NCBI GenBank assembly: GCA_020833005.1
Contig: JAJHRD010000005.1
Span: 1 to 64,000 of the forward strand
Direction of reading: 5' to 3'
Source: Candidatus Methanomethylicota archaeon
Lineage (GTDB): Archaea > Thermoproteota > Methanomethylicia > Culexarchaeales > Culexarchaeaceae
Length of the DNA: 64,000 nucleotides
How positions within the stretch are numbered: position 1 is the first letter of the stretch; every line of letters starts with the position of its first letter. Both the position numbers and the translations under genes were made by a program. The notes under the pieces are model-generated. The model was not told the DNA's origin. It was given only the letters and a program-made list of their open reading frames with translations, and made no database searches. Below are positions 1 through 64,000 of the stretch, piece by piece.

Positions 1-62
1 GGGGTGTTACTTATGATGGACATAAAATTATGGATGATTGTTTGGTTCTGCAAAATGTGTAG
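1..62 (+). CDS. Possible C-terminal tail of a gene entering from the left
   Basis: One forward frame is open from base 3 to a TAG at 60-62 and would encode a 19-residue tail ending in LVLQNV. This is too short to identify and could be chance. Bases 63-86 hold nothing I recognise before the convergent glycosylase gene. Confidence 0.25.
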   Translation, partial: GVTYDGHKIMDDCLVLQNV

Positions 63-86
63 ATAGGGAGGTTGTCTGCTGGAATC

Positions 87-719
87 TCATTTCTGTTGGC
101 ATATTCTTTTTACCTCTTCTCCAATTGTCTTCCAATCCCTTTTGGCTTCCTCCATGATTTTTGGGTTTCTCAGTATTGCTGCTGGATGGTATGTTGCTAT
201 GATCTTTATTTCTCCATGTAGACTTATGATTCTATGTATTCTCCCATGAGCTTCATTCATGCTTTTGAATTTCAATCCATACTTGTTGAATATGTATTTT
301 GATGATATGTTTCCTAGGCATACTATTAGCTTAGGATTTATTGTTGCAATCTGCCTATTGAGGTATAGTGATGTGCATACCTCCACCTCTTCATCTGTTG
401 GCTGCCTATTTCCTGGCGGCCTACATTTGACAACGTTGGTTATGTAAATCATCCCCCTAGATACACCCACACTCTCCATTAACTCGTCTAGAAGTTTCCC
501 TGCAGCTCCAACGAATGGTCTCCCCTGTAAGTCTTCATTGGCTCCTGGAGCTTCACCTATAAATATGATTCCACATCTATAATCCCCCTCCCCTGGAACT
601 GCATTAACTCTATTGGCATGTAGTGGACACTTCTTGCAAGCTTTAATTTCCAAAGCTATCTTCTCCAACTCTCCCCCCATCATTTTCGCATGATAGTAAT
701 TCAAATCTAAACCCTCCAA
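87..719 (-). CDS. udg: Family 4 uracil-DNA glycosylase (Fe-S)
   Basis: Removes uracil arising from cytosine deamination, the first step of base excision repair. The 210-residue protein has the family 4 layout: four cysteines for a 4Fe-4S cluster (Cys28, Cys31, Cys99, Cys115), the active-site motif GEAPG at 55-59 followed by GRPFVG, and the HPAA motif near 178-181. Length is normal for the family. It is divergent from the sugar epimerase, and the short AT-rich gap between them probably holds both promoters. Family assignment is firm; preferred substrates cannot be read from the sequence. Confidence 0.93.
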   Translation of the reverse strand: MEGLDLNYYHAKMMGGELEKIALEIKACKKCPLHANRVNAVPGEGDYRCGIIFIGEAPGANEDLQGRPFVGAAGKLLDELMESVGVSRGMIYITNVVKCRPPGNRQPTDEEVEVCTSLYLNRQIATINPKLIVCLGNISSKYIFNKYGLKFKSMNEAHGRIHRIISLHGEIKIIATYHPAAILRNPKIMEEAKRDWKTIGEEVKRICQQK

Positions 720-753
720 AATCTTTTGCTACACTCATCCTTCCATAATTGGA

Positions 754-766
754 GAATTTAAATTTC
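754..766. promoter_or_regulatory. TATA-like box in divergent intergenic region
   Basis: GAATTTAAATTTC contains the self-complementary core AATTTAAATT. It sits between the divergent glycosylase and epimerase genes and could serve as a TATA element in either direction. No mapped transcript supports this. Confidence 0.4.
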
Positions 767-836
767 ATGCTATTCTCCCATGTACTCTGGGAATGTTTTA
801 ATTCTCAGATTACATATTTTTGTTGGTGTTGCATTT

Positions 837-1793
837 TTGAGTTTCCTAGTGACTGGGGCTGCTGGGTTTATTGGTAGTCACCTATGTGATTTCCTACTTT
901 CAATGGGGTTTAGGGTTATTGGATTGGATAACCTCTCAACTGGATGCCTCTCCAACCTCTCCAATTCCCTTGGGTATAGTTCGTTTAGGTTTATTAGGGG
1001 GGATATATTAACCCCTGAGGGGTGGGTTGGGGATGTTGGCCTTGTTGATGGGGTATATCATTTTGCAGCTAACCCTGAAGTTAGGCAATCCACCATTGAC
1101 CCCCTAAACCATTATAAATGTAATGTTGAGGGGACATTGAATGTTTTGGAGTTTTGTAGGAAGTTTAAGGTTAAACATTTTGTTTTCGCTTCAAGTAGCA
1201 CTGTTTATGGGGATCCTGAAGTTATACCTACACCTGAAAGTCATCCAATTAAGCCCATAAGTATTTATGGAGCTACAAAAGCCATGTGTGAATTCCTTTG
1301 CCAAGCATACTCCAAGCTTTATGGTTTTAAATGCTTAATCCTAAGGTATGCAAATATTGTTGGGCCAAGGCTTAAACATGGAGTCATATATGATTTCATG
1401 GAGAAGCTTAGGAGGGATAAGTCTAAGCTTGAAATTCTTGGTGATGGAACTCAAGTGAAAAGCTACCTATACATTACTGATGCATTGAATGCCACATTTA
1501 AGGCTTATGAGAAGCTTGTTGAAGAGGATTATCCATTCGAAATTTATAATGTTGGGTCCATGGATCAATTGACGGTTAAGGAGATTGCCGACATTGTGGT
1601 TTCAAGGATGGGTTTGAGTGGCGTGATGTACGTGTATAAGCCAGTAACAGCTGATGGTAGGGGTTGGCCTGGGGATGTTAAAGTAATGCTATTGGATACA
1701 TCGAAATTGACTTTTAAGACTGGTTGGAAGCCAATCTATGATAGTAGGAGGTCCGTGGAGGAGACTGTGAAGAGCATCCTATTAAGCCAATAA
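837..1793 (+). CDS. NAD-dependent sugar-nucleotide epimerase/dehydratase
   Basis: Extended short-chain dehydrogenase of the UDP-glucose 4-epimerase/GDP-mannose dehydratase family, acting on nucleotide sugars in the cytoplasm. The NAD-binding GAAGFIG lies at residues 7-13, the catalytic SSSTVYG near 119-125 and the YxxxK pair at Tyr144/Lys148. I chose TTG 837 because GGTG at 825-828 is 8 nt upstream and the Rossmann fold starts immediately; the in-frame ATG at 780 would add an unlikely leader. Likely role is making precursors for surface glycans, but the exact substrate is unknown. Its 3' end overlaps the convergent ATPase gene by 12 bp. Confidence 0.88.
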   Translation: MSFLVTGAAGFIGSHLCDFLLSMGFRVIGLDNLSTGCLSNLSNSLGYSSFRFIRGDILTPEGWVGDVGLVDGVYHFAANPEVRQSTIDPLNHYKCNVEGTLNVLEFCRKFKVKHFVFASSSTVYGDPEVIPTPESHPIKPISIYGATKAMCEFLCQAYSKLYGFKCLILRYANIVGPRLKHGVIYDFMEKLRRDKSKLEILGDGTQVKSYLYITDALNATFKAYEKLVEEDYPFEIYNVGSMDQLTVKEIADIVVSRMGLSGVMYVYKPVTADGRGWPGDVKVMLLDTSKLTFKTGWKPIYDSRRSVEETVKSILLSQ

Positions 1794-3056
1794 TTGCTTG
1801 AGTTTCAAATCCTCCAATTTATATGCTGGATAAATTTTCACTCCCCCATAATCCATCTCCTGATTTAATGTTATCATTACACCACTCTCGGCATTTATGT
1901 ATTCCATGTTCCCCTTAAACTTCTCAATATCCCTTGCATCAACCTTCTCCTTAACTTCTATGGGTATTATCCCCCCATCGGATTTCAATATTACGTTTAT
2001 CTCCCTCCCCCCCATTCTATAGTAGTATTCCGCATTCAATGTATTCACAACATATGTCTCCAATACTCTCCCCATGTTCTCCTCAAATGTCTCCTTCGAG
2101 TATGCGTATATTAGTGATGTTGTTGATGGATAGAACTTCTTAAGCTTCCTACTCGACGCCATTTTCGATGGCCTATAATTTGATAGCGACTTAACTATTA
2201 GTGATGCTTCTAGGAATTTTAGGTAATTTGATATTGTTATCTTGCTCTTACCAAGATCTCTTGCAATTGAATTCACATTTAATATTCCACCTGGATTTGA
2301 AAGTATGATTTTCACAATTTCCTCCATTAGAATCATATCCCTAGTCTTGAATATTCTTGGAACATCCCTAATCACCACTCTATCCACAACAGCGTTTCTG
2401 ATGTACTCTGAAATCTTAACTTCACTACTCCAATCCACTATTTCAGGGAATCCAGCCTTCCTCAAGTATTCCATGAAGTATATCTCCATCCTCCTCTGCG
2501 AGTATTCCAACCCCCCAATTTGAATCCCCCTCATCTCCAGAAATTCCTTGAAGGTTAGTGGTTTAAGCTCTATTAATGTGAATCTACCTGCAAGTTTCTC
2601 CAAAGCCTCTCTGGATAGGAGTATTGTTGAAGAGCCCGAAATTACGAATTTAATTTTTGGGTATAGGTCGTAGAACTTCTTCAATGTCGAAGCCCAATCC
2701 ATGGCGTATTGAACTTCATCTAGGAATACATATACCCTACCAGCTTCTTCAAGGGGCTTCATCAAAACATTCCTCTCATAGAAGCTTAAAACCTCCCTTA
2801 AATTGGCATGGGTTTCATCGAAGGAGAAGTATAGTAGCCTCCTGGGATCTTCATATGTAAGTATATTCTCAATCAATTGGTATAGTATTGTGGTTTTACC
2901 AACCCTCCTCAAACCAGTAATCATCGTTATTCTCCTATCGTTTAAGCTTTCTAAGATGTCTTTGAATGCATGCCTTTTATATTTGGGTGCAAGCTCTTCT
3001 CTAACCTTCCCAGTGAACCACCATTCATTGAATCTTTCAACATCTTCCCTTAGCAT
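1782..3056 (-). CDS. AAA+ ATPase with DUF4143 C-terminal domain
   Basis: P-loop ATPase of the archaeal/bacterial AAA_14-DUF4143 type. Walker A is GLRRVGKTT near residue 48 and Walker B is YVFLDEVQ near 110; an arginine-rich middle, a winged-helix-like segment (SIARDLGKSKITISNYLKFL) and a C-terminal nuclease-like region containing PIEVKEK follow. Members are common in archaeal genomes, often in many copies, and their cellular role is poorly known. The start abuts a cluster of inverted repeats (3057-3180) that may be its operator. Function beyond ATP binding is not inferred. Confidence 0.85.
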   Translation of the reverse strand: MLREDVERFNEWWFTGKVREELAPKYKRHAFKDILESLNDRRITMITGLRRVGKTTILYQLIENILTYEDPRRLLYFSFDETHANLREVLSFYERNVLMKPLEEAGRVYVFLDEVQYAMDWASTLKKFYDLYPKIKFVISGSSTILLSREALEKLAGRFTLIELKPLTFKEFLEMRGIQIGGLEYSQRRMEIYFMEYLRKAGFPEIVDWSSEVKISEYIRNAVVDRVVIRDVPRIFKTRDMILMEEIVKIILSNPGGILNVNSIARDLGKSKITISNYLKFLEASLIVKSLSNYRPSKMASSRKLKKFYPSTTSLIYAYSKETFEENMGRVLETYVVNTLNAEYYYRMGGREINVILKSDGGIIPIEVKEKVDARDIEKFKGNMEYINAESGVMITLNQEMDYGGVKIYPAYKLEDLKLKQLLA

Positions 3057-3180
3057 ATTGGTATATTATAATTTACCAATATTTAAGTTTTAGGTATATT
3101 TCAGTGTACCAATAATTCTAAATATAGCCTATATTTAGGCTAACCTTTATATTTTTCGAATACACCAATCTTCATTGGTG
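3057..3180. repeat. Cluster of three short inverted repeats
   Basis: Three perfect 7-bp inverted repeats occupy the gap before the ECF-type gene: ATTGGTA 3057-3063 with TACCAAT 3074-3080; TAGCCTA 3125-3131 with TAGGCTA 3136-3142; CACCAAT 3163-3169 with ATTGGTG 3174-3180. TACCAATA also recurs directly at 3074-3081 and 3107-3114. The repeated ATTGGT half-site looks more like a protein-binding operator than a set of terminators, but the hairpins could also act in RNA. Confidence 0.55.
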
Positions 3181-3187
3181 GGGTTTG

Positions 3188-3331
3188 TTGGATTTTAGGC
3201 TTCTTAGGGGTTTAGGCGTCTTTGGAGCTTTAATTTCGCTTATAGCATGTTTCCATGCAATTTTAACAGTATTCTCTTCCCTAAAATTTATCCCTCCCAA
3301 TGGGTGTCTTAAGTATTCCAGAACCATTTAA
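3188..3331 (+). CDS. Possible small hydrophobic protein
   Basis: A 47-codon frame starts at TTG 3188 and overlaps the start of the ECF-type gene in another frame. It is hydrophobic in the middle (GVFGALISLIACFHAILTVF), which would suit one membrane helix. GGTG ends at 3180. It may be a small membrane protein, a displaced N-terminus of the next gene, or chance. Confidence 0.28.
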   Translation: MDFRLLRGLGVFGALISLIACFHAILTVFSSLKFIPPNGCLKYSRTI

Positions 3332-4085
3332 GTCCATTGTGAGTCTCTATGCAACTTTGATGGCTTTCCTAATCATATTCTTCATAGCCTCATTTAAAGT
3401 TGGATTATGGTATTCTGGTTTATTCATGTTTGCATCATCCATAATATCCATTATAGCCATAGCTTCACCAACAATTTACGGTTTACCACAATATGATCTA
3501 CCCCCATTAACCCTCGGTTTAATTTTGTCTCTAGCTTCAGGCTTAATTGTGGTTTTCAAAGCTCCCAAACCATTTATTGGTAAGCCAATATTGACTCCAT
3601 TGGAGATATCAGTTACAGCTTTATTGAGTGCCCTGCAAGCTTTCTTAACAGCCTTTGTTGGTGCAATATTCCCCTCACCTACAGGTGGATACACGCATAT
3701 TGGTGATACAATAACCTTCCTAGCTGCATTCCTTTTCGGACCTAAAATTGCAATTCTAACTGGAATAATTGGGAGTCTTGTTGCAGACTTCTACCTAGCT
3801 TATCCAAGATGGTATGTTTCCATAATTGCCCATGGAGCTGAGGGATTTATTGCAGGCTTATCTTACCGTAGGAGTCTACCAATCAAGGTAATCCTATCAA
3901 TAATTGCTGGTTTCTCCATGGCCTTCACATACTTCTACGTTAACATATTCATTAAAGGTTACGCTTTGGCAATGGTATCTTTCATTAGGGACTTCTTCGG
4001 TCAAGCCCTAATATCCCTAGTAATAGCGATCTTGATTCATAAGCCCATTGAGAAGGCTTTGAGGGGGATTTTGAAATCCACTTAA
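3300..4085 (+). CDS. ECF-type transporter substrate-binding (S) component-like membrane protein
   Basis: A 261-residue, very hydrophobic protein with about eight predicted membrane helices. The second half resembles S components of energy-coupling-factor vitamin/metal transporters: small residues in helices, a conserved loop around SPTGGYTHIGDT near 125-135, and AFLFGPKIAILTGIIGSLVADF. S components bind the substrate and work with a shared EcfT plus two ATPases, none of which is in the window. Substrate is unknown. The gene is convergent with the threonine-synthase-like gene, overlapping by 4 bp. Confidence 0.72.
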   Translation: MGVLSIPEPFKSIVSLYATLMAFLIIFFIASFKVGLWYSGLFMFASSIISIIAIASPTIYGLPQYDLPPLTLGLILSLASGLIVVFKAPKPFIGKPILTPLEISVTALLSALQAFLTAFVGAIFPSPTGGYTHIGDTITFLAAFLFGPKIAILTGIIGSLVADFYLAYPRWYVSIIAHGAEGFIAGLSYRRSLPIKVILSIIAGFSMAFTYFYVNIFIKGYALAMVSFIRDFFGQALISLVIAILIHKPIEKALRGILKST

Positions 4086-5473
4086 ATAGCCCTTACCCCC
4101 TTCTCTGTTAGTGCATAGTACTCTCTAATTCTACCCATAACCTTCTCACTCCTACTCTTAACCACATAACCCTCTTCCATGAGCTCCTTTAGATGTTGGT
4201 ATAGTGTGGGTATTCTAATGTTTAACCCATACCTATCTTTAAGTTCCCTCCAAATCTGGTATCCATACATCTCCCCACCAGAGAGTATTTTCATTATCGT
4301 TAGCTTCGTATCCCCAATCCATCCACCAGCCATATCCCTTATTACTCCACTAATCCCCGGGCTTTCCAATGCCATCATCCTAAGTGTCTTCGTATCCTTC
4401 AATCCGCTACCAGTTATTATGCATACCACCTTCGCCCCCCTCTCTATGCTTCCAGCTTTTATGAGCTTCTTCAATCCAGCTATTGTTAGACTTGCAGCTG
4501 GCTCTGCAAGTATCCCTTCGTATCTGGCTAGTTCGCTTAAAGCTTTTCTTGCTTCAGATTCATCCACAGCCACTGCGCATCCACCACTATCTTTAATGGC
4601 TTTTAAAGCTGCTTTCCCATATTTTGGCTTTTGAACCATTAAATCCCTTATATCAGTCTTCGCCTCTAAAGCTTCAACATTTTCCACCCCACTCTCAAAT
4701 GCTTCCACTATTGGTTTGCATCCCTCTGGTTGTACTCCAATTATCTTTGGCATCTCCCCCCTCAGTAATCCTAGGCTTTTCATTTCGTTTAAGGCTTTAT
4801 ATGTGTGGTATGCTAGTCCACCTTCACCCATTGGTATGATTATGTATTCTGGTGGCTCCCTCAATTGCATAATTATCTCCCATGCAATTGTCTTCTTAGC
4901 TTCATTCACTATTGGATCGTAATCAACTATGTTTGTTTTTGGGGTTTGCTCCATGGACTTCTCAATTCTAACTTCAGCTCCATAAGCCACCATTTGATAT
5001 AGTTTCCCCATATCTATGCTCCTATCCACATGTATCCTAACCTTCAATCCCGATTTGGCTGCATATGCAGCTATGGATGCCCCTAGATTCCCCTTTGAGT
5101 ATACTGTTATTGAGTTTAAGCCTATGCTCTTCATGAATGATGTGGCTAGGGCTGATGATCTATCAAGATATGAGCCTGTGGGTTCTATGGTTTCATCTTT
5201 AAACCATAAATCCACATTCAATTCCAAGCCAAGCGTTGTGCTCCTATGTATATGCGTGTTCCCCTCACCTAAACTTATCATTACACTAGTTTTTGGGAGT
5301 ATTTCTGAGTATTTCCATATGCCATTGAGTTCAGACTTATACTCAAACTTCCTCGGCAATTTCAATTCGAAGGTTAATCCACATCCACATTTAACGCAAA
5401 ACTTCATGTTTAAATCGTATCCATACGCTTCTCCACATCCAGTGCAAATCAACTTCAAATTGCTCCAATCCAC
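4082..5473 (-). CDS. Threonine-synthase-like protein lacking the PLP lysine, fused to PadR winged helix
   Basis: The N-terminus is a zinc ribbon (Cys10, Cys13, Cys26, Cys29). Residues of about 55-375 match fold-type II PLP enzymes of the threonine synthase family, with SKGNLGAS at 126-133, a GEGGL phosphate-binding-like loop and a terminal GSGLKDT. The usual PTGSFKDR is here PTGSYLDR, so the Schiff-base lysine is Leu103. The last 85 residues form a PadR-type winged helix (GEMYGYQIWRELK, then TLYQHLKELMEEGYV). The protein therefore probably does not catalyse a PLP reaction and may be a ligand-sensing transcription factor. That role is inference; the lysine loss and the fusion are visible directly. 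Confidence 0.8.
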   Translation of the reverse strand: MDWSNLKLICTGCGEAYGYDLNMKFCVKCGCGLTFELKLPRKFEYKSELNGIWKYSEILPKTSVMISLGEGNTHIHRSTTLGLELNVDLWFKDETIEPTGSYLDRSSALATSFMKSIGLNSITVYSKGNLGASIAAYAAKSGLKVRIHVDRSIDMGKLYQMVAYGAEVRIEKSMEQTPKTNIVDYDPIVNEAKKTIAWEIIMQLREPPEYIIIPMGEGGLAYHTYKALNEMKSLGLLRGEMPKIIGVQPEGCKPIVEAFESGVENVEALEAKTDIRDLMVQKPKYGKAALKAIKDSGGCAVAVDESEARKALSELARYEGILAEPAASLTIAGLKKLIKAGSIERGAKVVCIITGSGLKDTKTLRMMALESPGISGVIRDMAGGWIGDTKLTIMKILSGGEMYGYQIWRELKDRYGLNIRIPTLYQHLKELMEEGYVVKSRSEKVMGRIREYYALTEKGVRAI

Positions 5474-5478
5474 AAGTT

Positions 5479-5506
5479 AATATTATGCTCCCACAATAAT
5501 ATTATT
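5479..5506. promoter_or_regulatory. Palindrome in 46-bp divergent gap
   Basis: The gap between the PadR-fusion gene and the DUF72 gene contains AATATTAT (5479-5486) and the perfect 12-bp palindrome AATAATATTATT (5495-5506). It could be an operator for the PadR-domain protein, or simply TATA elements for both genes. Confidence 0.35.
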
Positions 5507-5519
5507 TTGGTGTGGAGTA

Positions 5520-6275
5520 TTGCATGTTCATGTTGGATGTTGTGGATTCAGCATTTCAAGGAAGAGGTATTATAGCCTATTCGATGTGGTTGAGCTTCAA
5601 GAAACATTCTACGATCCACCAAACATGGATAGGCTTAAGACTTTGAGGTCTGAAGCTCCAAGCAATTTCACATTCACATTGAAGTGTTGGCAGGCCATTA
5701 CGCATCCACTCAGCTCCCAAACTTGGAGGAGGGCTAAACATGTTCCAGATAAAGCTCTAAGCGATAGGTATGGGTTCCTAAAGCCCACAAAGGAGGTTTT
5801 TGAAGCTTGGAATATGGTTTTGGAGGGGGCTAAAGTTTTAGATGCAAAGGTCATTGTAATTCAAACACCACCAAGCTTCAATTACACTGATGAAAACTAC
5901 AATAATGCAATACAATTCTTCTCATCAACCTCATCATCAAATATAATTTTAGGTTGGGAGCCTAGGGGGGATTGGCTTGAAAAGCCTGACAAAATACTGG
6001 ATGTGGTTGGTAGGTTTAAGAATGTAATTCACATTGTAGACCCATTTAGAGCTAAACCAGCACTTGTTAAGGATAAACTCTACTTTAGACTTCACGGTAT
6101 AGGTGGAGGCGAAGTGAACTATAAGTACAAGTATACGGATGAAGATCTATCAAAGTTGAAGAGTATGATAATGGATTATAAAGTTCAGGGGGCTTCAGAA
6201 TTCTATGTAATGTTCAATAACGTTTACATGGCTGATGATGCATCAAGATTTAAGCAGTTGGTGGAAGTTATGTAG
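5520..6275 (+). CDS. DUF72 family protein
   Basis: The start HVHVGCCGFSISRKRYYSLFDVVELQETFYDPP is the DUF72 signature, followed by FTLKCWQAITH and a late LYFRLHG. DUF72 proteins adopt a TIM-barrel fold and are widespread; their biochemical function is unestablished. TTG 5520 is chosen because GGTG at 5509-5512 lies 7 nt upstream. The length (251 residues) is normal. Confidence 0.88.
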   Translation: MHVHVGCCGFSISRKRYYSLFDVVELQETFYDPPNMDRLKTLRSEAPSNFTFTLKCWQAITHPLSSQTWRRAKHVPDKALSDRYGFLKPTKEVFEAWNMVLEGAKVLDAKVIVIQTPPSFNYTDENYNNAIQFFSSTSSSNIILGWEPRGDWLEKPDKILDVVGRFKNVIHIVDPFRAKPALVKDKLYFRLHGIGGGEVNYKYKYTDEDLSKLKSMIMDYKVQGASEFYVMFNNVYMADDASRFKQLVEVM

Positions 6276-6307
6276 GATGTGGGCTTCCATTCATCTTGAA
6301 TTTCGAA

Positions 6308-6320
6308 ATCCTTATATATA
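6308..6320 (+). promoter_or_regulatory. TATA box of the glutamate synthase gene pair
   Basis: ATCCTTATATATA matches an archaeal TATA box about 25-35 nt before the preferred GTG starts at 6352/6361, so the transcript would be nearly leaderless. It lies just past the end of the DUF72 gene. Confidence 0.5.
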
Positions 6321-6351
6321 TTGTGGTAAATACGCTCATTCGGGGATTACT

Positions 6352-7026
6352 GTGGTTTCTGTGGCGGTTTCCGAAGTTGAGATCGATGCCTCAAATCTCT
6401 CCCTTAGAGAGGTTAATGCAAGGATCCGTGAAGCTGTTGGTAGGGGGTTGAGGGTTCACTTAAAGAATGCCAGTCACATATATGGTCTTGCAGCTGGGCT
6501 TAAGTCTGGAGATATAGTTATTGATGGTGATGCTGGAGATTACCTTGCAATGCTTAATGGTGGGGCTAAGATTACAGTTAATGGTAATGCTGGCGATTAT
6601 GTTGCTGATGGAGCTTGGTCTGGTGAAGTCATTGTTAAGGGTTGTGTGGGTTACGGTGCATCCATGTATGCTTATGGTGGTGTACTTGTGGTTTATGGTG
6701 ATGCCGGTGATGCTGTTGGACAGATACTTAAGGGTGCCACTGTAATCGTTAATGGTTGTGCTGGTGATTCAATAGGGCTCTACATGGTTGGTGGAGACAT
6801 AATAATTGTTGGTGATGCTGGTAAGCTTGTTGGAGACTGGATGATTAGGGGTTGCATTTATATTGGGGGGAAGTATGAGAGTTTAGGTAATAATGCTAAG
6901 GAAGCTGAATTGACTGACGATGATGTTAAGAAGCTTTCAAACCTATTCAACAAGTATAATGTGAAGGCAGATCCATCGAAGTTTAAGAAGATAGTTCCAT
7001 TATCCCTAAGACCATTCTATGGGTGA
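6352..7026 (+). CDS. gltB3: Glutamate synthase alpha subunit, GXGXG domain (stand-alone)
   Basis: A right-handed beta-helix of repeating G-x-x-G-x-x-x-G units (for example GDAGDYLAMLNGGAKITVNGNAG), as in the C-terminal domain of glutamate synthase and in FwdC. In many archaea the three GltB domains are separate genes; the FMN domain follows 14 bp downstream, which favours glutamate synthase over formylmethanofuran dehydrogenase. I prefer GTG 6352, close to the predicted transcription start; longer upstream extension overlaps the DUF72 gene. The domain is structural, helping couple ammonia channelling to the synthase site. Confidence 0.85.
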   Translation: MVSVAVSEVEIDASNLSLREVNARIREAVGRGLRVHLKNASHIYGLAAGLKSGDIVIDGDAGDYLAMLNGGAKITVNGNAGDYVADGAWSGEVIVKGCVGYGASMYAYGGVLVVYGDAGDAVGQILKGATVIVNGCAGDSIGLYMVGGDIIIVGDAGKLVGDWMIRGCIYIGGKYESLGNNAKEAELTDDDVKKLSNLFNKYNVKADPSKFKKIVPLSLRPFYG

Positions 7027-7040
7027 GGGGGGTGGGGTGA

Positions 7041-8390
7041 ATGTCTACACATCCATTATATGCTAAGATAGCCAGTAAGAGGTATGGTGAAACACCATAT
7101 AAGGAGGTTTGGGAAGAGATTAGGTATAGAGCTGAGACTGGGAAGTACATTATAAGGGGGTTTGGATATTCTGGGAGGCTTCCACACTTCGACGACCTAC
7201 TACTGGTTCCAGCACATCTAGCACCACCAGCACCTGTGGATACATATAGGGAGAAGGTTGATACAAGTGTGGTCATTGGTGGTGGGATGGTTGAGAAGCC
7301 AGTGAAACTGCAGACTCCAGTTTTAATTGCCGCAATGAGTTACGGTGCCACCAGTAGGGAGTTCAAGCTTGCATGTGCAAAGGCAGCTAACATGACTGGT
7401 ACAGCCACAAATACTGGTGAAGGTGGAATGGTCTTCACAGTGAAGGATAATGGTGAAATAGAATATACAGAGTATCAGTATACAAAGCCCAATGGATACC
7501 TAGCAGTTCAATTTGCATCTGGAAGGTGGGGTGTGAGCATAGACTACCTATTAAACAGCGACATTATAGAGGTTAAGTATGGTCAGGGAGCTAAACCTGG
7601 GATGGGTGGACATCTATTGGGGGAGAAGGTTACTGAGGAGATAGCTAGAACTCGTGGGATCCCTGTGGGGACTGATTGTCTAAGTCCATCTAGACACATG
7701 GATATAAGATCCCTAGAGGAACTCAAGAAGGTTATAGGGATAATTAGGGATGTTATCGGGTATGAGAAGCCTGTTGGAATTAAGTTTGGACCTGGGAGGG
7801 TTTATAAGGATGTTTATATGGCTGCCCAATGCGACATAGATTTCGTTGCAGTTGACGGCAAGTATGGTGGTACTGGTGCAAGTCCAGATCACGCTATACA
7901 GAATGTTGGTTTACCAACCATAGCCATAATACCTGCAGCTGATAGGGCTTTGAGGGATGCTGGGGTTAGGGATAGTGTGACTCTAATAGCTTTGGGTGGA
8001 TTTAGGGATGGTGGTGATGTCGCTAAGGCATTGGCTCTTGGAGCTGATGCTGTAGCTTTAGCTTCAGCCATAGAGATAGCTGCTGGATGCACATTGTGTG
8101 GTCAATGTTCATTGGGTAAATGTGCTGTTGGTATATGCACGCAAGATCCGGAGCTTAGGAAGAGGTTTGGTGGGGGTAAGGGGATAGATCAAGGGGCATT
8201 ATGGATTTCCAATTACATACATGCTGTGACTAAGGAGGTTGCTCAGATAGCTGCTGCCATAGGGCATAAGAGCATTAAGGAATTCAATAAGGAGGATTTG
8301 AGGGCAATAACAGTTGAAGCTGCAGCAATATCCGGTGTGAAGTTGGCTGGATTGGAGGATTACGTGCTTCCACAGTGGAAGTGGTTTTAG
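7041..8390 (+). CDS. gltB2: Glutamate synthase, FMN-binding/synthase domain (stand-alone)
   Basis: The synthase domain converts 2-oxoglutarate plus ammonia to glutamate using reduced FMN. The 449-residue protein shows the TIM-barrel signatures VDGKYGGTGASPDHA and IALGGFRDGGDVAKALALGADAV, and a cysteine cluster, CTLCGQCSLGKCAVGIC near 352-368, for an Fe-S cluster. It forms an operon with the GXGXG domain. The amidotransferase domain and an electron-donor subunit are not in this window. ATG 7041 is preceded by GGTG at 7031-7034. Confidence 0.93.
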   Translation: MSTHPLYAKIASKRYGETPYKEVWEEIRYRAETGKYIIRGFGYSGRLPHFDDLLLVPAHLAPPAPVDTYREKVDTSVVIGGGMVEKPVKLQTPVLIAAMSYGATSREFKLACAKAANMTGTATNTGEGGMVFTVKDNGEIEYTEYQYTKPNGYLAVQFASGRWGVSIDYLLNSDIIEVKYGQGAKPGMGGHLLGEKVTEEIARTRGIPVGTDCLSPSRHMDIRSLEELKKVIGIIRDVIGYEKPVGIKFGPGRVYKDVYMAAQCDIDFVAVDGKYGGTGASPDHAIQNVGLPTIAIIPAADRALRDAGVRDSVTLIALGGFRDGGDVAKALALGADAVALASAIEIAAGCTLCGQCSLGKCAVGICTQDPELRKRFGGGKGIDQGALWISNYIHAVTKEVAQIAAAIGHKSIKEFNKEDLRAITVEAAAISGVKLAGLEDYVLPQWKWF

Positions 8391-8506
8391 AGGAATCCAA
8401 TACACATAATATCCCACATTTTTTCATTTCCAAGATGCATTTATTCATATGGTAAATTAGATGATTTAATATATTCCCTGAAATTAAATTCATATTTGGT
8501 GGTTTT

Positions 8507-9649
8507 TTGACTTTTGAACTTTATGAGCGTGAACCCCCAATACCTCCAAGTGAGTTTGTACGTGTTGGGGTTGATGATTTAAGGAGCTTTGTATCAAGCA
8601 TATTTAGGGCTTATGGCGTTCCTGAAAATGATGCTGATGTGGTTGCTGATGTGCTTGTAACTGCAGATTTGTTTGGGATTTCAAGTCATGGTGTTCAGAG
8701 GGTTTCAAGGTATATTGGTGGGATAAAGTGTGGTAACGTTAATGTTAAGCCTAAAATATCATTTCATGGTAGGGGTGCTATTGGCGTTGTTGATGGTGAT
8801 AATGGTTTGGGTCAAGTTGTGGGCGTTAGGTGTGTGGAGTTTGCTTTGGAGAGGGTTAGGGATTATGGTTTAAGTCTAATACTCGCAAAGAATAGTAATC
8901 ATTATGGAATTGCAGGGTATTATGCTTTGAAGATCCTTGATGCTGGATTTATAGGTTTCTCCTCAACGAATTCTGATAAGCTTGTTTCATACGTTAATTC
9001 CCTTGGAAGATTTCTGGGTACAAACCCCATTGCCATAGCTATTCCAACACCGCACCCCCCACCAATACTATTCGATGCAGCTACATCAATAATTCCTGTT
9101 GGCAAGATTGAAATGTACTCTAAGCTTGGTAAAAGCATCCCTGAAGGTTGGGTTATAGATTTGGAGGGGAATATGCTTTCAGGGGATGCTAAAAAAGTTC
9201 TCGAATTGATTAGGGGATATAAGGCTTCAATACTCCCACTGGGTGGTTTGGGTGAAGATTATGGTGGCCATAAGGGTTCAGGATTAGCCTTCATTGTAGA
9301 CGTAATATGTGGGGTTCTATCTGGAGCTGCTTGGGGTATTCACGTTGGATACACCATTGGTAGTAGGCCTGCAAATGTTGGTCATGCCTTTGCAGCCATA
9401 GACATCGAATCAATAATGCCCAGAAGTGAATTCCTATCTAGAATTGAGCAGTACATCAATGAGATTAAATCTCTACCAAAACATCCAAAGGCTGATAGGG
9501 TTTGGATTCCAGGTGAGAAGGCTTGGTTGACAATGCAGACTAGACTCAAAATTGGAATACCCCTACACCTAAACGTGTACAATGAATTGAATAAGATCGC
9601 TGTGGAATCCGGTTTAACTAGGGAGTTGAAGATAATTTCGAGGTGCTAA
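8507..9649 (+). CDS. Malate/L-lactate dehydrogenase, Ldh2 family
   Basis: NAD(P)-dependent 2-hydroxyacid dehydrogenase of the type 2 malate/lactate/sulfolactate family, structurally unrelated to classical LDH. Visible signatures are SSHGVQRVSRY, VDGDNGLGQVVG, the catalytic-His segment NSNHYGIAGYYA and GGLGEDYGGHKGSGLA. TTG 8507 follows GGTG (8498-8501) by 5 nt. Substrate may be malate, lactate or sulfolactate. It might use the lactate predicted from MurQ, but the family usually acts on L-isomers and MurQ releases D-lactate, so I do not claim this. Confidence 0.88.
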   Translation: MTFELYEREPPIPPSEFVRVGVDDLRSFVSSIFRAYGVPENDADVVADVLVTADLFGISSHGVQRVSRYIGGIKCGNVNVKPKISFHGRGAIGVVDGDNGLGQVVGVRCVEFALERVRDYGLSLILAKNSNHYGIAGYYALKILDAGFIGFSSTNSDKLVSYVNSLGRFLGTNPIAIAIPTPHPPPILFDAATSIIPVGKIEMYSKLGKSIPEGWVIDLEGNMLSGDAKKVLELIRGYKASILPLGGLGEDYGGHKGSGLAFIVDVICGVLSGAAWGIHVGYTIGSRPANVGHAFAAIDIESIMPRSEFLSRIEQYINEIKSLPKHPKADRVWIPGEKAWLTMQTRLKIGIPLHLNVYNELNKIAVESGLTRELKIISRC

Positions 9650-9651
9650 TT

Positions 9652-10266
9652 TTGGAGGAGGCTTTAAGCAGGATCCCCTCCTATAGTCGGGAGCTTGGAT
9701 TGGATTTGAGGGTTAAAAGTGATAGGTTTAAGTGGTTTATTGCATCCATGCTATATGCCAAGAGGATATCATCAAAGATTGCCAGTGAAACTTTCAAGAG
9801 GTTTGTGGCTGAGGGTTTGATTGATCCAAGTAGCATAATGAGTGCTGGTTGGGATAGGATTGTGGAGGTTTTAGATTCAGGTGGATACGTTAGATACGAC
9901 TTCTCCACAGCCACAAACATACTTGAGAATATGAGGATGCTCATGGAAAGGTATGGTGGGGATGTTGATAGGATACATGAATATGCATTGGATTCAAGGG
10001 ATTTGGAGGGGAAGCTCATGGAGTTTAGGGGGTTTGGACCTGTGGCTGTGAACATTTTCCTGAGGGAGCTTAGGGGGATTTGGGTTAAAGCAGACCCAAA
10101 ACCTTCAAGCTATGCTAAGATTATGGCTTCAAAACTTGGGTTAAGTGATGATCTCATGCGTAAATATGAATCTCAACTTGTTAGGCTATATATTGAATAT
10201 TGTAAATCTAAGAGTTGCAGTGAATGTCCAATTCAAAATTTATGCCCAAACCCCAATCATTTATGA
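9652..10266 (+). CDS. HhH-GPD family DNA glycosylase with C-terminal Fe-S motif
   Basis: A 205-residue helix-hairpin-helix base-excision glycosylase. The hairpin and GPD-like loop are LMEFRGFGPVAVNIFLREL, followed by an Asp in WVKADPKPSS at the place of the conserved catalytic aspartate. The C-terminus CKSKSCSECPIQNLC resembles the endonuclease III 4Fe-4S site but has four rather than six residues between the first two cysteines. TTG 9652 follows GGTG 9642-9645; the GTG inside that motif is less likely. The lesion recognised is unknown. It overlaps the end of the dehydrogenase reading frame only through its ribosome-binding site. Confidence 0.78.
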   Translation: MEEALSRIPSYSRELGLDLRVKSDRFKWFIASMLYAKRISSKIASETFKRFVAEGLIDPSSIMSAGWDRIVEVLDSGGYVRYDFSTATNILENMRMLMERYGGDVDRIHEYALDSRDLEGKLMEFRGFGPVAVNIFLRELRGIWVKADPKPSSYAKIMASKLGLSDDLMRKYESQLVRLYIEYCKSKSCSECPIQNLCPNPNHL

Positions 10267-10941
10267 TTCCATTCCCCCATTGCGGTATAGGATTTGTTTG
10301 AATGCTATTGAAATTCTACTCCTAATGCTTGATAGTCTCCCAGTAATCTTCACCCTCCTCACTCTTATGGCTTCTAGGATTTCCTCAACACCTTCCCCCT
10401 CAGCATCTATTATTGTATATGCATTTCCAACACTTTCTGGTTGATGTGCATCGCTTCCAGCAGTCATTGGCACATTTACCTTTAATGCCATTTTCAATCC
10501 TCTTCTAAGCATGAATTTTGATGGGTAATTGGAGTTTATGGCTTCAATGGCATCTGGCTTCCCATTAATCCACCTATTAATTCCATGGATTTTTGTGGCT
10601 GGATGGGCTATTATCGATATTCCCCCTTCACTTCGAAGCCACTCCACAGCATCCTCATATATTGCATGTCTCTTCCCCCATGGATTCCATTTAACCCCTA
10701 GGGCTAGTATGTGTCCAGCATCTGTCTTCAATTCGAATCCAGGTATAACTATTAGCTTTAGCTTCTTAGCGTAATCTTTAGCTTCGAAGAACCCTTTCGT
10801 GGTTTCATGGTCTGTTATGGCTATTCCATTTAGCCCCCTCTTATAGGCTGCCATGAGGACTTCCTTTACGCTTCCATTTCCATCTGAATGGTTTGTGTGT
10901 ACGTGTAGGTCTATTTTCAGCTTCAACCTGCTATTCTCCAC
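10261..10941 (-). CDS. PHP domain metal-dependent phosphoesterase
   Basis: The N-terminal KIDLHVHTNHSDGNGSVKEVL and AITDHETTKGF, then HILALGV, IAHPAT and AGSDAHQPESVG, are the four PHP metal-binding motifs. Stand-alone PHP proteins of this size hydrolyse phosphate esters such as nucleoside or histidinol phosphates; the substrate here is unknown. The start overlaps the end of the VIT-like gene by 11 bp, implying co-transcription. Confidence 0.88.
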   Translation of the reverse strand: MENSRLKLKIDLHVHTNHSDGNGSVKEVLMAAYKRGLNGIAITDHETTKGFFEAKDYAKKLKLIVIPGFELKTDAGHILALGVKWNPWGKRHAIYEDAVEWLRSEGGISIIAHPATKIHGINRWINGKPDAIEAINSNYPSKFMLRRGLKMALKVNVPMTAGSDAHQPESVGNAYTIIDAEGEGVEEILEAIRVRRVKITGRLSSIRSRISIAFKQILYRNGGMES

Positions 10942-11422
10942 CTGGGAATATCATGGATATGTAATCTCCAATTATATGTGCCACAACCACAACTGTTAAG
11001 GCTATTATCACATGTTCAGCTATCATTTCCCACTGTTTCCCTTTTCTTCTACCTATTATGTAGCTTAATGTTGCCAGTAGTATCATTCCCCAAATTACAT
11101 TGACTATTATGGATGTCATTAGTTCTTCTATTATTATTGTGGGTATTGTGAAGCTTGATGCTATTAGGAATTTGAATATGAATGTTGTTATTGTGGAAAT
11201 CCATATCTCCCTCTTGCTATGCACCCCTTCACTTTCCTCTGACATGTGTATTCCTAGGGCGTCTGAGAAGGCGTCTGCAATGGCTATTGTCATTATCCCC
11301 CCTAGGACAGCTATTTTTGAGTGTGTTCCGGAGTGTAATCCAACTATGAGGCCAAGTGTGGTTATTACTCCAGAGGTTGATCCGAAGCTTGCTCCCACTG
11401 TGAAGGAGTGCTTTCCACCCAT
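10931..11422 (-). CDS. VIT1/CCC1-like membrane protein
   Basis: A 163-residue membrane protein of about five helices. GASFGSTSGVITTLGLIVGL and ADAFSDALGIHMSEESE resemble the membrane core of the vacuolar iron transporter family, which moves Fe2+ or Mn2+ across membranes. The archaeal version is short and lacks the cytoplasmic metal-binding domain. Metal specificity is not visible. It is translationally coupled to the PHP gene downstream. Confidence 0.72.
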   Translation of the reverse strand: MGGKHSFTVGASFGSTSGVITTLGLIVGLHSGTHSKIAVLGGIMTIAIADAFSDALGIHMSEESEGVHSKREIWISTITTFIFKFLIASSFTIPTIIIEELMTSIIVNVIWGMILLATLSYIIGRRKGKQWEMIAEHVIIALTVVVVAHIIGDYISMIFPGGE

Positions 11423-11446
11423 TGCTTGATCTCTAATAAGTGATGT

Positions 11447-12004
11447 TTATATGCCTATAAGCTTTTTCACTATTGAATCCACTTTTAACCCAAGTTTCTC
11501 AGCTTTTTCAATGGAGCTTCTGCCAGTATGCTCTATTATGGCTTCGAGGTGCTCGGTTCTTATCCCATATTGGGCTCTATAATTTACTGATTGTATGTAT
11601 GTGGCTATGGTGTCCGCTAAATCCACTATCTTAGCCTCAACACTCCCCCCTTTAATGTACTCCTCATACAAATTTATCAGCTCCTCATCCTTTATTATGG
11701 TTTTAATGTATTCCATGCCCAACTCCTCCAGCTTCCCCTTATCAACCCTTTCCTTCACTGGTTTCGGTATGTCTGAGGTGAAGGCTTCCGCTAGGTCATG
11801 TATTAAAGCCATCTTAATGATCTTCTCCTCAGATCTTCTTAACCCCATTTCCCTACATATCTCCATGGCTGTGAAAACAGTTTTCATTGTGTGTTCAGCT
11901 ATGCTTTCAGCTATGTCGTTTGGTATTTTAGCCATGATCCACCCAGTCCTCTTAATCCTCCCAATCCTCTCCAAAGCTTCATATATTCCAGTCAATTCCC
12001 TCAA
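11447..12004 (-). CDS. HD domain phosphohydrolase (YfbR/HDDC2-like nucleotidase)
   Basis: Metal-dependent HD hydrolase: SIAEHTMKTVF supplies the first histidine, ALIHDLAEAFTSDIPKP the HD pair and KIVDLADTI the last aspartate. Relatives dephosphorylate deoxynucleoside 5'-monophosphates. Length (185 residues) fits. It is on the same strand as its neighbours, with a 24-bp gap from the VIT-like gene. Confidence 0.85.
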   Translation of the reverse strand: MRELTGIYEALERIGRIKRTGWIMAKIPNDIAESIAEHTMKTVFTAMEICREMGLRRSEEKIIKMALIHDLAEAFTSDIPKPVKERVDKGKLEELGMEYIKTIIKDEELINLYEEYIKGGSVEAKIVDLADTIATYIQSVNYRAQYGIRTEHLEAIIEHTGRSSIEKAEKLGLKVDSIVKKLIGI

Positions 12005-12053
12005 CCATCCCCTTTTGACTCATTATCATAGTCATGTTTAGATAAGCTTTTGG

Positions 12054-13250
12054 TTATGGTAGTATTATCTTCCCAAGTATTGCTCTACCAGTGGCTCCAG
12101 TGGCTTTTGGAACGTTGCTTGGATTTCCACTTAAAGTTTCATTTGCCAGTATGGTCATTATTAGAGGCTCCTTTGCCTGTGCAGGTATACCGTAATCTTC
12201 ATGTAGGCTTACCTTTGCATCCGGATTCAACTCCCTAATCATCTCCACAAGCGTCTTATTTCTGCTCCCCCCTCCACCTAGAATTATCTCGTTGGGTTTT
12301 CTAGGTAGATACTTCCCATATGCTTCACTTATGGTTTTAGCAGTGTAATACGTTGCTGTGGCTATTATGTCCTCCCAACTTAAACCCATGTTTAAAGCCT
12401 TCTTCAAAACCCTCCCAGTAAACTTCCATCCGAAATCCTCCCTACCAGTGGTTTTAGGCGGTTTTAGGGATAGGTATGGGTGTTTCATCATGTAATTTAA
12501 TAATTCCATGTTCACATCTCCCCTACTGGCAATCTCTCCATCCACATCCATCCTAACCCTCCCACCAGTCATCTCTTCAACCAATGCATCTATTACCATG
12601 TTTCCCGGTCCAGTATCGAAGGCAATTACATCATCTAACCCTCCACCCCTCGGGATCCATGTAACATTGGCTATTCCACCAATATTCTGTATTGCCCTAT
12701 CCAAATTCATGCTCCTGAATATTATGTAGTCTGCATATGCACTTATTGGTGCTCCATGTCCACCTGCAGCCACATCCCCCTGCCTAAAGTCAGCTATGGT
12801 TATTATCCCAGTTTCATGGGCTATTACCGCAGGCTCCCCAATCTGTAGTGTGAATCTAGACTTGTATCCAGCTATACAATCAATTTTTGGGTTATGATAT
12901 ACTGTTTGGCCGTGGCTTGCTATGAAATCTATCTCCCCCCTATCTAGGCCAGCTTCATCTATGGCCTTCAAAGCTTTCTCAGCGTAAACCCTACCGAGAA
13001 CATTATTTAATTGGCACACCCTCTTTACATTCCCAGTCTTCGGATTCGCCACCCTAAATATCTCCCTCCTCAACTCTGGGCTGTACTCGTATGTTGCATG
13101 ATACATTATCTTGAACTTCGTCTCCACCCAACTCCCCTTAAGCTTCACTATGGCTATGGACACCCCATCTATGGATGTTCCAGACATAAGTCCCAAAGCC
13201 ATCTTCTCATCTTTAAATCTCAATTGGCATAGTTTATCCATTACATTCAA
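12054..13250 (-). CDS. anmK: Anhydro-N-acetylmuramic acid kinase
   Basis: AnmK hydrolyses the internal 1,6-anhydro bond of anhydroMurNAc and phosphorylates it to MurNAc-6-phosphate. Family motifs are clear: GLMSGTSIDGVSIAIV near residue 20, ASHGQTVYHNP, the active-site ADFRQGDVAAGGHGAP, QNIGGIANVTWIP and AFDTGPGNMVIDAL. Length (398) is normal. The substrate is made by bacterial lytic transglycosylases, so its presence in an archaeon is odd. MurQ, which consumes its product, is 4.5 kb away in this window. No sign of recent transfer: codon use looks like that of its neighbours. Confidence 0.92.
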   Translation of the reverse strand: MNVMDKLCQLRFKDEKMALGLMSGTSIDGVSIAIVKLKGSWVETKFKIMYHATYEYSPELRREIFRVANPKTGNVKRVCQLNNVLGRVYAEKALKAIDEAGLDRGEIDFIASHGQTVYHNPKIDCIAGYKSRFTLQIGEPAVIAHETGIITIADFRQGDVAAGGHGAPISAYADYIIFRSMNLDRAIQNIGGIANVTWIPRGGGLDDVIAFDTGPGNMVIDALVEEMTGGRVRMDVDGEIASRGDVNMELLNYMMKHPYLSLKPPKTTGREDFGWKFTGRVLKKALNMGLSWEDIIATATYYTAKTISEAYGKYLPRKPNEIILGGGGSRNKTLVEMIRELNPDAKVSLHEDYGIPAQAKEPLIMTILANETLSGNPSNVPKATGATGRAILGKIILP

Positions 13251-13332
13251 TTTAGATCGTAAGATTCATCTATCAAAACATGTTAATAACGGTTTAGACA
13301 ATGATCATGCAATAAAATTTGGGGGATTAATT

Positions 13333-13707
13333 TTACTCCACTTTAACCTCTCTTCCAGTCCTCTTCTTTGGTAGTTCTATTATGAGTAGGCCTTCGAAGT
13401 ATTTTGCCTTTACACCTTCAACTTCCACAGGGTCTTCCAGTTTTATCTTGTATTTGTATTCCCTTTCTCCTCCTGGTAGTTTTGTGGATGGCTTCGCAGT
13501 TGCCTCTATGGTCTTCTCGTTTACGTATAGTTTTATATCCTCCCTTCTTACTCCAGGCATTTCCAATGTGACTATGTATTTGTCCCCCTCATCCTTTATG
13601 TTGCATCTTTCGGCATCATACTTGTATGTCTTCATTTTTATTATTGGTATTCCTATGCCACCTATGAAAATCCCTACCCCCTTCTCTTTGTCTTCATAAT
13701 TACACAT
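13333..13707 (-). CDS. hsp20: Small heat-shock protein, Hsp20/alpha-crystallin family
   Basis: ATP-independent chaperone that holds unfolding proteins. The alpha-crystallin domain spans about residues 35-115 (KYIVTLEMPGVRREDIKLYVNEKTIEATA, then EGVKAKYFEGLLIIELPKK). The N-terminal arm is short and glycine/isoleucine-rich. Its promoter region carries three copies of AGTACAAA flanking a TATA box, and a winged-helix gene lies directly upstream on the same strand, suggesting stress control. Confidence 0.9.
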   Translation of the reverse strand: MCNYEDKEKGVGIFIGGIGIPIIKMKTYKYDAERCNIKDEGDKYIVTLEMPGVRREDIKLYVNEKTIEATAKPSTKLPGGEREYKYKIKLEDPVEVEGVKAKYFEGLLIIELPKKRTGREVKVE

Positions 13708-13763
13708 TTGTACTCACAAGTCTATTTTTGTACTTTCATATATTTAAAGTTTGTTTTTGTACT
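13707..13763 (-). promoter_or_regulatory. hsp20 promoter with three AGTACAAA repeats
   Basis: Read on the minus strand, AGTACAAA occurs at 13756-13763, 13727-13734 and 13707-13714. An AT-rich TATA-like stretch at about 13737-13748 lies between the first two. The last copy touches the hsp20 start codon, so protein bound there could block both polymerase and ribosome. Confidence 0.55.
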
Positions 13764-14218
13764 TATTCCACCTCTACCCTTCTCCACCCCTTTAGCTTCT
13801 CCTCCACTCTTCTAAGCTCCTCTTCTAGGAATCTCTTATACTCTTCCAGTTCACTTACATCTTCAATTTCCTCTGCTATGCTTATGTACCTCTCCCCCTC
13901 CCTTGGCTTTGAACTTTCCATTATGAATGATATGTATTTCATTATGGATTTAATCTTCGGCTCTATTAAGTTTGGTATTTTGCTTATGGCTTCAACCCCC
14001 TTCTCCGTTAATTTAACCCACCCCTCCTCATCCACCTCTATATATCCCCTCTCCTTCAATTCAGTTAGGGATGTGTAGAAGGAGCTTTTTGATTCAAATC
14101 CAAATCTATACATTTCCCTAAGTAGGTTTGATGCCTTCTCCCCTCCACTTCTAAGTTTTAGTAGTATTGCTATTTGATGTGGGTTTAACCTTTCCCCTCC
14201 AATTTTAACTTTAAACAT
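13763..14218 (-). CDS. Winged-helix transcriptional regulator with C-terminal coiled coil
   Basis: A 151-residue protein. Residues 10-80 form a PadR/MarR-like winged helix (HQIAILLKLRSGGEKASNLLREMYRFGFESKSSFYTSLTELKERGYI), with KLTEKGVEAI closing the wing. The C-terminal 40 residues are rich in Glu, Lys and Arg with heptad-like leucines (LEEYKRFLEEELRRVEEKL), probably a dimerising coiled coil. It lies directly upstream of hsp20, whose promoter contains repeated sites, so control of hsp20 is a reasonable guess. It ends 10 bp after the AlaX gene. Confidence 0.78.
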   Translation of the reverse strand: MFKVKIGGERLNPHQIAILLKLRSGGEKASNLLREMYRFGFESKSSFYTSLTELKERGYIEVDEEGWVKLTEKGVEAISKIPNLIEPKIKSIMKYISFIMESSKPREGERYISIAEEIEDVSELEEYKRFLEEELRRVEEKLKGWRRVEVE

Positions 14219-14227
14219 AATTCTCCT

Positions 14228-14944
14228 TCACTCTACTGTGAAGTATGCTCTCCTTTTATCCTTACCCTTATTCTGCACCTTTATTAGCTTTATCTTCCCC
14301 ACTTCCCCAGTGCTCCTTACATGTGGCCCCCCATCTGCCTGTATGTCAAGCCCCTCTATCTCCACTATCCTAAGCTCCTCCACCTGTGGTGGCATTTTCT
14401 CAGCCAATTTAACTATTCCAGGTATTTTGAGTGCCTCCTCCCTCCTTAGGAAATATATTTTTACTGGTAGGTTTCTTTCCACAGCTTCATTGGCCTTTTT
14501 TATGGCATCTTCGAATATGCTTCTATCCATTGTTGGTATGTTGAAATCCATTTTGGCATCTTCCACATCCACTTGTCCCCCGGTTATTAGTGCATGGTAA
14601 TCCCTATACATTATTGCTGCAAGCATGTGTGCTGCTGTATGTAGCCTCATGAGCCTATACCTCCTAGGCCAATCAATCTCCCCCTCCACTTCCCATCCCA
14701 CTTCAGCCTTTGGCTGTTTTTCCAGTACATGTATTATGTCCCCTGTGGCATGATTCAGCTTTACATCTAAAACCTTGTATTCCAACCCCCCAATCTTTAG
14801 GGTTCCCGTGTCGTGGGCTACCCCTCCAGTTTCAGGGTGGAATATTGTTTGATCCAATACTATTTCAACGCCATTTATGGCTGTAATCTTAGCTTTGAAT
14901 GTCTTCTGGTAGCTGTCGTATTGGTATAGGTGTCTTGTGGGCAT
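14228..14944 (-). CDS. alaX: Alanyl-tRNA editing protein AlaX
   Basis: Free-standing editing domain that hydrolyses Ser or Gly mischarged onto tRNA-Ala. The zinc ligands are in HTAAHM near residue 100 and in QADGGPHV near 207; the N-terminal beta-barrel has FHPETGGVAHDTG. At 238 residues it is the medium AlaX-M class. It is divergent from nagZ, sharing an 80-bp promoter region. Confidence 0.92.
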   Translation of the reverse strand: MPTRHLYQYDSYQKTFKAKITAINGVEIVLDQTIFHPETGGVAHDTGTLKIGGLEYKVLDVKLNHATGDIIHVLEKQPKAEVGWEVEGEIDWPRRYRLMRLHTAAHMLAAIMYRDYHALITGGQVDVEDAKMDFNIPTMDRSIFEDAIKKANEAVERNLPVKIYFLRREEALKIPGIVKLAEKMPPQVEELRIVEIEGLDIQADGGPHVRSTGEVGKIKLIKVQNKGKDKRRAYFTVE

Positions 14945-15023
14945 AATTCATCATCAATCTACAATTCTATGACTCATAACTTTTTAAGTTTTCCCGTTAT
15001 GAATTAGTTTTGGTGTATGAAAT

Positions 15024-16583
15024 TTGGATTTGGACTTCTTGGCTGGACAGATGATTATGATGGGATTTAAGGGGTATGAATTGGATTCTGAGCTTATGGA
15101 TGTTTTGAGGAGGGTTAAGCCATGCGGCTTAGTCTTATTTCAGAGGAATATTAGGGGGTTGACTCATGTTAAGAGGCTTATAGGTGAAATTCAAGATTAT
15201 GCTTCAAATATTGGTTTACCAAAACTCCTCGTAGCCTTGGATCATGAGGGGGGTGTGGTTTTCAGGTCTGAGAGGCTTACCCCACTACCAAGTGCCATGG
15301 CTCTTGGAGCTTCAGGGGATCCATCCAATGTGGAGTGTGTAGCTAGGATTGCTGGTGAAGAGCTTAAGGCTTTGGGTTTCAATGTGAATTTCGCTCCAGT
15401 TGCGGATTTGAATACTAATCCTAGGAATCCAGTTATAGGTTTAAGGTCTTTTGGTGATGATCCCGATGCAGTTTCTGTTATGGTTTCAAAGTATGTTTCC
15501 ACATTGCAATCCATTGGGGTTATGGCTACGGCTAAACATTTCCCAGGTCATGGCGATACATCCATAGATTCACATATAGATCTCCCAAAAGTTGATGCTG
15601 ATCTTGATTTGCTTATGGCTAGGGAGCTTAAACCATTTAAGGCTGCCATAGATGCTGATGTGGCTCTAATAATGACTTCCCATGTATCCTTCCCAAAGAT
15701 TGATGAAACCGGTCTCCCTGCAACTCTATCTAAGAAGATTTTGAGGGATATTTTGAGGGGGCTTCTCAAGTTTAATGGCCTCATAATTTCAGATGCCCTT
15801 GAAATGAAGGCTATTAGTGGTAGGTTTGATGTTGGGGAAGTTGCATTTCATGGTTTAAATGCTGGATTAAACGTCTTCCTAAGATGTGATGATTATGATT
15901 CTGTTTTCGAATTGAAGGATGCAATAATTAAGTGCATTAAGAGTGGTAGGGTTGATCAAAGCGTCCTTTATGATTCTTATGCTAAGATTGAGGCTGTTAG
16001 GGGTAGGATTAAGTCTGCTTTAAATCTTCATCCACCAGTCAAGCTTTCACAATCCCTTTTCAGGAGGAATAGAGTGGCATCTAGGGATATATCCTTAAAC
16101 GCCATAACTCTAGTTAATGGTGAAGCCTTTAAGCCCATTAAGGATTTGAATTCCATAGTTATTTTGATTCCAAAACCTCTTGAACGATTCCTCTCCAAAT
16201 TCGATTGTGATGTTGTTGGTATGGTTGTGGGTGAGTTTGGAAGTTATGTGGAGAACATTGTCTTATACTTTTATGATGAGAGCTCCCCTGTTGATGATAT
16301 TTTGGAGGCTTCCCGAAACGTTGATGGAGTCATATTCTTCACATATAATGCCATATTCAACGATTTCCAGATGAATTTGTATAGGATTGTTAGGGATAGA
16401 GTTTCTGCGATTGTTGTTGCTGGTTTGCCGTATGATGTTGAGCTCATTGGTGATTCTAAGCCAATCTTATTAACCTACGGTTTGAATCCACCCTCACTTT
16501 CAGCTCTCGTGGATGTTTTATGTGGTTTTGAGGGGGCTCGTGGGAAGCTTCCAGTTAAGCTTAGACATCATGCTTCTGGTTAG
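15024..16583 (+). CDS. nagZ: Glycoside hydrolase family 3 beta-N-acetylglucosaminidase (NagZ-like)
   Basis: Removes terminal GlcNAc from peptidoglycan fragments. The barrel shows ALDHEGGVVFR near 71-81, the NagZ signature KHFPGHG at 171-177 with the acid/base histidine loop DTSIDSH (His184), and the nucleophile Asp257 in ISDALEMKAI. Residues after about 340 form a second alpha/beta domain, as in two-domain NagZ of Bacillus type rather than the 341-residue enteric enzyme. There is no signal peptide, so it should act in the cytoplasm. TTG 15024 follows GGTG (15012-15015) by 8 nt. It is convergent with namZ, overlapping by 4 bp. Confidence 0.92.
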   Translation: MDLDFLAGQMIMMGFKGYELDSELMDVLRRVKPCGLVLFQRNIRGLTHVKRLIGEIQDYASNIGLPKLLVALDHEGGVVFRSERLTPLPSAMALGASGDPSNVECVARIAGEELKALGFNVNFAPVADLNTNPRNPVIGLRSFGDDPDAVSVMVSKYVSTLQSIGVMATAKHFPGHGDTSIDSHIDLPKVDADLDLLMARELKPFKAAIDADVALIMTSHVSFPKIDETGLPATLSKKILRDILRGLLKFNGLIISDALEMKAISGRFDVGEVAFHGLNAGLNVFLRCDDYDSVFELKDAIIKCIKSGRVDQSVLYDSYAKIEAVRGRIKSALNLHPPVKLSQSLFRRNRVASRDISLNAITLVNGEAFKPIKDLNSIVILIPKPLERFLSKFDCDVVGMVVGEFGSYVENIVLYFYDESSPVDDILEASRNVDGVIFFTYNAIFNDFQMNLYRIVRDRVSAIVVAGLPYDVELIGDSKPILLTYGLNPPSLSALVDVLCGFEGARGKLPVKLRHHASG

Positions 16584-17719
16584 TAGATGTGGTAATTCTC
16601 CTTCTCATATGCGTATTTTATGAGTTCCCCTTCCAGTTCATCCACTATGCTCCATGGGTCTCCACCTTCATCTATCCCCCTCCTAACTCTATCATCCCCA
16701 ACGAGCATATCTATCCAGTATCCCCCCTTAACCTTCCTCCACCTAAATTTGTCTGGATATAGCTTTTTAACAGTGCTTATTACTTGTATTCCTGTTAGGA
16801 ATGGTCTGAATGATTCTCTGTCTGTTATGTGTATTTCCACTCCACTGCATATTTTGCCAGCATACTTCCCCCTCCAAGGCTTGAATGCCACTGGTCTGAA
16901 TCCAACTCCAGTTAATCCAACCCTATTTAGTTCTTCGGCGAGCTTCTTCCCCTTAATCCATGGGGCTCCAATTATGTGGAATGGTTTTGCAGTTCCCCTT
17001 CCCTCAGATATGTTTGTCCCCTCTATTAGGCATGTTCCAACATATACTTGTGTTGTTTCATGTGTTGGCATGTTTGGGGATGTGTACATCCATGGTAGCC
17101 CTGTTTGATCGAACCATAAGCTTCTATTCCACCCTTCCATGGCTACAACTTTAACTTCAGCCTTTAAATTATATTTCTCATTTAGGTATGTGGCTAATTC
17201 ACCTATCGTCAATCCATATCTCACTGGTATTTCCGCTATTCCAATGGGTGACTTGTATTGTGTTTTCAGTATGGCTCCCTCAACTATCTCCCCTGTTAGT
17301 GGGTTTGGTCTATCCAGCACTATTATTGGTTTTGAGTATTCCCCACATGCTTCTATGCAGTGGTATAGTGTGGATATGTATGTGTACCATCTTACACCAA
17401 CATCTTGTAGATCGAAGATCAATGCATCCACATCTTCCAAATCGGCTTTATTCGGCTTTAAACTCTCACCATATATGCTTTTCAATTCCACATCGTATTC
17501 CTCATCCCTCTCTTCACATGCATCAACGAGTTTGAATCCATGTTCTGGTGTGAGAACCCTCTTAACTTTGCATTTCCCCTTAACCCTAGCTTCATCTATT
17601 ATGTGTGTGAATTGTGGTGTCATGCTCGATTGGTTTGCCACTATGGCTACATTTCCACCCCTCACATCCTTGAACTCTTCCTCTGCATAAACTTCCAATC
17701 CAACCTTAACTCTTCCCAC
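16580..17719 (-). CDS. namZ: Exo-beta-N-acetylmuramidase NamZ (DUF1343, GH171)
   Basis: DUF1343 proteins include Bacillus NamZ, which splits MurNAc from the non-reducing end of murein glycans. Family motifs are PEHGF with the proposed catalytic Glu, FDLQDVGVRWYTY, LDRPNPLTG, SPNMPTHETTQVYVGTCLIEGTN, SEGRGTAKPF and IGAPWI. No signal peptide is present, unlike typical secreted bacterial forms. I prefer GTG 17719; TTG 17735-17737 would add six mostly arginine residues. It overlaps the end of murQ by 14 bp in the same operon. NagZ and NamZ would together shorten a glycan sugar by sugar. Confidence 0.92.
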   Translation of the reverse strand: MGRVKVGLEVYAEEEFKDVRGGNVAIVANQSSMTPQFTHIIDEARVKGKCKVKRVLTPEHGFKLVDACEERDEEYDVELKSIYGESLKPNKADLEDVDALIFDLQDVGVRWYTYISTLYHCIEACGEYSKPIIVLDRPNPLTGEIVEGAILKTQYKSPIGIAEIPVRYGLTIGELATYLNEKYNLKAEVKVVAMEGWNRSLWFDQTGLPWMYTSPNMPTHETTQVYVGTCLIEGTNISEGRGTAKPFHIIGAPWIKGKKLAEELNRVGLTGVGFRPVAFKPWRGKYAGKICSGVEIHITDRESFRPFLTGIQVISTVKKLYPDKFRWRKVKGGYWIDMLVGDDRVRRGIDEGGDPWSIVDELEGELIKYAYEKENYHIY

Positions 17720-18647
17720 CCCTCTTCGCCTCCGCAATTTCTATTGCCTTTGACGGTATCCCCCCAGCTTCTTTAAGTAGCTCTTTTGCTTTCTCAGCAT
17801 TTAAGCCTGTCTTAGCCATTATTATTGCCAATGTAACGTTCCCTCCAGCTTCAATGAGCTTTTCCCCTGCCTCCTCATATGATACTCCAGCTTCCTCCAT
17901 TATTATCCTCTTGGCTCTCTCCCTAAGCTTCTCACTGGCTGGTGTAAGGTTTATCATCAATCCACTTTTCACCCTTCCAAGCTTCATCATCGTAGCCGTG
18001 CTCATCATGGTTAATATAACCTTCTGTGCAGTTGCAGCCTTCATCCTAGTGGATCCAGTAACTATTTCTGGTCCTGTTTCTGGGGCTATTAGTATATCCG
18101 CATGTTTCGCTATCTCCCCCCTCCTATTGCTGGTTATGGCTATTGTTTTTGCTCCAATTTCCTTTGCATATTTTAATGCTGATATGACGAATGGTGTTCT
18201 CCCACTGGCACTTATCCCCACCACTACGTCACCGCAATTCAATCTTCTGGCTTTAAGTTCCCTTATAGCCATTTCCGAGTCGTCTTCAGCTCCCTCCACT
18301 GGTCTAAATACTGCTCCAGGTCCACCTGCAATTATTGCTTCCACCATTTCTGGTCCAACGTTGAATGTTGGTAGGAGTTCAGCTGCATCCATTACTGCCA
18401 GTCTACCACTTGTTCCAGCTCCAACATATATTAGTTTCCCACCTTTTGATAATGCTTCAACGATGACTTCAACGGCTTTCGCTATGTTTTCCAGTTCCCT
18501 TGAAACTGCTTCTATTGCCTTCTTATCCTCTTCATTTATCCTCTTCAATATCTCTATTGTGGGTTGCTCTTCCAATTTTACATCCAAATTTATCCTAGCT
18601 TCAGTGGGAGCTTCCTTCAATTCTTCGAAAATCCTTCTTTCATGCAT
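17706..18647 (-). CDS. murQ: N-acetylmuramic acid-6-phosphate etherase MurQ
   Basis: Cleaves the D-lactyl ether of MurNAc-6-phosphate to GlcNAc-6-phosphate and D-lactate. The SIS-fold signatures are strong: LIYVGAGTSGRLAVMDAAELLPTF, GAVFRPVEGAEDDSE, VVVGISASGRTPFVISALKYA and GPEIVTGSTRMKAATAQK; the two catalytic glutamates expected in AAE and VEGAEDD are present. The N-terminal EARN-type segment is slightly altered (EARINLDVKLEEQPTIEIL). ATG 18645-18647 overlaps the stop of the upstream kinase, so 12 upstream residues of the longer frame are dropped. The reaction is specific for lactyl-ether sugars, which archaea are not known to make. Confidence 0.95.
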   Translation of the reverse strand: MHERRIFEELKEAPTEARINLDVKLEEQPTIEILKRINEEDKKAIEAVSRELENIAKAVEVIVEALSKGGKLIYVGAGTSGRLAVMDAAELLPTFNVGPEMVEAIIAGGPGAVFRPVEGAEDDSEMAIRELKARRLNCGDVVVGISASGRTPFVISALKYAKEIGAKTIAITSNRRGEIAKHADILIAPETGPEIVTGSTRMKAATAQKVILTMMSTATMMKLGRVKSGLMINLTPASEKLRERAKRIIMEEAGVSYEEAGEKLIEAGGNVTLAIIMAKTGLNAEKAKELLKEAGGIPSKAIEIAEAKRGGKS

Positions 18648-19584
18648 TCGCCCACACCTCAATATTCCTAATAACTTCCTCATTTACTTTTGATCCAGCT
18701 TCTTCTATTGCCATTAATATTGCTCCAGCAACCCCCCTATAACTGCATTTACATATCTTTACATTTGGGTATTCTGATTCCACGTACCTCCTTATTGCAT
18801 CAATTAGTTTACTTGAAGTTTTGAATACTCCACCTGAACAGTATACTTCGCATTTGTTTACTCCACTCCTCTTTATCAGTATCTTTATTAGCCTTGCAAG
18901 TTCCCATGCTGCTTCCATCATTATCTCACCAGCCTCTTCATCCCCCTCCTCGAAGGCTTTAGCCACATCCTCAGCTATCTTCGCTATTTCCACAATTCCC
19001 ATTCCACCATAAACCTTCTCCACAATCTTTTGCGGTTTATCGGCATTCAATTTCCCCATGATCTTTAAGGCTAGGTTTGTGGGCTGTTTACCCTCATCAT
19101 ACCCCCTTAATATTTTGCTTATGGCTTTCCTAGCTATCCAGAATCCACTCCCCTCATCTCCAAGTAGGTATCCCCATCCTCCAGCTCTTAGTGGTTTACC
19201 ATTAACTTCCATGTATGCTATGGATCCAGTTCCACATATCAGTATCATCTTCTCCCCCTCCCCTCTTGGTGTGGCTTTATATGCTATTTTTGCATCTGAT
19301 GTTAGTATCACCTTCTCGGCATAATCCTCCTTCAAGGCATCCATTATCAGCTCCCTATTCCTCTCATTTTCCAGTCCAGCTGCCCCTATAACGCACACCT
19401 TTGCTTTCCCCTCCAACTTAACTGCTTCTAAGGCTTCCAGCAAATTCCTCTTTGCCTCCTCGAATCCCACGGCATTTATGTTTATGCTTCCGGAGGTATG
19501 CTTCTTCACTAGCTTCCCATTTATTAGTGTTGAAGCTGCCTCTGTTTTGCTTCCTCCACCGTCAACTCCAATAACGTACTCCAT
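18640..19584 (-). CDS. BadF-type N-acetylmuramate/N-acetylglucosamine kinase (MurK/NagK-like)
   Basis: ASKHA-fold sugar kinase of the BadF/BadG/BcrA/BcrD family, with YVIGVDGGGSKTEA at the start, ICGTGSIAY, LLGDEGSGFWIARKAI and CSGGVFKTS. Clostridial MurK of this family phosphorylates MurNAc and GlcNAc at O6; other members are GlcNAc kinases. Placement as first gene of a murK-murQ-namZ operon with an 8-bp overlap into murQ makes MurNAc the likely substrate, but GlcNAc is possible. ATG 19584 gives MEYVIGVDGG; three upstream residues are excluded. Confidence 0.86.
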   Translation of the reverse strand: MEYVIGVDGGGSKTEAASTLINGKLVKKHTSGSININAVGFEEAKRNLLEALEAVKLEGKAKVCVIGAAGLENERNRELIMDALKEDYAEKVILTSDAKIAYKATPRGEGEKMILICGTGSIAYMEVNGKPLRAGGWGYLLGDEGSGFWIARKAISKILRGYDEGKQPTNLALKIMGKLNADKPQKIVEKVYGGMGIVEIAKIAEDVAKAFEEGDEEAGEIMMEAAWELARLIKILIKRSGVNKCEVYCSGGVFKTSSKLIDAIRRYVESEYPNVKICKCSYRGVAGAILMAIEEAGSKVNEEVIRNIEVWANA

Positions 19585-19696
19585 CAATCCCACTCATCCA
19601 CACTATTCTTATCGTAACCTTTCAAAATTAATTGTTTTCCCCACTATTTTGGAAAAGTTAATATTTCATGGACTCCACATTTTTAGTGGTGTCTAT

Positions 19697-20347
19697 TTGA
19701 GGATTATTCCAGATGATTATGTGGATGAGGTTAAGGGGATTCTCAGCGGATTAAGGGATAATGTTAGGGTTTTATTGTTTACTCAGAGGTATAAGTGTGC
19801 TGGTTGTAGGGAGGCTGAAGCCCTACTTCAAGATTTATCGGAATTATCCAGTAAGATTGTTTTGGAGAAGTATGTTTATGAGGATTCTAGGGTGAAGTTT
19901 AATGAGTACAATGTAACCTATGTTCCCACGATAATAGTGGTTTCACCGCAAACTGGTGGTATGGCTAGGTTTCTAGGAGTCCCATTGGGTTATGAGTTTT
20001 CAAGTTTACTTGAAGATTTAATTCATGCATCCACTGGGGAAACCCATCTTCCAAAATCGGTTGTTCGGGCTGTGGGTGAAGTGAATGTGGATGTCGATGT
20101 TAAGGTTTTCGTAACCCTCTCATGTCCATACTGCCCCATGGCTGTGGGCGTCGCCCACTCCTTCTCGCTAATAAATCCGAAGATTAAGAGTGAAATGATA
20201 GATGCATCCCTATTCCCAAACCTTGCATTGAAGTATTCCGTTTCAGCAGTTCCAAAGACTGTTATAAATGATTCCATTGAGATTGTGGGGGCTTACCCCC
20301 CTGAAGCCTTATTGCAGAAGATACTTGAGGCTGTTAAGCGTAGGTAG
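19697..20347 (+). CDS. pdo: Protein disulfide oxidoreductase, tandem thioredoxin fold
   Basis: Two thioredoxin-like domains, typical of the PDO family of thermophilic archaea. The N-terminal site is YKCAGC and the C-terminal site is SCPYC; cis-prolines are in YVPTIIV and AVPKTVI. It makes or breaks disulfides in cytoplasmic proteins. TTG 19697 follows GGTG (19688-19691) by 5 nt; earlier in-frame codons lie in the antisense of the kinase gene. Divergent from the murein-sugar operon. Confidence 0.88.
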   Translation: MRIIPDDYVDEVKGILSGLRDNVRVLLFTQRYKCAGCREAEALLQDLSELSSKIVLEKYVYEDSRVKFNEYNVTYVPTIIVVSPQTGGMARFLGVPLGYEFSSLLEDLIHASTGETHLPKSVVRAVGEVNVDVDVKVFVTLSCPYCPMAVGVAHSFSLINPKIKSEMIDASLFPNLALKYSVSAVPKTVINDSIEIVGAYPPEALLQKILEAVKRR

Positions 20348-20423
20348 ATGCCTCGCCCAATTTAATGGTTTAACCATACCTTTATTTATTTATGAATCCA
20401 TCAATTCTATTGGTGATTGTTTT

Positions 20424-21827
20424 ATGGTTAAATATGATTTGGTTTTGAAGGGTGGATTCGTTGTGGATCCTAAGAATGGTTTGGAGGATTACATGGATAT
20501 AGGGGTTTCCCGTGGCGTTGTGGTTGAATTGGATTCAGATATTGACCCTAGATATGCAGCTGAGGTTTTGGATGTATCTGATAGGATAGTTTTCCCTGGG
20601 GTTATAGATTCACATACCCATATTGGTAGGATGGGGCATAGGATGATGGCTAAGGTTGGGGTTGTAACCGCCATAGATATGTCTGCATCCATGGAGTCCA
20701 TAGCTATGAATATGAGGAATTATGGTGCTGGATTGAATGTTGGAACAGTTACCAATATTAGGAACTATCATCCTAAGGCTGGTGAAACTCTTGGCACCAG
20801 TGAGATTAGGGATGCAGTTTCAAAGGCTATGGGTGAAGGATCCCTTGGAATAAAGATTACTGGTGGACACAACCCCTTCACACCTGAAACTACCGCTGAG
20901 ATTATAAGTGAATGTAATGAGGCTGGATGCTACATAGCCTTCCATGTTGGTACAACTAGGACTGGTAGTGATTTGAATGGATTCTTGGAGGCTTTAGATT
21001 TGGCTGGAGGTAATGGTCTCCACATAGCCCACGTTAACAGTTATTGTAGGGGGCTTATTGAAGATCCGGTTTATGAAGCTTTGAAGGCAATTTCAGCCTT
21101 GAAGGGTAGGAAGAGGATTGCCTCAGAATCATATTTGGCATTGATAAATGGCACCAGCGGTTTATGTGTTGGTGATGTTCCAGCCAGCCATGTTACTAGG
21201 AATTGTTTGAAGATGAGGGGGTATCCCATATCTAAGGCTGGATTGGAGAAGGCCATAAGGGATGGATATGCCTATGTTAGGGTTGAGGCTGGCGGTGAAT
21301 CGGTACTCGTTACAGGTGAGGAGGGGGTTAGATTGTGGCTTGAAGCTGGAACTGATATTGGCATAAGCTTCCCAGTAAATGATCCTGAAGCTCAAATAGT
21401 TTTGGCCACTGCTAAGGATGGTGGGAAGTTTGTTGTTGACGCCATTAGCACTGATGGTGGGGATATACCTAGAAATGTCCAGGTGGAGTATGGGATGCTC
21501 CTAGTAAAGTTTGGTGCTCTTAGCTTGAGGGATTTAGCCGTTAAACTATCATTGAATCCTGCCATGATGTTTGGTTTGGAGGGGAAGGGGCATCTTGGAA
21601 TTGGAGCCGATGCAGATATAACCGTCATAGACCCATTGACTGGAACTGCATGTATGGGTATTTCTGGGGGGAGGGTTATAATGGTGGACGGTGTGGTTGT
21701 GGGTTCTGGCGGTAGGATTATAACCACTGAGCATGGCTTAGATAATGTTAAGAAGTATGGTTTTGAATGTAAAGTTGCAGATCTATCGAAGGCTAAGATA
21801 TATTCTGGGGTGATATATGGTGGTTAA
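20424..21827 (+). CDS. Amidohydrolase (dihydroorotase/D-aminoacylase-like)
   Basis: A 467-residue metallo-dependent hydrolase: the composite beta-sandwich start VLKGGFVVDPKNGLEDY, metal ligands in PGVIDSHTHIG, a probable carboxylated lysine in GIKITGG, histidines in AFHVGTT and HIAHVNSY, and the late aspartate in ISTDGGD. Relatives cleave cyclic amides or N-acyl-D-amino acids. A role on D-amino-acid stem peptides of murein is possible from location only. ATG 20424 follows GGTG (20412-20415) by 8 nt. It overlaps the OsmC gene by 11 bp. Confidence 0.8.
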   Translation: MVKYDLVLKGGFVVDPKNGLEDYMDIGVSRGVVVELDSDIDPRYAAEVLDVSDRIVFPGVIDSHTHIGRMGHRMMAKVGVVTAIDMSASMESIAMNMRNYGAGLNVGTVTNIRNYHPKAGETLGTSEIRDAVSKAMGEGSLGIKITGGHNPFTPETTAEIISECNEAGCYIAFHVGTTRTGSDLNGFLEALDLAGGNGLHIAHVNSYCRGLIEDPVYEALKAISALKGRKRIASESYLALINGTSGLCVGDVPASHVTRNCLKMRGYPISKAGLEKAIRDGYAYVRVEAGGESVLVTGEEGVRLWLEAGTDIGISFPVNDPEAQIVLATAKDGGKFVVDAISTDGGDIPRNVQVEYGMLLVKFGALSLRDLAVKLSLNPAMMFGLEGKGHLGIGADADITVIDPLTGTACMGISGGRVIMVDGVVVGSGGRIITTEHGLDNVKKYGFECKVADLSKAKIYSGVIYGG

Positions 21828-22248
21828 TGTCGATATCCACCTGCAATTCATACCTGGAGTAGGATTTATGGCTAGGAACAGTCAGAATCAAGTTGTATTG
21901 ATGAAGGCTCCAATACCCGATATTCCACCTGCAGGTCCAAGCCCAATGGAGCTTCTACTAATGGCTTTGGCTGGATGTACAGGCTACGATGTCCTCTCAA
22001 TACTTTTCAAGATGAGGCAGAAGGTTGAATCCTTCGAGATTCATGTTAGTGGGGTTAGGAGGGATGAGGATCCACGGGTATACACATATGTGGATTTAAA
22101 GTATATTGTCCGTGGAGATGTGGATGAGAAGAAGCTTTCAGAGGCCATTAAGCTCTCCATGGAGAAGTATTGCTCCGTCTCAGCTATGCTTAGGGATGGC
22201 GGTGTAAAGATAAATGTTTCCCATGAAATTCATAGAGCTTCAAATTGA
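21817..22248 (+). CDS. OsmC/Ohr family peroxiredoxin-like protein
   Basis: The 143-residue protein has the OsmC fold signatures PSPMELLLMALAGCTGYDVLSIL with the first redox cysteine and EKYCSVSAML with the second. Such proteins reduce organic hydroperoxides. Co-directional and overlapping with the amidohydrolase, it may share its transcript. The tRNA gene follows 41 bp later. Confidence 0.87.
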   Translation: MVVNVDIHLQFIPGVGFMARNSQNQVVLMKAPIPDIPPAGPSPMELLLMALAGCTGYDVLSILFKMRQKVESFEIHVSGVRRDEDPRVYTYVDLKYIVRGDVDEKKLSEAIKLSMEKYCSVSAMLRDGGVKINVSHEIHRASN

Positions 22249-22249
22249 G

Positions 22250-22262
22250 ATAAATTTTTACA
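22250..22262 (+). promoter_or_regulatory. TATA-like box of tRNA-Gln
   Basis: ATAAATTTTTACA lies about 28-40 nt before the tRNA 5' end, a suitable distance for its TATA element. A second AT-rich run at 22272-22281 is too close to serve. Confidence 0.35.
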
Positions 22263-22289
22263 GTTGAACTCTTAAAATATTTTTGGGTT

Positions 22290-22365
22290 AGCCGGGTGGT
22301 GTAGCGGCCAAGCATGACGGGCTCTGGCCCCGTCGACGGGAGTTCGAATCTCCCCCCGGCTACCA
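22290..22365 (+). tRNA. tRNA-Gln (anticodon CUG)
   Basis: The seven-base acceptor stem AGCCGGG pairs with CCCGGCT, and the T arm is GGGAG-TTCGAAT-CTCCC. The anticodon stem ACGGG/CCCGT closes the loop CTCTGGC, which reads anticodon CTG for codon CAG. Discriminator A and an encoded CCA end the 76-nt gene. No intron. Confidence 0.95.
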
Positions 22366-22375
22366 TAAATTTAAA

Positions 22376-23761
22376 TCATAGATTTCCAATTTTATGCAAT
22401 CTATTCCTCTCCACGTATAGGTCTATCTTCCCATCCTCTGATACTGTGAATTCCACTGGTTGTTTTACACCATTGGACCATATGTAGAATTTCAGTGTTT
22501 CAAGGTTATCGTCGCATGGTATTAGTGGCGTTGACATGTCTGTCCATTCATCCTTCTGCTCCATGTATAGCATTCCACTCCTTGAAACCACATTTACCCT
22601 TATAGCTCCACCATACCCCTCATATACTCCTGTTAGCATGTTCATCCTCTTCTGTATCTTTATTATTGGGACATCGTCTATTTTAACGCCAATTAGCATG
22701 GCTAATGCTGCGTGGGCTATGTATGTGTAGGGGAATCCTGTGGTATTTGAGGCCATTACCACTCCAATCTTCTCTTCTGGTATGAATGCCGTGTATGCGC
22801 TTGCACATCCCGTTGATCCACTGTGATGTATAACCCTCCTACCATAGAAGTCTTCTATTATCCCCCAACCGTAACCATACCCCTCCCTACCATAATATGT
22901 TTTTGGTCTTTCCACATGGATTTTCTGCATTTCCATTATACTCTCCTTGCTCGCCAATTTCACGCCATCGAATTCCCCATAATTCATTGATGCAATTACA
23001 TAGTTTGAGAATTCGTTTACTGAGCTGACAAGCCCCCCTGCAGCATATATGAGTTTATCGAAGGGCATTCTAACCTTCCTCGGATTTCCATCCTTATCCT
23101 TCCAGTATGGCGTCATCTTGTCAGTTTCCCTTTCAAACTCCTCCTTTAGAAATGTGCTTCTAAACATTTTCAGTGGCTCCAGAATCCTCCTCCTAATGTA
23201 TTGGTGGTATTCCATTCCACTTACCCTTTCAATTATGTCTCCTAGGATTGTGTATCCAGCGTTTAGGTAGAAGTATCTCTCCCCAGGTTTCGCTGCAACT
23301 TCCTCTCCCGCGGCGTTAACGTATCTGTAGAAGTCTTCCATGCTGCTTAGTGGAGTGTAATCCTCCTTTACCCCTGTGGCTTTCCTCAAGCTTATAACTG
23401 CAGTGTTTAGTGATGGTATTCCTGAGGAGTGTGAGAGTAGGTGGTGTATTCTTATTGGGTATTCCTTGAATCCAATTTTTAGTGGTGCATACTTCTCCAC
23501 GGGGTCTTCTATGCTTATCTTCCCCTCTTCAGCCAATTGCATTATTGCCAGTGCAGTCATGGATTTCGTGCATGATCCAAATCCGTATAGCGTGTTTATG
23601 GTTGCTGGTGAATTGCTTTCCAAATCCTTTGCCCCGAAGGCTTTCATGTACGCTTTTTCCCCATCAATTATTATTGATATGCTTAAGCCTGGTGTTCTGC
23701 TTATCTTCATGAGTTTTGGGGTTTCACTTTCAATGAATGATTTCAACTCTTCGATCTTCAT
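22376..23761 (-). CDS. Serine hydrolase, beta-lactamase/PBP-like (S12) family
   Basis: Penicillin-recognising fold with the SxxK motif SCTK (Ser63, Lys66), the YxN motif YLN at 165-167 and HSG in HHSGSTG replacing KTG, plus the family sequence HHLLSHSSGIPSL. The C-terminal 100 residues look like a lipocalin-type extension. Relatives include esterases, D-aminopeptidases and the AmiE protein of the Bacillus murein-sugar locus. No signal peptide is visible, so it is probably cytoplasmic. A murein-peptide role is suggested by location only. It runs towards the tRNA gene. Confidence 0.82.
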   Translation of the reverse strand: MKIEELKSFIESETPKLMKISRTPGLSISIIIDGEKAYMKAFGAKDLESNSPATINTLYGFGSCTKSMTALAIMQLAEEGKISIEDPVEKYAPLKIGFKEYPIRIHHLLSHSSGIPSLNTAVISLRKATGVKEDYTPLSSMEDFYRYVNAAGEEVAAKPGERYFYLNAGYTILGDIIERVSGMEYHQYIRRRILEPLKMFRSTFLKEEFERETDKMTPYWKDKDGNPRKVRMPFDKLIYAAGGLVSSVNEFSNYVIASMNYGEFDGVKLASKESIMEMQKIHVERPKTYYGREGYGYGWGIIEDFYGRRVIHHSGSTGCASAYTAFIPEEKIGVVMASNTTGFPYTYIAHAALAMLIGVKIDDVPIIKIQKRMNMLTGVYEGYGGAIRVNVVSRSGMLYMEQKDEWTDMSTPLIPCDDNLETLKFYIWSNGVKQPVEFTVSEDGKIDLYVERNRLHKIGNL

Positions 23762-23803
23762 GTTTAGAATTATGTTTTATGGTGTATTTATGTGTTGGTA
23801 ACC

Positions 23804-23818
23804 TTTTTAAATTTATAT
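23804..23818 (+). promoter_or_regulatory. TATA box of pgk
   Basis: An AT-rich run TTTTTAAATTTATAT ends about 16 nt before the TTG start at 23834, so transcription would begin at or near the start codon and the message would be leaderless. Confidence 0.45.
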
Positions 23819-23833
23819 TTATACATGTAAATA

Positions 23834-25069
23834 TTGGTGGAATACCCCTTGACTCTAGACTACTATACTGCCTGTATACCATACAGTTTGACAAACCTTG
23901 CTTCGCAACTTAAATCTCCAACCCTAGTTAGGATTGACATAAACATACCTGTGGTTGATGGTAGGATAATGGAGGATAATATGAGGATCATTGCCTACGC
24001 CCACATACTTGAACTCCTATCAGAGTATGCTGGTTTAGTTGTTGTAGCTCATCAAGGTAGACCTGGGGATGAGGACTTCATACCATTGAAGCAGCATTGG
24101 GTTGCTTTGAGGAAGCTTCTACCTTCAAAAATAGATATAGACTTCATCCCAAAGGATAAGGTCTTCACTGAGGAGACTAAGTCTAGGATTATGGGTCTTA
24201 GGGAGCGCGAAATACTGTTACTGGACAATATTAGGATGTTTGAGGAGGAGATGAAGTGGAATCCTGAGAAATCCCAATTCATAAAGTTCTTTAAGGGGGT
24301 TATAAAGAGCTGCGTTAATGATGCCATACCAGTATGGCATAGAGCTCACACAAGTGTAATGGCCCTCCCCTACATTGCTAGGACTTGGGTTGGACTTAGA
24401 TCCATGTATGAACTTAAAGCTTTAAGTGAGGTTATGAAGAACGCTAAGGATTGCGCCATAATTATGGGTGGAGCTAAGCTCCAGAAGATACAGTACCTAA
24501 CATCCATATTATCAAAGATGGAGGGGTTCACTGGAGGCCTCCCAGGTCAACTTGTGGCTAGGGTTAAGGGTTACGATCTCGGCCCCAGAAATAACTCCTT
24601 CCTAGAATCGAAAATGTCTAGGGAGGATTTTGAAGCCGCTAAGATTTTGGCTGAGAAGTTTAATGTTGCTCATCCAGTGGACTTTGTGGTTCTAGATAAT
24701 GGCGAAATAAAGGAGGTTCACTTAGAGGATATGGGTAAATGTAATGGTATAATAATGGATATTGGAAGTGAAACTGTGGAGATTTATGCTAGGAGGCTTC
24801 AAGAGAAGGTTTATAGGATTAGGGCTGGACCTTTAGGCGTATATGAGAAGGGGTTTTCCAATGGCGTTGAACTTACAAAGCTAATTGCAGGTTTAGGCTT
24901 AATATTCCTCGGCGGGGATACTACTGCTGAGATTGTCAAGTATGGTTTGGATAGGATAATACTGAGTACTGGTGGTATGCTTTGCATTAGTGGTGGAGCA
25001 TTTATACATGGACTTGCAGGTGAAAGCTACCCATCCGTAGACCTCATCCTTAAACAGAATAAACTTTGA
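23834..25069 (+). CDS. pgk: Phosphoglycerate kinase
   Basis: Transfers phosphate between 1,3-bisphosphoglycerate and ADP in glycolysis or gluconeogenesis. Visible signatures: VRIDINIPVVDGRI for substrate binding, VVAHQGRPGDEDF, LLDNIRMFEEEMKWN, IMGGAKLQKI and LGGDTTAEIVKYGL in the nucleotide site. Length (411) matches archaeal enzymes. Start TTG 23834 or the adjacent GTG 23837 cannot be told apart, but both lie at the expected transcription start. Confidence 0.95.
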   Translation: MVEYPLTLDYYTACIPYSLTNLASQLKSPTLVRIDINIPVVDGRIMEDNMRIIAYAHILELLSEYAGLVVVAHQGRPGDEDFIPLKQHWVALRKLLPSKIDIDFIPKDKVFTEETKSRIMGLREREILLLDNIRMFEEEMKWNPEKSQFIKFFKGVIKSCVNDAIPVWHRAHTSVMALPYIARTWVGLRSMYELKALSEVMKNAKDCAIIMGGAKLQKIQYLTSILSKMEGFTGGLPGQLVARVKGYDLGPRNNSFLESKMSREDFEAAKILAEKFNVAHPVDFVVLDNGEIKEVHLEDMGKCNGIIMDIGSETVEIYARRLQEKVYRIRAGPLGVYEKGFSNGVELTKLIAGLGLIFLGGDTTAEIVKYGLDRIILSTGGMLCISGGAFIHGLAGESYPSVDLILKQNKL

Positions 25070-25109
25070 CTTGTCATGAATGGGTTGACATAAAAAATAT
25101 TTTTCATTT

Positions 25110-26627
25110 TTATATTCCCTCCTTAAACTTCCTGTATGTGTGGTAGTCTAGGTATATTAGGTGTGGGTTGCTGCTTTGCCATTCAACGTTGAATTTCTCA
25201 GTTCTCTTACGCTTCTCAACTATCTTTGGGGTTACAGTTATTAGGTATGCGTCGCTTCCAGCCCCTGATCCGAAGCTTGTTAGGAGGATCTTCTCGTATG
25301 GTTTGGCAATGTCTAGAACTGCAGCTAACCCTGCTGGGCTTGATCCGGAGTATAGGTTTCCAAATTTCGTTACTTTTAATGATGGTATGCATTGCTCCTC
25401 CCTGAATCCCAGTCTTCTAGCGGCTCGTAGTGGGAATTTGGCGTTTGGCTGGTGTGGGATGAAGTAGTTTATGTCTTTTGGTGTTAGATTCATTTTGTCC
25501 ATAAGCTTCTTTGCAGCTTTAATTATATGTTTGAAGTATGCTGGTTCACCTGTGAATCTCCCTCCATGTAGTGGATATTTCTGTCCATCCCTCCTCCAGA
25601 AGTCAGGTGTATCTGAGGTTACTGAGTACCACCCCTCTATTTCAGCTATCACATCCATGTTACCTATTATGTATGCTGCTGCACCATAACCTACGAAGTA
25701 GTCTAATTCCCCTCCAGGTTGATCTCTTGGAGCTGCTTGTGAATTGTCAGTTCCTATGACCATTGTGAAGTATTCCTCCCCCTTCTCAGCCATGTACTTT
25801 GATATTGCCGCTGCATCTTTGAACATGCTTGTAGCCGCTTTGCATGCGAATTCCGTGTCTATGGCATCCACCCCTCTAACTCCATCCCCTAGGTTTTCTC
25901 CTAGATCCAATACTTGTGCAACTTTTGATGCTATTGGTTTTACTGCGTATGGGTTTGATTCCGTTCCCACATAAACCTTCTTGATCCTCCACCCATGTAA
26001 TGCAGCTTGTATTAGTGCAAGTTTCCCAGCTTCCACGGCAGCTGTTATTGAGTCTTCATCTAGGAATGGTACTGACCTCTCAGTATCCCCCTCCCTTATC
26101 CTGAATCTGGATGTGTATAATGCATATCCAACTATTCCAGGCTTCTCAGATGGTTCCTTCGGCTCTTTAGTTTCGTATGGTATGTATGGGTAGTATTCGT
26201 CTGCGAATGTGAATGTGAGTGATGTTGTTGGCACTATTTCATGGGGCTCCGTTGAATATCTCCTCCTAAATCTGAATACAACTTCTCTCCCCTCATAATC
26301 CTCAGGTTTGAATTGTGAGTTTTGTATGTGGTCTGTTAGCCTTGCAGGTATCCTTATGTCTGCTTCCGGTATTCTAACTATTCCATAAATGTATGGTGAG
26401 AGGATTTTGAATTTGTTTGTGGGGTCATCTATTAATGTGCATGCTTCCAAAACCCCCTTACTATATAGGTAGCTTGCCTCCTCCATTTTACCCATACTCT
26501 TCCTTCCACATTTTGGGCAGTAGTATCTTGGCTTGAAATATCTTCTTCCACATATTGGGCATATGCTTCCACGTAGCCTATCCGATATGTAACTTACCCT
26601 CCTCTCTATGGGTTCTGAACTCACCAT
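25110..26627 (-). CDS. DUF35 domain fused to HMG-CoA synthase
   Basis: HMG-CoA synthase joins acetyl-CoA and acetoacetyl-CoA, the committed entry to the mevalonate route to archaeal lipids. Residues of about 20-150 are a DUF35 rubredoxin-like zinc ribbon (CPIC, CPKC) and OB fold, normally a separate protein that scaffolds the thiolase-synthase complex. From about 165 onward is the synthase, with Glu in GTESNPYAV, nucleophile Cys in TEFACKA (about 262) and His in FIPHQPNAKFP (about 392), all present. ATG 26627 is chosen, overlapping the thiolase-like gene stop; GTG 26624 is an alternative 6 nt after GGTG. Confidence 0.88.
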   Translation of the reverse strand: MVSSEPIERRVSYISDRLRGSICPICGRRYFKPRYYCPKCGRKSMGKMEEASYLYSKGVLEACTLIDDPTNKFKILSPYIYGIVRIPEADIRIPARLTDHIQNSQFKPEDYEGREVVFRFRRRYSTEPHEIVPTTSLTFTFADEYYPYIPYETKEPKEPSEKPGIVGYALYTSRFRIREGDTERSVPFLDEDSITAAVEAGKLALIQAALHGWRIKKVYVGTESNPYAVKPIASKVAQVLDLGENLGDGVRGVDAIDTEFACKAATSMFKDAAAISKYMAEKGEEYFTMVIGTDNSQAAPRDQPGGELDYFVGYGAAAYIIGNMDVIAEIEGWYSVTSDTPDFWRRDGQKYPLHGGRFTGEPAYFKHIIKAAKKLMDKMNLTPKDINYFIPHQPNAKFPLRAARRLGFREEQCIPSLKVTKFGNLYSGSSPAGLAAVLDIAKPYEKILLTSFGSGAGSDAYLITVTPKIVEKRKRTEKFNVEWQSSNPHLIYLDYHTYRKFKEGI

Positions 26628-27820
26628 TCCCACCTCCCGAAAATGTTTACATATGTTTTCGTTCCAAACCCTTCATGCTCCACATTTAATGCGTAATCCC
26701 CATCTTCTATGGGTATCTGTCTATCTCCAGCCTTCCCCATCAATTGTAGGTATATTTCAATTATTTGTGCACCTCCAGTTGCTCCATATGGATTTCCATC
26801 AGCTTTAAGTCCACCATTAGTGTTAACATATATCTCCCCTCCCCTCGCCTCGTATGCGTATCTCTTATTCTCCATACTTTTAATTATCGCTTTCCAAGCT
26901 TCCCCCGAACTATATACTCCAATATCTTCCAATGCTATTAGCTCCATTAATGTTGATTGATCATATAACTCCATTAGCTTTATTTTCTCAATCCCCACTT
27001 TAGCTTCTTCCATAGCTTTCCTTGCAGCTATCCTAGTTGATTTGAATCCAGCTAAATCCTCCCTTGAGGAGTATGATAGGTAGTCTGTGGCTACCCCCCT
27101 CCCAATTATGCTAACCCCCCTCTTCACCCCAATTTCCCTAGCCTTTTCTTCGCTGGCCAATATTATTGCTGTAGCTCCATCTGATATGGGTGCATAATCG
27201 TATAATCCCAGGATTCTTCCACTCCTAGCTTTTATAATAGTATCTACGTCAACTTTTACTCTGTAGAATTGTGCATCTTGGTTTTTGGAGCCATATTCAT
27301 GGTTTTTGTGGGATATGTATGCTAGAGCTTTCATTAATCCTTCCACATCGCTCCCCCTTAAACCATGCTTCTTAATGTATTCCCTTAGCATTAGCTCGTG
27401 GTGTGCTTCCATGCTTCCACCAGCATAATAGCTACATGAGTCCATTAACATCATTATATCATCTCTAATCTTGTCAAGTCTATCATTCATCTTTTCAATT
27501 CCACCCACCAGTACGATTTTGTATCGGCCAGCTTCTATGGCGTTGCATGCATGGTTTACTGCTGAACTGAATGATCTAGCAGTCTCCATGGGTATGTGGA
27601 GGTCTAAGATCTCTGATAGGAACCCCTCTTCTAGGCCTATCTTGTTTGTTAATTGTAGGAAGTAGTTTGATACCATTACTGCATCAAGATCCTTCCTCTC
27701 TATTCCAGCTGATTCCAATGCTTTTAACCCAGCTTGCTCCATTAATTCTTCGGGGTCTTTTTCGTAGTGTTCTCCGAAGGGTGTTCTTCCACATCCTATT
27801 ATCACAACTCTATTCGACAT
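26621..27820 (-). CDS. Thiolase-fold protein lacking catalytic Cys and His
   Basis: SCP2/acetoacetyl-CoA thiolase family by its start (VVIIGCGRTPFGEHY), VGGIEKM and the NGGLKADG segment. At the nucleophile position the sequence reads METARSFSSA, placing Arg82 where Cys belongs, with spacing to the next conserved glycine preserved; the conserved GHPxGATG is GNPYGATG, so His is Asn343. Both changes are in clean codons. It is translationally coupled to the DUF35-HMG-CoA synthase fusion. It may be a structural partner or CoA-binding scaffold rather than a thiolase. That role is inference. Confidence 0.8.
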   Translation of the reverse strand: MSNRVVIIGCGRTPFGEHYEKDPEELMEQAGLKALESAGIERKDLDAVMVSNYFLQLTNKIGLEEGFLSEILDLHIPMETARSFSSAVNHACNAIEAGRYKIVLVGGIEKMNDRLDKIRDDIMMLMDSCSYYAGGSMEAHHELMLREYIKKHGLRGSDVEGLMKALAYISHKNHEYGSKNQDAQFYRVKVDVDTIIKARSGRILGLYDYAPISDGATAIILASEEKAREIGVKRGVSIIGRGVATDYLSYSSREDLAGFKSTRIAARKAMEEAKVGIEKIKLMELYDQSTLMELIALEDIGVYSSGEAWKAIIKSMENKRYAYEARGGEIYVNTNGGLKADGNPYGATGGAQIIEIYLQLMGKAGDRQIPIEDGDYALNVEHEGFGTKTYVNIFGRWEW

Positions 27821-27848
27821 TTGTCGATCACCATTACGTTTACAGTCG

Positions 27849-27862
27849 ATTTAAATACATAT
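27849..27862 (+). promoter_or_regulatory. TATA-like box before the M23-like gene
   Basis: ATTTAAATACATAT lies about 20-33 nt before ATG 27882. It also sits in the divergent gap with the thiolase-like gene, so it may serve either direction. Confidence 0.4.
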
Positions 27863-27881
27863 AAGCCCATTCAATTTAAAA

Positions 27882-28778
27882 ATGTGTTGGTGGCTGTTTA
27901 TAGGTGGATTCAAAGCCATTGCGGAGTGTATGGGCTTAAAGTTGAAAATACCCGATAGATGTTGGTTTAGCTTCTTCAATAGTCCATATCCATCTCATAA
28001 ATCCTCATCAGCCATAGACATATATTATCCTGAGGGTGAGGGGCTTATGCCCATCGATGATGGAGTTGTCTTGGAAGTTGAGAAGTTTGAGTGTCCAGTT
28101 AGGAGGGCTGATGCCTCCCCCTTCGATTACCTAACATTGATAAGGGTTGATGAAGATGTTGTTTTGAAAATCCTCCATGTGAAGCCTAATGTAAAACCCG
28201 GTGAAAAGCTCCATTTAGGGGATCCCATTGGTAAGATAATTGTTTCAGGCTTCCTATCCCCATGGTCCAATATCCACATGCACTTGGAGTTTAGGAGTTT
28301 ACATGATCCATATAGAGCTTTGGGAGGGTTTAGAATTGATATTCGTGAAACTGTAAATTTACTCCCAAAGCCAAGTCAAATTGAGAATCCCTTTACAATT
28401 GAGGAGATATGTGAAAACTACATGTGGCTTAAGCCTAGAACGAAGTTTAACTTCCAGTGCGGTTTAATGCTTATGGTTAATGATAAACTTCTTTGGGTTG
28501 ATGGTGGAATACCACACTACAATTATGGTGCAATCCTCGGGTTTAATGGTCTGGGATCTATACGTTATGTTGATGGGGTATCTCTAGGAGAAATATACTT
28601 CCATACACATCCATACTCCCTATTTAAACCTAAATGCAAAGTTTACGTTGATGGTTTAATGGTTAAGGGTTTAGGAAGCTATATCGGTAACCCACTATTA
28701 AAGGTGATCTTCGATCGCAATGTTAATGGCTATGCTGATTGGAGGGTTGGAGATCAAGTTGAATTATCCTTTAAGTAA
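27882..28778 (+). CDS. M23-like (LytM/lysostaphin-type) peptidase domain protein
   Basis: The segment SHKSSSAIDIYYPEGEGLMPIDDGVV resembles the M23 fold opening with a His and Asp metal pair, and IHMHLEFR supplies the HxH motif; between them GDPIGKIIVSG is typical of the biotinyl-hybrid-like fold. Bacterial M23 enzymes cut murein peptide bridges. About 150 C-terminal residues are unassigned. Either ATG 27882 (near a TATA box) or ATG 27930 is the start; the first 16 residues are hydrophobic but not a clear signal peptide. Archaeal M23 relatives exist with unknown substrates, so peptidase activity is plausible, not shown. Confidence 0.65.
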   Translation: MCWWLFIGGFKAIAECMGLKLKIPDRCWFSFFNSPYPSHKSSSAIDIYYPEGEGLMPIDDGVVLEVEKFECPVRRADASPFDYLTLIRVDEDVVLKILHVKPNVKPGEKLHLGDPIGKIIVSGFLSPWSNIHMHLEFRSLHDPYRALGGFRIDIRETVNLLPKPSQIENPFTIEEICENYMWLKPRTKFNFQCGLMLMVNDKLLWVDGGIPHYNYGAILGFNGLGSIRYVDGVSLGEIYFHTHPYSLFKPKCKVYVDGLMVKGLGSYIGNPLLKVIFDRNVNGYADWRVGDQVELSFK

Positions 28779-28842
28779 ACATGTACTTCATGATGGGTAG
28801 AATTATATTTCCTTATTGCCTTAAAGTATTTTGGTGATCGTT

Positions 28843-30027
28843 TTGGGTAGGAGAACTGAATATCTTAAAGCTGAATTGGAGAATTTGAAGGCTCAAGGAT
28901 TATACTTTGTGGAGAGGGTTAGGGTTGGGCCTCCAGATAATAGGGTTGTGATTAGGGGGGTTGAGTATATTCTAATGTGCTCCAACAATTACCTTGGACT
29001 TGCAAATCACCCTAAGATTAGGGAGGCTGCCATTAGAGCTATAGAAGAGTATGGTGTTGGGGCTGGAGCTGTTCGCCCAATATCTGGAACCACAGATCTA
29101 CATATTGAGGCTGAAGAGAAGATTGCAAAGTTTAAACGTAGGGAGGCTGCAATACTATTCCAATCTGGCTACGTTGCCAATGTGGGCGCCATATCAGCTT
29201 TGGTTGGTGATGAAGATGCAATACTTAGTGAGGAGCTTAATCATGGTAGCATAATTGATGGTATAAGGCTTACGAAGGCTAAGAGGCTGATATATAAGCA
29301 TTTGAATATGGAGGATTTGGAAGCTAAGTTGAAGGAGGCTAAGGATTCCAGAAGGAGATTCATAATAACTGATGGTGTCTTCAGTATGGATGGCGATATA
29401 GCTCCACTGGATAAGATTGCTGATTTGGCTGACAAGTATGATGCAATAGTGTATGTTGATGATGCTCACGGTGAGGGTGTTTTAGGGGATCATGGTAGGG
29501 GTATTGTGGATCACTTCAAACTTCATGATAGAATAGATATTGAGATGGGGACTTTATCCAAAGCCTTCGGAGTTATAGGCGGATACATTGCCAGTTCAAA
29601 GGAAGTTGTGGAATACCTCAAGCAGAGGGCTAGACCACATCTTCTTAGTAGCGCATTGAATCCACCTGACGTTGCAGCTATAATTGCAGCCATAGACTTG
29701 CTTTCCTCAAGTGATGAGCCTTTAAAGAAGCTCTGGAGCAATGCTAGATACTTCCAGAAGTCCCTTGTGGATAGAGGGTTTAATATTGGCAATACCAAGA
29801 CCCCCATAACTCCAGTTATGATTGGTGATGAGAAGAAGACTCAGCAGTTGGTGGAGATGTTATTTAATGATTATCATATATTCGTTCAAGCAGTGGTTTA
29901 TCCATGGGTTCCAAGGGGGACTGCTAGGATTAGATTCCAGCCAAATGCCACTCACAGCATTGAGGATTTAAATTACGTTATTGACTCTTTGACTGAAGCT
30001 GCCAAGAAGATTGGTGTATTAACTTAG
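28843..30027 (+). CDS. kbl: Glycine C-acetyltransferase (KBL) / 8-amino-7-oxononanoate synthase family
   Basis: Alpha-oxoamine synthase, a fold-type I PLP enzyme joining glycine or alanine with an acyl-CoA. It has CSNNYLGLANHP, VRPISGTTDLH, FQSGYVAN, the Asp in YVDDAHGEGVLG and the PLP lysine in GTLSKAFGVIGGY. Glycine cleavage genes nearby favour 2-amino-3-ketobutyrate CoA ligase in threonine/glycine metabolism over biotin synthesis; no biotin genes are seen. TTG 28843 follows GGTG (28833-28836) by 6 nt. Confidence 0.85.
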   Translation: MGRRTEYLKAELENLKAQGLYFVERVRVGPPDNRVVIRGVEYILMCSNNYLGLANHPKIREAAIRAIEEYGVGAGAVRPISGTTDLHIEAEEKIAKFKRREAAILFQSGYVANVGAISALVGDEDAILSEELNHGSIIDGIRLTKAKRLIYKHLNMEDLEAKLKEAKDSRRRFIITDGVFSMDGDIAPLDKIADLADKYDAIVYVDDAHGEGVLGDHGRGIVDHFKLHDRIDIEMGTLSKAFGVIGGYIASSKEVVEYLKQRARPHLLSSALNPPDVAAIIAAIDLLSSSDEPLKKLWSNARYFQKSLVDRGFNIGNTKTPITPVMIGDEKKTQQLVEMLFNDYHIFVQAVVYPWVPRGTARIRFQPNATHSIEDLNYVIDSLTEAAKKIGVLT

Positions 30028-30206
30028 ACTTCAACGTAATACTCCCTTTCCTCAATTACCCTTCCACATACACTACATTTTTTAACTTCAATCCTCCTAT
30101 TACCATAAGTTTTTAATTCCACGTCAACTTTTACGAATCTATCACAATTTGAGCAGTATGCTTCTTCGCTTAATATCCTCTTTATACCTTTAATTATCCT
30201 TCTCAC
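30024..30206 (-). CDS. Small zinc-ribbon protein
   Basis: A 60-residue protein with YCSNC and KCSVCGR, a four-cysteine zinc ribbon, on a basic helical N-terminus (MRRIIKGIKRIL). Its ATG overlaps the stop of the YkgJ-like gene by 4 bp, so it is the last gene of the ribophorin-like operon. Function unknown; it resembles the small zinc ribbons often seen beside translation or RNA genes. Confidence 0.75.
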   Translation of the reverse strand: MRRIIKGIKRILSEEAYCSNCDRFVKVDVELKTYGNRRIEVKKCSVCGRVIEEREYYVEV

Positions 30207-30571
30207 TTCCTCAACCCCTCAACTTCAATCAATAATTTGATTAATTTAGGCTTCTTTTTACATATTTCCCTTATGGTCACTGTTTTTGAGGCTGGGCATT
30301 CATCGTCTACGCCCACGTATCCCCCCTCAATGTATACTACTGGGTATATCCTGCACCCTTCAGGTCTATCCCTATATATTTTGCATTTCATGTTTTTTGG
30401 GTTTAGGAAGTAGCAGTGTCCATTTATGTTTCTTAGTTTGAGTTTACCATCATTTTCCACGGAGAATTCCCATCTCCTATATCCAAGCCTTTCAATTCTC
30501 TCTATATCTCTACGTGTAAGTGGCATTTGTGTTTCAATGCAACATCTTCCACATTTTAGGCATTTAACCAT
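30203..30571 (-). CDS. YkgJ-type cysteine cluster protein
   Basis: The start CLKCGRCCIETQMPLTRRDIERI and later HCYFLNPKNMKCKIYRDRPEGCRIYP form the CxxCGxCC...C...C...C pattern of the YkgJ/UPF0153 family, thought to bind zinc or an Fe-S cluster. ATG 30571 is chosen because GGTG lies 5 nt upstream. The reading frame extends further upstream but there runs out of frame over a ferredoxin gene, so that part is not coding in this frame. Function unknown. Confidence 0.82.
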   Translation of the reverse strand: MVKCLKCGRCCIETQMPLTRRDIERIERLGYRRWEFSVENDGKLKLRNINGHCYFLNPKNMKCKIYRDRPEGCRIYPVVYIEGGYVGVDDECPASKTVTIREICKKKPKLIKLLIEVEGLRK

Positions 30572-30591
30572 CAATCCACCCATATGTAGGT

Positions 30592-30791
30592 TTATTTTAT
30601 GATTACTTTTATTGCATTTCTTGGGCATTCTGCTTCGCATATTTTGCATCCAATGCATAGGCTTATCCTTGATGGCTTTATACTTCCATTGGAATCCATT
30701 GTGTATACTTCCACTGGGCATGATTGTATGCAGTTTCCACATCCTATACATTTCCCATAGTCTAATGTGATTTCTATTGGCGTAGCCCCAT
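30592..30791 (-). CDS. 2[4Fe-4S] ferredoxin, start codon out of frame
   Basis: The frame ending with TAA at 30592-30594 encodes PIEITLDYGKC, then CIGCGNCIQSCP and, about 25 residues later, CIGCKICEAECP, a complete two-cluster ferredoxin of about 62 residues. No ATG, GTG or TTG opens this frame. An ATG at 30789-30791, after a GAGGGG ribosome-binding-like run, is one nucleotide out of frame through a run of four G. A fifth G would give MGATPIEITLD, typical of the family. Either a sequencing deletion, a true frameshift or a non-standard start explains this. It lies between the ribophorin-like and YkgJ-like genes. Confidence 0.75.
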
Positions 30792-30796
30792 CCCCT

Positions 30797-32437
30797 CTAC
30801 AGCTTTATTTCCCTCAATTCATTTATTCTTGCATCTATTCTCCTCATTATTCTCGCGTATGCCTTTTCATTGGCGTCTCTTATTCTTTGGTACTCAACCC
30901 TCCTTATAGTTTTTGAAATCCTCCTCCCCTCAATATCTTCAATTCTATCCATTAATGCTTTAAGTTTCCCCATCTCCTCCTCTATCTCCCCTATTTTGCT
31001 TCTCGCTTCCTCAGATTCAACTTTCATTTTCGCTTCGTTTATCTTATCAGTTAAAGCTTTTATTTCATCCATTATCCTCTTCTTCTCCTCAAGGTATTGC
31101 TTTCTGCTTATTTCTTCATCCCCATATTTCTCAATGGTTTCCTTAAGTTTTATGTATAAGTCCTTCTCCTTCAAGTATGCATCGTATATGGCTCTTATAT
31201 AGCTTACCTTTGTAGCCATCTTCACTTTACTGAACCTGTATTTTAGGTATATTGTGGATGTGGCTGTCAATGCTATTATCGTGTATGCCAGTATGTTTAT
31301 TGGTATTTGCATTGGGGTTTGCCCTGGTATGTATGTTGCCTTTAAATCGCTTGCTCCATAATCTTTTGCTATGAATCCACTTAAATCATATTTTAATATT
31401 GTACCTTCAATTTTCGTTGGGTTTCCAGTGTAACTCAATATTTTTGTCCCTTCACTGAATTTCACGGTTACATTCATTTGCTTTATTGGTGTCTGTATTA
31501 TGGTGTCTATTGGTATTGTAAGTGTCTCCTGTTGTCCTCCAGCCACATATCTTTCCCTTGGAAGTTTGTATTCCAGTGTGAAGCCATATGTCCATCCGCT
31601 TTGTAAGTCTATTCTCGGGTATATTGTTACTATTGTGGCTGTGGATGTTGAGTTCACTTTGTAGTTTACTGGTCCAAGTGGATCTGTGGCTGAGGATATG
31701 GAGGTTCCTGGTGGCATGTGGAATTTGAATCCAGCCCCCCTACTTATGGTGGTATCCATTGGATTCCTAACTGTAATTTCATCCTTCACTCCTATTTCTT
31801 GTCCAATGTTCACATATCTAATTATTTTATCGATCACTATTGGTGTTATGCTTGCTTTGAATGATGTGTATAATTCTATTGTGGTTTGCATTGGTAGTGG
31901 GGATTGGGCGTATTTCGCTTTCCATCCATCCATTGTGGTTATGTTTGTTGGCGGTATTATTGTGGTGACATTCAATGTTTCCGCTGGATATATTATGGTG
32001 GTGTTGAATGCTTCAATTGTCACGTCCAGTATTGGGTATATTGGGTATTGGAATACATATTTGTCTGCAGATTTCTTTAAATGGTTTATTAGGTATGTTT
32101 CTATGGTAATCTTCCCCTTAACCCCCCCTAAAACCACTATTTTTACTCCATTCTCCTCGTTCTCTAATGCTAAATCTCTAACTCCCTTTTCATCGTAGGC
32201 TTTAACCATGAATAACTCATTTGAATATTGTTTTGGTATGTGTTGGGTTAGATTTACCGTAACTTCAGGTATGTATATTTCATCTCTTACTATTGCGTAG
32301 TTTGCATGTATCTCTATAATTCTCTTCCCACTTGACCCCATGATTTGAGCATTGATTTGGTATAAGTTTGTGTATAGGCTTAGCATTGTCAATATAATGA
32401 TCAATGTTACTGGAATGGGCTTCCCAATCTTCATCAT
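30797..32437 (-). CDS. Ribophorin I (OST1)-like membrane protein
   Basis: A 546-residue protein with an N-terminal signal helix (about 8-28), a beta-rich ectodomain with several Asn-x-Ser/Thr sequons, one membrane helix (about 378-398) and a 145-residue charged helical cytoplasmic tail. This is the topology of eukaryotic ribophorin I, a non-catalytic oligosaccharyltransferase subunit whose tail is a helical bundle facing the ribosome. The segment PRIDLQSGWTYGFTLEYKLP (274-293) matches the ribophorin pattern PRxPLxGGWxxxxxxxYxLP. It heads an operon with ferredoxin, YkgJ-like and zinc-ribbon genes. The STT3-type transferase is elsewhere in the window. Homology is inferred from one motif plus topology. 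Confidence 0.62.
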   Translation of the reverse strand: MMKIGKPIPVTLIIILTMLSLYTNLYQINAQIMGSSGKRIIEIHANYAIVRDEIYIPEVTVNLTQHIPKQYSNELFMVKAYDEKGVRDLALENEENGVKIVVLGGVKGKITIETYLINHLKKSADKYVFQYPIYPILDVTIEAFNTTIIYPAETLNVTTIIPPTNITTMDGWKAKYAQSPLPMQTTIELYTSFKASITPIVIDKIIRYVNIGQEIGVKDEITVRNPMDTTISRGAGFKFHMPPGTSISSATDPLGPVNYKVNSTSTATIVTIYPRIDLQSGWTYGFTLEYKLPRERYVAGGQQETLTIPIDTIIQTPIKQMNVTVKFSEGTKILSYTGNPTKIEGTILKYDLSGFIAKDYGASDLKATYIPGQTPMQIPINILAYTIIALTATSTIYLKYRFSKVKMATKVSYIRAIYDAYLKEKDLYIKLKETIEKYGDEEISRKQYLEEKKRIMDEIKALTDKINEAKMKVESEEARSKIGEIEEEMGKLKALMDRIEDIEGRRISKTIRRVEYQRIRDANEKAYARIMRRIDARINELREIKL

Positions 32438-32545
32438 AGACCTTCACTTACTCCTTAAATTTATGTCCTCTTCACCTTAATAATAATTTGTTTGACCCCC
32501 TATTTAACCGACAAGATTAAATTATGTATAACTTAACTCTCTATT

Positions 32546-33946
32546 GTGAATTTTATGGTGGATGTGCATCCATACCTACCAAATTCTTCGAAGAAGGTTT
32601 TGGAGGAGATGCTTAAAACCATTGGAATCAGCGACGTCTCTGAGCTTTACAAGGATATTCCGGAGTCTATTAAGTTTAAGGGTGAATTGAATATTCCCGG
32701 CCCCATGTCTGAGTTTGAAGTTTATAAGTTTATTCGTGGCATTTTGGATGATAATGTTAGTTTAATGGATATGCCAATATTCCTTGGGGCTGGTTGCTGG
32801 CCTCATCACGTCCCATCAGCAGTTAAGAGTATTGTTGGTAGAAGTGAGTTCCTAACGTCCTATACACCATATCAAGCTGAGATTTCCCAGGGGATGCTTC
32901 AAGCCTTATTTGAGTTTCAAAGTCTAATTTGTGAGTTGACTGGGATGGATGTGGCCAATGCATCCATGTATGATTGGGCTTCAGCCCTTGCTGAAGCTGC
33001 TTTAATGGCTGTTAGGGTTACGGGTAGGAAGAAGGTTATTGTGCCAAAGATCATTAGCCCAGATAGGCTTACGACTTTGAAGACTTATGCTGAGCCTCAT
33101 GGTATCTCCATAATTATGGCTGATTATGATAGGGAGAGTGGATGTATAGACCTATCTAAGCTTAGGGGGGTTGCCTCAAATGATGTGGCTGCAATTTACG
33201 TTGAAAATCCATCGTATCTTGGATTCATAGAGACAGGTGTTGATGATGTGGCGTCCATAGCTCATGGTGTGGGCGCCCTATTCATTGTTGGAGTAGACCC
33301 AATATCCCTTGGGGTTTTGAAGGCCCCTGGAGATTATGGTGCAGATATAGTTGTCGGTGAAGGTCAACCCCTCGGTAATCCAATGAATTTTGGAGGTCCA
33401 TTGCTGGGCATTTTTGCATGTAGATGGGATGATAAGCTTGTTAGACAAATGCCTGGCAGGATTATTGGTTTAACCAGTACGATGGATGAATCTGAGAGGG
33501 GGTTTGTGATGATCTTGCAGACTAGGGAGCAACATATTAGGAGGGAGCGTGCAACATCAAATATATGTAGTAATGAAGCTTTATGTGCAGTTGCAGCCGC
33601 TGCATATCTATCCCTCTTAGGCCCATCTGGGTTGAGGGAGCTTTGTGAATCGATAATGTATAGATCTCATTATGCCATGAAGCTCCTCAATGAAATTAAG
33701 GGTGTTAGGGCTCCAATATTCAATTCACCACACTTTAAGGAGTTTACAGTCAATTTCGATGAATCTAAGGTTAGTGTGGAGCATGTTCATAGGGAGCTTC
33801 TAAAGAGGGGGATTCATGGCGGAAAGGTAATTAAGAATGAGTTTCCAGAGTTTGGTGAAACAGCGCTTTACTGTGTAACTGAAGTTCATTCTAGGGGGGA
33901 TATTGAGAGGCTTGCATTGAATTTAAAATCCATTTTGGGGGTGTGA
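32546..33946 (+). CDS. gcvPA: Glycine dehydrogenase (decarboxylating) subunit 1
   Basis: N-terminal half of the glycine cleavage P protein, which in most archaea is split in two. Signatures: HPYLPNSSKKVLEEML, FLGAGCWPHHVPSAVKSI, YTPYQAEISQGMLQALFEFQ and TREQHIRRERATSNICSNEA. It forms a heteromer with GcvPB encoded 4 bp downstream. GTG 32546 or ATG 32555 could start it; an AT-rich promoter at about 32515-32530 makes a short or absent leader likely. Confidence 0.95.
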   Translation: MNFMVDVHPYLPNSSKKVLEEMLKTIGISDVSELYKDIPESIKFKGELNIPGPMSEFEVYKFIRGILDDNVSLMDMPIFLGAGCWPHHVPSAVKSIVGRSEFLTSYTPYQAEISQGMLQALFEFQSLICELTGMDVANASMYDWASALAEAALMAVRVTGRKKVIVPKIISPDRLTTLKTYAEPHGISIIMADYDRESGCIDLSKLRGVASNDVAAIYVENPSYLGFIETGVDDVASIAHGVGALFIVGVDPISLGVLKAPGDYGADIVVGEGQPLGNPMNFGGPLLGIFACRWDDKLVRQMPGRIIGLTSTMDESERGFVMILQTREQHIRRERATSNICSNEALCAVAAAAYLSLLGPSGLRELCESIMYRSHYAMKLLNEIKGVRAPIFNSPHFKEFTVNFDESKVSVEHVHRELLKRGIHGGKVIKNEFPEFGETALYCVTEVHSRGDIERLALNLKSILGV

Positions 33947-33950
33947 TGAA

Positions 33951-35477
33951 ATGTTTAGGCAGGCTAAATGGCATGAACCATTAATCTTTGAGTTGGGTTA
34001 TGATGGTAGGAGGGGCTATATACCTCCAAAAGTTGATGATGAAGTTAAGTCTGCTGTGGGTGACGTTTTGGCTAAGATTCCGGAGAAGCTTAAGCGTAAA
34101 GAGCTGAATCTACCACAGCTCTCCGAAGTTGAGGTTGTTAGGCATTATACCCGTCTATCTGAGATGAATTATGGTGTTGACTCCGGGGTCTACCCATTGG
34201 GTTCTTGCACCATGAAGTATAATCCGAAGGTTAATGAGGAGTTGGCATCCCTTGACTCTGTGGCTTATGTTCATCCATTACAAGATGAATCTACAGTTCA
34301 AGGTTCTTTAAGGCTTATGTACATGGTGGAGAAGTGGCTTGCAGAAATAACTGGGATGTATAGGTTTACTCTTCAGCCAGCTGCTGGGGCTCATGGGGAG
34401 TATGTGGGTTGCCTAATTATTAGGGCTTACCATAAGTTTAGGGGTGAAGGGTTTAGGGATGAGATGATAATTCCAGATAGTGCCCATGGAACTAATCCTG
34501 CAAGTGCAGCTATGGCTGGGTTTAAGGTTGTGGTTGTTCCTTCTGATGAGAAGGGGTGTGTGGATTTGAAGGCTTTGAGGAGTGCGGTTTCGGAGAGGAC
34601 TGCTGGACTCATGCTTACAAACCCGAATACCTTGGGGGTGTTTGATGAGCATATTGTTGAGATTGCTGAGATAATTCATGATGCTGGTGGACTACTATAC
34701 TATGATGGTGCAAATCTGAATGGCATATTGGGGATAGTTAGACCTGGCGATATGGGTTTTGATATAGTCCACTTAAATCTCCATAAGACGTTTTCCACTC
34801 CACATGGTGGTGGAGGGCCTGGTTCAGGTCCTGTTGGAGTTAAGGAGAAGCTTGAGCCATTCCTACCGGTTCCAGTTGTGGAGTTTGATGGTAAGAGGTA
34901 TTATTTGGATTACAATAGGCCTTTATCCATTGGGAAGGTTAGATCTTTCTATGGTAATTTCGCCGTCATAGTTAAGGCTGCAGCATACATATTGTCCATG
35001 GGGGCTAAGGGTTTAAAGGCTGCCGCAGAGCTTTCAACTTTGAATACCAATTACTTCTTGAAGTGTATGTCCAATGTTAGGGGGTATAGCCTCCCATATG
35101 ATCCAAGTAAGCCTAGGAAGCATGAGTGTGTTTTGAGCGCTGAGCCTATGGAGAGGGAGACTGGCGTTAGGGCTTTGGATGTTGCTAAAGCTTTGCTTGA
35201 TCGTGGTTTACATGCTCCAACAATATACTTCCCATTGATCGTTAAGGAGGCTTTGATGATAGAGTTCACGGACACTGAGACGAAGGAGAATATTGATGCA
35301 TATGTTAAGGCTTTGAAGGAGATTTCAGATGAGGCTTACAGCAATCCATCCATTTTAAAGTCTTCTCCAAGGAATACCTCTGTTGGGAGATTGGATGATG
35401 TGAAGGCCAATCACCCTAGATTCCTAGCGCCATCTTGGAGGGTTTATATGCGTAGATTGAAGGGGGCTGGTGGTTGA
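33951..35477 (+). CDS. gcvPB: Glycine dehydrogenase (decarboxylating) subunit 2
   Basis: C-terminal half of the P protein carrying the PLP site; it decarboxylates glycine and passes aminomethyl to the lipoyl arm of GcvH. The PLP lysine is in NLHKTFSTPHGGGGPGSGPVGV; other signatures are YPLGSCTMKYNPK, LQPAAGAHGEY and PDSAHGTNPASA. The partner genes gcvH and gcvT are together at 52.9-54.4 kb in this window. Its stop adjoins the start of the MoaD-like gene. Confidence 0.96.
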   Translation: MFRQAKWHEPLIFELGYDGRRGYIPPKVDDEVKSAVGDVLAKIPEKLKRKELNLPQLSEVEVVRHYTRLSEMNYGVDSGVYPLGSCTMKYNPKVNEELASLDSVAYVHPLQDESTVQGSLRLMYMVEKWLAEITGMYRFTLQPAAGAHGEYVGCLIIRAYHKFRGEGFRDEMIIPDSAHGTNPASAAMAGFKVVVVPSDEKGCVDLKALRSAVSERTAGLMLTNPNTLGVFDEHIVEIAEIIHDAGGLLYYDGANLNGILGIVRPGDMGFDIVHLNLHKTFSTPHGGGGPGSGPVGVKEKLEPFLPVPVVEFDGKRYYLDYNRPLSIGKVRSFYGNFAVIVKAAAYILSMGAKGLKAAAELSTLNTNYFLKCMSNVRGYSLPYDPSKPRKHECVLSAEPMERETGVRALDVAKALLDRGLHAPTIYFPLIVKEALMIEFTDTETKENIDAYVKALKEISDEAYSNPSILKSSPRNTSVGRLDDVKANHPRFLAPSWRVYMRRLKGAGG

Positions 35478-35765
35478 ATGTTGAAGGTTACAATACTATT
35501 CTTCTCATTTTTCAGGGAAAATTTGGGTTTAGATAGGATCGTATTGGATATTGATGCTCCTCTAAGTGTTAGGGATTTGTTGATGGTTGTTGATGGTAAG
35601 CTTAATGGTAGGCTTATGAAGCTCATTTCGAATCCGGATGGAGAGTTTAGAAAGGATATTCACTTCGCTGTTAATATGCGTAGGATTGGGGTTGAGGATT
35701 TATCCAATGTTATAATTGGGGATGGGGATGTTTTGGCAATTATGCCTGCCCCTTCAGGGGGTTAA
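35478..35765 (+). CDS. Ubiquitin-like MoaD/ThiS family protein
   Basis: A 95-residue beta-grasp protein ending in PAPSGG, whose terminal Gly-Gly would be adenylated and thiocarboxylated by an E1-like enzyme for molybdopterin or tRNA sulfur transfer, or attached to proteins as a SAMP. ATG 35478 directly follows the gcvPB stop. Which of these roles applies cannot be read here. Its end overlaps the convergent methylthiotransferase gene by 12 bp. Confidence 0.85.
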   Translation: MLKVTILFFSFFRENLGLDRIVLDIDAPLSVRDLLMVVDGKLNGRLMKLISNPDGEFRKDIHFAVNMRRIGVEDLSNVIIGDGDVLAIMPAPSGG

Positions 35766-37022
35766 CTCTCCAATTAAATGTGTGGTTTTTGCTCCAGTTA
35801 TTTTGACCTTAACCATTCTTCCAAGAATTTCCCCACACCCATTTATCTTTACAAGCCTATAATTCTTCATTCTAGCCTTAGCGGTTTCCCCATCAACTTT
35901 AAGCACTAATGCATCTTCAATTCTCCCCACATGCATCATATTCCTCTCTAGGGATATCCTCCTCGCGACTTCAACGACTTCCCTACACCTCTCACTCCTA
36001 ATGCTTTCTGGTAGTTGTGGTAGGGCTGCGGCTTTGGTGTGGGGTCTTGGGGAGTATTTTGCTACGTTCACTTTATCTGGTTTTGTTTCCTCAATAACCC
36101 TTATAGTCCTCTTATGTGCCTCTTCACTTTCCATTGGGAATCCTGATATTATGTCTGTGGTTATGAATCCCATTGGATATTTTGATCTAAACTTTCTAAC
36201 TATTGTCTTGTAATCGTTCACGCTGTATCTTCTATTCATTAGCTTTAGGATTTCATCATCCCCGCTCTGTAGCGGTATATGCATAAATTTGTAGATTCTC
36301 TCATCCTCATATATCTCCATTAGATCGTCTATTATTTTTAGGGCGTTATTTGGGGTCATCATTCCAATTCTAATAATGTACCCTCCCGGTATCTCAAGTA
36401 TTTCCCTCAATAGCTTTGCTAGGTTTGTCCCTATATCCATTCCATATGCTGCTGTGTCTTGAGCTGTAAGTCTAATTTCCCTAGCTCCCTCCTCCACAGC
36501 CTTCCTCACAACCCTCTTTACCTCCTCAATACTGTAGCTTTTCAATCCACCTCTAGCCAATTTAACTATGCAGTAGCTACAGTTTCCAAGGCATCCTTCA
36601 GCTATTGGTATTGTAACAGTTAATCCACCTTTAACTGCCCCCTCGAGGCTTTTGGCTCCATATCCTGTAATTCTAATTTCCCTCACATTTGATTCTAGAA
36701 CTTCAAGTATTTCGCTAACTCTTTGTGGTGATATTAGTGAGGCTTCTGGTGCTGCATTTAATACTAGTGCTGGTTGAGCTTTAGCCATGCATCCTGCAAC
36801 TATAAGTTTACCTCCAATCTTCCTCCTAATATCCTCAAGCTCCCTTATCCTCTTTATAATCTTCCTTTCAGTCTCCCCCCTAACTGTGCATGTGTTTATT
36901 ATTATTGCATCTGCCTTCCATGGGTCCCCTACTATCTCATGTCTTGACAGTATCATGTTCCTCATTAGGTTTGTATCTGCATCGTTGGCTGCGCATCCAT
37001 AGCTTTCTATATAAACTTTCAT
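35754..37022 (-). CDS. tRNA threonylcarbamoyladenosine methylthiotransferase (MtaB/CDKAL1-like)
   Basis: Radical-SAM methylthiotransferase that converts t6A37 to ms2t6A in tRNA. The N-terminal domain has ESYGCAANDADTN and AGCMAKAQP for the auxiliary cluster; the radical SAM motif is EGCLGNCSYC; HIPLQSGDDEIL and a C-terminal TRAM domain follow. The start KVYIESYGC is at ATG 37022; the longer frame adds 17 residues with no family match. Confidence 0.92.
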   Translation of the reverse strand: MKVYIESYGCAANDADTNLMRNMILSRHEIVGDPWKADAIIINTCTVRGETERKIIKRIRELEDIRRKIGGKLIVAGCMAKAQPALVLNAAPEASLISPQRVSEILEVLESNVREIRITGYGAKSLEGAVKGGLTVTIPIAEGCLGNCSYCIVKLARGGLKSYSIEEVKRVVRKAVEEGAREIRLTAQDTAAYGMDIGTNLAKLLREILEIPGGYIIRIGMMTPNNALKIIDDLMEIYEDERIYKFMHIPLQSGDDEILKLMNRRYSVNDYKTIVRKFRSKYPMGFITTDIISGFPMESEEAHKRTIRVIEETKPDKVNVAKYSPRPHTKAAALPQLPESIRSERCREVVEVARRISLERNMMHVGRIEDALVLKVDGETAKARMKNYRLVKINGCGEILGRMVKVKITGAKTTHLIGELTP

Positions 37023-37221
37023 ATTCCACTCTAGATTTGTGTAGTTGATCTCACATATAAACATGACTTGCATTCTCCAATATTTTCACCGATATCTTTG
37101 TTTTCAATTATATTCTTCCTCCATATGGTTTTCTGTGTTCTATTTCGCCGTTTAAGCGTTTTTGCTCAATCTAGAATTCTTTTAACATTGTCTTCTCAAA
37201 CAGTTTGTATTCTATATGTAA

Positions 37222-37231
37222 TACAATTGTA
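37222..37231. promoter_or_regulatory. Palindrome upstream of the ribbon-helix-helix gene
   Basis: TACAATTGTA is a perfect 10-bp palindrome within ATACAATTGTAGTAT. It lies about 27 nt before a TATA-like AT-rich run (about 37258-37267) and 57 nt before the RHH start. RHH proteins commonly bind such sites in their own promoters. Confidence 0.35.
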
Positions 37232-37287
37232 GTATAATCTTCTTTATTCAACCTCGTATTAAAAGTATTTTTGGTGAGTGGGGGTAT

Positions 37288-37455
37288 ATGAAAGTAATCA
37301 CCATTAGGCTTCCTGAAGGTGTGGTTAGGGAGCTTGATGTACTCATTAAATGTGGCCGTTACTCTTCTCGAGCTGAGGTTATACGTGAAGCTGTTAGGGA
37401 GCTTGTTCGGAAGGAGTTTGTTAGTGCTAGGAGTGATCTTAAGGTTTATGGTTGA
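37288..37455 (+). CDS. Ribbon-helix-helix (CopG-type) DNA-binding protein
   Basis: A 55-residue protein: MKVITIRLPEGVVRELD is the RHH beta-strand and first helix, then GRYSSRAEVIREAVREL the second helix. This is a typical CopG/NikR-type N-terminal domain alone. No toxin gene is adjacent, so it is more likely a small transcription factor than an antitoxin. A palindrome and TATA-like run lie upstream. Confidence 0.85.
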   Translation: MKVITIRLPEGVVRELDVLIKCGRYSSRAEVIREAVRELVRKEFVSARSDLKVYG

Positions 37456-37500
37456 CTTCTTCACTTAACACTTTTATACTTCCCCTAATACATCAATTTT

Positions 37501-38520
37501 TTGGATGTTTTCATGTATGATTTCAATTTGGATTATGTTGTCTCGAATAGTATGGTTAAATCTGCCCGTAGGATTCTAATTCAATTTCCAGATGGGCTTA
37601 AGGGTTACGCCTTGAAGGTTGCTGATGAAATTTCGAGTCGTGTAGCTGCTGAGGTTATAGTCTCAATGGATCCATGTTATGGTGGTTGTGATTTGGCCAT
37701 TGATGATGCTAGGAGGCTTGGAGCTGACTTAATAATACATTTCGGTCATACTGATTTCATTGGGTATAGTGAGATTCCAGTCATATATGTCCCCGTATAT
37801 TTTAGATCTTCCTTGAGGGATTTGGCTAGGAAGTTTGTTGAGATTTGGGGTTCTAGGGGGGCTGTTGGATTGCTCTCCACAATTCAACATATTGAGAATT
37901 TGAGTGAAGTTGTGGATGTATTGTCTTCTAGTGGTGTGCCAGTACATGTTGGTTTGAAGTGTGGTAAGTTGAGGTTTAATGGTCAAGTTTTGGGTTGTGA
38001 AGTTTGTGGCGCTGTGGGGGTAGCTGACTTGGTTGAGGGGTTCCTAGTGATTTCCGGTGGCGATTTCCATGGTTTGGGTGTAGCGTTATCCACTGGGAAG
38101 ACAACTTATGTTATGGATCCATTTAGGGGTGAGATTAGGTGTTTGGATAGCCTTGTTATGAGGGTTTTAAGTGTTAGGTGGAATAATATTGTTAGGGCTA
38201 GGGATTCTAAAGTCTTTGGGGTTATGATAGGTGTTAAGCCTGGGCAGTGTAAGCTGGGTTTGGCTTTGAAGGTTAAGGGGATGATTGAGTCTAGTGGTAG
38301 GAGGTGCTACCTCTTCTCAGTTAGGGATTTCTCAGCCGATTTAACTCTACCCTTTAGGGATGTTGATGTCTTTGTTTCAGCTGCATGTCCAAGGATTGCC
38401 ATTGAGGAGGCTGAAGCCTATGGTAAGCCAATATTAACTCCATATGAGGTTAAGATTGCATTGAGTGGCTCCATGAATCCAGATGATATGAGGGGTATTT
38501 TGAATGAAGAGTTTGAGTAG
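37501..38520 (+). CDS. dph2: 2-(3-amino-3-carboxypropyl)histidine synthase Dph2
   Basis: First enzyme of diphthamide synthesis, modifying a histidine of elongation factor 2 by a non-classical radical SAM reaction. The three cysteines for the 4Fe-4S cluster are in MDPCYGGCDLA, LGCEVCG and SAACPRIAIEEA; FPDGLKGYA and HFGHTDF are further signatures. The start is TTG 37501 or ATG 37513. It overlaps the METTL5-like gene by 17 bp, opening a long co-directional block. Confidence 0.93.
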   Translation: MDVFMYDFNLDYVVSNSMVKSARRILIQFPDGLKGYALKVADEISSRVAAEVIVSMDPCYGGCDLAIDDARRLGADLIIHFGHTDFIGYSEIPVIYVPVYFRSSLRDLARKFVEIWGSRGAVGLLSTIQHIENLSEVVDVLSSSGVPVHVGLKCGKLRFNGQVLGCEVCGAVGVADLVEGFLVISGGDFHGLGVALSTGKTTYVMDPFRGEIRCLDSLVMRVLSVRWNNIVRARDSKVFGVMIGVKPGQCKLGLALKVKGMIESSGRRCYLFSVRDFSADLTLPFRDVDVFVSAACPRIAIEEAEAYGKPILTPYEVKIALSGSMNPDDMRGILNEEFE

Positions 38521-39136
38521 GCTTAGGCATCTTGCAATGATACTTGAGAATGTTAAGCCACATCCAAATCCAAAGGTTTATTTCGAGCAGTATAGTCTTC
38601 GCGGTGATGATGCTGCTAGGATACTTTGGTTTGCTGGGGTTGTTAATGATGATATTCTTGGTAAGAGGGTTTTGGATGCTGGTTGTGGTACTGGGGTTTT
38701 GGGTCTTGGTGCTGTGCTACTTGGAGCTGAAATGGTTTTAGGGGTTGATTTGGATGATGAGGCTTTGAAGGTTGCTTTGGATAATGCTAAGTCTCTTGGC
38801 TTATATTTTGGTATATGCTTTGTTCGGGCAGACATTTCCCATCTACCATTGGCTAAACGTTTAGACACTATAATTCAGAATCCTCCCTTCGGGGTTCATA
38901 GGAGGGGGGCTGATAGAATTTTCCTTGAAGCTGCCATTGGAAGTGCGAAGGTTGTTTACTCGCTTCACAAGTATACCCCAAGTAATCATGCTTTCCTCTC
39001 CAATTTCATTTCAAAGCTTGGTGGTAGATTGTCTAGTCACCTTAGATTCACCATAACAATACCTCACACCTTCAATTTCCATAGGGAGGTTAAACGTAAG
39101 GTTAATGTTATCCTTTATAGGATACTATGTGTGTGA
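38504..39136 (+). CDS. METTL5-like RNA N6-adenosine methyltransferase
   Basis: SAM-dependent methyltransferase with LDAGCGTGVLGLGA for SAM and the catalytic NPPFG. The start PNPKVYFEQYSLRGDDAARILW matches METTL5, which methylates one adenosine of small-subunit rRNA in eukaryotes. The archaeal target is likely the equivalent 16S position, but this is inference. ATG 38504 overlaps the end of dph2. Confidence 0.88.
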   Translation: MKSLSRLRHLAMILENVKPHPNPKVYFEQYSLRGDDAARILWFAGVVNDDILGKRVLDAGCGTGVLGLGAVLLGAEMVLGVDLDDEALKVALDNAKSLGLYFGICFVRADISHLPLAKRLDTIIQNPPFGVHRRGADRIFLEAAIGSAKVVYSLHKYTPSNHAFLSNFISKLGGRLSSHLRFTITIPHTFNFHREVKRKVNVILYRILCV

Positions 39137-39161
39137 TAATTGATGGTTTGAGGTGTTCATT

Positions 39162-39722
39162 TTGATTTCCAGTGGGAGCATAGTTTTCCCCGGTGATTTC
39201 CTTGGTGTGATAGAGGAGTTTATAGCTGGAGATGGGGTTAAGGAGGTTGATGGATCCCTGATAGCAGTTAGGTTTGGGCGTTTGAGGATCGATGAACGTG
39301 AAAGGAGGATTAGCGTTGAATCTAAGAGGAGTTTAATTTTACCTGTGGCTGGGGATGTGGGTTTAGGGTATGTTTTCGATGTGGGTTTTGAGTCTGCTGG
39401 GATAAAGGTTGGTTATGTGGAGGGGAGGGGGGTTTTAAGGACTCCTGTAACTGCATACCTAAGACTCCCATATGCATCCAGTGATGTTAAATATAATTCA
39501 ATGTATGATGTTGTTAGGGAGGGGGATATTGTTAGGGCTGTATTTTTAAATTCATGGATCCCCTACAATGTTTCCATTAGGGATAGTGATCTAGGCGTCC
39601 TCTTCGCCAGATGTCCATACTGCATTTCACCACTATACCTTAGGAATGGGCGTCTCGTATGCTCTAAATGCAATTTTCATAGTTCTAGGAAATTTGCTTC
39701 AGGATATCTTTTAAAGATGTAG
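39162..39722 (+). CDS. csl4: Exosome RNA-binding subunit Csl4
   Basis: Cap subunit of the archaeal RNA exosome. It has an N-terminal region (FPGDFLGVIEEF), a central S1 domain (VGLGYVFDVGFESAGIKVGY) and a C-terminal zinc ribbon (CPYC, CSKC). TTG 39162 follows GGTG (39152-39155) by 6 nt; the in-frame codon at 39153 lies inside that motif. Confidence 0.92.
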   Translation: MISSGSIVFPGDFLGVIEEFIAGDGVKEVDGSLIAVRFGRLRIDERERRISVESKRSLILPVAGDVGLGYVFDVGFESAGIKVGYVEGRGVLRTPVTAYLRLPYASSDVKYNSMYDVVREGDIVRAVFLNSWIPYNVSIRDSDLGVLFARCPYCISPLYLRNGRLVCSKCNFHSSRKFASGYLLKM

Positions 39723-39789
39723 TTTTTATAATTAAGTTTATTACCGTTTTTTGCTAAGCTATTACTGTGATGTTTGAGGGGTGTATGTG

Positions 39790-40083
39790 TTGGAAGTTAA
39801 GGTTTTGAGGAGGGGGGATGACTTCATAGAGCTTGAAATTAGGGGGGAGGGTCACACATTCCTAAATGCATTGTGTCAAAAGCTTTATGAGGATCCATCC
39901 GTGGTTTTTGCCTCATATAATATTCCACATCCACTTGAAGATAGAGCTCTCTTAATAGTGAGGGTTTCCTCAAAATCTCCAGTTGAAGTTTTGAAGGATG
40001 CTACGATGAGGCTTAAGGAGGATGCATTGAAGTTTAGATCTGCCTTTGAATCTGCCTTTAAAAAATTTACTTCTGGGAGATGA
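39790..40083 (+). CDS. rpo11: RNA polymerase subunit Rpo11 (L)
   Basis: Assembly subunit of RNA polymerase that pairs with Rpo3. The small alpha-like fold is recognised by GEGHTFLNALCQKLYEDPSVVFASYNIPHPLEDRALL. TTG 39790 follows GGTG (39780-39783) by 6 nt; GTG 39781 is inside the motif. Neighbours are exosome and transcription genes. Confidence 0.93.
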   Translation: MEVKVLRRGDDFIELEIRGEGHTFLNALCQKLYEDPSVVFASYNIPHPLEDRALLIVRVSSKSPVEVLKDATMRLKEDALKFRSAFESAFKKFTSGR

Positions 40084-40095
40084 GAGGCCTCTTCA

Positions 40096-40485
40096 ATGTC
40101 CATTAATGATCTACATGACATATTAGTTGATGATGATTTGGCATCCTTCGGGGATTCCCTCATAAACTTCGTATACTCCATTGCTTTAAGTGTGGTTGGT
40201 GGTAGATTTCGTGGGGGGAGGGTTAAGAATAGGGTTTTAGCTGAGGCTTTATGTAGGTGTGGTTTGAGGGGGTTGCTTGAAGGTAGGGTTGATGTTCACG
40301 TTAAGGGTGATGCTGCTGAGGCTTTAATAGCTTATGCTTGGCTTTCAGGTAGGGTTTCATTAAATGAGCTTGTAAATATCCTCGTTGGGAATATTTCGGC
40401 TGATTCTATTGGGAATTTTGATTGTGAGGTTAAAGCTTTCTCAGCCCTCCTTAAACATGTTTTGGTGAGGATTTTTGAAGGTTAA
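40096..40485 (+). CDS. RNase III-fold protein (mini-RNase III-like)
   Basis: A 129-residue, single-domain protein. The helix DLASFGDSLINFVYSIAL corresponds to the RNase III signature around FLGD, with an acidic residue at the first catalytic place, and GDAAEALIAYAWLSG corresponds to the DxxEA pair. There is no double-stranded RNA-binding domain. It sits in a block with exosome, Rpo11 and TFS genes, consistent with RNA processing. Activity is likely but not certain. Confidence 0.7.
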   Translation: MSINDLHDILVDDDLASFGDSLINFVYSIALSVVGGRFRGGRVKNRVLAEALCRCGLRGLLEGRVDVHVKGDAAEALIAYAWLSGRVSLNELVNILVGNISADSIGNFDCEVKAFSALLKHVLVRIFEG

Positions 40486-40906
40486 ATTGGAGTCTAGGAT
40501 TGTGGGTGTAGTTTTTAGGAGGCCTTTGATAGTGTCATCCGTGTTTAGGGGTTCCCTTAGACTTGATGGCATTATAATTGGGATTTCCAAATCCAGCAAC
40601 CCCCTAATTGAAGCTATTCATATGATTATGAATTCAAAGTTTTTTGACGAGATAAGTTTCATAGTTATTGATGCTGAGGGGTTTGGGGATGTTGATGTGG
40701 ATTACGCCTTTTCAGTTTCATCTAAGCCTGTGATAGTGATTTATGGTGGATCTATGGTTTATAGGGGGTTGAGTGATTCTGATTTTAAGCGTTTAATGGA
40801 TGTAGCTTGCATTCGCGGAGAATTTGAAGCTTTAAGGGTTTCTAGGCTTATAGCGTTAAAGTTATTAAGAACCTTGTCCAATTATTTCCCTCGACTCATG
40901 GAGTGA
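40475..40906 (+). CDS. DUF99 family protein
   Basis: Matches archaeal DUF99, which is distantly related to endonuclease V: the segments GVVFRRPLIVSSVFRGSLRLDGI and PVIVIYGG are visible. A DNA-repair nuclease role has been proposed for relatives. TTG 40475 follows GGTG (40464-40467) by 7 nt and overlaps the RNase III-like gene. Confidence 0.78.
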   Translation: MKVKLESRIVGVVFRRPLIVSSVFRGSLRLDGIIIGISKSSNPLIEAIHMIMNSKFFDEISFIVIDAEGFGDVDVDYAFSVSSKPVIVIYGGSMVYRGLSDSDFKRLMDVACIRGEFEALRVSRLIALKLLRTLSNYFPRLME

Positions 40907-40912
40907 TATATC

Positions 40913-41245
40913 ATGGAATTCTGTGAGAATTGTGGAGCTTTGATGCGTCCTAAGAGGGTTGATGGTAAGATTGTCCTAGTATGCTCTTCATGCGGCTTCG
41001 TTAAGGAGCCTTCCAATTCAACTATGAAGATTACTGAGAAGAGGGAGAGGGATGTGAAGAGTGAAATAGCGGTTGTGGATTCTGAGGTGGCTGCAAAGAC
41101 TATGCCTAAGGTTAAGGCTGTATGCCCTAGATGTGGGAATAATGAGGCATATTGGTGGATGGTTCAAACTAGGAGGGGGGATGAGGCTCCCACAAGATTC
41201 TATAGGTGCACTAAATGCAATTATACTTGGAGAGAATATGAATAG
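40913..41245 (+). CDS. tfs: Transcription factor S (TFS/TFIIS-like)
   Basis: RNA polymerase cleavage factor related to Rpb9 and TFIIS. The N-terminal zinc ribbon is FCENCGALMRPKRV...CSSCG; the C-terminal ribbon CPRCGNNEAYWWMVQTRRGDEAPTRFYRCTKCNYTWREYE has the acidic RGDE tip needed for transcript cleavage. Length (110) is normal. Confidence 0.96.
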   Translation: MEFCENCGALMRPKRVDGKIVLVCSSCGFVKEPSNSTMKITEKRERDVKSEIAVVDSEVAAKTMPKVKAVCPRCGNNEAYWWMVQTRRGDEAPTRFYRCTKCNYTWREYE

Positions 41246-41297
41246 ACTCCGATAAGCATTAATATATTTATTGTGATAGTTGATTTTGGGTGTATGT

Positions 41298-42041
41298 ATG
41301 TTTAGGTTTTCATTATCGGAGATAAAGGTTTGGAGGAGCGTTATTGACGCCATATCTGAGATTATTGATGAAGCAAACTTTGTGGCCACTCCAAGTGGCT
41401 TATCCCTTAGAGCTATGGATCCATCCCATGTGGCTATGGTGGAAGTTGAGCTTCCCAAATCCTTCTTCGACGAGTACAATTGTGAGGGGAACATTAACAT
41501 TGGGGTCAATTTGGATGAGTTTAGGAAGATTCTTAAGAGGGGGTCTGCCAAGGATAAGATGTCCCTTGAAGTTACTAGTGATAGGAAGTTGAAGATAACC
41601 TTCAGTAATAAGGCTGAGAGGAATTTCAGCATCCCCCTCCTCGACATTGCTGGTGAGGAGATAGCGTCACCATCCCTTGAATTCAATGTTCATAGTAGGC
41701 TTGCCTCAGAGGTTTTTGAAGATGCAATTAAGGATGCCAGTTTAATAAGTGATTATGTTAAGATATCTGCTGAGGGTGACGTTTTGAAGATTTCAGCTTC
41801 GGGGGAGAGGGGGGATGTGGAGGTTAAGTTGAGTGAAGCTTCAGGGTCTCTTATAGAGTTAAATGTTAAGGAGCCTTCCAGTAGCACTTATAGCTTGAAT
41901 TACTTGGAGGATCTCGTTAAGGCTTCCAGGGCCAGTGAAATTCTCGTTTTAGAGTTCTCCACTGATATGCCTCTAAAGCTTAGCTTTGAGCTTCCCAATG
42001 AGGGTAGGATAACATATTACCTTGCACCTAGAGTTGAATGA
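41298..42041 (+). CDS. pcn: DNA polymerase sliding clamp PCNA
   Basis: Ring-forming replication clamp. RAMDPSHVAMVEVELPKSFFDEY and the late IEYYLAP-like end (GRITYYLAPRVE) are characteristic. ATG 41298 follows GGTG (41289-41292) by 5 nt; the six-residue upstream extension is rejected. It precedes the primase and GINS genes, as in other archaea. Confidence 0.95.
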   Translation: MFRFSLSEIKVWRSVIDAISEIIDEANFVATPSGLSLRAMDPSHVAMVEVELPKSFFDEYNCEGNINIGVNLDEFRKILKRGSAKDKMSLEVTSDRKLKITFSNKAERNFSIPLLDIAGEEIASPSLEFNVHSRLASEVFEDAIKDASLISDYVKISAEGDVLKISASGERGDVEVKLSEASGSLIELNVKEPSSSTYSLNYLEDLVKASRASEILVLEFSTDMPLKLSFELPNEGRITYYLAPRVE

Positions 42042-42097
42042 TGCTAGGGTAATACTAAAATACTATTTTCATTTAAGTTCTATTGTGTTAACCTCCT

Positions 42098-43147
42098 ATG
42101 TCTCTTTCCCGTGAAGATTTAGCGAAGTACCCCTTTTGTAGGGAGGCTAGGGAGTATATTTCCAGTTTAGGTTTCACCATAGATGAGGTTTTCCATCCAG
42201 ACTTCTCAACAATCCTTGATAGGGCTTTTGAGAGGATTGAGAGTGCAATTAGGGTTGGGAGGGTTGAAACGAAGCTTGTGGATCTTGATTTGGAGATATT
42301 CTCCTTCAATATTGCTCCAATAATATTGTCTGTTATTGGGGATAATGCTTTATCCATGAGGTATGCTGTTGCTGAAGCTAAGAGGGTTTATGAGGAGCTT
42401 AGGGTTGATGAGGATTATAAGCTTCAATTAATCTCTGTGAATAGCTTCAATTGGAGGGTTAAGCTTATTCGTCCAAGTGCATTTCAAATATTCTTTGCAG
42501 ATTTCCTCCAATTCTCCCCAGTTTTTGAGGCTTTCAATTGGAAGCTTGTTAATAGGAGTGTTGTTGGCGGATGGGTTTATGTGAGTAGGGGGGAGCTTGC
42601 TAGGCTTATTTCTGAGAGGGTTAAGAGTGAGATATTTAATAAGTCTAGTCAGCCCATGCCAAGTATAACTGTGCCTAGTAATGTTTTGGATAGGATTGAG
42701 GGGTTGAGGAAGATCTTCTCCAGTTATAGGAAGGTTCTTGAGGCTGAGGAGGTTAAGGGTCCCGTGGTTGAATCTGCAATGCCTCCATGTATACGTAGTT
42801 TGATGAATGGGCTTTTGAAGGGGGAGTCCATGCCCCATATGGCTAGATTTACATTGGCAACATTCCTACTTAATGTTGGTAGGAGCGTTGATGATGTGAT
42901 TAAATTGTTCACTGCTTCAGCAGATTATGATGAGAAAATGACTAGGTATCAAGTTGAGCATATTGCTGGTTTGAGGGGTTCTAGAACCAAATACTCCACT
43001 CCCAAATGTAGTACCCTTAAAACTTTTGGGTTATGCTTCCCAGATGATTTCTGCATTTCCAAGAGGGTTAAGCATCCAATGACCTATTATAAATTGAAGG
43101 TTAAGGGTTCTGGTGTTAGAGATGTTGAGAAGGGAAGATCTAATTAG
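42098..43147 (+). CDS. priL: DNA primase large subunit PriL
   Basis: Iron-sulfur subunit of the archaeal-eukaryotic primase. The start LAKYPFCREAREYISSLG is typical; Fe-S cysteines are in AMPPCIRSLMNGL, and in the C-terminal KYSTPKCSTLKTFGLCFPDDFC. It overlaps the priS reading frame, giving a translationally coupled pair. Confidence 0.94.
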   Translation: MSLSREDLAKYPFCREAREYISSLGFTIDEVFHPDFSTILDRAFERIESAIRVGRVETKLVDLDLEIFSFNIAPIILSVIGDNALSMRYAVAEAKRVYEELRVDEDYKLQLISVNSFNWRVKLIRPSAFQIFFADFLQFSPVFEAFNWKLVNRSVVGGWVYVSRGELARLISERVKSEIFNKSSQPMPSITVPSNVLDRIEGLRKIFSSYRKVLEAEEVKGPVVESAMPPCIRSLMNGLLKGESMPHMARFTLATFLLNVGRSVDDVIKLFTASADYDEKMTRYQVEHIAGLRGSRTKYSTPKCSTLKTFGLCFPDDFCISKRVKHPMTYYKLKVKGSGVRDVEKGRSN

Positions 43148-44351
43148 GAGGCTGTTTAGGGGGTATTATTCCTCCGCCTCCATTGAGGCTCCAAATGATA
43201 TTGGTAGGAGGGAGTTTGGATTCATATTTATTGGTCAGGAGGGGATGAGGAGGCATATGTCCTTTAAGAGTGTTGATGATTTGAAGAGTTTTATGGTTAG
43301 GGAGACTCCATTACACGCATATTTTTCATCTGCATACTACGATTTCCCAGATGTTGAGGATATGGATGGTAAGGTTTGGAGGGGGGCTGACTTGGTATTC
43401 GATATAGATGCTGATCATATTCCAACTCCATGTAAGCGTGAGCATGATTCTTGGAGGTGTATGGATTGTGGATATAGCTCCATGGGCATGGCCCCTGAAG
43501 AGTGTCCAAAATGCTCTTCCAGGAGGATTGAGGTTGATTCTTGGCTTTGCGATTTCTGTTTGGATAAGGCTAGGGAGGAGGTTTTCAAGCTTGTTGAGGA
43601 ATTCTTAGTATCGGAATTCGGCTTCTCAACTGGGAACATATTAATCGTATTTTCAGGTCATAGGGGGTATCATATCCATGTTAGGGATAAGGTTGCTGTG
43701 GAATTGAGTCTTGAGGCTAGGAGGGAGATAACGGATTATGTTAGGGGGGTTGGATTATCCCTGGAGCTTCATGGATTCCCATCCAGATCGATTAGGGATG
43801 TAACTCCACCTTCACTTTCAGATCCTGGGTGGCGTGGGAGGCTTATTAGAGCCTTATATGAATTTATAAGTTCAGCTTCATTCAGCGATTTGGAATCCAT
43901 GTTTAATGAGAGGATTGCAAGGCTCATATATGATAATAGGGGTGAAATATTATCCTCCTTTGAGTCTTCTCCGCCAAGGTGGCCTAGGATAAGTGGGTTG
44001 CCAGCCTATGTTTGGAGTAGGATTGCCTCTAGGGTTGTGGGTGAAGCTGCTGTGCATATTGATGAGCGTGTAACAAGTGATATTAAGCGTTTGATGAGAC
44101 TTCCATCATCTCTTCACGGTAAGACTGGGCTTATAGCTAAATCCATGTCCATATCTGCTCTAAGCTCTTTCCAACCATTATTTGATGCTTCAGCCTTCGG
44201 TTTTGAGGATTTAAAGGTTCACGTTTCACATATGCCTAGGATCTGTATTGGTGGAAGTTTTTATGGGCCTTATAAGGATGTGGATGTAGTGCTCCCAAAA
44301 ACCATTGCAGTTTACTTGATATGTAGGGGTTCTGCAACTTTATTAAGTTGA
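43122..44351 (+). CDS. priS: DNA primase catalytic subunit PriS
   Basis: Makes primers for replication. Catalytic acidic residues are in DLVFDIDADHI; the zinc knuckle has CMDCGYSSMG, CPKCSS and WLCDFC; GHRGYHIHVRD and RLPSSLHGKTGL are conserved. ATG 43122 lies 6 nt after GGTG (43112-43115). It overlaps priL by 26 bp. Confidence 0.95.
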   Translation: MLRREDLIRRLFRGYYSSASIEAPNDIGRREFGFIFIGQEGMRRHMSFKSVDDLKSFMVRETPLHAYFSSAYYDFPDVEDMDGKVWRGADLVFDIDADHIPTPCKREHDSWRCMDCGYSSMGMAPEECPKCSSRRIEVDSWLCDFCLDKAREEVFKLVEEFLVSEFGFSTGNILIVFSGHRGYHIHVRDKVAVELSLEARREITDYVRGVGLSLELHGFPSRSIRDVTPPSLSDPGWRGRLIRALYEFISSASFSDLESMFNERIARLIYDNRGEILSSFESSPPRWPRISGLPAYVWSRIASRVVGEAAVHIDERVTSDIKRLMRLPSSLHGKTGLIAKSMSISALSSFQPLFDASAFGFEDLKVHVSHMPRICIGGSFYGPYKDVDVVLPKTIAVYLICRGSATLLS

Positions 44352-44382
44352 TGGATATATATTTTAATTGTGGTTTACGGTT

Positions 44383-44904
44383 ATGTATAATGATATACTT
44401 GAAGCTTTAAAGAATGAGTTGGAATCATCAAATCTATCCCGATTGCCAAAGGATTTCTACATTAATGCTAGGCTTTACATTAAGGGGTTGAGGGATAAAA
44501 TTGAATCTTCGCAGGGGGGTTCAGCTGATATTTTGAGGGGGGAGCTTGATTTAGCCATCAAGATGGTTTCATTGATATTCAAGTTGAGGGTTTATAAGAT
44601 TGTTAGGGGGATATTTATGGGTTTATCAACTCCACCTGAGGGAATTCTGGATGAGGAATTGGATGCCTACATCAAGATTAGGGAGGCTATTCAAATGTCT
44701 TTACAGTCCTTCTCCTCTTCCATGAACTCCATGGAGGACACTACAAAAAGAATATTAGTTCGTTTTACAGCAAGTGTTCCAGCATTTGTCGGGGTGGATT
44801 TAGTGGTTTACGGCCCCTTCGAACCTGAAGATGTGGCTAACATACCTTTAATAAATAGTGAAGTATTAATTATGAAGGGTGTTGCTGAGAAGTTGGAGGT
44901 GTAG
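44383..44904 (+). CDS. GINS complex subunit
   Basis: Replicative helicase cofactor of the CMG complex. The alpha-helical A domain (YINARLYIKGLRDKI...ELDLAIKMVSLIFKLRVYKIVRG) and a small C-terminal B domain (RFTASVPAFVGVDLVVYGPFEPEDVANIPLINSEVLI) resemble Gins51. Between priS and eL44, as in Sulfolobales. ATG 44383 is chosen over the earlier in-frame codon at 44368. Confidence 0.85.
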   Translation: MYNDILEALKNELESSNLSRLPKDFYINARLYIKGLRDKIESSQGGSADILRGELDLAIKMVSLIFKLRVYKIVRGIFMGLSTPPEGILDEELDAYIKIREAIQMSLQSFSSSMNSMEDTTKRILVRFTASVPAFVGVDLVVYGPFEPEDVANIPLINSEVLIMKGVAEKLEV

Positions 44905-44906
44905 GT

Positions 44907-45185
44907 ATGAAGGTTCCTGCTGTAATGATGAAGTATTGCCCTAGATGTAATGCTCATACCGAGCATACTGTTACGCTATATAAGGCTGGTAAACGTAGGA
45001 GTTTAGCTCAGGGTGAGAGGAGATTTGCAGCTAAGAATAAGGGTTATGGTAGTAAGAGGGCTGCTGAGCAGAAGAGGTTTGCTAAGGTAACTAAGAAGCA
45101 GGTTTTAAAGTTGAAGTGTAAGAAGTGTGGACATATTCTTCATACTGAGGGGATTAGATTAAAGAGAATTGAGATTGAGGGGTGA
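44907..45185 (+). CDS. rpl44e: Ribosomal protein eL42 (L44e)
   Basis: Large-subunit protein near the E site. [30 protein letters not shown] and [22 protein letters not shown] are diagnostic, with four zinc-binding cysteines. It starts 2 bp after the GINS gene. Confidence 0.97.
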
Positions 45186-45189
45186 AATC

Positions 45190-45399
45190 TTGTTTACTGG
45201 TGTGAAGAGGAGGAAGGTGCTCATACCTGAACCTAAAAGTAGATTTATAGTCGTATCATGCCCCGACTGTGGTAATGAGCAAATATCCTTCGATAGAGCT
45301 TCAATGGTGGTTAAATGTAATATTTGTGGTAGGGTTCTAATTGAGCCAACTGGCGGTAAGGCTAATATTAAGGGTAAGGTTGTTAAGGTTTTAAGTTGA
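45190..45399 (+). CDS. rps27e: Ribosomal protein eS27
   Basis: Small-subunit zinc-finger protein: [32 protein letters not shown] with [15 protein letters not shown] 45190 lies 5 nt after GGTG (45181-45184), removing seven residues of the longer frame. Confidence 0.95.
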
Positions 45400-45416
45400 T
45401 TTGAGGTGTAGCTGTA

Positions 45417-46211
45417 TTGTCTGTTAAGGGTAGGGATCTGCCTGAAGTTGGTGAACTCGTAATAGCCACTGTAACTGAAGTTTTTGATAAGGGTGCATAT
45501 GTCAATTTGGATGAGTATAGCAATGTGAGTGGATATGTACCTATAGGTGAGGTTGCATCCACATGGGTTCACAATATAAGGGATTACTTGAAGGAGGGGC
45601 GTAAGGTTGTTTTAAAGGTTATAAGGGTTGATAAGAGTAAGAGGTATGTTGACCTCTCCCTTAGGAGGGTTAGTGATAAGGAGAGGAAGGATAAGCTTTT
45701 GGAGTGGAAGAGGTTTAATAGGGGGGAGAAGCTCCTCGAACTTTTATCTCAGAAGGCTGGTGTAGACTTGAATTATTTGAAGTCTGAAATTGCACCTAAA
45801 CTTGCATCAACCTTCGGGGATGTTTTGGGCGGGTTTGAGGAGGCTGCTAGATTTGGTTTAGCCCCCATAGTAAATGCTGGGGTGCCTAGGGATTTAGCTG
45901 AATATATCGTTGATTTGGCTAAGGAGAATATTGAGCTTAAGGAGGTTAAGGTTGCCGCTATACTTCAATTGACTTCTGAGGCCAGTGATGGCATTGTGAG
46001 AATTATTGAGGCTTTAAAGGCTGCTAAGATGAAAGCTGAATCCATTGGTGGTGTTAAATGTAGAATTTATAGTGTTGGAGCCCCAAGGTATAGGGTTGAC
46101 ATTTCAGCTAGAGATTATAAGGTGGCTGAGGAGGCTTTGAAAGCCGCTGTGGATGCAGCTTTACATACCATATCATCCCTCGGTGGTTCTGGAAGTTTTA
46201 AGAGGGTTTGA
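45417..46211 (+). CDS. eif2a: Translation initiation factor aIF2 alpha
   Basis: Binds initiator tRNA with aIF2 gamma and beta. The S1 domain starts VGELVIATVTEVFDKGAYVNLDEYSNVSGYVPIGEVAS, then the helical domain (YVDLSLRRVSDKERKDKL) and an alpha/beta C-terminal domain. TTG 45417 follows GGTG (45405-45408) by 8 nt. Confidence 0.96.
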   Translation: MSVKGRDLPEVGELVIATVTEVFDKGAYVNLDEYSNVSGYVPIGEVASTWVHNIRDYLKEGRKVVLKVIRVDKSKRYVDLSLRRVSDKERKDKLLEWKRFNRGEKLLELLSQKAGVDLNYLKSEIAPKLASTFGDVLGGFEEAARFGLAPIVNAGVPRDLAEYIVDLAKENIELKEVKVAAILQLTSEASDGIVRIIEALKAAKMKAESIGGVKCRIYSVGAPRYRVDISARDYKVAEEALKAAVDAALHTISSLGGSGSFKRV

Positions 46212-46220
46212 GGGTTCCAT

Positions 46221-46403
46221 ATGCCATGGCTTTTGAGGAAATGTGTATCCTGCGGATCTTACACTCTAAATAAGGAGAAGTGTCCATATTGTGGTGGTGA
46301 AGTTAGGATTCCCCATCCACCCAAGTTTTCCCCTGAGGATAAGTATGGTAAGTATAGGAGGCTTATGAAGAAGCTTTCTCAAGGTAATGTTAAAAATGGT
46401 TGA
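46221..46403 (+). CDS. nop10: H/ACA ribonucleoprotein Nop10
   Basis: A 60-residue component of archaeal pseudouridylation particles: LLRKCVSCGSYTLNKEKCPYCGGEVRIPHPPKFSPEDKYGKYRR. The zinc ribbon and linker are complete. It closes the translation gene block, convergent with aglB. Confidence 0.96.
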   Translation: MPWLLRKCVSCGSYTLNKEKCPYCGGEVRIPHPPKFSPEDKYGKYRRLMKKLSQGNVKNG

Positions 46404-46421
46404 TTTTGTTTATGCCACCAT

Positions 46422-48455
46422 CTAATAGTTTATTTTGTATACGAATACGAATCCATGTGATGATTGGAATACTAGTTCGAAGTGTTCTGGTTTCGGTATT
46501 CTTATCCCCCATGAAGCCCAAAGCTCGCTTCTGGTATTGAATATTAGCCTATATAGGGTTGTTTGAGGTGCTTTTGGCCCTGTGGGTAGGTATACTCCGT
46601 ATTGGCTGTTGTATGTCATGTAGTCTGTTACGTTTAATCCAGCTATCCTAGCCATCCAGTATGATTTAACGAAGTCACCCCACCCTCTACCTCCAAATAG
46701 GAATCCTGTATTTGGATCGAAGGCTTCGAATACTACGACATGTGTTGCCCCCATCTCCTTGAGTAGTCTTAGGGCTTCTGTCTCATTGGAGAGGAATGCT
46801 TGTGCAATCTTCTTTATCCTCCCCTCATCCATTGTTGAGTTGTCTGCGAGTGTGGTTTTGTTGGCTATGGTTGTTATCCAGTATCCATAATCCCACCATG
46901 AAGCTACAACTGCATTGTTCGGTAGGTTCTCCCTCATCCATAGCAGTGCCTCTATCCAGTCTAGGTATTCATTGCTTACTGGTAGTGATGATGTGATTAT
47001 CTGTTGTGGTGTTGCAGCCGCCTCCCTCCACCCTATTACTGGGATTATCAGTGCTGCTGAGAGCACTATTAGTATTAGTATGTTGCCTCCAATCCCCCCT
47101 CTATCCCCCCTCCTCCTCCTTCCGGAAGTTCTAACCTCCATTATTCTCCCTATGTTTTGTGTGTATACTACGTCTATTAGATGTGCTGAGAGTATTGTTA
47201 TGAATGGTGCTGCAAGCATCATCAATCTCGCCATTGTGGAGGAGAAGTATGCTGACGTCAGTCCACCTATGATAATGAATATGTCCGCTTCTCCACCGCG
47301 CTTCCATAGGTAGTATAGTCCTGCAGCGGATATTGGTATTAGTAGTCCATATTGGTAGTATATTTGGCTCCATGTTGGTGCTTGATGTTCAGCCACAGAC
47401 TCCACTAGTGGTATCGTTTCCCTTTGGAATGGGTTTATCACTGTCAGTATTCTTCCCGTTAATGTGGATAGCATCCCTATTCTCTCAAGGATTATTGCTC
47501 CCACAATTCCCACCGCTAGTATTCCAGCTAAGCCAATTATCCTCGTATTCTTGTCCTTTACGTTTTTCAATATGTCCCCTATGGTTAGCATTAGCGTCGT
47601 GGCTATTGGTAGGATTGTTGCGTAGCTTATCATGTACTTCCTTGAGAAGTATGGGTATTGGGCTGAGATCATCATGGCTACACCTATTGTTAAAGCATAG
47701 CTTTTCAGTAGCTTCCTATTATATTTCCCAAGTATCACCATTATTGCTGCATATGCTGCATATAGGTTTAGTAGGTATATGCTTCCACCCCAACTTATAT
47801 TCATGTATGCTAGGGATAGGCCGCTGAGTATTGGGTATACTATGTTATCGCTCTTTAGTGCTTTAATCCAGAATAGTATGCTTAAAGCCATGGCGAAGAA
47901 TCCTACGCATTCATTATCGTAGAATCCAGCTGTGGTTCTCTGCATGAATGCTGGGATTGTTGCTAGTAGTAGTGCTGCAATCATCCCTGCACCGTCCCCA
48001 TCTATCTCTCTACCTATAAAGTACACTATGAGTACTGTTAATCCTCCAAGTATTGCTGGCATTAATGCGCATGCTTCCATTAATGTTATGTTGAATCCAA
48101 GTATCCTTATGATCGTGTAGAATATGCTTCCAGTTAATGGCACCCCTAGGTATGATGTGTCTGGCACGCTCCTACCATTTGGATACCAGCTCATCTTATC
48201 ATACCATGTGAACCATGCTTGAATTCCATTGTCAACTATGTATTGGGTCATTCTATATTGGTAGTATGTGTCGTATTCGCTTAGGTATGGTCCATACCTT
48301 ATTACTGGTAGCATCCTTATCCATACTGCCAATACTATTATTGCGGTTATCGTTATGACTTTTAATGATATTCTCAAGGCTTTGCTTCTAAGTCTTTCAG
48401 TCAATGTAATCCCCAATATACTTTTATTCAAAACTTTTATATACATATGTTTCAC
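46422..48455 (-). CDS. aglB: Oligosaccharyltransferase STT3/AglB
   Basis: Transfers lipid-linked glycan to Asn-x-Ser/Thr of exported proteins. It has about a dozen membrane helices, the first external-loop motif YDTYYQYRM for metal, and the catalytic signature WWDYGY near residue 545 followed by NKTTLADNSTMD. The C-terminal globular domain is short for an archaeal AglB (677 residues in all). A ribophorin I-like protein is encoded 14 kb away in the window. The gene is divergent from ileS. Confidence 0.94.
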   Translation of the reverse strand: MKHMYIKVLNKSILGITLTERLRSKALRISLKVITITAIIVLAVWIRMLPVIRYGPYLSEYDTYYQYRMTQYIVDNGIQAWFTWYDKMSWYPNGRSVPDTSYLGVPLTGSIFYTIIRILGFNITLMEACALMPAILGGLTVLIVYFIGREIDGDGAGMIAALLLATIPAFMQRTTAGFYDNECVGFFAMALSILFWIKALKSDNIVYPILSGLSLAYMNISWGGSIYLLNLYAAYAAIMVILGKYNRKLLKSYALTIGVAMMISAQYPYFSRKYMISYATILPIATTLMLTIGDILKNVKDKNTRIIGLAGILAVGIVGAIILERIGMLSTLTGRILTVINPFQRETIPLVESVAEHQAPTWSQIYYQYGLLIPISAAGLYYLWKRGGEADIFIIIGGLTSAYFSSTMARLMMLAAPFITILSAHLIDVVYTQNIGRIMEVRTSGRRRRGDRGGIGGNILILIVLSAALIIPVIGWREAAATPQQIITSSLPVSNEYLDWIEALLWMRENLPNNAVVASWWDYGYWITTIANKTTLADNSTMDEGRIKKIAQAFLSNETEALRLLKEMGATHVVVFEAFDPNTGFLFGGRGWGDFVKSYWMARIAGLNVTDYMTYNSQYGVYLPTGPKAPQTTLYRLIFNTRSELWASWGIRIPKPEHFELVFQSSHGFVFVYKINY

Positions 48456-48565
48456 TCACCTATTTATGAATGGTGTCTGGGGGATGGATCGGAGCCAAAT
48501 TTAAATCTTGAATTACAAATTATTCTGATACTGTTTTGTTCTATATGTATGTGGTGGTGGATTTT

Positions 48566-51500
48566 ATGGGTGTAGTGGGAACTATTGAGAGGGATTATAG
48601 GGGTTCAAGGGTTGAGGAGGAGATATTCAATTGGTGGAGGAGTAATGATGTGTACTTGAAGGTTAAGGAGAGGCTTAAGGATAAACCTAAATTATACTTC
48701 TTGGATGGTCCACCATACGTTACAAACCCGATACATGTGGGTACTGCTTGGAATAAGATATTGAAGGATGCCTTCCTGAGATACTTTAGGATGGCTGGAT
48801 ACAATGTTAGGGATCAGCCTGGATATGATATGCATGGTCTACCGATAGAGGTTATGGTGGAGAGGAAGCTTGGATTGAAGACTAAGAAGGAGATTGAATC
48901 TTTGGGTGTTGATAGATTTGTTGAGGAGTGTAAGAGGTATGCATTGGAGAATTTGAAGATTATGGAGGGGCAATTTAAGGATTTAGGTGTCTGGATGGAT
49001 TGGGATAAGCCATATATGACCATAGACCCAAATTACATTCAAGCTGCATGGTGGCTTGTTAAACGTGCATATGAGCGTGGGCTTCTATCTGAGGGTTACA
49101 TGGTCTTCCACTGGTGTCCAAGATGTGAAACCGTTCTCTCGGGTTATGAGGTTACAGATGAGTATCGTGATGTTAGGGATCCATCAATATATGTTAAGTT
49201 TCCAGTGGAGGGGAAGAGTGGGGAGTACATATTGATTTGGACTACAACTCCATGGACTCTCCCCTCCAATGTGGCCATAATGGTTAATCCAAAGGAAACC
49301 TACGTTAAGGTTCAGGTTGGGGATGAGAAGTATATACTTGCTGAAGCCAGATGTGAGGCTGTGTTTAATGAGGTTGGATTGAGCTTCAAGGTCTTGGAGA
49401 AGTTTAGTGGAGCTTCCCTGGAGGGGTTGAAGTATACTCCAGCTCTACTCGATGAGGTTCCAGCTCAACGTAAGATTAGGGGTGTGCATAGGGTTGTTTT
49501 AAGTGAGGAGTTTGTGAGTATGGAGGAGGGGACTGGATGCGTTCATTCAGCTCCAGGGCATGGTGAAGAGGATTTCATAGTTGGCTTAAGGTATGGGCTT
49601 CCAGTACTATGCCTCGTGGATGATAGGGGTATATTCACTTCTGAAGCTGGGAAGTATGCTGGTAAAAGCATATGGGATGCCAATGCTGAGATAATTGAGG
49701 ATCTTAAACGTAAGGGTCTACTATTACATCAATCTTGGATTGTACATAGGTATCCGCATTGCTGGAGATGTAAGTCTCCATTGATATTGAAGGCTACGAC
49801 TCAGTGGTTTATAAGGGTTCCTGAAATTAGGGATGCCCTCATAGCTGAAAATGAGCGTGTGGAGTGGATACCTGAATGGGCTGGTAAGAATAGGTTTAGG
49901 AATTGGCTTGAAAGTGTCCGTGAATGGGTTATATCTAGGCAGAGGTATTGGGGTATACCTATGCCCATATGGAAGTGTAGTAATTGTGGGAATTTCGTTG
50001 TGATCGGATCCATTGAGGAGCTTAAGAGCATGTCCCAAAGCCCATTGGAGTTGAAGGATCTCCATAGACCTTGGATTGATTCTGTCACTTTGAAGTGTGG
50101 TAAGTGTGGTGGAGTTATGAGGAGGATTCCAGATGTTCTGGATGTTTGGATGGATTCCAGTGTGGCTTCATGGGCTTCACTAAACTTCCCAGTTTCTAGG
50201 GAGGAGTTTGATGAGTGGTGGCCTCCATACTTCATTTTGGAGGGGCCTGATCAGACTAGAGGGTGGTTCTACACTCTACTTGTAAGTGGATATATTGGTT
50301 TTGGGATAGCTCCATACAAGAGGGTTTTAATGCATGGTTGGTCTCTTGATGAGCAGGGTAGGCCAATGCATAAATCCCTTGGGAATGTTATAGCTCCAGA
50401 AGAGGTTTTCAATAAGTATTCTAGAGATGCATTGAGGTTTTATGAGCTTCAATGTACTCCATGGGAGGATTTGAGGTTCTCCATGAAGGAGGTTGAGGAA
50501 ACCCATAGGGCTTTAACGATAATGTGGAATGTATACTACTTTGCAAGTTTATACATGAACCTCGATGGATATTCGCCTCAAAAGTATCCTCTCCCCTCCA
50601 TGATTGATCATCTTCAGCCTGAGGATCGTTGGCTCTTAAGTAGGTTTGAGTCTATTGTTAAGCATTGTAATGAGAGTATGGGTAAATTGCATATACATGA
50701 AGTGGCTAGGGCTGTTAGAAGCTTCGTGGTTGATGATCTTAGTAGGTGGTACATTAGGCTTATTAGGAGGAGGATTTGGCTTGAGGGTGATGATCCAAGT
50801 AAAAATGCTGTTTACTCAGTTCTATATCATGTCCTACTTAGATTGCTTAAACTATCCGCGCCAATAATTCCATTCATAACTGAGAAGCTTTATCAATCCA
50901 TATTTAGAGTTGCCGATCCATCGCTTCCAGAGAGCATTCACATGTGCGATTGGCCTAAGCCCATGGGAGAGTTCATTGATGAATCTCTCTTGAAGAGTAT
51001 GGAGATAGTTAGGGATGTGGTTGAAGCATCATATAAGGTTAGGCAGGATAAGAGGATAAAGCTGCGTTATCCACTTAAGGAGATGATAATAGCCACAGAT
51101 AATCCTGAAGTCGTCAAGGGTATAGAGTATTTCAGGAATGTCGTTATTGATCAGGGGAATGTTAAGAATTTGAGCTTGATACCACTTTCAGAGGCTTCCA
51201 AGTTTAAGGTTTACGATGTCCTAGTGAATTACTCATCACTTGGACCTAAGTATAAGGGGCTTCTCCCAAAGATATTGTTGAAGATAGAATCCATGGATGC
51301 ATATTCCATTAAATCTGAAATGGATTCCAAGGGCTATGTAACCCTCAATGTGGATGGTGTGGATGTTCAATTGTCCAAGGAGGATTTAACCTTCGAGGAG
51401 AAGGTTAAGGAGGGATATGGATATACGAAGTTTAAGTATGGAGAGCTATATCTGAATTGCTCCATAGATAGGGAGCTTATGGCTGAAGGGCTTGCTAGAG

Positions 51501-51751
51501 ATGTTGTTAGAAGACTTCAAGCCATGAGGAAGGATCTAGACCTACCCGTAGATGCATATGTGGATGCATATGTCTGTGTGGAGGATCCTGAGACTTTAGA
51601 ACTTTTGAAGAGCATGGAATGGTACATATTGAGGGAGGTTAGAGTTAGAAATCTTAGTTTGGGGTTAAAGAAGCCACCTGGAACATATTATGAGAAGGTG
51701 TGGGAGATAGGGGATCAAGTGTTTGGGATGGGTATATCATGGGTGAAGTGA
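48566..51751 (+). CDS. ileS: Isoleucyl-tRNA synthetase
   Basis: Class I synthetase. The HIGH equivalent is PIHVG in PPYVTNPIHVGTAWNKILKD; the editing domain includes TTTPWTLPSN; the KMSKS equivalent is MHKSLGNV; WKCSNCGNFV and LKCGKCGGVM are zinc sites. ATG 48566 follows GGTG (48556-48559) by 6 nt, so ten residues of the longer frame are dropped. Confidence 0.96.
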   Translation: MGVVGTIERDYRGSRVEEEIFNWWRSNDVYLKVKERLKDKPKLYFLDGPPYVTNPIHVGTAWNKILKDAFLRYFRMAGYNVRDQPGYDMHGLPIEVMVERKLGLKTKKEIESLGVDRFVEECKRYALENLKIMEGQFKDLGVWMDWDKPYMTIDPNYIQAAWWLVKRAYERGLLSEGYMVFHWCPRCETVLSGYEVTDEYRDVRDPSIYVKFPVEGKSGEYILIWTTTPWTLPSNVAIMVNPKETYVKVQVGDEKYILAEARCEAVFNEVGLSFKVLEKFSGASLEGLKYTPALLDEVPAQRKIRGVHRVVLSEEFVSMEEGTGCVHSAPGHGEEDFIVGLRYGLPVLCLVDDRGIFTSEAGKYAGKSIWDANAEIIEDLKRKGLLLHQSWIVHRYPHCWRCKSPLILKATTQWFIRVPEIRDALIAENERVEWIPEWAGKNRFRNWLESVREWVISRQRYWGIPMPIWKCSNCGNFVVIGSIEELKSMSQSPLELKDLHRPWIDSVTLKCGKCGGVMRRIPDVLDVWMDSSVASWASLNFPVSREEFDEWWPPYFILEGPDQTRGWFYTLLVSGYIGFGIAPYKRVLMHGWSLDEQGRPMHKSLGNVIAPEEVFNKYSRDALRFYELQCTPWEDLRFSMKEVEETHRALTIMWNVYYFASLYMNLDGYSPQKYPLPSMIDHLQPEDRWLLSRFESIVKHCNESMGKLHIHEVARAVRSFVVDDLSRWYIRLIRRRIWLEGDDPSKNAVYSVLYHVLLRLLKLSAPIIPFITEKLYQSIFRVADPSLPESIHMCDWPKPMGEFIDESLLKSMEIVRDVVEASYKVRQDKRIKLRYPLKEMIIATDNPEVVKGIEYFRNVVIDQGNVKNLSLIPLSEASKFKVYDVLVNYSSLGPKYKGLLPKILLKIESMDAYSIKSEMDSKGYVTLNVDGVDVQLSKEDLTFEEKVKEGYGYTKFKYGELYLNCSIDRELMAEGLARDVVRRLQAMRKDLDLPVDAYVDAYVCVEDPETLELLKSMEWYILREVRVRNLSLGLKKPPGTYYEKVWEIGDQVFGMGISWVK

Positions 51752-52875
51752 AGTCCAATAGGAAAAGGGTTGGCTTAATAGTGAATCCAATAGCTGGGAT
51801 GGGTGGAAGGGTTGGTCTTAAGGGTACTGATGGCATTGAAGTTTTGGAGAAGGCTATCAAATTGGGCGCTAAACCAGTTTCCCCTGAGAGGGCTAAAATA
51901 TTCCTCGATTATTTGAAGAAGCTTAACTTGGACATCGAGTTAATCACATATCCAAAGCTTATGGGTGAATATGAGGCTCTGGAAGCTGGCTTCAAACCCA
52001 CGGTGATTGGAAGTGTTGGTGAGAGGACTAGTAGGGAGGATACTGTGAAGGCTGCTAAGCTCATGCATGGCATTGGGGTTGACTTAATTGTTTTTTGTGG
52101 TGGTGATGGAACTGCAAGGGATATTTGTGAAGCTATTGATTTAAACGTTCCCGTATTAGGAATTCCAGCTGGTGTGAAGATGTATTCAGCGGTATTCACA
52201 TTTAACATTGAAGATGCAGCTAGGATCGTTGCAGAATATTTGGCTGGGAATTTGTCTGTTAAGCCTATGGAGGTTATGGATATTGATGAAGAGGCTTTCA
52301 GATGTGATAGGCTTTCAATAAAGCTTTATGGTTACCTATTAGTCCCATATTCCCCTGGATATGTTCAGAGAGCTAAATCTCCAACTATGCCTATGGATAG
52401 TGAATTGGAGAATCAGAGGGGGATTGCCAAATATGTTTTGGAGCTTATGAAGCCTGACGTCCTATATATTCTTGGCCCTGGAACTACTGTTAAAGCTATA
52501 ACTGATATGCTTGGCTTGGATAAAACTCTCTTGGGCGTGGATTTAATGCTCAATTTCAAGATTGTAGCTAAGGATGTATCTGAAGCTGATATATTGCGTT
52601 TTCTTGATGATGGTGGTTTTAGCAAGGCTTGCATAATAGTTTCCCCAATTGGTGGTCAGGGGTTCATATTTGGTAGGGGGAATCAGCAGATAAGTGCAAA
52701 TGTTATTAGGAGGGTTGGTGTGGATAACGTAATTATTGTTGCCACTTGGAGTAAGATTTCCAATTTAGATGCATTGCATGTGGATACTGGGGATTTGGAG
52801 CTTAATGAAAAATTGAGGGGTTATAGGAGGGTTATCGTTGATTATAGAGAGGAGATTGTTTTTAAGGTTGTTTAG
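51739..52875 (+). CDS. ATP-NAD kinase-like protein (AcoX/COG3199 type)
   Basis: Diacylglycerol-kinase/NAD-kinase fold with LIVNPIAGMGGRVGLKGTDG and the nucleotide motif VFCGGDGTARDI; later IPAGVKMYSAVF and GPGTTVKAI. This branch differs from canonical NAD kinases and its substrate is not established. ATG 51739 overlaps the end of ileS by 13 bp. Confidence 0.82.
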   Translation: MGEVKSNRKRVGLIVNPIAGMGGRVGLKGTDGIEVLEKAIKLGAKPVSPERAKIFLDYLKKLNLDIELITYPKLMGEYEALEAGFKPTVIGSVGERTSREDTVKAAKLMHGIGVDLIVFCGGDGTARDICEAIDLNVPVLGIPAGVKMYSAVFTFNIEDAARIVAEYLAGNLSVKPMEVMDIDEEAFRCDRLSIKLYGYLLVPYSPGYVQRAKSPTMPMDSELENQRGIAKYVLELMKPDVLYILGPGTTVKAITDMLGLDKTLLGVDLMLNFKIVAKDVSEADILRFLDDGGFSKACIIVSPIGGQGFIFGRGNQQISANVIRRVGVDNVIIVATWSKISNLDALHVDTGDLELNEKLRGYRRVIVDYREEIVFKVV

Positions 52876-53279
52876 TGCTTCTCCAATGTCTTTATGTATT
52901 CCCTATATTTCTCTGCGTTCATCAAGTTTTTAACTTCTTCATTTAGCTTTTCAGCTTTAATTACTGCCATCCATCCTTCTCCATATGGGTCTTTATTTAA
53001 GAGTTCTGGTGAACTTTCAAGTTGCCTATTAACCTCCACAACTTCCCCGCTTACTGGGCTGTATACATCTGAGACTGCTTTAACTGATTCTATGCTACAT
53101 AGCCTCTCGAATTGTTTAACTTTCTTCCCAACTTGTGGTAGCTCTACGTATACGATGTCTCTAAGTTCTTTTTGTGCGTAATCGCTTATCCCAACTCTCA
53201 CACTACCATTTTCTATTTTAGCCCATTCATGTTCCTTCGTATAGTATAGTCCTTCCTTTACCACTACCTTTTCATGGGA
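52872..53279 (-). CDS. gcvH: Glycine cleavage system H protein
   Basis: Lipoyl carrier between GcvP, GcvT and the L protein. The lipoyl lysine is in CSIESVKAVSDVYSPVSGEVVEVN; YTKEHEWAKIENG and ISDYAQKELRDIVYVELP are typical. ATG 53279 overlaps the gcvT stop. It is convergent with the kinase-like gene, overlapping by 4 bp. Confidence 0.97.
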   Translation of the reverse strand, partial: SHEKVVVKEGLYYTKEHEWAKIENGSVRVGISDYAQKELRDIVYVELPQVGKKVKQFERLCSIESVKAVSDVYSPVSGEVVEVNRQLESSPELLNKDPYGEGWMAVIKAEKLNEEVKNLMNAEKYREYIKTLEKH

Positions 53280-54405
53280 CATTCTTCCTCCTCCTCCCAT
53301 ATTCTTCTTCATTATAGAATGGCCAGTCGACTATTTTAGCCTTTACCCTCCTCTCTCTAATAACCACTTCCACTTCCCTACCAATTTCATCGTATTTTGG
53401 TTTAACGTATCCCATTGCTATTCCAATGTTTAGTAGTGGTGAGTATGTGCCGCTGGTCACAACCCCTATCTTTTCGTTTTCGCACCATATTTCGTAGTGT
53501 GGTCTCGGTATCCCCCTCTCAATCATCTTCAATCCTACTCTAACTTTCCTCAGCCCTTCATTTAGTTGTCTTTGTAATGCTTCTCTACCAATGAACTCCC
53601 CTTTATCCATTTTCACTGCGTAGTCTAGTTTTGCTTCGAGTGGTGTTGTATCTTCGTCTATGTCGTTTCCATACAGTACTAATCCAGCTTCAAGTCTAAG
53701 TGTATCTCTTGCTCCGAGGCCGCATTCTTTTAATCCATATTCTTCTCCAGCTTTGAGTATTTCCATGTATATCTTTATGAGCTTTTCACTTTCACCCTTT
53801 GGAATTCTCCATATGGTTACTTCAAATCCATTTTCACCTGTATATCCGGAGTTCGATATTATGGCTTCATATCCCATTATTTTGCATGTGGCTAGCCTCC
53901 AGAATGTTAACTTCTTTAAATCTATATCCACAATTTTCTGCATGATCTTCTCAGCGTATGGCCCTTGTATGGCTAGCATTGGAACTTCGAAGGTTACATC
54001 TTCGATCTTAACTTCATATCCCTTTGAATTTTGTGTTAACCAATTGTATATTTTCTCCCTATTTGATGCATTGGTTACAAGGACATACTTATCTTCAGTT
54101 ATCCTTTGTAGCATTACGTCATCCTTTATCCCACCATCCTGGTTGCATATTGTGGAATAGTGCATTCTGCCTGGCTTTAATTTTTCAACATTGTTTGTTG
54201 TTACGTAGTTTAGGAAGTGTGTTGAATCTTTCCCTTCTATCAACATTCTCCCCATGTGTGATACGTCGAATATTCCAGCCTTATTTCTCACAGCTAAATG
54301 TTCTTCAGTTATGCTTGTGAACCATAGTGGCATCTTCCAACCTACAAATTCAATCATCTTTGCTCCTCTACTCTCAAATAGGTCTGATAGGTGGGTCTTC
54401 AACAT
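53272..54405 (-). CDS. gcvT: Aminomethyltransferase, glycine cleavage T protein
   Basis: Transfers the methylene group from aminomethyl-H protein to a folate or archaeal pterin carrier. VGWKMPLWFTSITEEHLAVRNKAGIFDVSHMGRM, then CNQDGGIKDDVM, SGYTGENGFEV and GLGARDTLRLEAGL are diagnostic. It forms an overlapping pair with gcvH, separate from gcvPA/gcvPB. Confidence 0.97.
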   Translation of the reverse strand: MLKTHLSDLFESRGAKMIEFVGWKMPLWFTSITEEHLAVRNKAGIFDVSHMGRMLIEGKDSTHFLNYVTTNNVEKLKPGRMHYSTICNQDGGIKDDVMLQRITEDKYVLVTNASNREKIYNWLTQNSKGYEVKIEDVTFEVPMLAIQGPYAEKIMQKIVDIDLKKLTFWRLATCKIMGYEAIISNSGYTGENGFEVTIWRIPKGESEKLIKIYMEILKAGEEYGLKECGLGARDTLRLEAGLVLYGNDIDEDTTPLEAKLDYAVKMDKGEFIGREALQRQLNEGLRKVRVGLKMIERGIPRPHYEIWCENEKIGVVTSGTYSPLLNIGIAMGYVKPKYDEIGREVEVVIRERRVKAKIVDWPFYNEEEYGRRRKNVP

Positions 54406-54454
54406 CGATCATTACCGTTTTTAGATATCCGTTAATCTGGCTTTTTAACCCTTT

Positions 54455-55453
54455 CTATTCACGTGGATCAGTTATTCCTTCCTCTGTTATTTGGAATACT
54501 GCTTCTGCTTCAGGTAGGTATGGGCTATCCACCAGTCTAGCTATCCTCTTATTTTCACTGCTCTTCCTCAAGTATATTCTTGCTCCTGGAACGTGGAAGA
54601 GTACATGTCCACCTACGGCTCTCGTTGGGTCTCCGAAGAATGCGTCTGGTCTAGCCATAACTTGATTTGTTACGAATACGGCTACGTTGAATATGTCCGC
54701 TAGTCTTGCCAATGCATGTAGGTGTCTATTTAGTTTTTGCTGTCTATCTGCTAAGCTTTCCCTACCAAGATATTCTGCTCTGAAATGTCCTGTAACGCTA
54801 TCCACAACTATTAACTTTATGTTCTTCTCATCTATTATATCCTTTGCTTGCTCCACCAGTAGCATTTGGTGATCTGAATTGTATGCTCTTGCAAATATTA
54901 TGTTTTTCAATGCCTCCTTTGGATCCAGCCCCTTCGCCATGGCCATGGCAACTATCCTTTCAGGTCTAAAGGTTCCTTCACAGTCTATGTATAGTGCCCT
55001 CCCCCCAAGCCCCCCTGCTTCTGGTGGTAATTGAACGTTTACTGATAGTTGATGTGCCAATTGGGTTTTCCCACTTCCAAATTCCCCGAAAACCTCTGTT
55101 ATTGATTGTGTTTCAACTCCTCCACCGAGTAATCTATCTAGGTTTTTGCTTCCAGTACTTATCCTATTCACTTTTAACCTCTGCTCATATATTATGTCTG
55201 CAGTTTTGAATCCCAATTCCAATGCTGATCTGGCGGCCATAATTATTTTCTGTGCGACTTTTTCTCCAAGTCCTGTGGCTGCCATGATTTCTGCTGGTGT
55301 TGATATGGCTATTGCCTCTATGGTTTTATATCCTGCCTCGATAAGTTTTTGTTCTGTGGCAGGTCCAACTCCCGGTAGGTCTGATATACTTCTTATCTTC
55401 TTAACCTTCTTCTCCTCCACCTTCTCCTCCTTTCCTTCTTGGATTTTTACCAT
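54455..55453 (-). CDS. radA: DNA repair and recombination protein RadA
   Basis: Archaeal RecA/Rad51 recombinase. The N-terminal helix-hairpin-helix region is [19 protein letters not shown]; Walker A is GEFGSGKTQ, Walker [11 protein letters not shown]; the DNA-binding loop is near [25 protein letters not shown]. The first 20 residues are highly charged. Length (332) is normal. Confidence 0.97.
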
Positions 55454-55489
55454 CCTCCCATTATCTTCTAATTGCGGATACCTATATTT

Positions 55490-56728
55490 TTAATCTTCCC
55501 ATTTCTGCATGTACTCCAGTTGCTCCTTTGTGGGTTCATCTATCCTTATTCCCATCGATTGAAGTTTTAGTTTTGCCACTGTCTGGTCTATCTCCACTGG
55601 TACTTCGTATAGTTTTCGTTCAAGCTTCCCCTTATTTTCCACTAGATATTTTACTGATAGTGCTTGGTTTGCGAAGGACATGTCCATAACTTCGCTTGGA
55701 TGTCCTTCGGCTGCAGCTAGGTTTACAAGTCTCCCCTCGGCTAGCAAATATATTTTCCTCCCATCCCTCAAAGTATATTCATCTAGATTTTCCCTCAACC
55801 TCTCCTTCGACACTGATATTTCCTCAAGATCCTTTATGTTTATTTCAACGTTGAAGTGTCCACTGTTGGCCAGTATTGCTCCATTACGCATCTTCTCCAT
55901 GTGCTCTCTTCTAATGACATTTATGTTTCCAGTGGCTGTTATGAATATGTCTCCAATTTCTGCTGCTTCACTCATGGGTAGGACTCTAAATCCATCCATA
56001 ACTGCTTCTAAAGCTTTTAATGGGTCTATTTCCGTTACTATTACGTTTGCACCCATACCCCTAGCCCTCATGGCTATCCCCCTTCCACACCATCCATATC
56101 CAGCTACAACTACATTCTTCCCTGCCAATAGTATGTTGGTTGCCCTCATTATTCCATCTATTGTGCTTTGTCCAGTTCCATATCTATTGTCGAATAGGTA
56201 TTTGGTTTTAGCATTGTTTACCGCTATTACTGGATATTTGAGTTTCCCCTCTCTCTCCATGGCCTTTATCCTTATTATCCCTGTGGTGGTTTCCTCAGTC
56301 CCCCCAATTATGTGATTTGCATAATTGAGTTTGTGGGCTTCCACTGTTATGTCTCCACCATCATCCATGGTTATATCTGGGTTTATTTTGAGGGCTTCCC
56401 TTATATTCTCCATATATTCGCTTTCACTTTCCCCCCTCCAGGCATAGACGTCTATCCCCTCCTCCACGAGTGCTGCTGCAACGTCATCTTGTGTTGAGAG
56501 TGGGTTTGAAGCTGTTAAGGCTATTTTGGCCCCTCCAGCCTTCAATGTCTTCATGAGTACAGCTGTCTCCTTTGTCACGTGTAGGCATGCTGCTATCTTA
56601 ATCCCCATTAGTGGCTTCCACTTAATCATTTCTTCCCTAATCTTCATGAGGACTGGCATTCTCGATTCAGCAATCCTTATCTGCATTCTCCCCTTGTCTG
56701 CCAGTTTTGGATCCTTTATTTTTGGCAT
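55490..56728 (-). CDS. ahcY: S-adenosylhomocysteine (or S-inosylhomocysteine) hydrolase
   Basis: NAD-dependent hydrolase that releases homocysteine. Signatures: [63 protein letters not shown] and the NAD site [23 protein letters not shown]. The gene 8 bp upstream encodes an SAH-deaminase-like enzyme, a pair that in methanogens makes S-inosylhomocysteine the true substrate. The family is certain, the substrate open. Confidence 0.94.
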
Positions 56729-56735
56729 TACCTTT

Positions 56736-58079
56736 TCACCTCCCCCTTAACCTATTTATAAGTTCCTCTTTAGCTTTTTCAGCTTCCCTAATAACTTCCT
56801 CCTCCTTCAAAGTTTTTATTGATCTATTCTCCATGACAATTTCCCCATCGATTATAACGTGTTTTACATCTCCACATCTAACCGCATATACTAGGTGGCT
56901 TAGCTCGCTATATATTGGTGTTAGGTGTGGTTTACCCAGTTCTACGGCTATTATGTCAGCCTTCTTCCCCACCTCTATGCTTCCAATATGCGTATCCCAT
57001 TTCAAAGCTTTTGCACCATTTATTGTAGCCATCTTTAATGTTTCATGGGCGGGTAGTGCTGTTGGGTTTAATGTAACCCCCTTCTGGATTAATGATGCTA
57101 TTTTCATGGTTTCAAACATGTCTAGTGTATTGTTGGAGCATGGTCCATCAGTCCCTAGAGATACCGTTACCCCCGCGTCCAGTAATTTTGTTATTGGACT
57201 TATTCCTGAAGCCAATTTTAGGTTGCTTACTGGGTTGTGTGAAACCTTAACATCTCTAGCCTTCATTATAGCTATATCTTCATCCGTTAGCCATACGCAG
57301 TGTGCTGCTAAAACGTCTTCTGATAGGAATCCAATGTCGTTTAGGTATTTGAATAACCCCATTTCAGTTTCGACATTGTACTTCTCCTTCACTGTTTTCG
57401 CTTCATCCCTTGTTTCAGCTACATGTATGTGCATTATGATCTTCTCTTCGTCTTTTAGTTCCCTGTTCTTCCCGTTAACGTATTCCCTTATTTCCATTAG
57501 ATATTTTGGACTTACTGTGTATGGTGCATGTGGTGAAGCTGCAACTTTAATTCTCCAACCCCCCTTACCATGCCATTTCCTAATTAAATCCTCCATAAGC
57601 TTGTAATCTTCATCTCTCCTCCAATCGAAGAATGTGTGTGATATTACGCCTCTAAGTCCAGATTCATATACTGCTTTTGCCTCATTGTAATCGTATTTGT
57701 AATGGTACATGCTACATACGGTTGTCGTTCCACCTTTAATTGCCTCTAGGGCTGATAGTTTAGCTCCAATGTATATGTCCCTTTCAGTCATCTTTGCTTC
57801 CAATGGCCAAACCCATTTCTCAAGCCATTCGCTTAATTGTAGATCGTCTGCGTATCCTCTGAGTAGGCTCATGGCTATATGTGTATGTGTGTTTATTAGT
57901 CCTGGCATTAGTATGCAGTTTTCCATGTTTAGCACTTCATATCCATGATACTTCCCCTTGACATCGCTATACTCTCCAACATCAATTATCCATGAATCTT
58001 CAATTACTATGCATCCATCCCTTATAATCCCCCTACTTCCCATGGTCACTACGGATTTACCCTTCAATATGTATTGCAT
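56736..58079 (-). CDS. MTA/SAH deaminase (MtaD/DadD family)
   Basis: Amidohydrolase of the TRZ/ATZ group that deaminates adenosyl compounds such as 5'-deoxyadenosine, MTA and SAH. Metal ligands are in [52 protein letters not shown] and [15 protein letters not shown]. It is the first gene of a pair with the SAH hydrolase, so it probably feeds inosyl compounds to it. Confidence 0.9.
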
Positions 58080-58129
58080 GACCTTCCACCTGGGTAAATG
58101 TTAAGCCCCAATTAGATATAGAAAACTTT

Positions 58130-58597
58130 ATGTTTAATGTTTTTGTATATGGGGTTGTGGATGGAGATTTGAAGAAGAGGATAAGCGATTACAGTTATGA
58201 GGAACTTTTGGATAGAGCTTTATCTAGCGTTAAGGTTAGTGGTGGGGATAGGGGGGTATTCAGCTTACCGAAAATTTCAGTTTCCATAATGGGTGGCACA
58301 ACTATGGTGAGTGGTTTCATGAGTGTGGTGGAGTACTTTAATAGGGATGTTAAACATGTTTTAAGCTTCCTTTTGAAGGAGCTTGGAGCTGCTGGCACTA
58401 TTAGTGGTGATAAGTTGATTCTTCATGGGAGGTATAGTGGATCCTCAATTGAAAATACATTGTTAAAGTATGCTAAGACATATGTTATCTGTCCAGTTTG
58501 CGGTTCAAAGGATACCTACCTCACGAAGGAGCGTAGAGTCACAATACTGGTTTGCACTGCTTGTGGAGCTAGGACTAGTGTTAGTGGTAAGGTGTAG
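58130..58597 (+). CDS. eif2b: Translation initiation factor aIF2 beta
   Basis: Binds aIF2 gamma and helps start-codon recognition. YSYEELLDRALSSV, then LPKISVSIMGGTTMVSGF and the C-terminal zinc ribbon VICPVCGSKDTYLTKERRVTILVCTACGARTSV are characteristic. The true start may be slightly downstream of ATG 58130, as the first 15 residues have no family match. It heads a ribosome-biogenesis operon. Confidence 0.95.
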   Translation: MFNVFVYGVVDGDLKKRISDYSYEELLDRALSSVKVSGGDRGVFSLPKISVSIMGGTTMVSGFMSVVEYFNRDVKHVLSFLLKELGAAGTISGDKLILHGRYSGSSIENTLLKYAKTYVICPVCGSKDTYLTKERRVTILVCTACGARTSVSGKV

Positions 58598-58601
58598 TGG
58601 G

Positions 58602-58922
58602 TTGAATGAATCTTCTGAACAAAAGTTTTACATTAACTTCTGGAGGTATGGCAAGGATCTCATGGTTGTTGCATGTGATTCTGAGATCCTTGGGGCAAAG
58701 CTTGAGAGTGGTGATTTAAAGATTATAGTTAGCAAGGAGTTTTATGGTGGTATGCTCGTGGATTCGCGTGAAGCTTTAAATTATTTGAAGTCTGCTTCCA
58801 TAATTAACATTATAGGGGTTAGAATTGTTAAATTGGCTTTGGAGGCTGGGTTAATTCATAAGGATGCCATCATCACGATAGGTGGACAGCCTCACGCACA
58901 ATTTATAAGGGTGAACCTATAA
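58602..58922 (+). CDS. DUF424 family protein
   Basis: A 106-residue archaeal protein with YINFWRYGKDLMVVACDSEILG and the late IITIGGQPHAQFIRV. DUF424 genes are usually beside aIF2 beta and nmd3, as here, but no function is established. TTG 58602 follows GGTG (58591-58594) by 7 nt. Confidence 0.85.
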   Translation: MNESSEQKFYINFWRYGKDLMVVACDSEILGAKLESGDLKIIVSKEFYGGMLVDSREALNYLKSASIINIIGVRIVKLALEAGLIHKDAIITIGGQPHAQFIRVNL

Positions 58923-58926
58923 AATT

Positions 58927-60027
58927 ATGGTTTACGGTGATCTATTGACTAGATTCTGCTCCATATGCGGTAAACTTGAATCCCCTGAAATGCCGTTAGT
59001 GGATAATCTATGTTGGGATTGCTATAAGGCTAGGAATAGGATGATAATTGTACCTAAGGATTTAACCATGGAATTCTGTGGTGTATGTGGCTCATATAAG
59101 TTACATGGGAAATGGGTTAAGCCGAGGGGGGTTGAGGATCCGAAACTCTCCTCGGCAATGGAGTTCGTTGAGGAGTATGTTAAGTTGAGGGGTTCTGGAT
59201 CTCTGAAGGCTTTGGAAGCTAGGAGTATTGGTGGAGGTAAGGTTTCAGTTCTAGTTAGGGCTCATGGAACTGTGGATTCAAGGATACCAGTCTACGATGA
59301 AGAGCTTTGGGTTGATGTTAATGTGAAGAATGTGGTTTGCCCAAGATGTACTAGGGTGGCTTCAGGATACTTCTCCTCAATAGTCCAAGTTAGAGCTCAT
59401 GATAGACCTCTCACTCAACATGAACTTTCAATTGTAAATGAAATTGTTGAGAAGGTTTTGAGCTCAGAATCTGATAGAAGTGGGGCTGTATTGAATTATA
59501 GGGTTGAGGCTGTTAAGGGTGGATTGGACTATAAATTCGATAACTTTAGATTGGCTAGGAGGGTTGCTGATGAAATTCATAAACGTTTGGGTGCTTTAAT
59601 TAAGGAGAGTCATAAGGTTATTGGTTTTGATGGTTCTAAAGGCTCTAGGATATCCAGATTATCCATATCCGTTAGGCTTCCAAGTTTCTCCATTGGTGAT
59701 ATCATCAGCCTTAATGGTAGAATTGCCAGATATGAAGGGTTTAGTGGTGGTAAATTCTTGTATTATGATTTGGAGTCTGGTGGTAGGGGGTCTGTGAATT
59801 ATAGGGATGCTTGGCATGGGGATGTTAGCATTGAGGTTGTATGTCGATCCCATGAGTTGTATTCAGGTTTCGTTAACTCCATTACCGATGATGGTATTGA
59901 AATCATAGATTCCTCTGGTAGGGTTTATAGGGCTTTAAAGCCATCAGCTTTCGATGTTGAAGTTGGAAGTCACGTTAAATTCATGGTTTTTAATGGTAAA
60001 ATCATTATAGTATCAAGGGGGAAGTAA
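58927..60027 (+). CDS. nmd3: NMD3-like ribosome biogenesis protein
   Basis: Archaeal homologue of the 60S export adaptor. The N-terminal double zinc region has FCSICGKLE, LCWDCYKAR and FCGVCGSYKLHG, then VVCPRCTRVASGYFSSIVQVRA, and a C-terminal eIF5A-like barrel. It probably acts in large-subunit maturation, since archaea have no nucleus. Confidence 0.92.
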   Translation: MVYGDLLTRFCSICGKLESPEMPLVDNLCWDCYKARNRMIIVPKDLTMEFCGVCGSYKLHGKWVKPRGVEDPKLSSAMEFVEEYVKLRGSGSLKALEARSIGGGKVSVLVRAHGTVDSRIPVYDEELWVDVNVKNVVCPRCTRVASGYFSSIVQVRAHDRPLTQHELSIVNEIVEKVLSSESDRSGAVLNYRVEAVKGGLDYKFDNFRLARRVADEIHKRLGALIKESHKVIGFDGSKGSRISRLSISVRLPSFSIGDIISLNGRIARYEGFSGGKFLYYDLESGGRGSVNYRDAWHGDVSIEVVCRSHELYSGFVNSITDDGIEIIDSSGRVYRALKPSAFDVEVGSHVKFMVFNGKIIIVSRGK

Positions 60028-60082
60028 ACCTATTAAACGCTAACCTTTTATTTAAGCCATAAACATCTATTATGTGATACCC

Positions 60083-60412
60083 ATGGATAGGGATGCTAGT
60101 AATTCCAGTGAATCAAAGGTTAGACCCCTTGGTGAAGGGGAAATTCTAGGCGTCATAATAAACTTTCTAGGTTTCGATAGGGCTAGAGTTAAATGTGCTG
60201 ATGGAAACATTAGGATATGCAGGATTCCAGGTAGATTCCGTAAGAGAATGTGGTTTAGGGAGGGTGATATTGTGGTGGTTGTGCCATGGGATTTCCAACC
60301 TGAATCCCGCGGGGATATAGTTTGGATGTACACTAAGAGTGATATTGAGAAGCTTAAAGCTGAAGGTCTACTGCCAAAGGATTTTGACATTGAATCCCTC
60401 CTAAAGTCTTAA
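60083..60412 (+). CDS. eif1a: Translation initiation factor aIF1A
   Basis: OB-fold factor binding the small-subunit A site. GEGEILGVIINFLGFDRARVKCADGNIRICRIPGRFRKRMWFREGDIVVVVPW is diagnostic. ATG 60083 is preferred; GTG 60074 is an alternative near the probable transcription start, as an AT-rich TATA-like run lies at about 60047-60056. Confidence 0.96.
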   Translation: MDRDASNSSESKVRPLGEGEILGVIINFLGFDRARVKCADGNIRICRIPGRFRKRMWFREGDIVVVVPWDFQPESRGDIVWMYTKSDIEKLKAEGLLPKDFDIESLLKS

Positions 60413-60418
60413 GTTTGC

Positions 60419-61213
60419 ATGGTTTTGTTTATGAGTTGGGATATTGATCGTGTTAGAGATGAGCTTCATAAGATAGATTATAGGAGGAAGAAGATCAAAG
60501 ATTCAGATATGTTTGAAACTGTTGAGGAGGTTTTCGATTACTCCACATTAATGATACTATATGACCTTTTTAATAGGGGGGTTTTAAGCGTCATGTATGG
60601 TGTTGTCAACTCTGGTAAGGAGGCTAGAGTCTATTGGGCTAAGGATAGAAGTGGATTGGATCTCGCAGTCAAGATATACTTGACATCCACTTCAGAGTTT
60701 AGGAGGGGGATGATGACGTACATTGTGGGGGACCCTAGATTCAAAGTTACAAGTGGGAAAACTAGGGATATAATATATACTTGGGCTAGGAAGGAGTATT
60801 CAAATCTAGTTAAGGCTTATAATGTTGGCGTTAGGGTTCCGAAACCCATAACCGTTAAAGGCAATGTTCTTGTAATGGAGTTTATAGGTGTTAATGGTGT
60901 CCCTGCACCCTTACTTAAAGATTACACTCCCACAGATATTGATGCATTCTTCAATGTCTTAATGGATTATGTTTCCAAGCTGTATTGTAAGGCTAGACTT
61001 GTACATGGGGATTTAAGTGAATACAATGTTATGGTTTTCAATGAATCTCCAGTTCTCATAGATTTTGGGCAGGCTGTGGATTTAGCTCACCCCCTAGCTG
61101 AAGAGTTATTAGTTAGGGACGTAAAGAATTTATTGAACTTCTTTTCCCGTATGGGTGTTGAAACCCCAGATTTGGAGGAGGCTTTACAATGGGTGAAGGG
61201 GGGAGGAGGGTAA
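60419..61213 (+). CDS. rio1: Serine/threonine kinase Rio1
   Basis: Atypical kinase/ATPase for small-subunit maturation. VNSGKEARVYWAKD is the P-loop with the lysine in LAVKIYLTST; the flexible-loop segment RKEYSNLVKAYNVGVRVPKPI precedes the catalytic LVHGDLSEYNVM and metal-binding VLIDFGQAVD. ATG 60419 or ATG 60431 starts it. It overlaps the Pno1-like gene by 25 bp. Confidence 0.95.
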   Translation: MVLFMSWDIDRVRDELHKIDYRRKKIKDSDMFETVEEVFDYSTLMILYDLFNRGVLSVMYGVVNSGKEARVYWAKDRSGLDLAVKIYLTSTSEFRRGMMTYIVGDPRFKVTSGKTRDIIYTWARKEYSNLVKAYNVGVRVPKPITVKGNVLVMEFIGVNGVPAPLLKDYTPTDIDAFFNVLMDYVSKLYCKARLVHGDLSEYNVMVFNESPVLIDFGQAVDLAHPLAEELLVRDVKNLLNFFSRMGVETPDLEEALQWVKGGGG

Positions 61214-61776
61214 TTAGAGAGTACGTGTCTGTACCCCCAGATAGGATTGGTGTAGTTATTGGGGATAGGGGGGCCATCAAATCCCGCATAGAAGAGAGTA
61301 CTGGGGTAGCATTAACTGTGGATTCATCTTCAAGCTCCGTTATGCTTGAAATAGATCCAGATAAAACTCCATACGAGAATATGATGAAAGCTAAGAACAT
61401 CATTACAGCCATCGGTTATGGCTTTAGCCCTGAGAAGGCTTTTAAGCTTCTTGAAGATGACGTAATTTTAGACGTTATTGATTTAACCCTATATGTTGGT
61501 ACATCTAAGAATCATTTGACCAGAATTAAGGGTAGGATTATTGGTGAGAATGGGAAGACTAGGAAGATAATTGAAGAATATACTGGCACGTTTGTATCCG
61601 TATATTCCAATTACGTTGCAATAATAGGTACATATGAGAATGTTAGTGTTGCTAGGAGGGCTGTGGAGATGCTTGCTTCAGGTAAACCTCATAATGCCGT
61701 TTACTCCTTCCTTGATAGGGAGAAGAGGAGGCTTAAGAAGCTGGAATTTGAATTGTGGGAGAAGAGGAAGTTTTGA
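61189..61776 (+). CDS. KH-domain ribosome assembly protein (Pno1/Krr1-like)
   Basis: Two KH domains: REYVSVPPDRIGVVIGDRGAIKSRIEESTG and LTRIKGRIIGENGKTRKIIEEYTG. Eukaryotic Pno1/Dim2 binds the 3' end of pre-18S rRNA and Rio kinases act on the same particle, so adjacency to rio1 makes sense. A C-terminal basic helix ends the protein. Confidence 0.93.
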   Translation: MGEGGRRVIREYVSVPPDRIGVVIGDRGAIKSRIEESTGVALTVDSSSSSVMLEIDPDKTPYENMMKAKNIITAIGYGFSPEKAFKLLEDDVILDVIDLTLYVGTSKNHLTRIKGRIIGENGKTRKIIEEYTGTFVSVYSNYVAIIGTYENVSVARRAVEMLASGKPHNAVYSFLDREKRRLKKLEFELWEKRKF

Positions 61777-61833
61777 TAATTTAGAAACCTATTTTAATAC
61801 ACTATTTACACCAAATATTTTATTGGGAGCTGG

Positions 61834-63354
61834 ATGTCTAAGGATGTTAGGGAAGTTTATGAGGCTATAAGTCCAGCTGACTTCTTCTATCGTAATAGGG
61901 AGATTGCTGGTTTCGATAATCCTGTTAGAGCCACATACACCATTGTCCGCGAACTTGTGGAAAACTCATTGGATGCTTGTGAAACTCATGGGATTTTACC
62001 ATCAGTTTATGTCAGTTTAACTGAGACTGGTAGAGCTGGTGTATATAGGATTAGGGTTGAGGATAATGGTTGTGGAGTGCCAAAGGAGTATATTCCCTCA
62101 GCATTTGGGCAGGTGCTTTTTGGGTCTAAGTATGTTTTGAGGCAGACTAGGGGGATGTTTGGTTTGGGTGGCAAGATGGCTATACTTTATGGTCAGATTA
62201 CCACGCATAGTTCCGTTAAAATTATTAGTGGGACTGGTGGTCCAGTGAAGTATCAATGTGAATTGATGATTGATATTCAATCCAATAAGCCCATACTCCT
62301 TCGTGGAGGCATTAAAACTTTGCCAAACCCACTTTACTGGCATGGAACTATAGTTGAATTTGAATTTGAAGGTGATTATTCTAGGTCTAAGAGTAGAATA
62401 CTCGAATACTTTAGGCAAACTGCCATAATACTCCCATATGCAAATATATCCTTCATAACCCCAGAGGGCGTTTACTATAGGTTTTTAAGGGTTACTGATA
62501 AGCTCCCTAAGATTCCCAAGGAGATTCTGCCTCACCCTAAGGGTGTTGATGTGGAGTTGGTTAAGAGGCTTATAAAGAGGACTAGGAGTGATAAGATGGT
62601 GGACTTCATATCCTACAATTTCCATAGGGTTGGTAAGAAAACTGCTCTTGACTTGTTGAAGCATGCAAAGATAGATCCAAATAAAGATCCTAGGGAGCTC
62701 ACTTCAGATGAAATTGTTAAGCTTGTTAATGCCATGAAGCGTTATGATAACTTTCTCCCTCCAGATGCATCTTGCCTCTCCCCCATAGGCCCTGAATTAT
62801 TGGTTAAGGGTATTGAGAAGGAGCTTAAACCTGAATTTGTATATGCTGTTCAACGTAAGCCTTCATCATATTCCGGTCATCCATTCATAGTTGAAGCTGC
62901 AATAGCTTATGGTGGGGGTATTCAGCCTCCTAAGCCTGGTGAAATAAACCTGTATAGGTATGCCAATAAAATTCCATTGCTTTATGATGCTGCAAGCGAT
63001 GTTTCATTCAAGGTTATTAAATCCATAAAGTGGAATAGGTATAGGATCGATCCGGAGATGCCCATAGCCTTCTTCGTTCACATAGTTTCAACTAAGGTTC
63101 CATATAAGACTGTGGGTAAGGAGTTCATTGCCGATATACCTGAAGTTGCCTATGAAATTGAGTGGGCTTTGAAGACTTGTGCTAGGAAGCTTAAATCGTA
63201 CTTGATCAATAAGGTTCGTAGGATTGCCATTGAACGTAGGATTAATGTTATGGAGAAGTATCTTCCGAAGATCGCTCAATTTTCAAGTGAACTTGCTGGG
63301 AAGAATCCATCAAGCATAAATGTTGAGAAGATTATTGGGAGGTTGAAGAGATGA
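61834..63354 (+). CDS. top6B: DNA topoisomerase VI subunit B
   Basis: ATPase subunit of the type IIB topoisomerase. GHKL motifs: ELVENSLDACETHG, EDNGCGVPKEYIPSAFGQVLFGSKY and QTRGMFGLGGKMAILYGQ. The helix-two-turn-helix and transducer domains follow. Its stop overlaps the top6A start (ATGA). Confidence 0.97.
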   Translation: MSKDVREVYEAISPADFFYRNREIAGFDNPVRATYTIVRELVENSLDACETHGILPSVYVSLTETGRAGVYRIRVEDNGCGVPKEYIPSAFGQVLFGSKYVLRQTRGMFGLGGKMAILYGQITTHSSVKIISGTGGPVKYQCELMIDIQSNKPILLRGGIKTLPNPLYWHGTIVEFEFEGDYSRSKSRILEYFRQTAIILPYANISFITPEGVYYRFLRVTDKLPKIPKEILPHPKGVDVELVKRLIKRTRSDKMVDFISYNFHRVGKKTALDLLKHAKIDPNKDPRELTSDEIVKLVNAMKRYDNFLPPDASCLSPIGPELLVKGIEKELKPEFVYAVQRKPSSYSGHPFIVEAAIAYGGGIQPPKPGEINLYRYANKIPLLYDAASDVSFKVIKSIKWNRYRIDPEMPIAFFVHIVSTKVPYKTVGKEFIADIPEVAYEIEWALKTCARKLKSYLINKVRRIAIERRINVMEKYLPKIAQFSSELAGKNPSSINVEKIIGRLKR

Positions 63355-64000
63355 AGCGGGAGGAGGTTTTGGCTAGATTAAGGGAGTTTGGATTAAGCCT
63401 ATATGAACAGATGAGTAGGGGGGAATTCCCCAGGGTTAAGTTGAAGAGTAGGACTTTGAAGAATATAGTTTATGACCCTGAATCGAGGCAATTCGTACTT
63501 GGTGATAAAACTGTCGTTAGGAGTGGTGCCAATATTCGCCAGATAAAATCGTTAACCCAGCTTGTTTGGGTTGCATACTTCGCTTACAATTCCCTTAAGG
63601 CTAATCAACCCACAACTTTGAGGGATCTATACTACAATTCTGAAGCATTCGGTATAGAGTTTAAAGATCAGTCTGAATCCAACGAGATAGTTTCAGATTT
63701 GGAAACTGCATTGGGTATTCCAAGGGAGGATTTCATGATATACCCTGAGGAGCGTAGTGCAGTTTTTGGAGACCTAGTTATAGAGTACACTCATCCCGAC
63801 CCAGACTATTATGGTAAGAGAATAAATCTTTCATCTCATCCGGATGGTGTGATGATAGGTCCAGCTCTACTTTCAGCAGAATTCGTTGAATGTAATGCTG
63901 ATAAGGTTATAGCCATAGAGACTGGAGGTTTATTCACAAGGTTTGTTGCTGAAAAGGTTCATAGGAGGTTCAATGCAATCCTCATTCACACGGCGGGTCA
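63351..64000 (+). CDS. top6A: DNA topoisomerase VI subunit A (Spo11-like), partial
   Basis: The first 216 residues are present and the gene runs off the window. The catalytic tyrosine is in TTLRDLYYNSEAF, in the CAP-like DNA-binding domain; the Toprim glutamate is in VIAIETGGLFTRF. ATG 63351 overlaps the top6B stop. It makes the double-strand break that subunit B's ATPase cycle controls. Confidence 0.95.
   Translation, partial: MKREEVLARLREFGLSLYEQMSRGEFPRVKLKSRTLKNIVYDPESRQFVLGDKTVVRSGANIRQIKSLTQLVWVAYFAYNSLKANQPTTLRDLYYNSEAFGIEFKDQSESNEIVSDLETALGIPREDFMIYPEERSAVFGDLVIEYTHPDPDYYGKRINLSSHPDGVMIGPALLSAEFVECNADKVIAIETGGLFTRFVAEKVHRRFNAILIHTAG

Follow-up and report, generated by a model that had tools for sequence, protein, structure and literature searches.

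MurNAc is a sugar characteristic of the cell walls of bacteria. Bacillus subtilis has a murQRP-amiE-nagZ-namZ cluster, and like the locus described here it brings together NamZ, NagZ, a β-lactamase-family amidase and MurQ. It differs in having the MurP phosphotransferase transporter and secreted hydrolases. In Tannerella forsythia the MurT-MurK-MurQ set combines an ATP-dependent cytosolic MurNAc kinase with MurQ (PMC10465942). Such a kinase replaces the MurP phosphotransferase route both there and, as MurK, in Clostridium acetobutylicum; in the archaeon a putative kinase would take the same place. Both of these bacteria build murein, however, and the lactyl site reads S-P-L in T. forsythia MurK but G-G-W in the archaeal kinase.

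The closest bacterial parallels that we have found are clusters of Paenibacillus and Thermomicrobium, with nearly the same gene set. A plasmid of Paenibacillus guangzhouensis (NZ_CP045294) has the order murR-murQ-SBP-permeases-AnmK-GNAT-PIG-L-NamZ-BadF kinase, and so places MurQ, AnmK, NamZ and the BadF kinase together as in the archaeon. Yet this bacterium has its own murein, its operon includes a sugar ABC transporter and the MurR regulator, and NagZ is absent from the stretch displayed. Its cluster also contains PIG-L and GNAT genes, neither of which adjoins the Culexarchaeum cluster. The plasmid of Thermomicrobium roseum, a thermophile like our host, carries murQ-BadF kinase-NagZ-AnmK-serine hydrolase-nagA. 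MurQ, the kinase, NagZ, AnmK and the PF00144 hydrolase are thus shared, in T. roseum all within one cluster. But the host is a bacterium, NamZ is lacking, NagA is present, and its MurQ does not lie near the archaeal sequences in our tree. Among archaea, plasmids of Haladaptatus salinisoli and Halorussus vallis encode AnmK, NamZ, NagZ, a serine hydrolase and an ABC substrate-binding protein. These haloarchaeal clusters differ in that MurQ is absent from the stretches displayed and in the presence of GH18 and, in Halorussus, an AmpD-like amidase. The haloarchaeal NamZ sequences do not group with those of Thermoproteota (AU p = 0.03).

Five predicted salvage genes in Ca. Culexarchaeum

The window, the whole stretch of 64,000 nucleotides that was analysed, comes from a heat-loving archaeon of the genus Ca. 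Culexarchaeum (Thermoproteota). A preliminary description had assigned it to an archaeal genome and reported anmK, nagZ, namZ, murQ and a BadF-type kinase gene within it. All five are present and uninterrupted between 12054 and 19593. The archaeal assignment holds as well: the corresponding proteins of Ca. Culexarchaeum nevadense are 81–95% identical and in the same order. The kinase gene (18640–19593), murQ (17706–18683) and namZ (16580–17737), all on the reverse strand, form the single tight operon that had been proposed, with overlaps of 44 bp (kinase/murQ) and 32 bp (murQ/namZ) when the first possible start codons are used; the choice of start is putative. nagZ (15024–16583, forward strand) is convergent to namZ. 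Between it and anmK (12054–13250, reverse strand) lie hsp20, a wHTH gene and the alanyl-tRNA editing gene alaXM (14228–14944, reverse strand; NF040865, 310 bits, cut-off 300). The last is an archaeal flanking gene outside the pathway, and its position is kept in C. nevadense and at two further loci. The catalytic motifs of all five enzymes are intact, as had been noted, judged for MurQ and the kinase by comparison with relatives and for the others from their own sequence and PDB alignments. For MurQ, NamZ and NagZ the nearest PDB structures are the expected enzymes.

MurQ matches the MurNAc-6-phosphate etherase profile TIGR00274 over its full length (residues 27–315), with 330 bits against an equivalog cut-off of 302, and its closest PDB entries are 4lzj/1nri (256 bits). 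The motifs GAGTSGRL...AE and VEGAEDD, which include the two active-site glutamates and the SIS motifs, are conserved with the bacterial sequences. MurQ is predicted to cleave the lactyl ether of MurNAc-6-P. The kinase belongs to the BadF family (PF01869, 125 bits). Its first PDB match is the MurNAc/GlcNAc kinase 8zo3 (134 bits) and its second a Sulfolobus hexokinase (116 bits). It has TSD, with a small S before the catalytic D, and GGWG, leaving the lactyl site free of a bulky residue, where the Sulfolobus hexokinase has HD and GGRG. These positions fit the published rule for accommodation of MurNAc, and we regard the protein as a putative MurNAc kinase. One position that is Ile in the T. forsythia structure is occupied by Glu in this kinase, which counts against this assignment.

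NamZ, of the exo-β-N-acetylmuramidase family (DUF1343), has both domains (NamZ_N, 232 bits; NamZ_C, 179 bits) and the motifs PEHG, LDRPNP, SPNMP and EGTNISEGRGT. Its closest structure is 4k05 (200 bits), and family membership predicts an exo-β-N-acetylmuramidase. The founding bacterial NamZ enzymes are secreted, but secretion is not a feature of the NamZ family; a crude hydrophobicity test detected no hydrophobic N-terminus in the protein of the window or in nearly all its archaeal relatives. NagZ is a two-domain GH3 protein (PF00933, 258 bits) that falls just under the cut-off of the β-N-acetylhexosaminidase profile NF003740 (206 bits; cut-off 207). It matches the GH3 β-N-acetylglucosaminidase 6k5j with 266 bits over residues 6–513, and the motif AKHFPGHGDTSIDSH is intact, as is the KHFPGHG...DSH motif of the GH3 domain.

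AnmK belongs to the family that converts anhydro-MurNAc to MurNAc-6-P, with profile scores of 313 bits for PF03702 and 458 bits for NF007148 (cut-off 387). In the PDB, however, levoglucosan kinase (4zxz, 261 bits) is nearer than the bacterial AnmK proteins (175–197 bits; 3cqy, 197). The substrate is less certain than the name implies. In the tree, AnmK forms an order-level clade (support 97/94), and levoglucosan kinase groups with the haloarchaeal AnmK sequences (89/85), not with those of Thermoproteota.

Outside the block, a reverse-strand gene at 22376–23761 encodes a PF00144 serine hydrolase (215 bits) with a Pab87 octamerisation domain (PF13969, 63 bits), closest to Pab87 itself (2qmi, 333 bits). 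It is a candidate peptide or amide cleaver, and its membership of the pathway is uncertain. The Thermomicrobium cluster likewise has a PF00144 gene, and such genes lie close to namZ or murQ in several further families of archaea.

Distribution among Thermoproteota

Among 398 genomes from the phylum, MurQ, complete or partial, is found in 28, which represent 13 families. It co-occurs with NamZ in 24 genomes (Fisher p = 6e-29), the genes usually being adjacent, and also with AnmK (p = 4e-16). The cluster is not peculiar to the genome studied. Kinase-murQ-namZ clusters occur in many archaeal families together with PIG-L, GNAT and PF00144 genes, and in three families, though not in Culexarchaeum, PIG-L and GNAT directly adjoin the cluster. 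In some relatives it also carries lysA, the gene for DAP decarboxylase, which adjoins namZ, and a Dpp ABC importer. Such recurrence points to bacterial cell-wall debris as a food of archaea. It is perhaps an even call whether muropeptide salvage (sugars, D-lactate, D-alanine and diaminopimelate) is an ancient route, for the most part vertically inherited, that 13 or more families of Thermoproteota have in common and that serves only for bacterial necromass, with Caldivirga-like genomes swapping MurQ for another SIS-domain protein (PRK02947 family) beside namZ.

A proposed route for peptidoglycan fragments and its alternatives

The explanation we favor, and consider very probable, is a working cytoplasmic route that salvages fragments of bacterial peptidoglycan and has been passed on by vertical descent in the order to which Ca. 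Culexarchaeum belongs (class Culexarchaeia). Salvage of MurNAc and GlcNAc from wall debris had been suggested from the locus itself, and synteny, co-occurrence, the lack of Mur ligase and downstream steps encoded in the genome lend it support.

From import through enzyme activities and substrates to flux, the route would run as follows. Small glycan or muropeptide fragments would be imported, perhaps by Dpp-type ABC importers like those in the operon of some relatives; we found no importer at the locus itself. NagZ and NamZ would trim non-reducing ends, releasing GlcNAc and MurNAc, respectively. The BadF kinase would then generate MurNAc-6-P and GlcNAc-6-P, AnmK would contribute MurNAc-6-P from anhydro-MurNAc, and MurQ would split the lactyl ether to give GlcNAc-6-P and D-lactate. 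The order has no detectable canonical NagA, and we found no stand-alone SIS-type deaminase. The pathway is nevertheless not expected to end at GlcNAc-6-P, as a NagB/PIG-L fusion is encoded elsewhere in the genome, at about 19995–21812 of contig C13 (NF002557, 579 bits against a cut-off of 384). This protein could deacetylate and deaminate GlcNAc-6-P to fructose-6-P, which would enter the RuMP pathway. What remains of the stem peptide may be processed by an M55 D-aminopeptidase and an orphan DAP decarboxylase (LysA), encoded by a gene pair elsewhere in a genome in which no DapB was found. Two other candidates were set aside: an amidohydrolase (20400–21827), considered as a NagA substitute, has only partial matches (dihydroorotases, FwdA and D-aminoacylase), and an Ldh_2 protein (8507–9649), considered as a D-lactate dehydrogenase, belongs to a family that is generally L-specific.

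GlcNAc-6-P might instead be recovered mainly for UDP-GlcNAc and surface glycans, not for carbon and energy. This is possible, if rather unlikely. Besides the lack of canonical NagA in the order, Culexarchaeia have no phosphofructokinase (PMC9723716), which limits glycolytic use of hexose phosphate. But the NagB/PIG-L fusion suits catabolism of GlcNAc-6-P, and MurQ would also yield D-lactate. One fate does not preclude the other.

It is very improbable that the cluster acts on other amino sugars, such as chitin oligomers or archaeal N-glycans, after a shift of MurQ, NamZ and AnmK to non-muramic compounds. GH3 enzymes and BadF kinases are broad, and the levoglucosan kinase and hexokinase matches noted above point the same way. 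Against this stand the co-occurrence and clustering of three MurNAc-tied enzyme families across 13 archaeal families, the MurQ motifs, the fit of the kinase lactyl site and the DAP decarboxylase gene beside namZ in relatives.

Archaeal peptidoglycan hydrolases that kill bacteria exist (PMC12352652), yet a part in a predatory system lysing live bacteria seems highly unlikely here. The crude hydrophobicity test revealed no recognisable signal peptide on any of the pathway enzymes, which means that fragments have to be taken up before these can act on them. Culexarchaeum also lacks NlpC/P60 and S66 LD-carboxypeptidase, the only two wall-cleaving families searched, so that opening of intact walls cannot be claimed for it. 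Together these observations argue against lysis and for a scavenger that takes in muropeptide fragments.

In bacteria these enzymes recycle endogenous walls, but that the archaeon recycles murein or pseudomurein of its own is extremely unlikely, and we have rejected this reading. Mur ligase (PF08245) was not found in five genomes of the order, including a 99%-complete Culexarchaeum genome, so there is no own wall to recycle; pseudomurein has no lactyl ether, in keeping with the earlier view that MurQ lacks an archaeal wall substrate.

Finally, the source is a MAG and the enzyme families are bacterial, but contamination or a chimeric contig at 12–19 kb, already doubted in the preliminary description, has virtually no likelihood and is rejected, given that the whole block recurs in two other named, independent MAGs (at ~96% identity on a 1,082,165-bp scaffold of Ca. 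C. yellowstonense, and in C. nevadense) and in pieces in two further families of the order, that GC is 0.42 in the block and 0.41 in its flanks, that archaeal genes are interleaved with the salvage genes, and that, with a small bacterial sample, the trees give order-level clades for NamZ and AnmK and an archaeal clade for MurQ.

Each enzyme belongs to a known bacterial family, and the novelty is the domain of the host; a literature search found no MurNAc catabolic route in archaea. Strock et al. (2025) ask whether archaea make use of peptidoglycan in order to kill or to scavenge (PMC12352652). If the pathway is active, that question would become testable, with the cultured haloarchaea that carry related clusters offering an immediate experimental entry. 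Archaea would then be direct consumers of bacterial necromass, and the pathway a genetic marker for such a diet.

The proposed salvage genes and the kinase

All five genes lie where the preliminary description placed them, with family matches far over chance. AnmK (12054-13250, minus strand) and MurQ (17706-18683, minus) pass curated equivalog cut-offs, and NagZ (15024-16583, plus) is one bit under its own; NamZ (16580-17737, minus) and the BadF-family kinase (18640-19593, minus) are family matches. Against solved structures, MurQ matches 4lzj/1nri (256 bits), NamZ 4k05 (200 bits) and NagZ the GH3 beta-N-acetylglucosaminidase 6k5j (266 bits). AnmK scores higher with levoglucosan kinase (261 bits) than with bacterial AnmK (175-197 bits). 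The active-site glutamate motifs of MurQ are kept across the compared archaeal and bacterial rows. Upstream of the kinase are thioredoxin-like (19580-20347) and amidohydrolase-superfamily (20400-21827) genes, their positions conserved within the order. A serine hydrolase of the CubicO/beta-lactamase family (22376-23761) is close to the Pab87-type structure 2qmi; peptides containing D-amino acids may be its substrates.

The kinase matches the MurNAc/GlcNAc kinase 8zo3 (134 bits) better than Sulfolobus hexokinase (116 bits). From the T. forsythia MurK structure, MurNAc acceptance needs small lactyl-site residues and depends on the residue preceding the catalytic Asp, which is Asn in most glucose/GlcNAc kinases (PMC10465942). 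In the window kinase these sites read S-D and G-G-W-G, and the Thermomicrobium enzyme agrees with it at both. Human NAGK carries T-D with G-G-W-G, and Sulfolobus hexokinase H-D with G-G-R-G. The window pattern is kept in nearly all kinases of the archaeal clusters. It is supportive of MurNAc acceptance rather than decisive, because Glu replaces the Ile of MurK, a poorer fit, and 8zo3 itself has Asn-Asp, contrary to the rule.

Host, distribution and history

Bacterial contamination, against which the preliminary description had argued, is excluded for practical purposes. In the nearest named relative, Ca. Culexarchaeum nevadense, the proteins are 81-95% identical and gene order is the same, and Ca. 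C. yellowstonense carries the block at ~96% identity on a 1,082,165-base scaffold. Two more families of the order have pieces in the same arrangement (AlaXM-HTH-Hsp20-AnmK; NagZ-NamZ; kinase-MurQ). At 0.42, the GC content of the block differs little from the 0.41 of its flanks.

Among 398 genomes drawn from the phylum, MurQ exceeds the equivalog cut-off in 25; three split or truncated copies bring this to 28, in 13 families. In one f16 genome MurQ (G056:C164:12699-13566) is split by an in-frame TGA and is a pseudogene or an assembly error. NamZ is found in 30 genomes and AnmK in 23. MurQ occurs together with NamZ in 24 genomes (Fisher p=6e-29) and with AnmK in 16 (p=4e-16), and NamZ with AnmK in 18 (p=4e-19); these values ignore relatedness, yet the sharing reaches across many families. 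Kinase, MurQ and NamZ adjoin in seven families (f1, f14, f16, f34, f47, f55, f57), MurQ and NamZ in f62 and f66, and MurQ and kinase in f2, f3, f25 and f33. PF00144 serine hydrolases, PIG-L deacetylases and GNAT acetyltransferases are repeated neighbours. In a genus lacking MurQ, a PRK02947-family SIS protein (293 bits) adjoins namZ in all five genomes (G050, L138:9132-11047; G093, G159, G254, G362), and is possibly an alternative MurNAc-6-P etherase.

We built trees for MurQ, NamZ and AnmK using a small bacterial sample, and the window rows fall in archaeal or order-level clades. One branch, not strong (80/88), splits 24 Thermoproteota MurQ rows from 18 bacterial rows, the window lying in a 13-row archaeal clade (100/99). 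The 25 Thermoproteota NamZ rows group together (67/77), with a 14-row window clade (100/99) and haloarchaeal NamZ outside (AU p=0.03). In AnmK the order is one clade (97/94). These groupings are consistent with genes that were acquired long ago and then, for the most part, inherited together.

Proposed sugar and peptide steps

Neither canonical NagA nor a stand-alone SIS-type deaminase was found in Culexarchaeum. The window genome encodes a 605-residue NagB/PIG-L fusion (L181:5996-7813, contig C13) that scores 579 bits against NF002557 (cut-off 384). Its deaminase part matches glucosamine-6-phosphate deaminase TIGR00502 (285 bits, cut-off 237), and the PIG-L part has weak similarity to archaeal diacetylchitobiose deacetylase. 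Ca. C. yellowstonense and G210 also have PIG-L matches, in open frames of about this length (604 and 614 residues). As a candidate for both deacetylation and deamination of GlcNAc-6-P, the fusion could convert this sugar phosphate to fructose-6-P and would make the pathway complete. In Culexarchaeia fructose-6-P is said to enter the RuMP pathway, and phosphofructokinase is absent (PMC9723716).

In an f57 genome the operon (L052:10222-17525) runs kinase-murQ-namZ-lysA-SBP_bac_5-DppB-DppC-DppD-DppF with AnmK upstream, and in an f34 genome (L062) kinase-murQ-namZ-lysA-SBP-DppB-DppC; lysA also adjoins namZ at L050. The presence of a diaminopimelate decarboxylase and a Dpp-type oligopeptide ABC importer next to NamZ suggests a route for muropeptides and not for sugars alone. 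Of 24 genomes, 14 have a full LysA and none has DapB over its cut-off, the archaeal controls being detected; by this measure the Culexarchaeum decarboxylase appears to be an orphan. Its gene adjoins that of an M55 D-aminopeptidase (PF04951, 358 bits; DppA 1hi9, 192 bits) at L178:9433-11557 and L179:8439-10557, and on the 1.08-Mb Ca. C. yellowstonense scaffold.

Substrate source and related systems

A search for the Mur ligase domain (PF08245) found none in five genomes of the order and none in most other genomes that carry MurQ; the exceptions are five genomes of f14 and f16, with one match each. The substrate must therefore be exogenous. By N-terminal hydrophobicity, signal peptides are lacking on the window enzymes and nearly all relatives, whereas Dpp binding proteins have them, and Culexarchaeum lacks the NlpC/P60 and LD-carboxypeptidase families. 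We therefore favour the uptake of small fragments set free by others over an attack on intact walls; such fragments would be imported and then broken down in the cytoplasm.

Bacterial clusters in Paenibacillus guangzhouensis and Thermomicrobium roseum have nearly the same gene content. Plasmids of cultured haloarchaea (Haladaptatus, Halomontanus, Halorussus) carry NamZ clusters with serine hydrolases, joined in Haladaptatus and Halorussus by AnmK, NagZ, GH18 and a binding protein; Halorussus further has an AmpD-like amidase and Halomontanus an MR/MLE enzyme. MurQ is absent from the stretches compared. The main text of the Culexarchaeia description mentions neither peptidoglycan nor muramic acid (PMC9723716). 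Strock et al. 2025 (PMC12352652) raise the question of predation versus scavenging for archaeal peptidoglycan hydrolases; MurQ does not come up in their paper. Our search for MurQ, AnmK or MurNAc in archaea found no account of such a route in a literature from which subscription papers were mostly outside coverage.

The sequences, synteny, co-occurrence and absences support the earlier reading of a pathway that salvages muropeptides from bacterial debris, for which we infer import, activity and physiological use. The enzyme families and cluster logic are already known; what is new is an archaeal host without murein.
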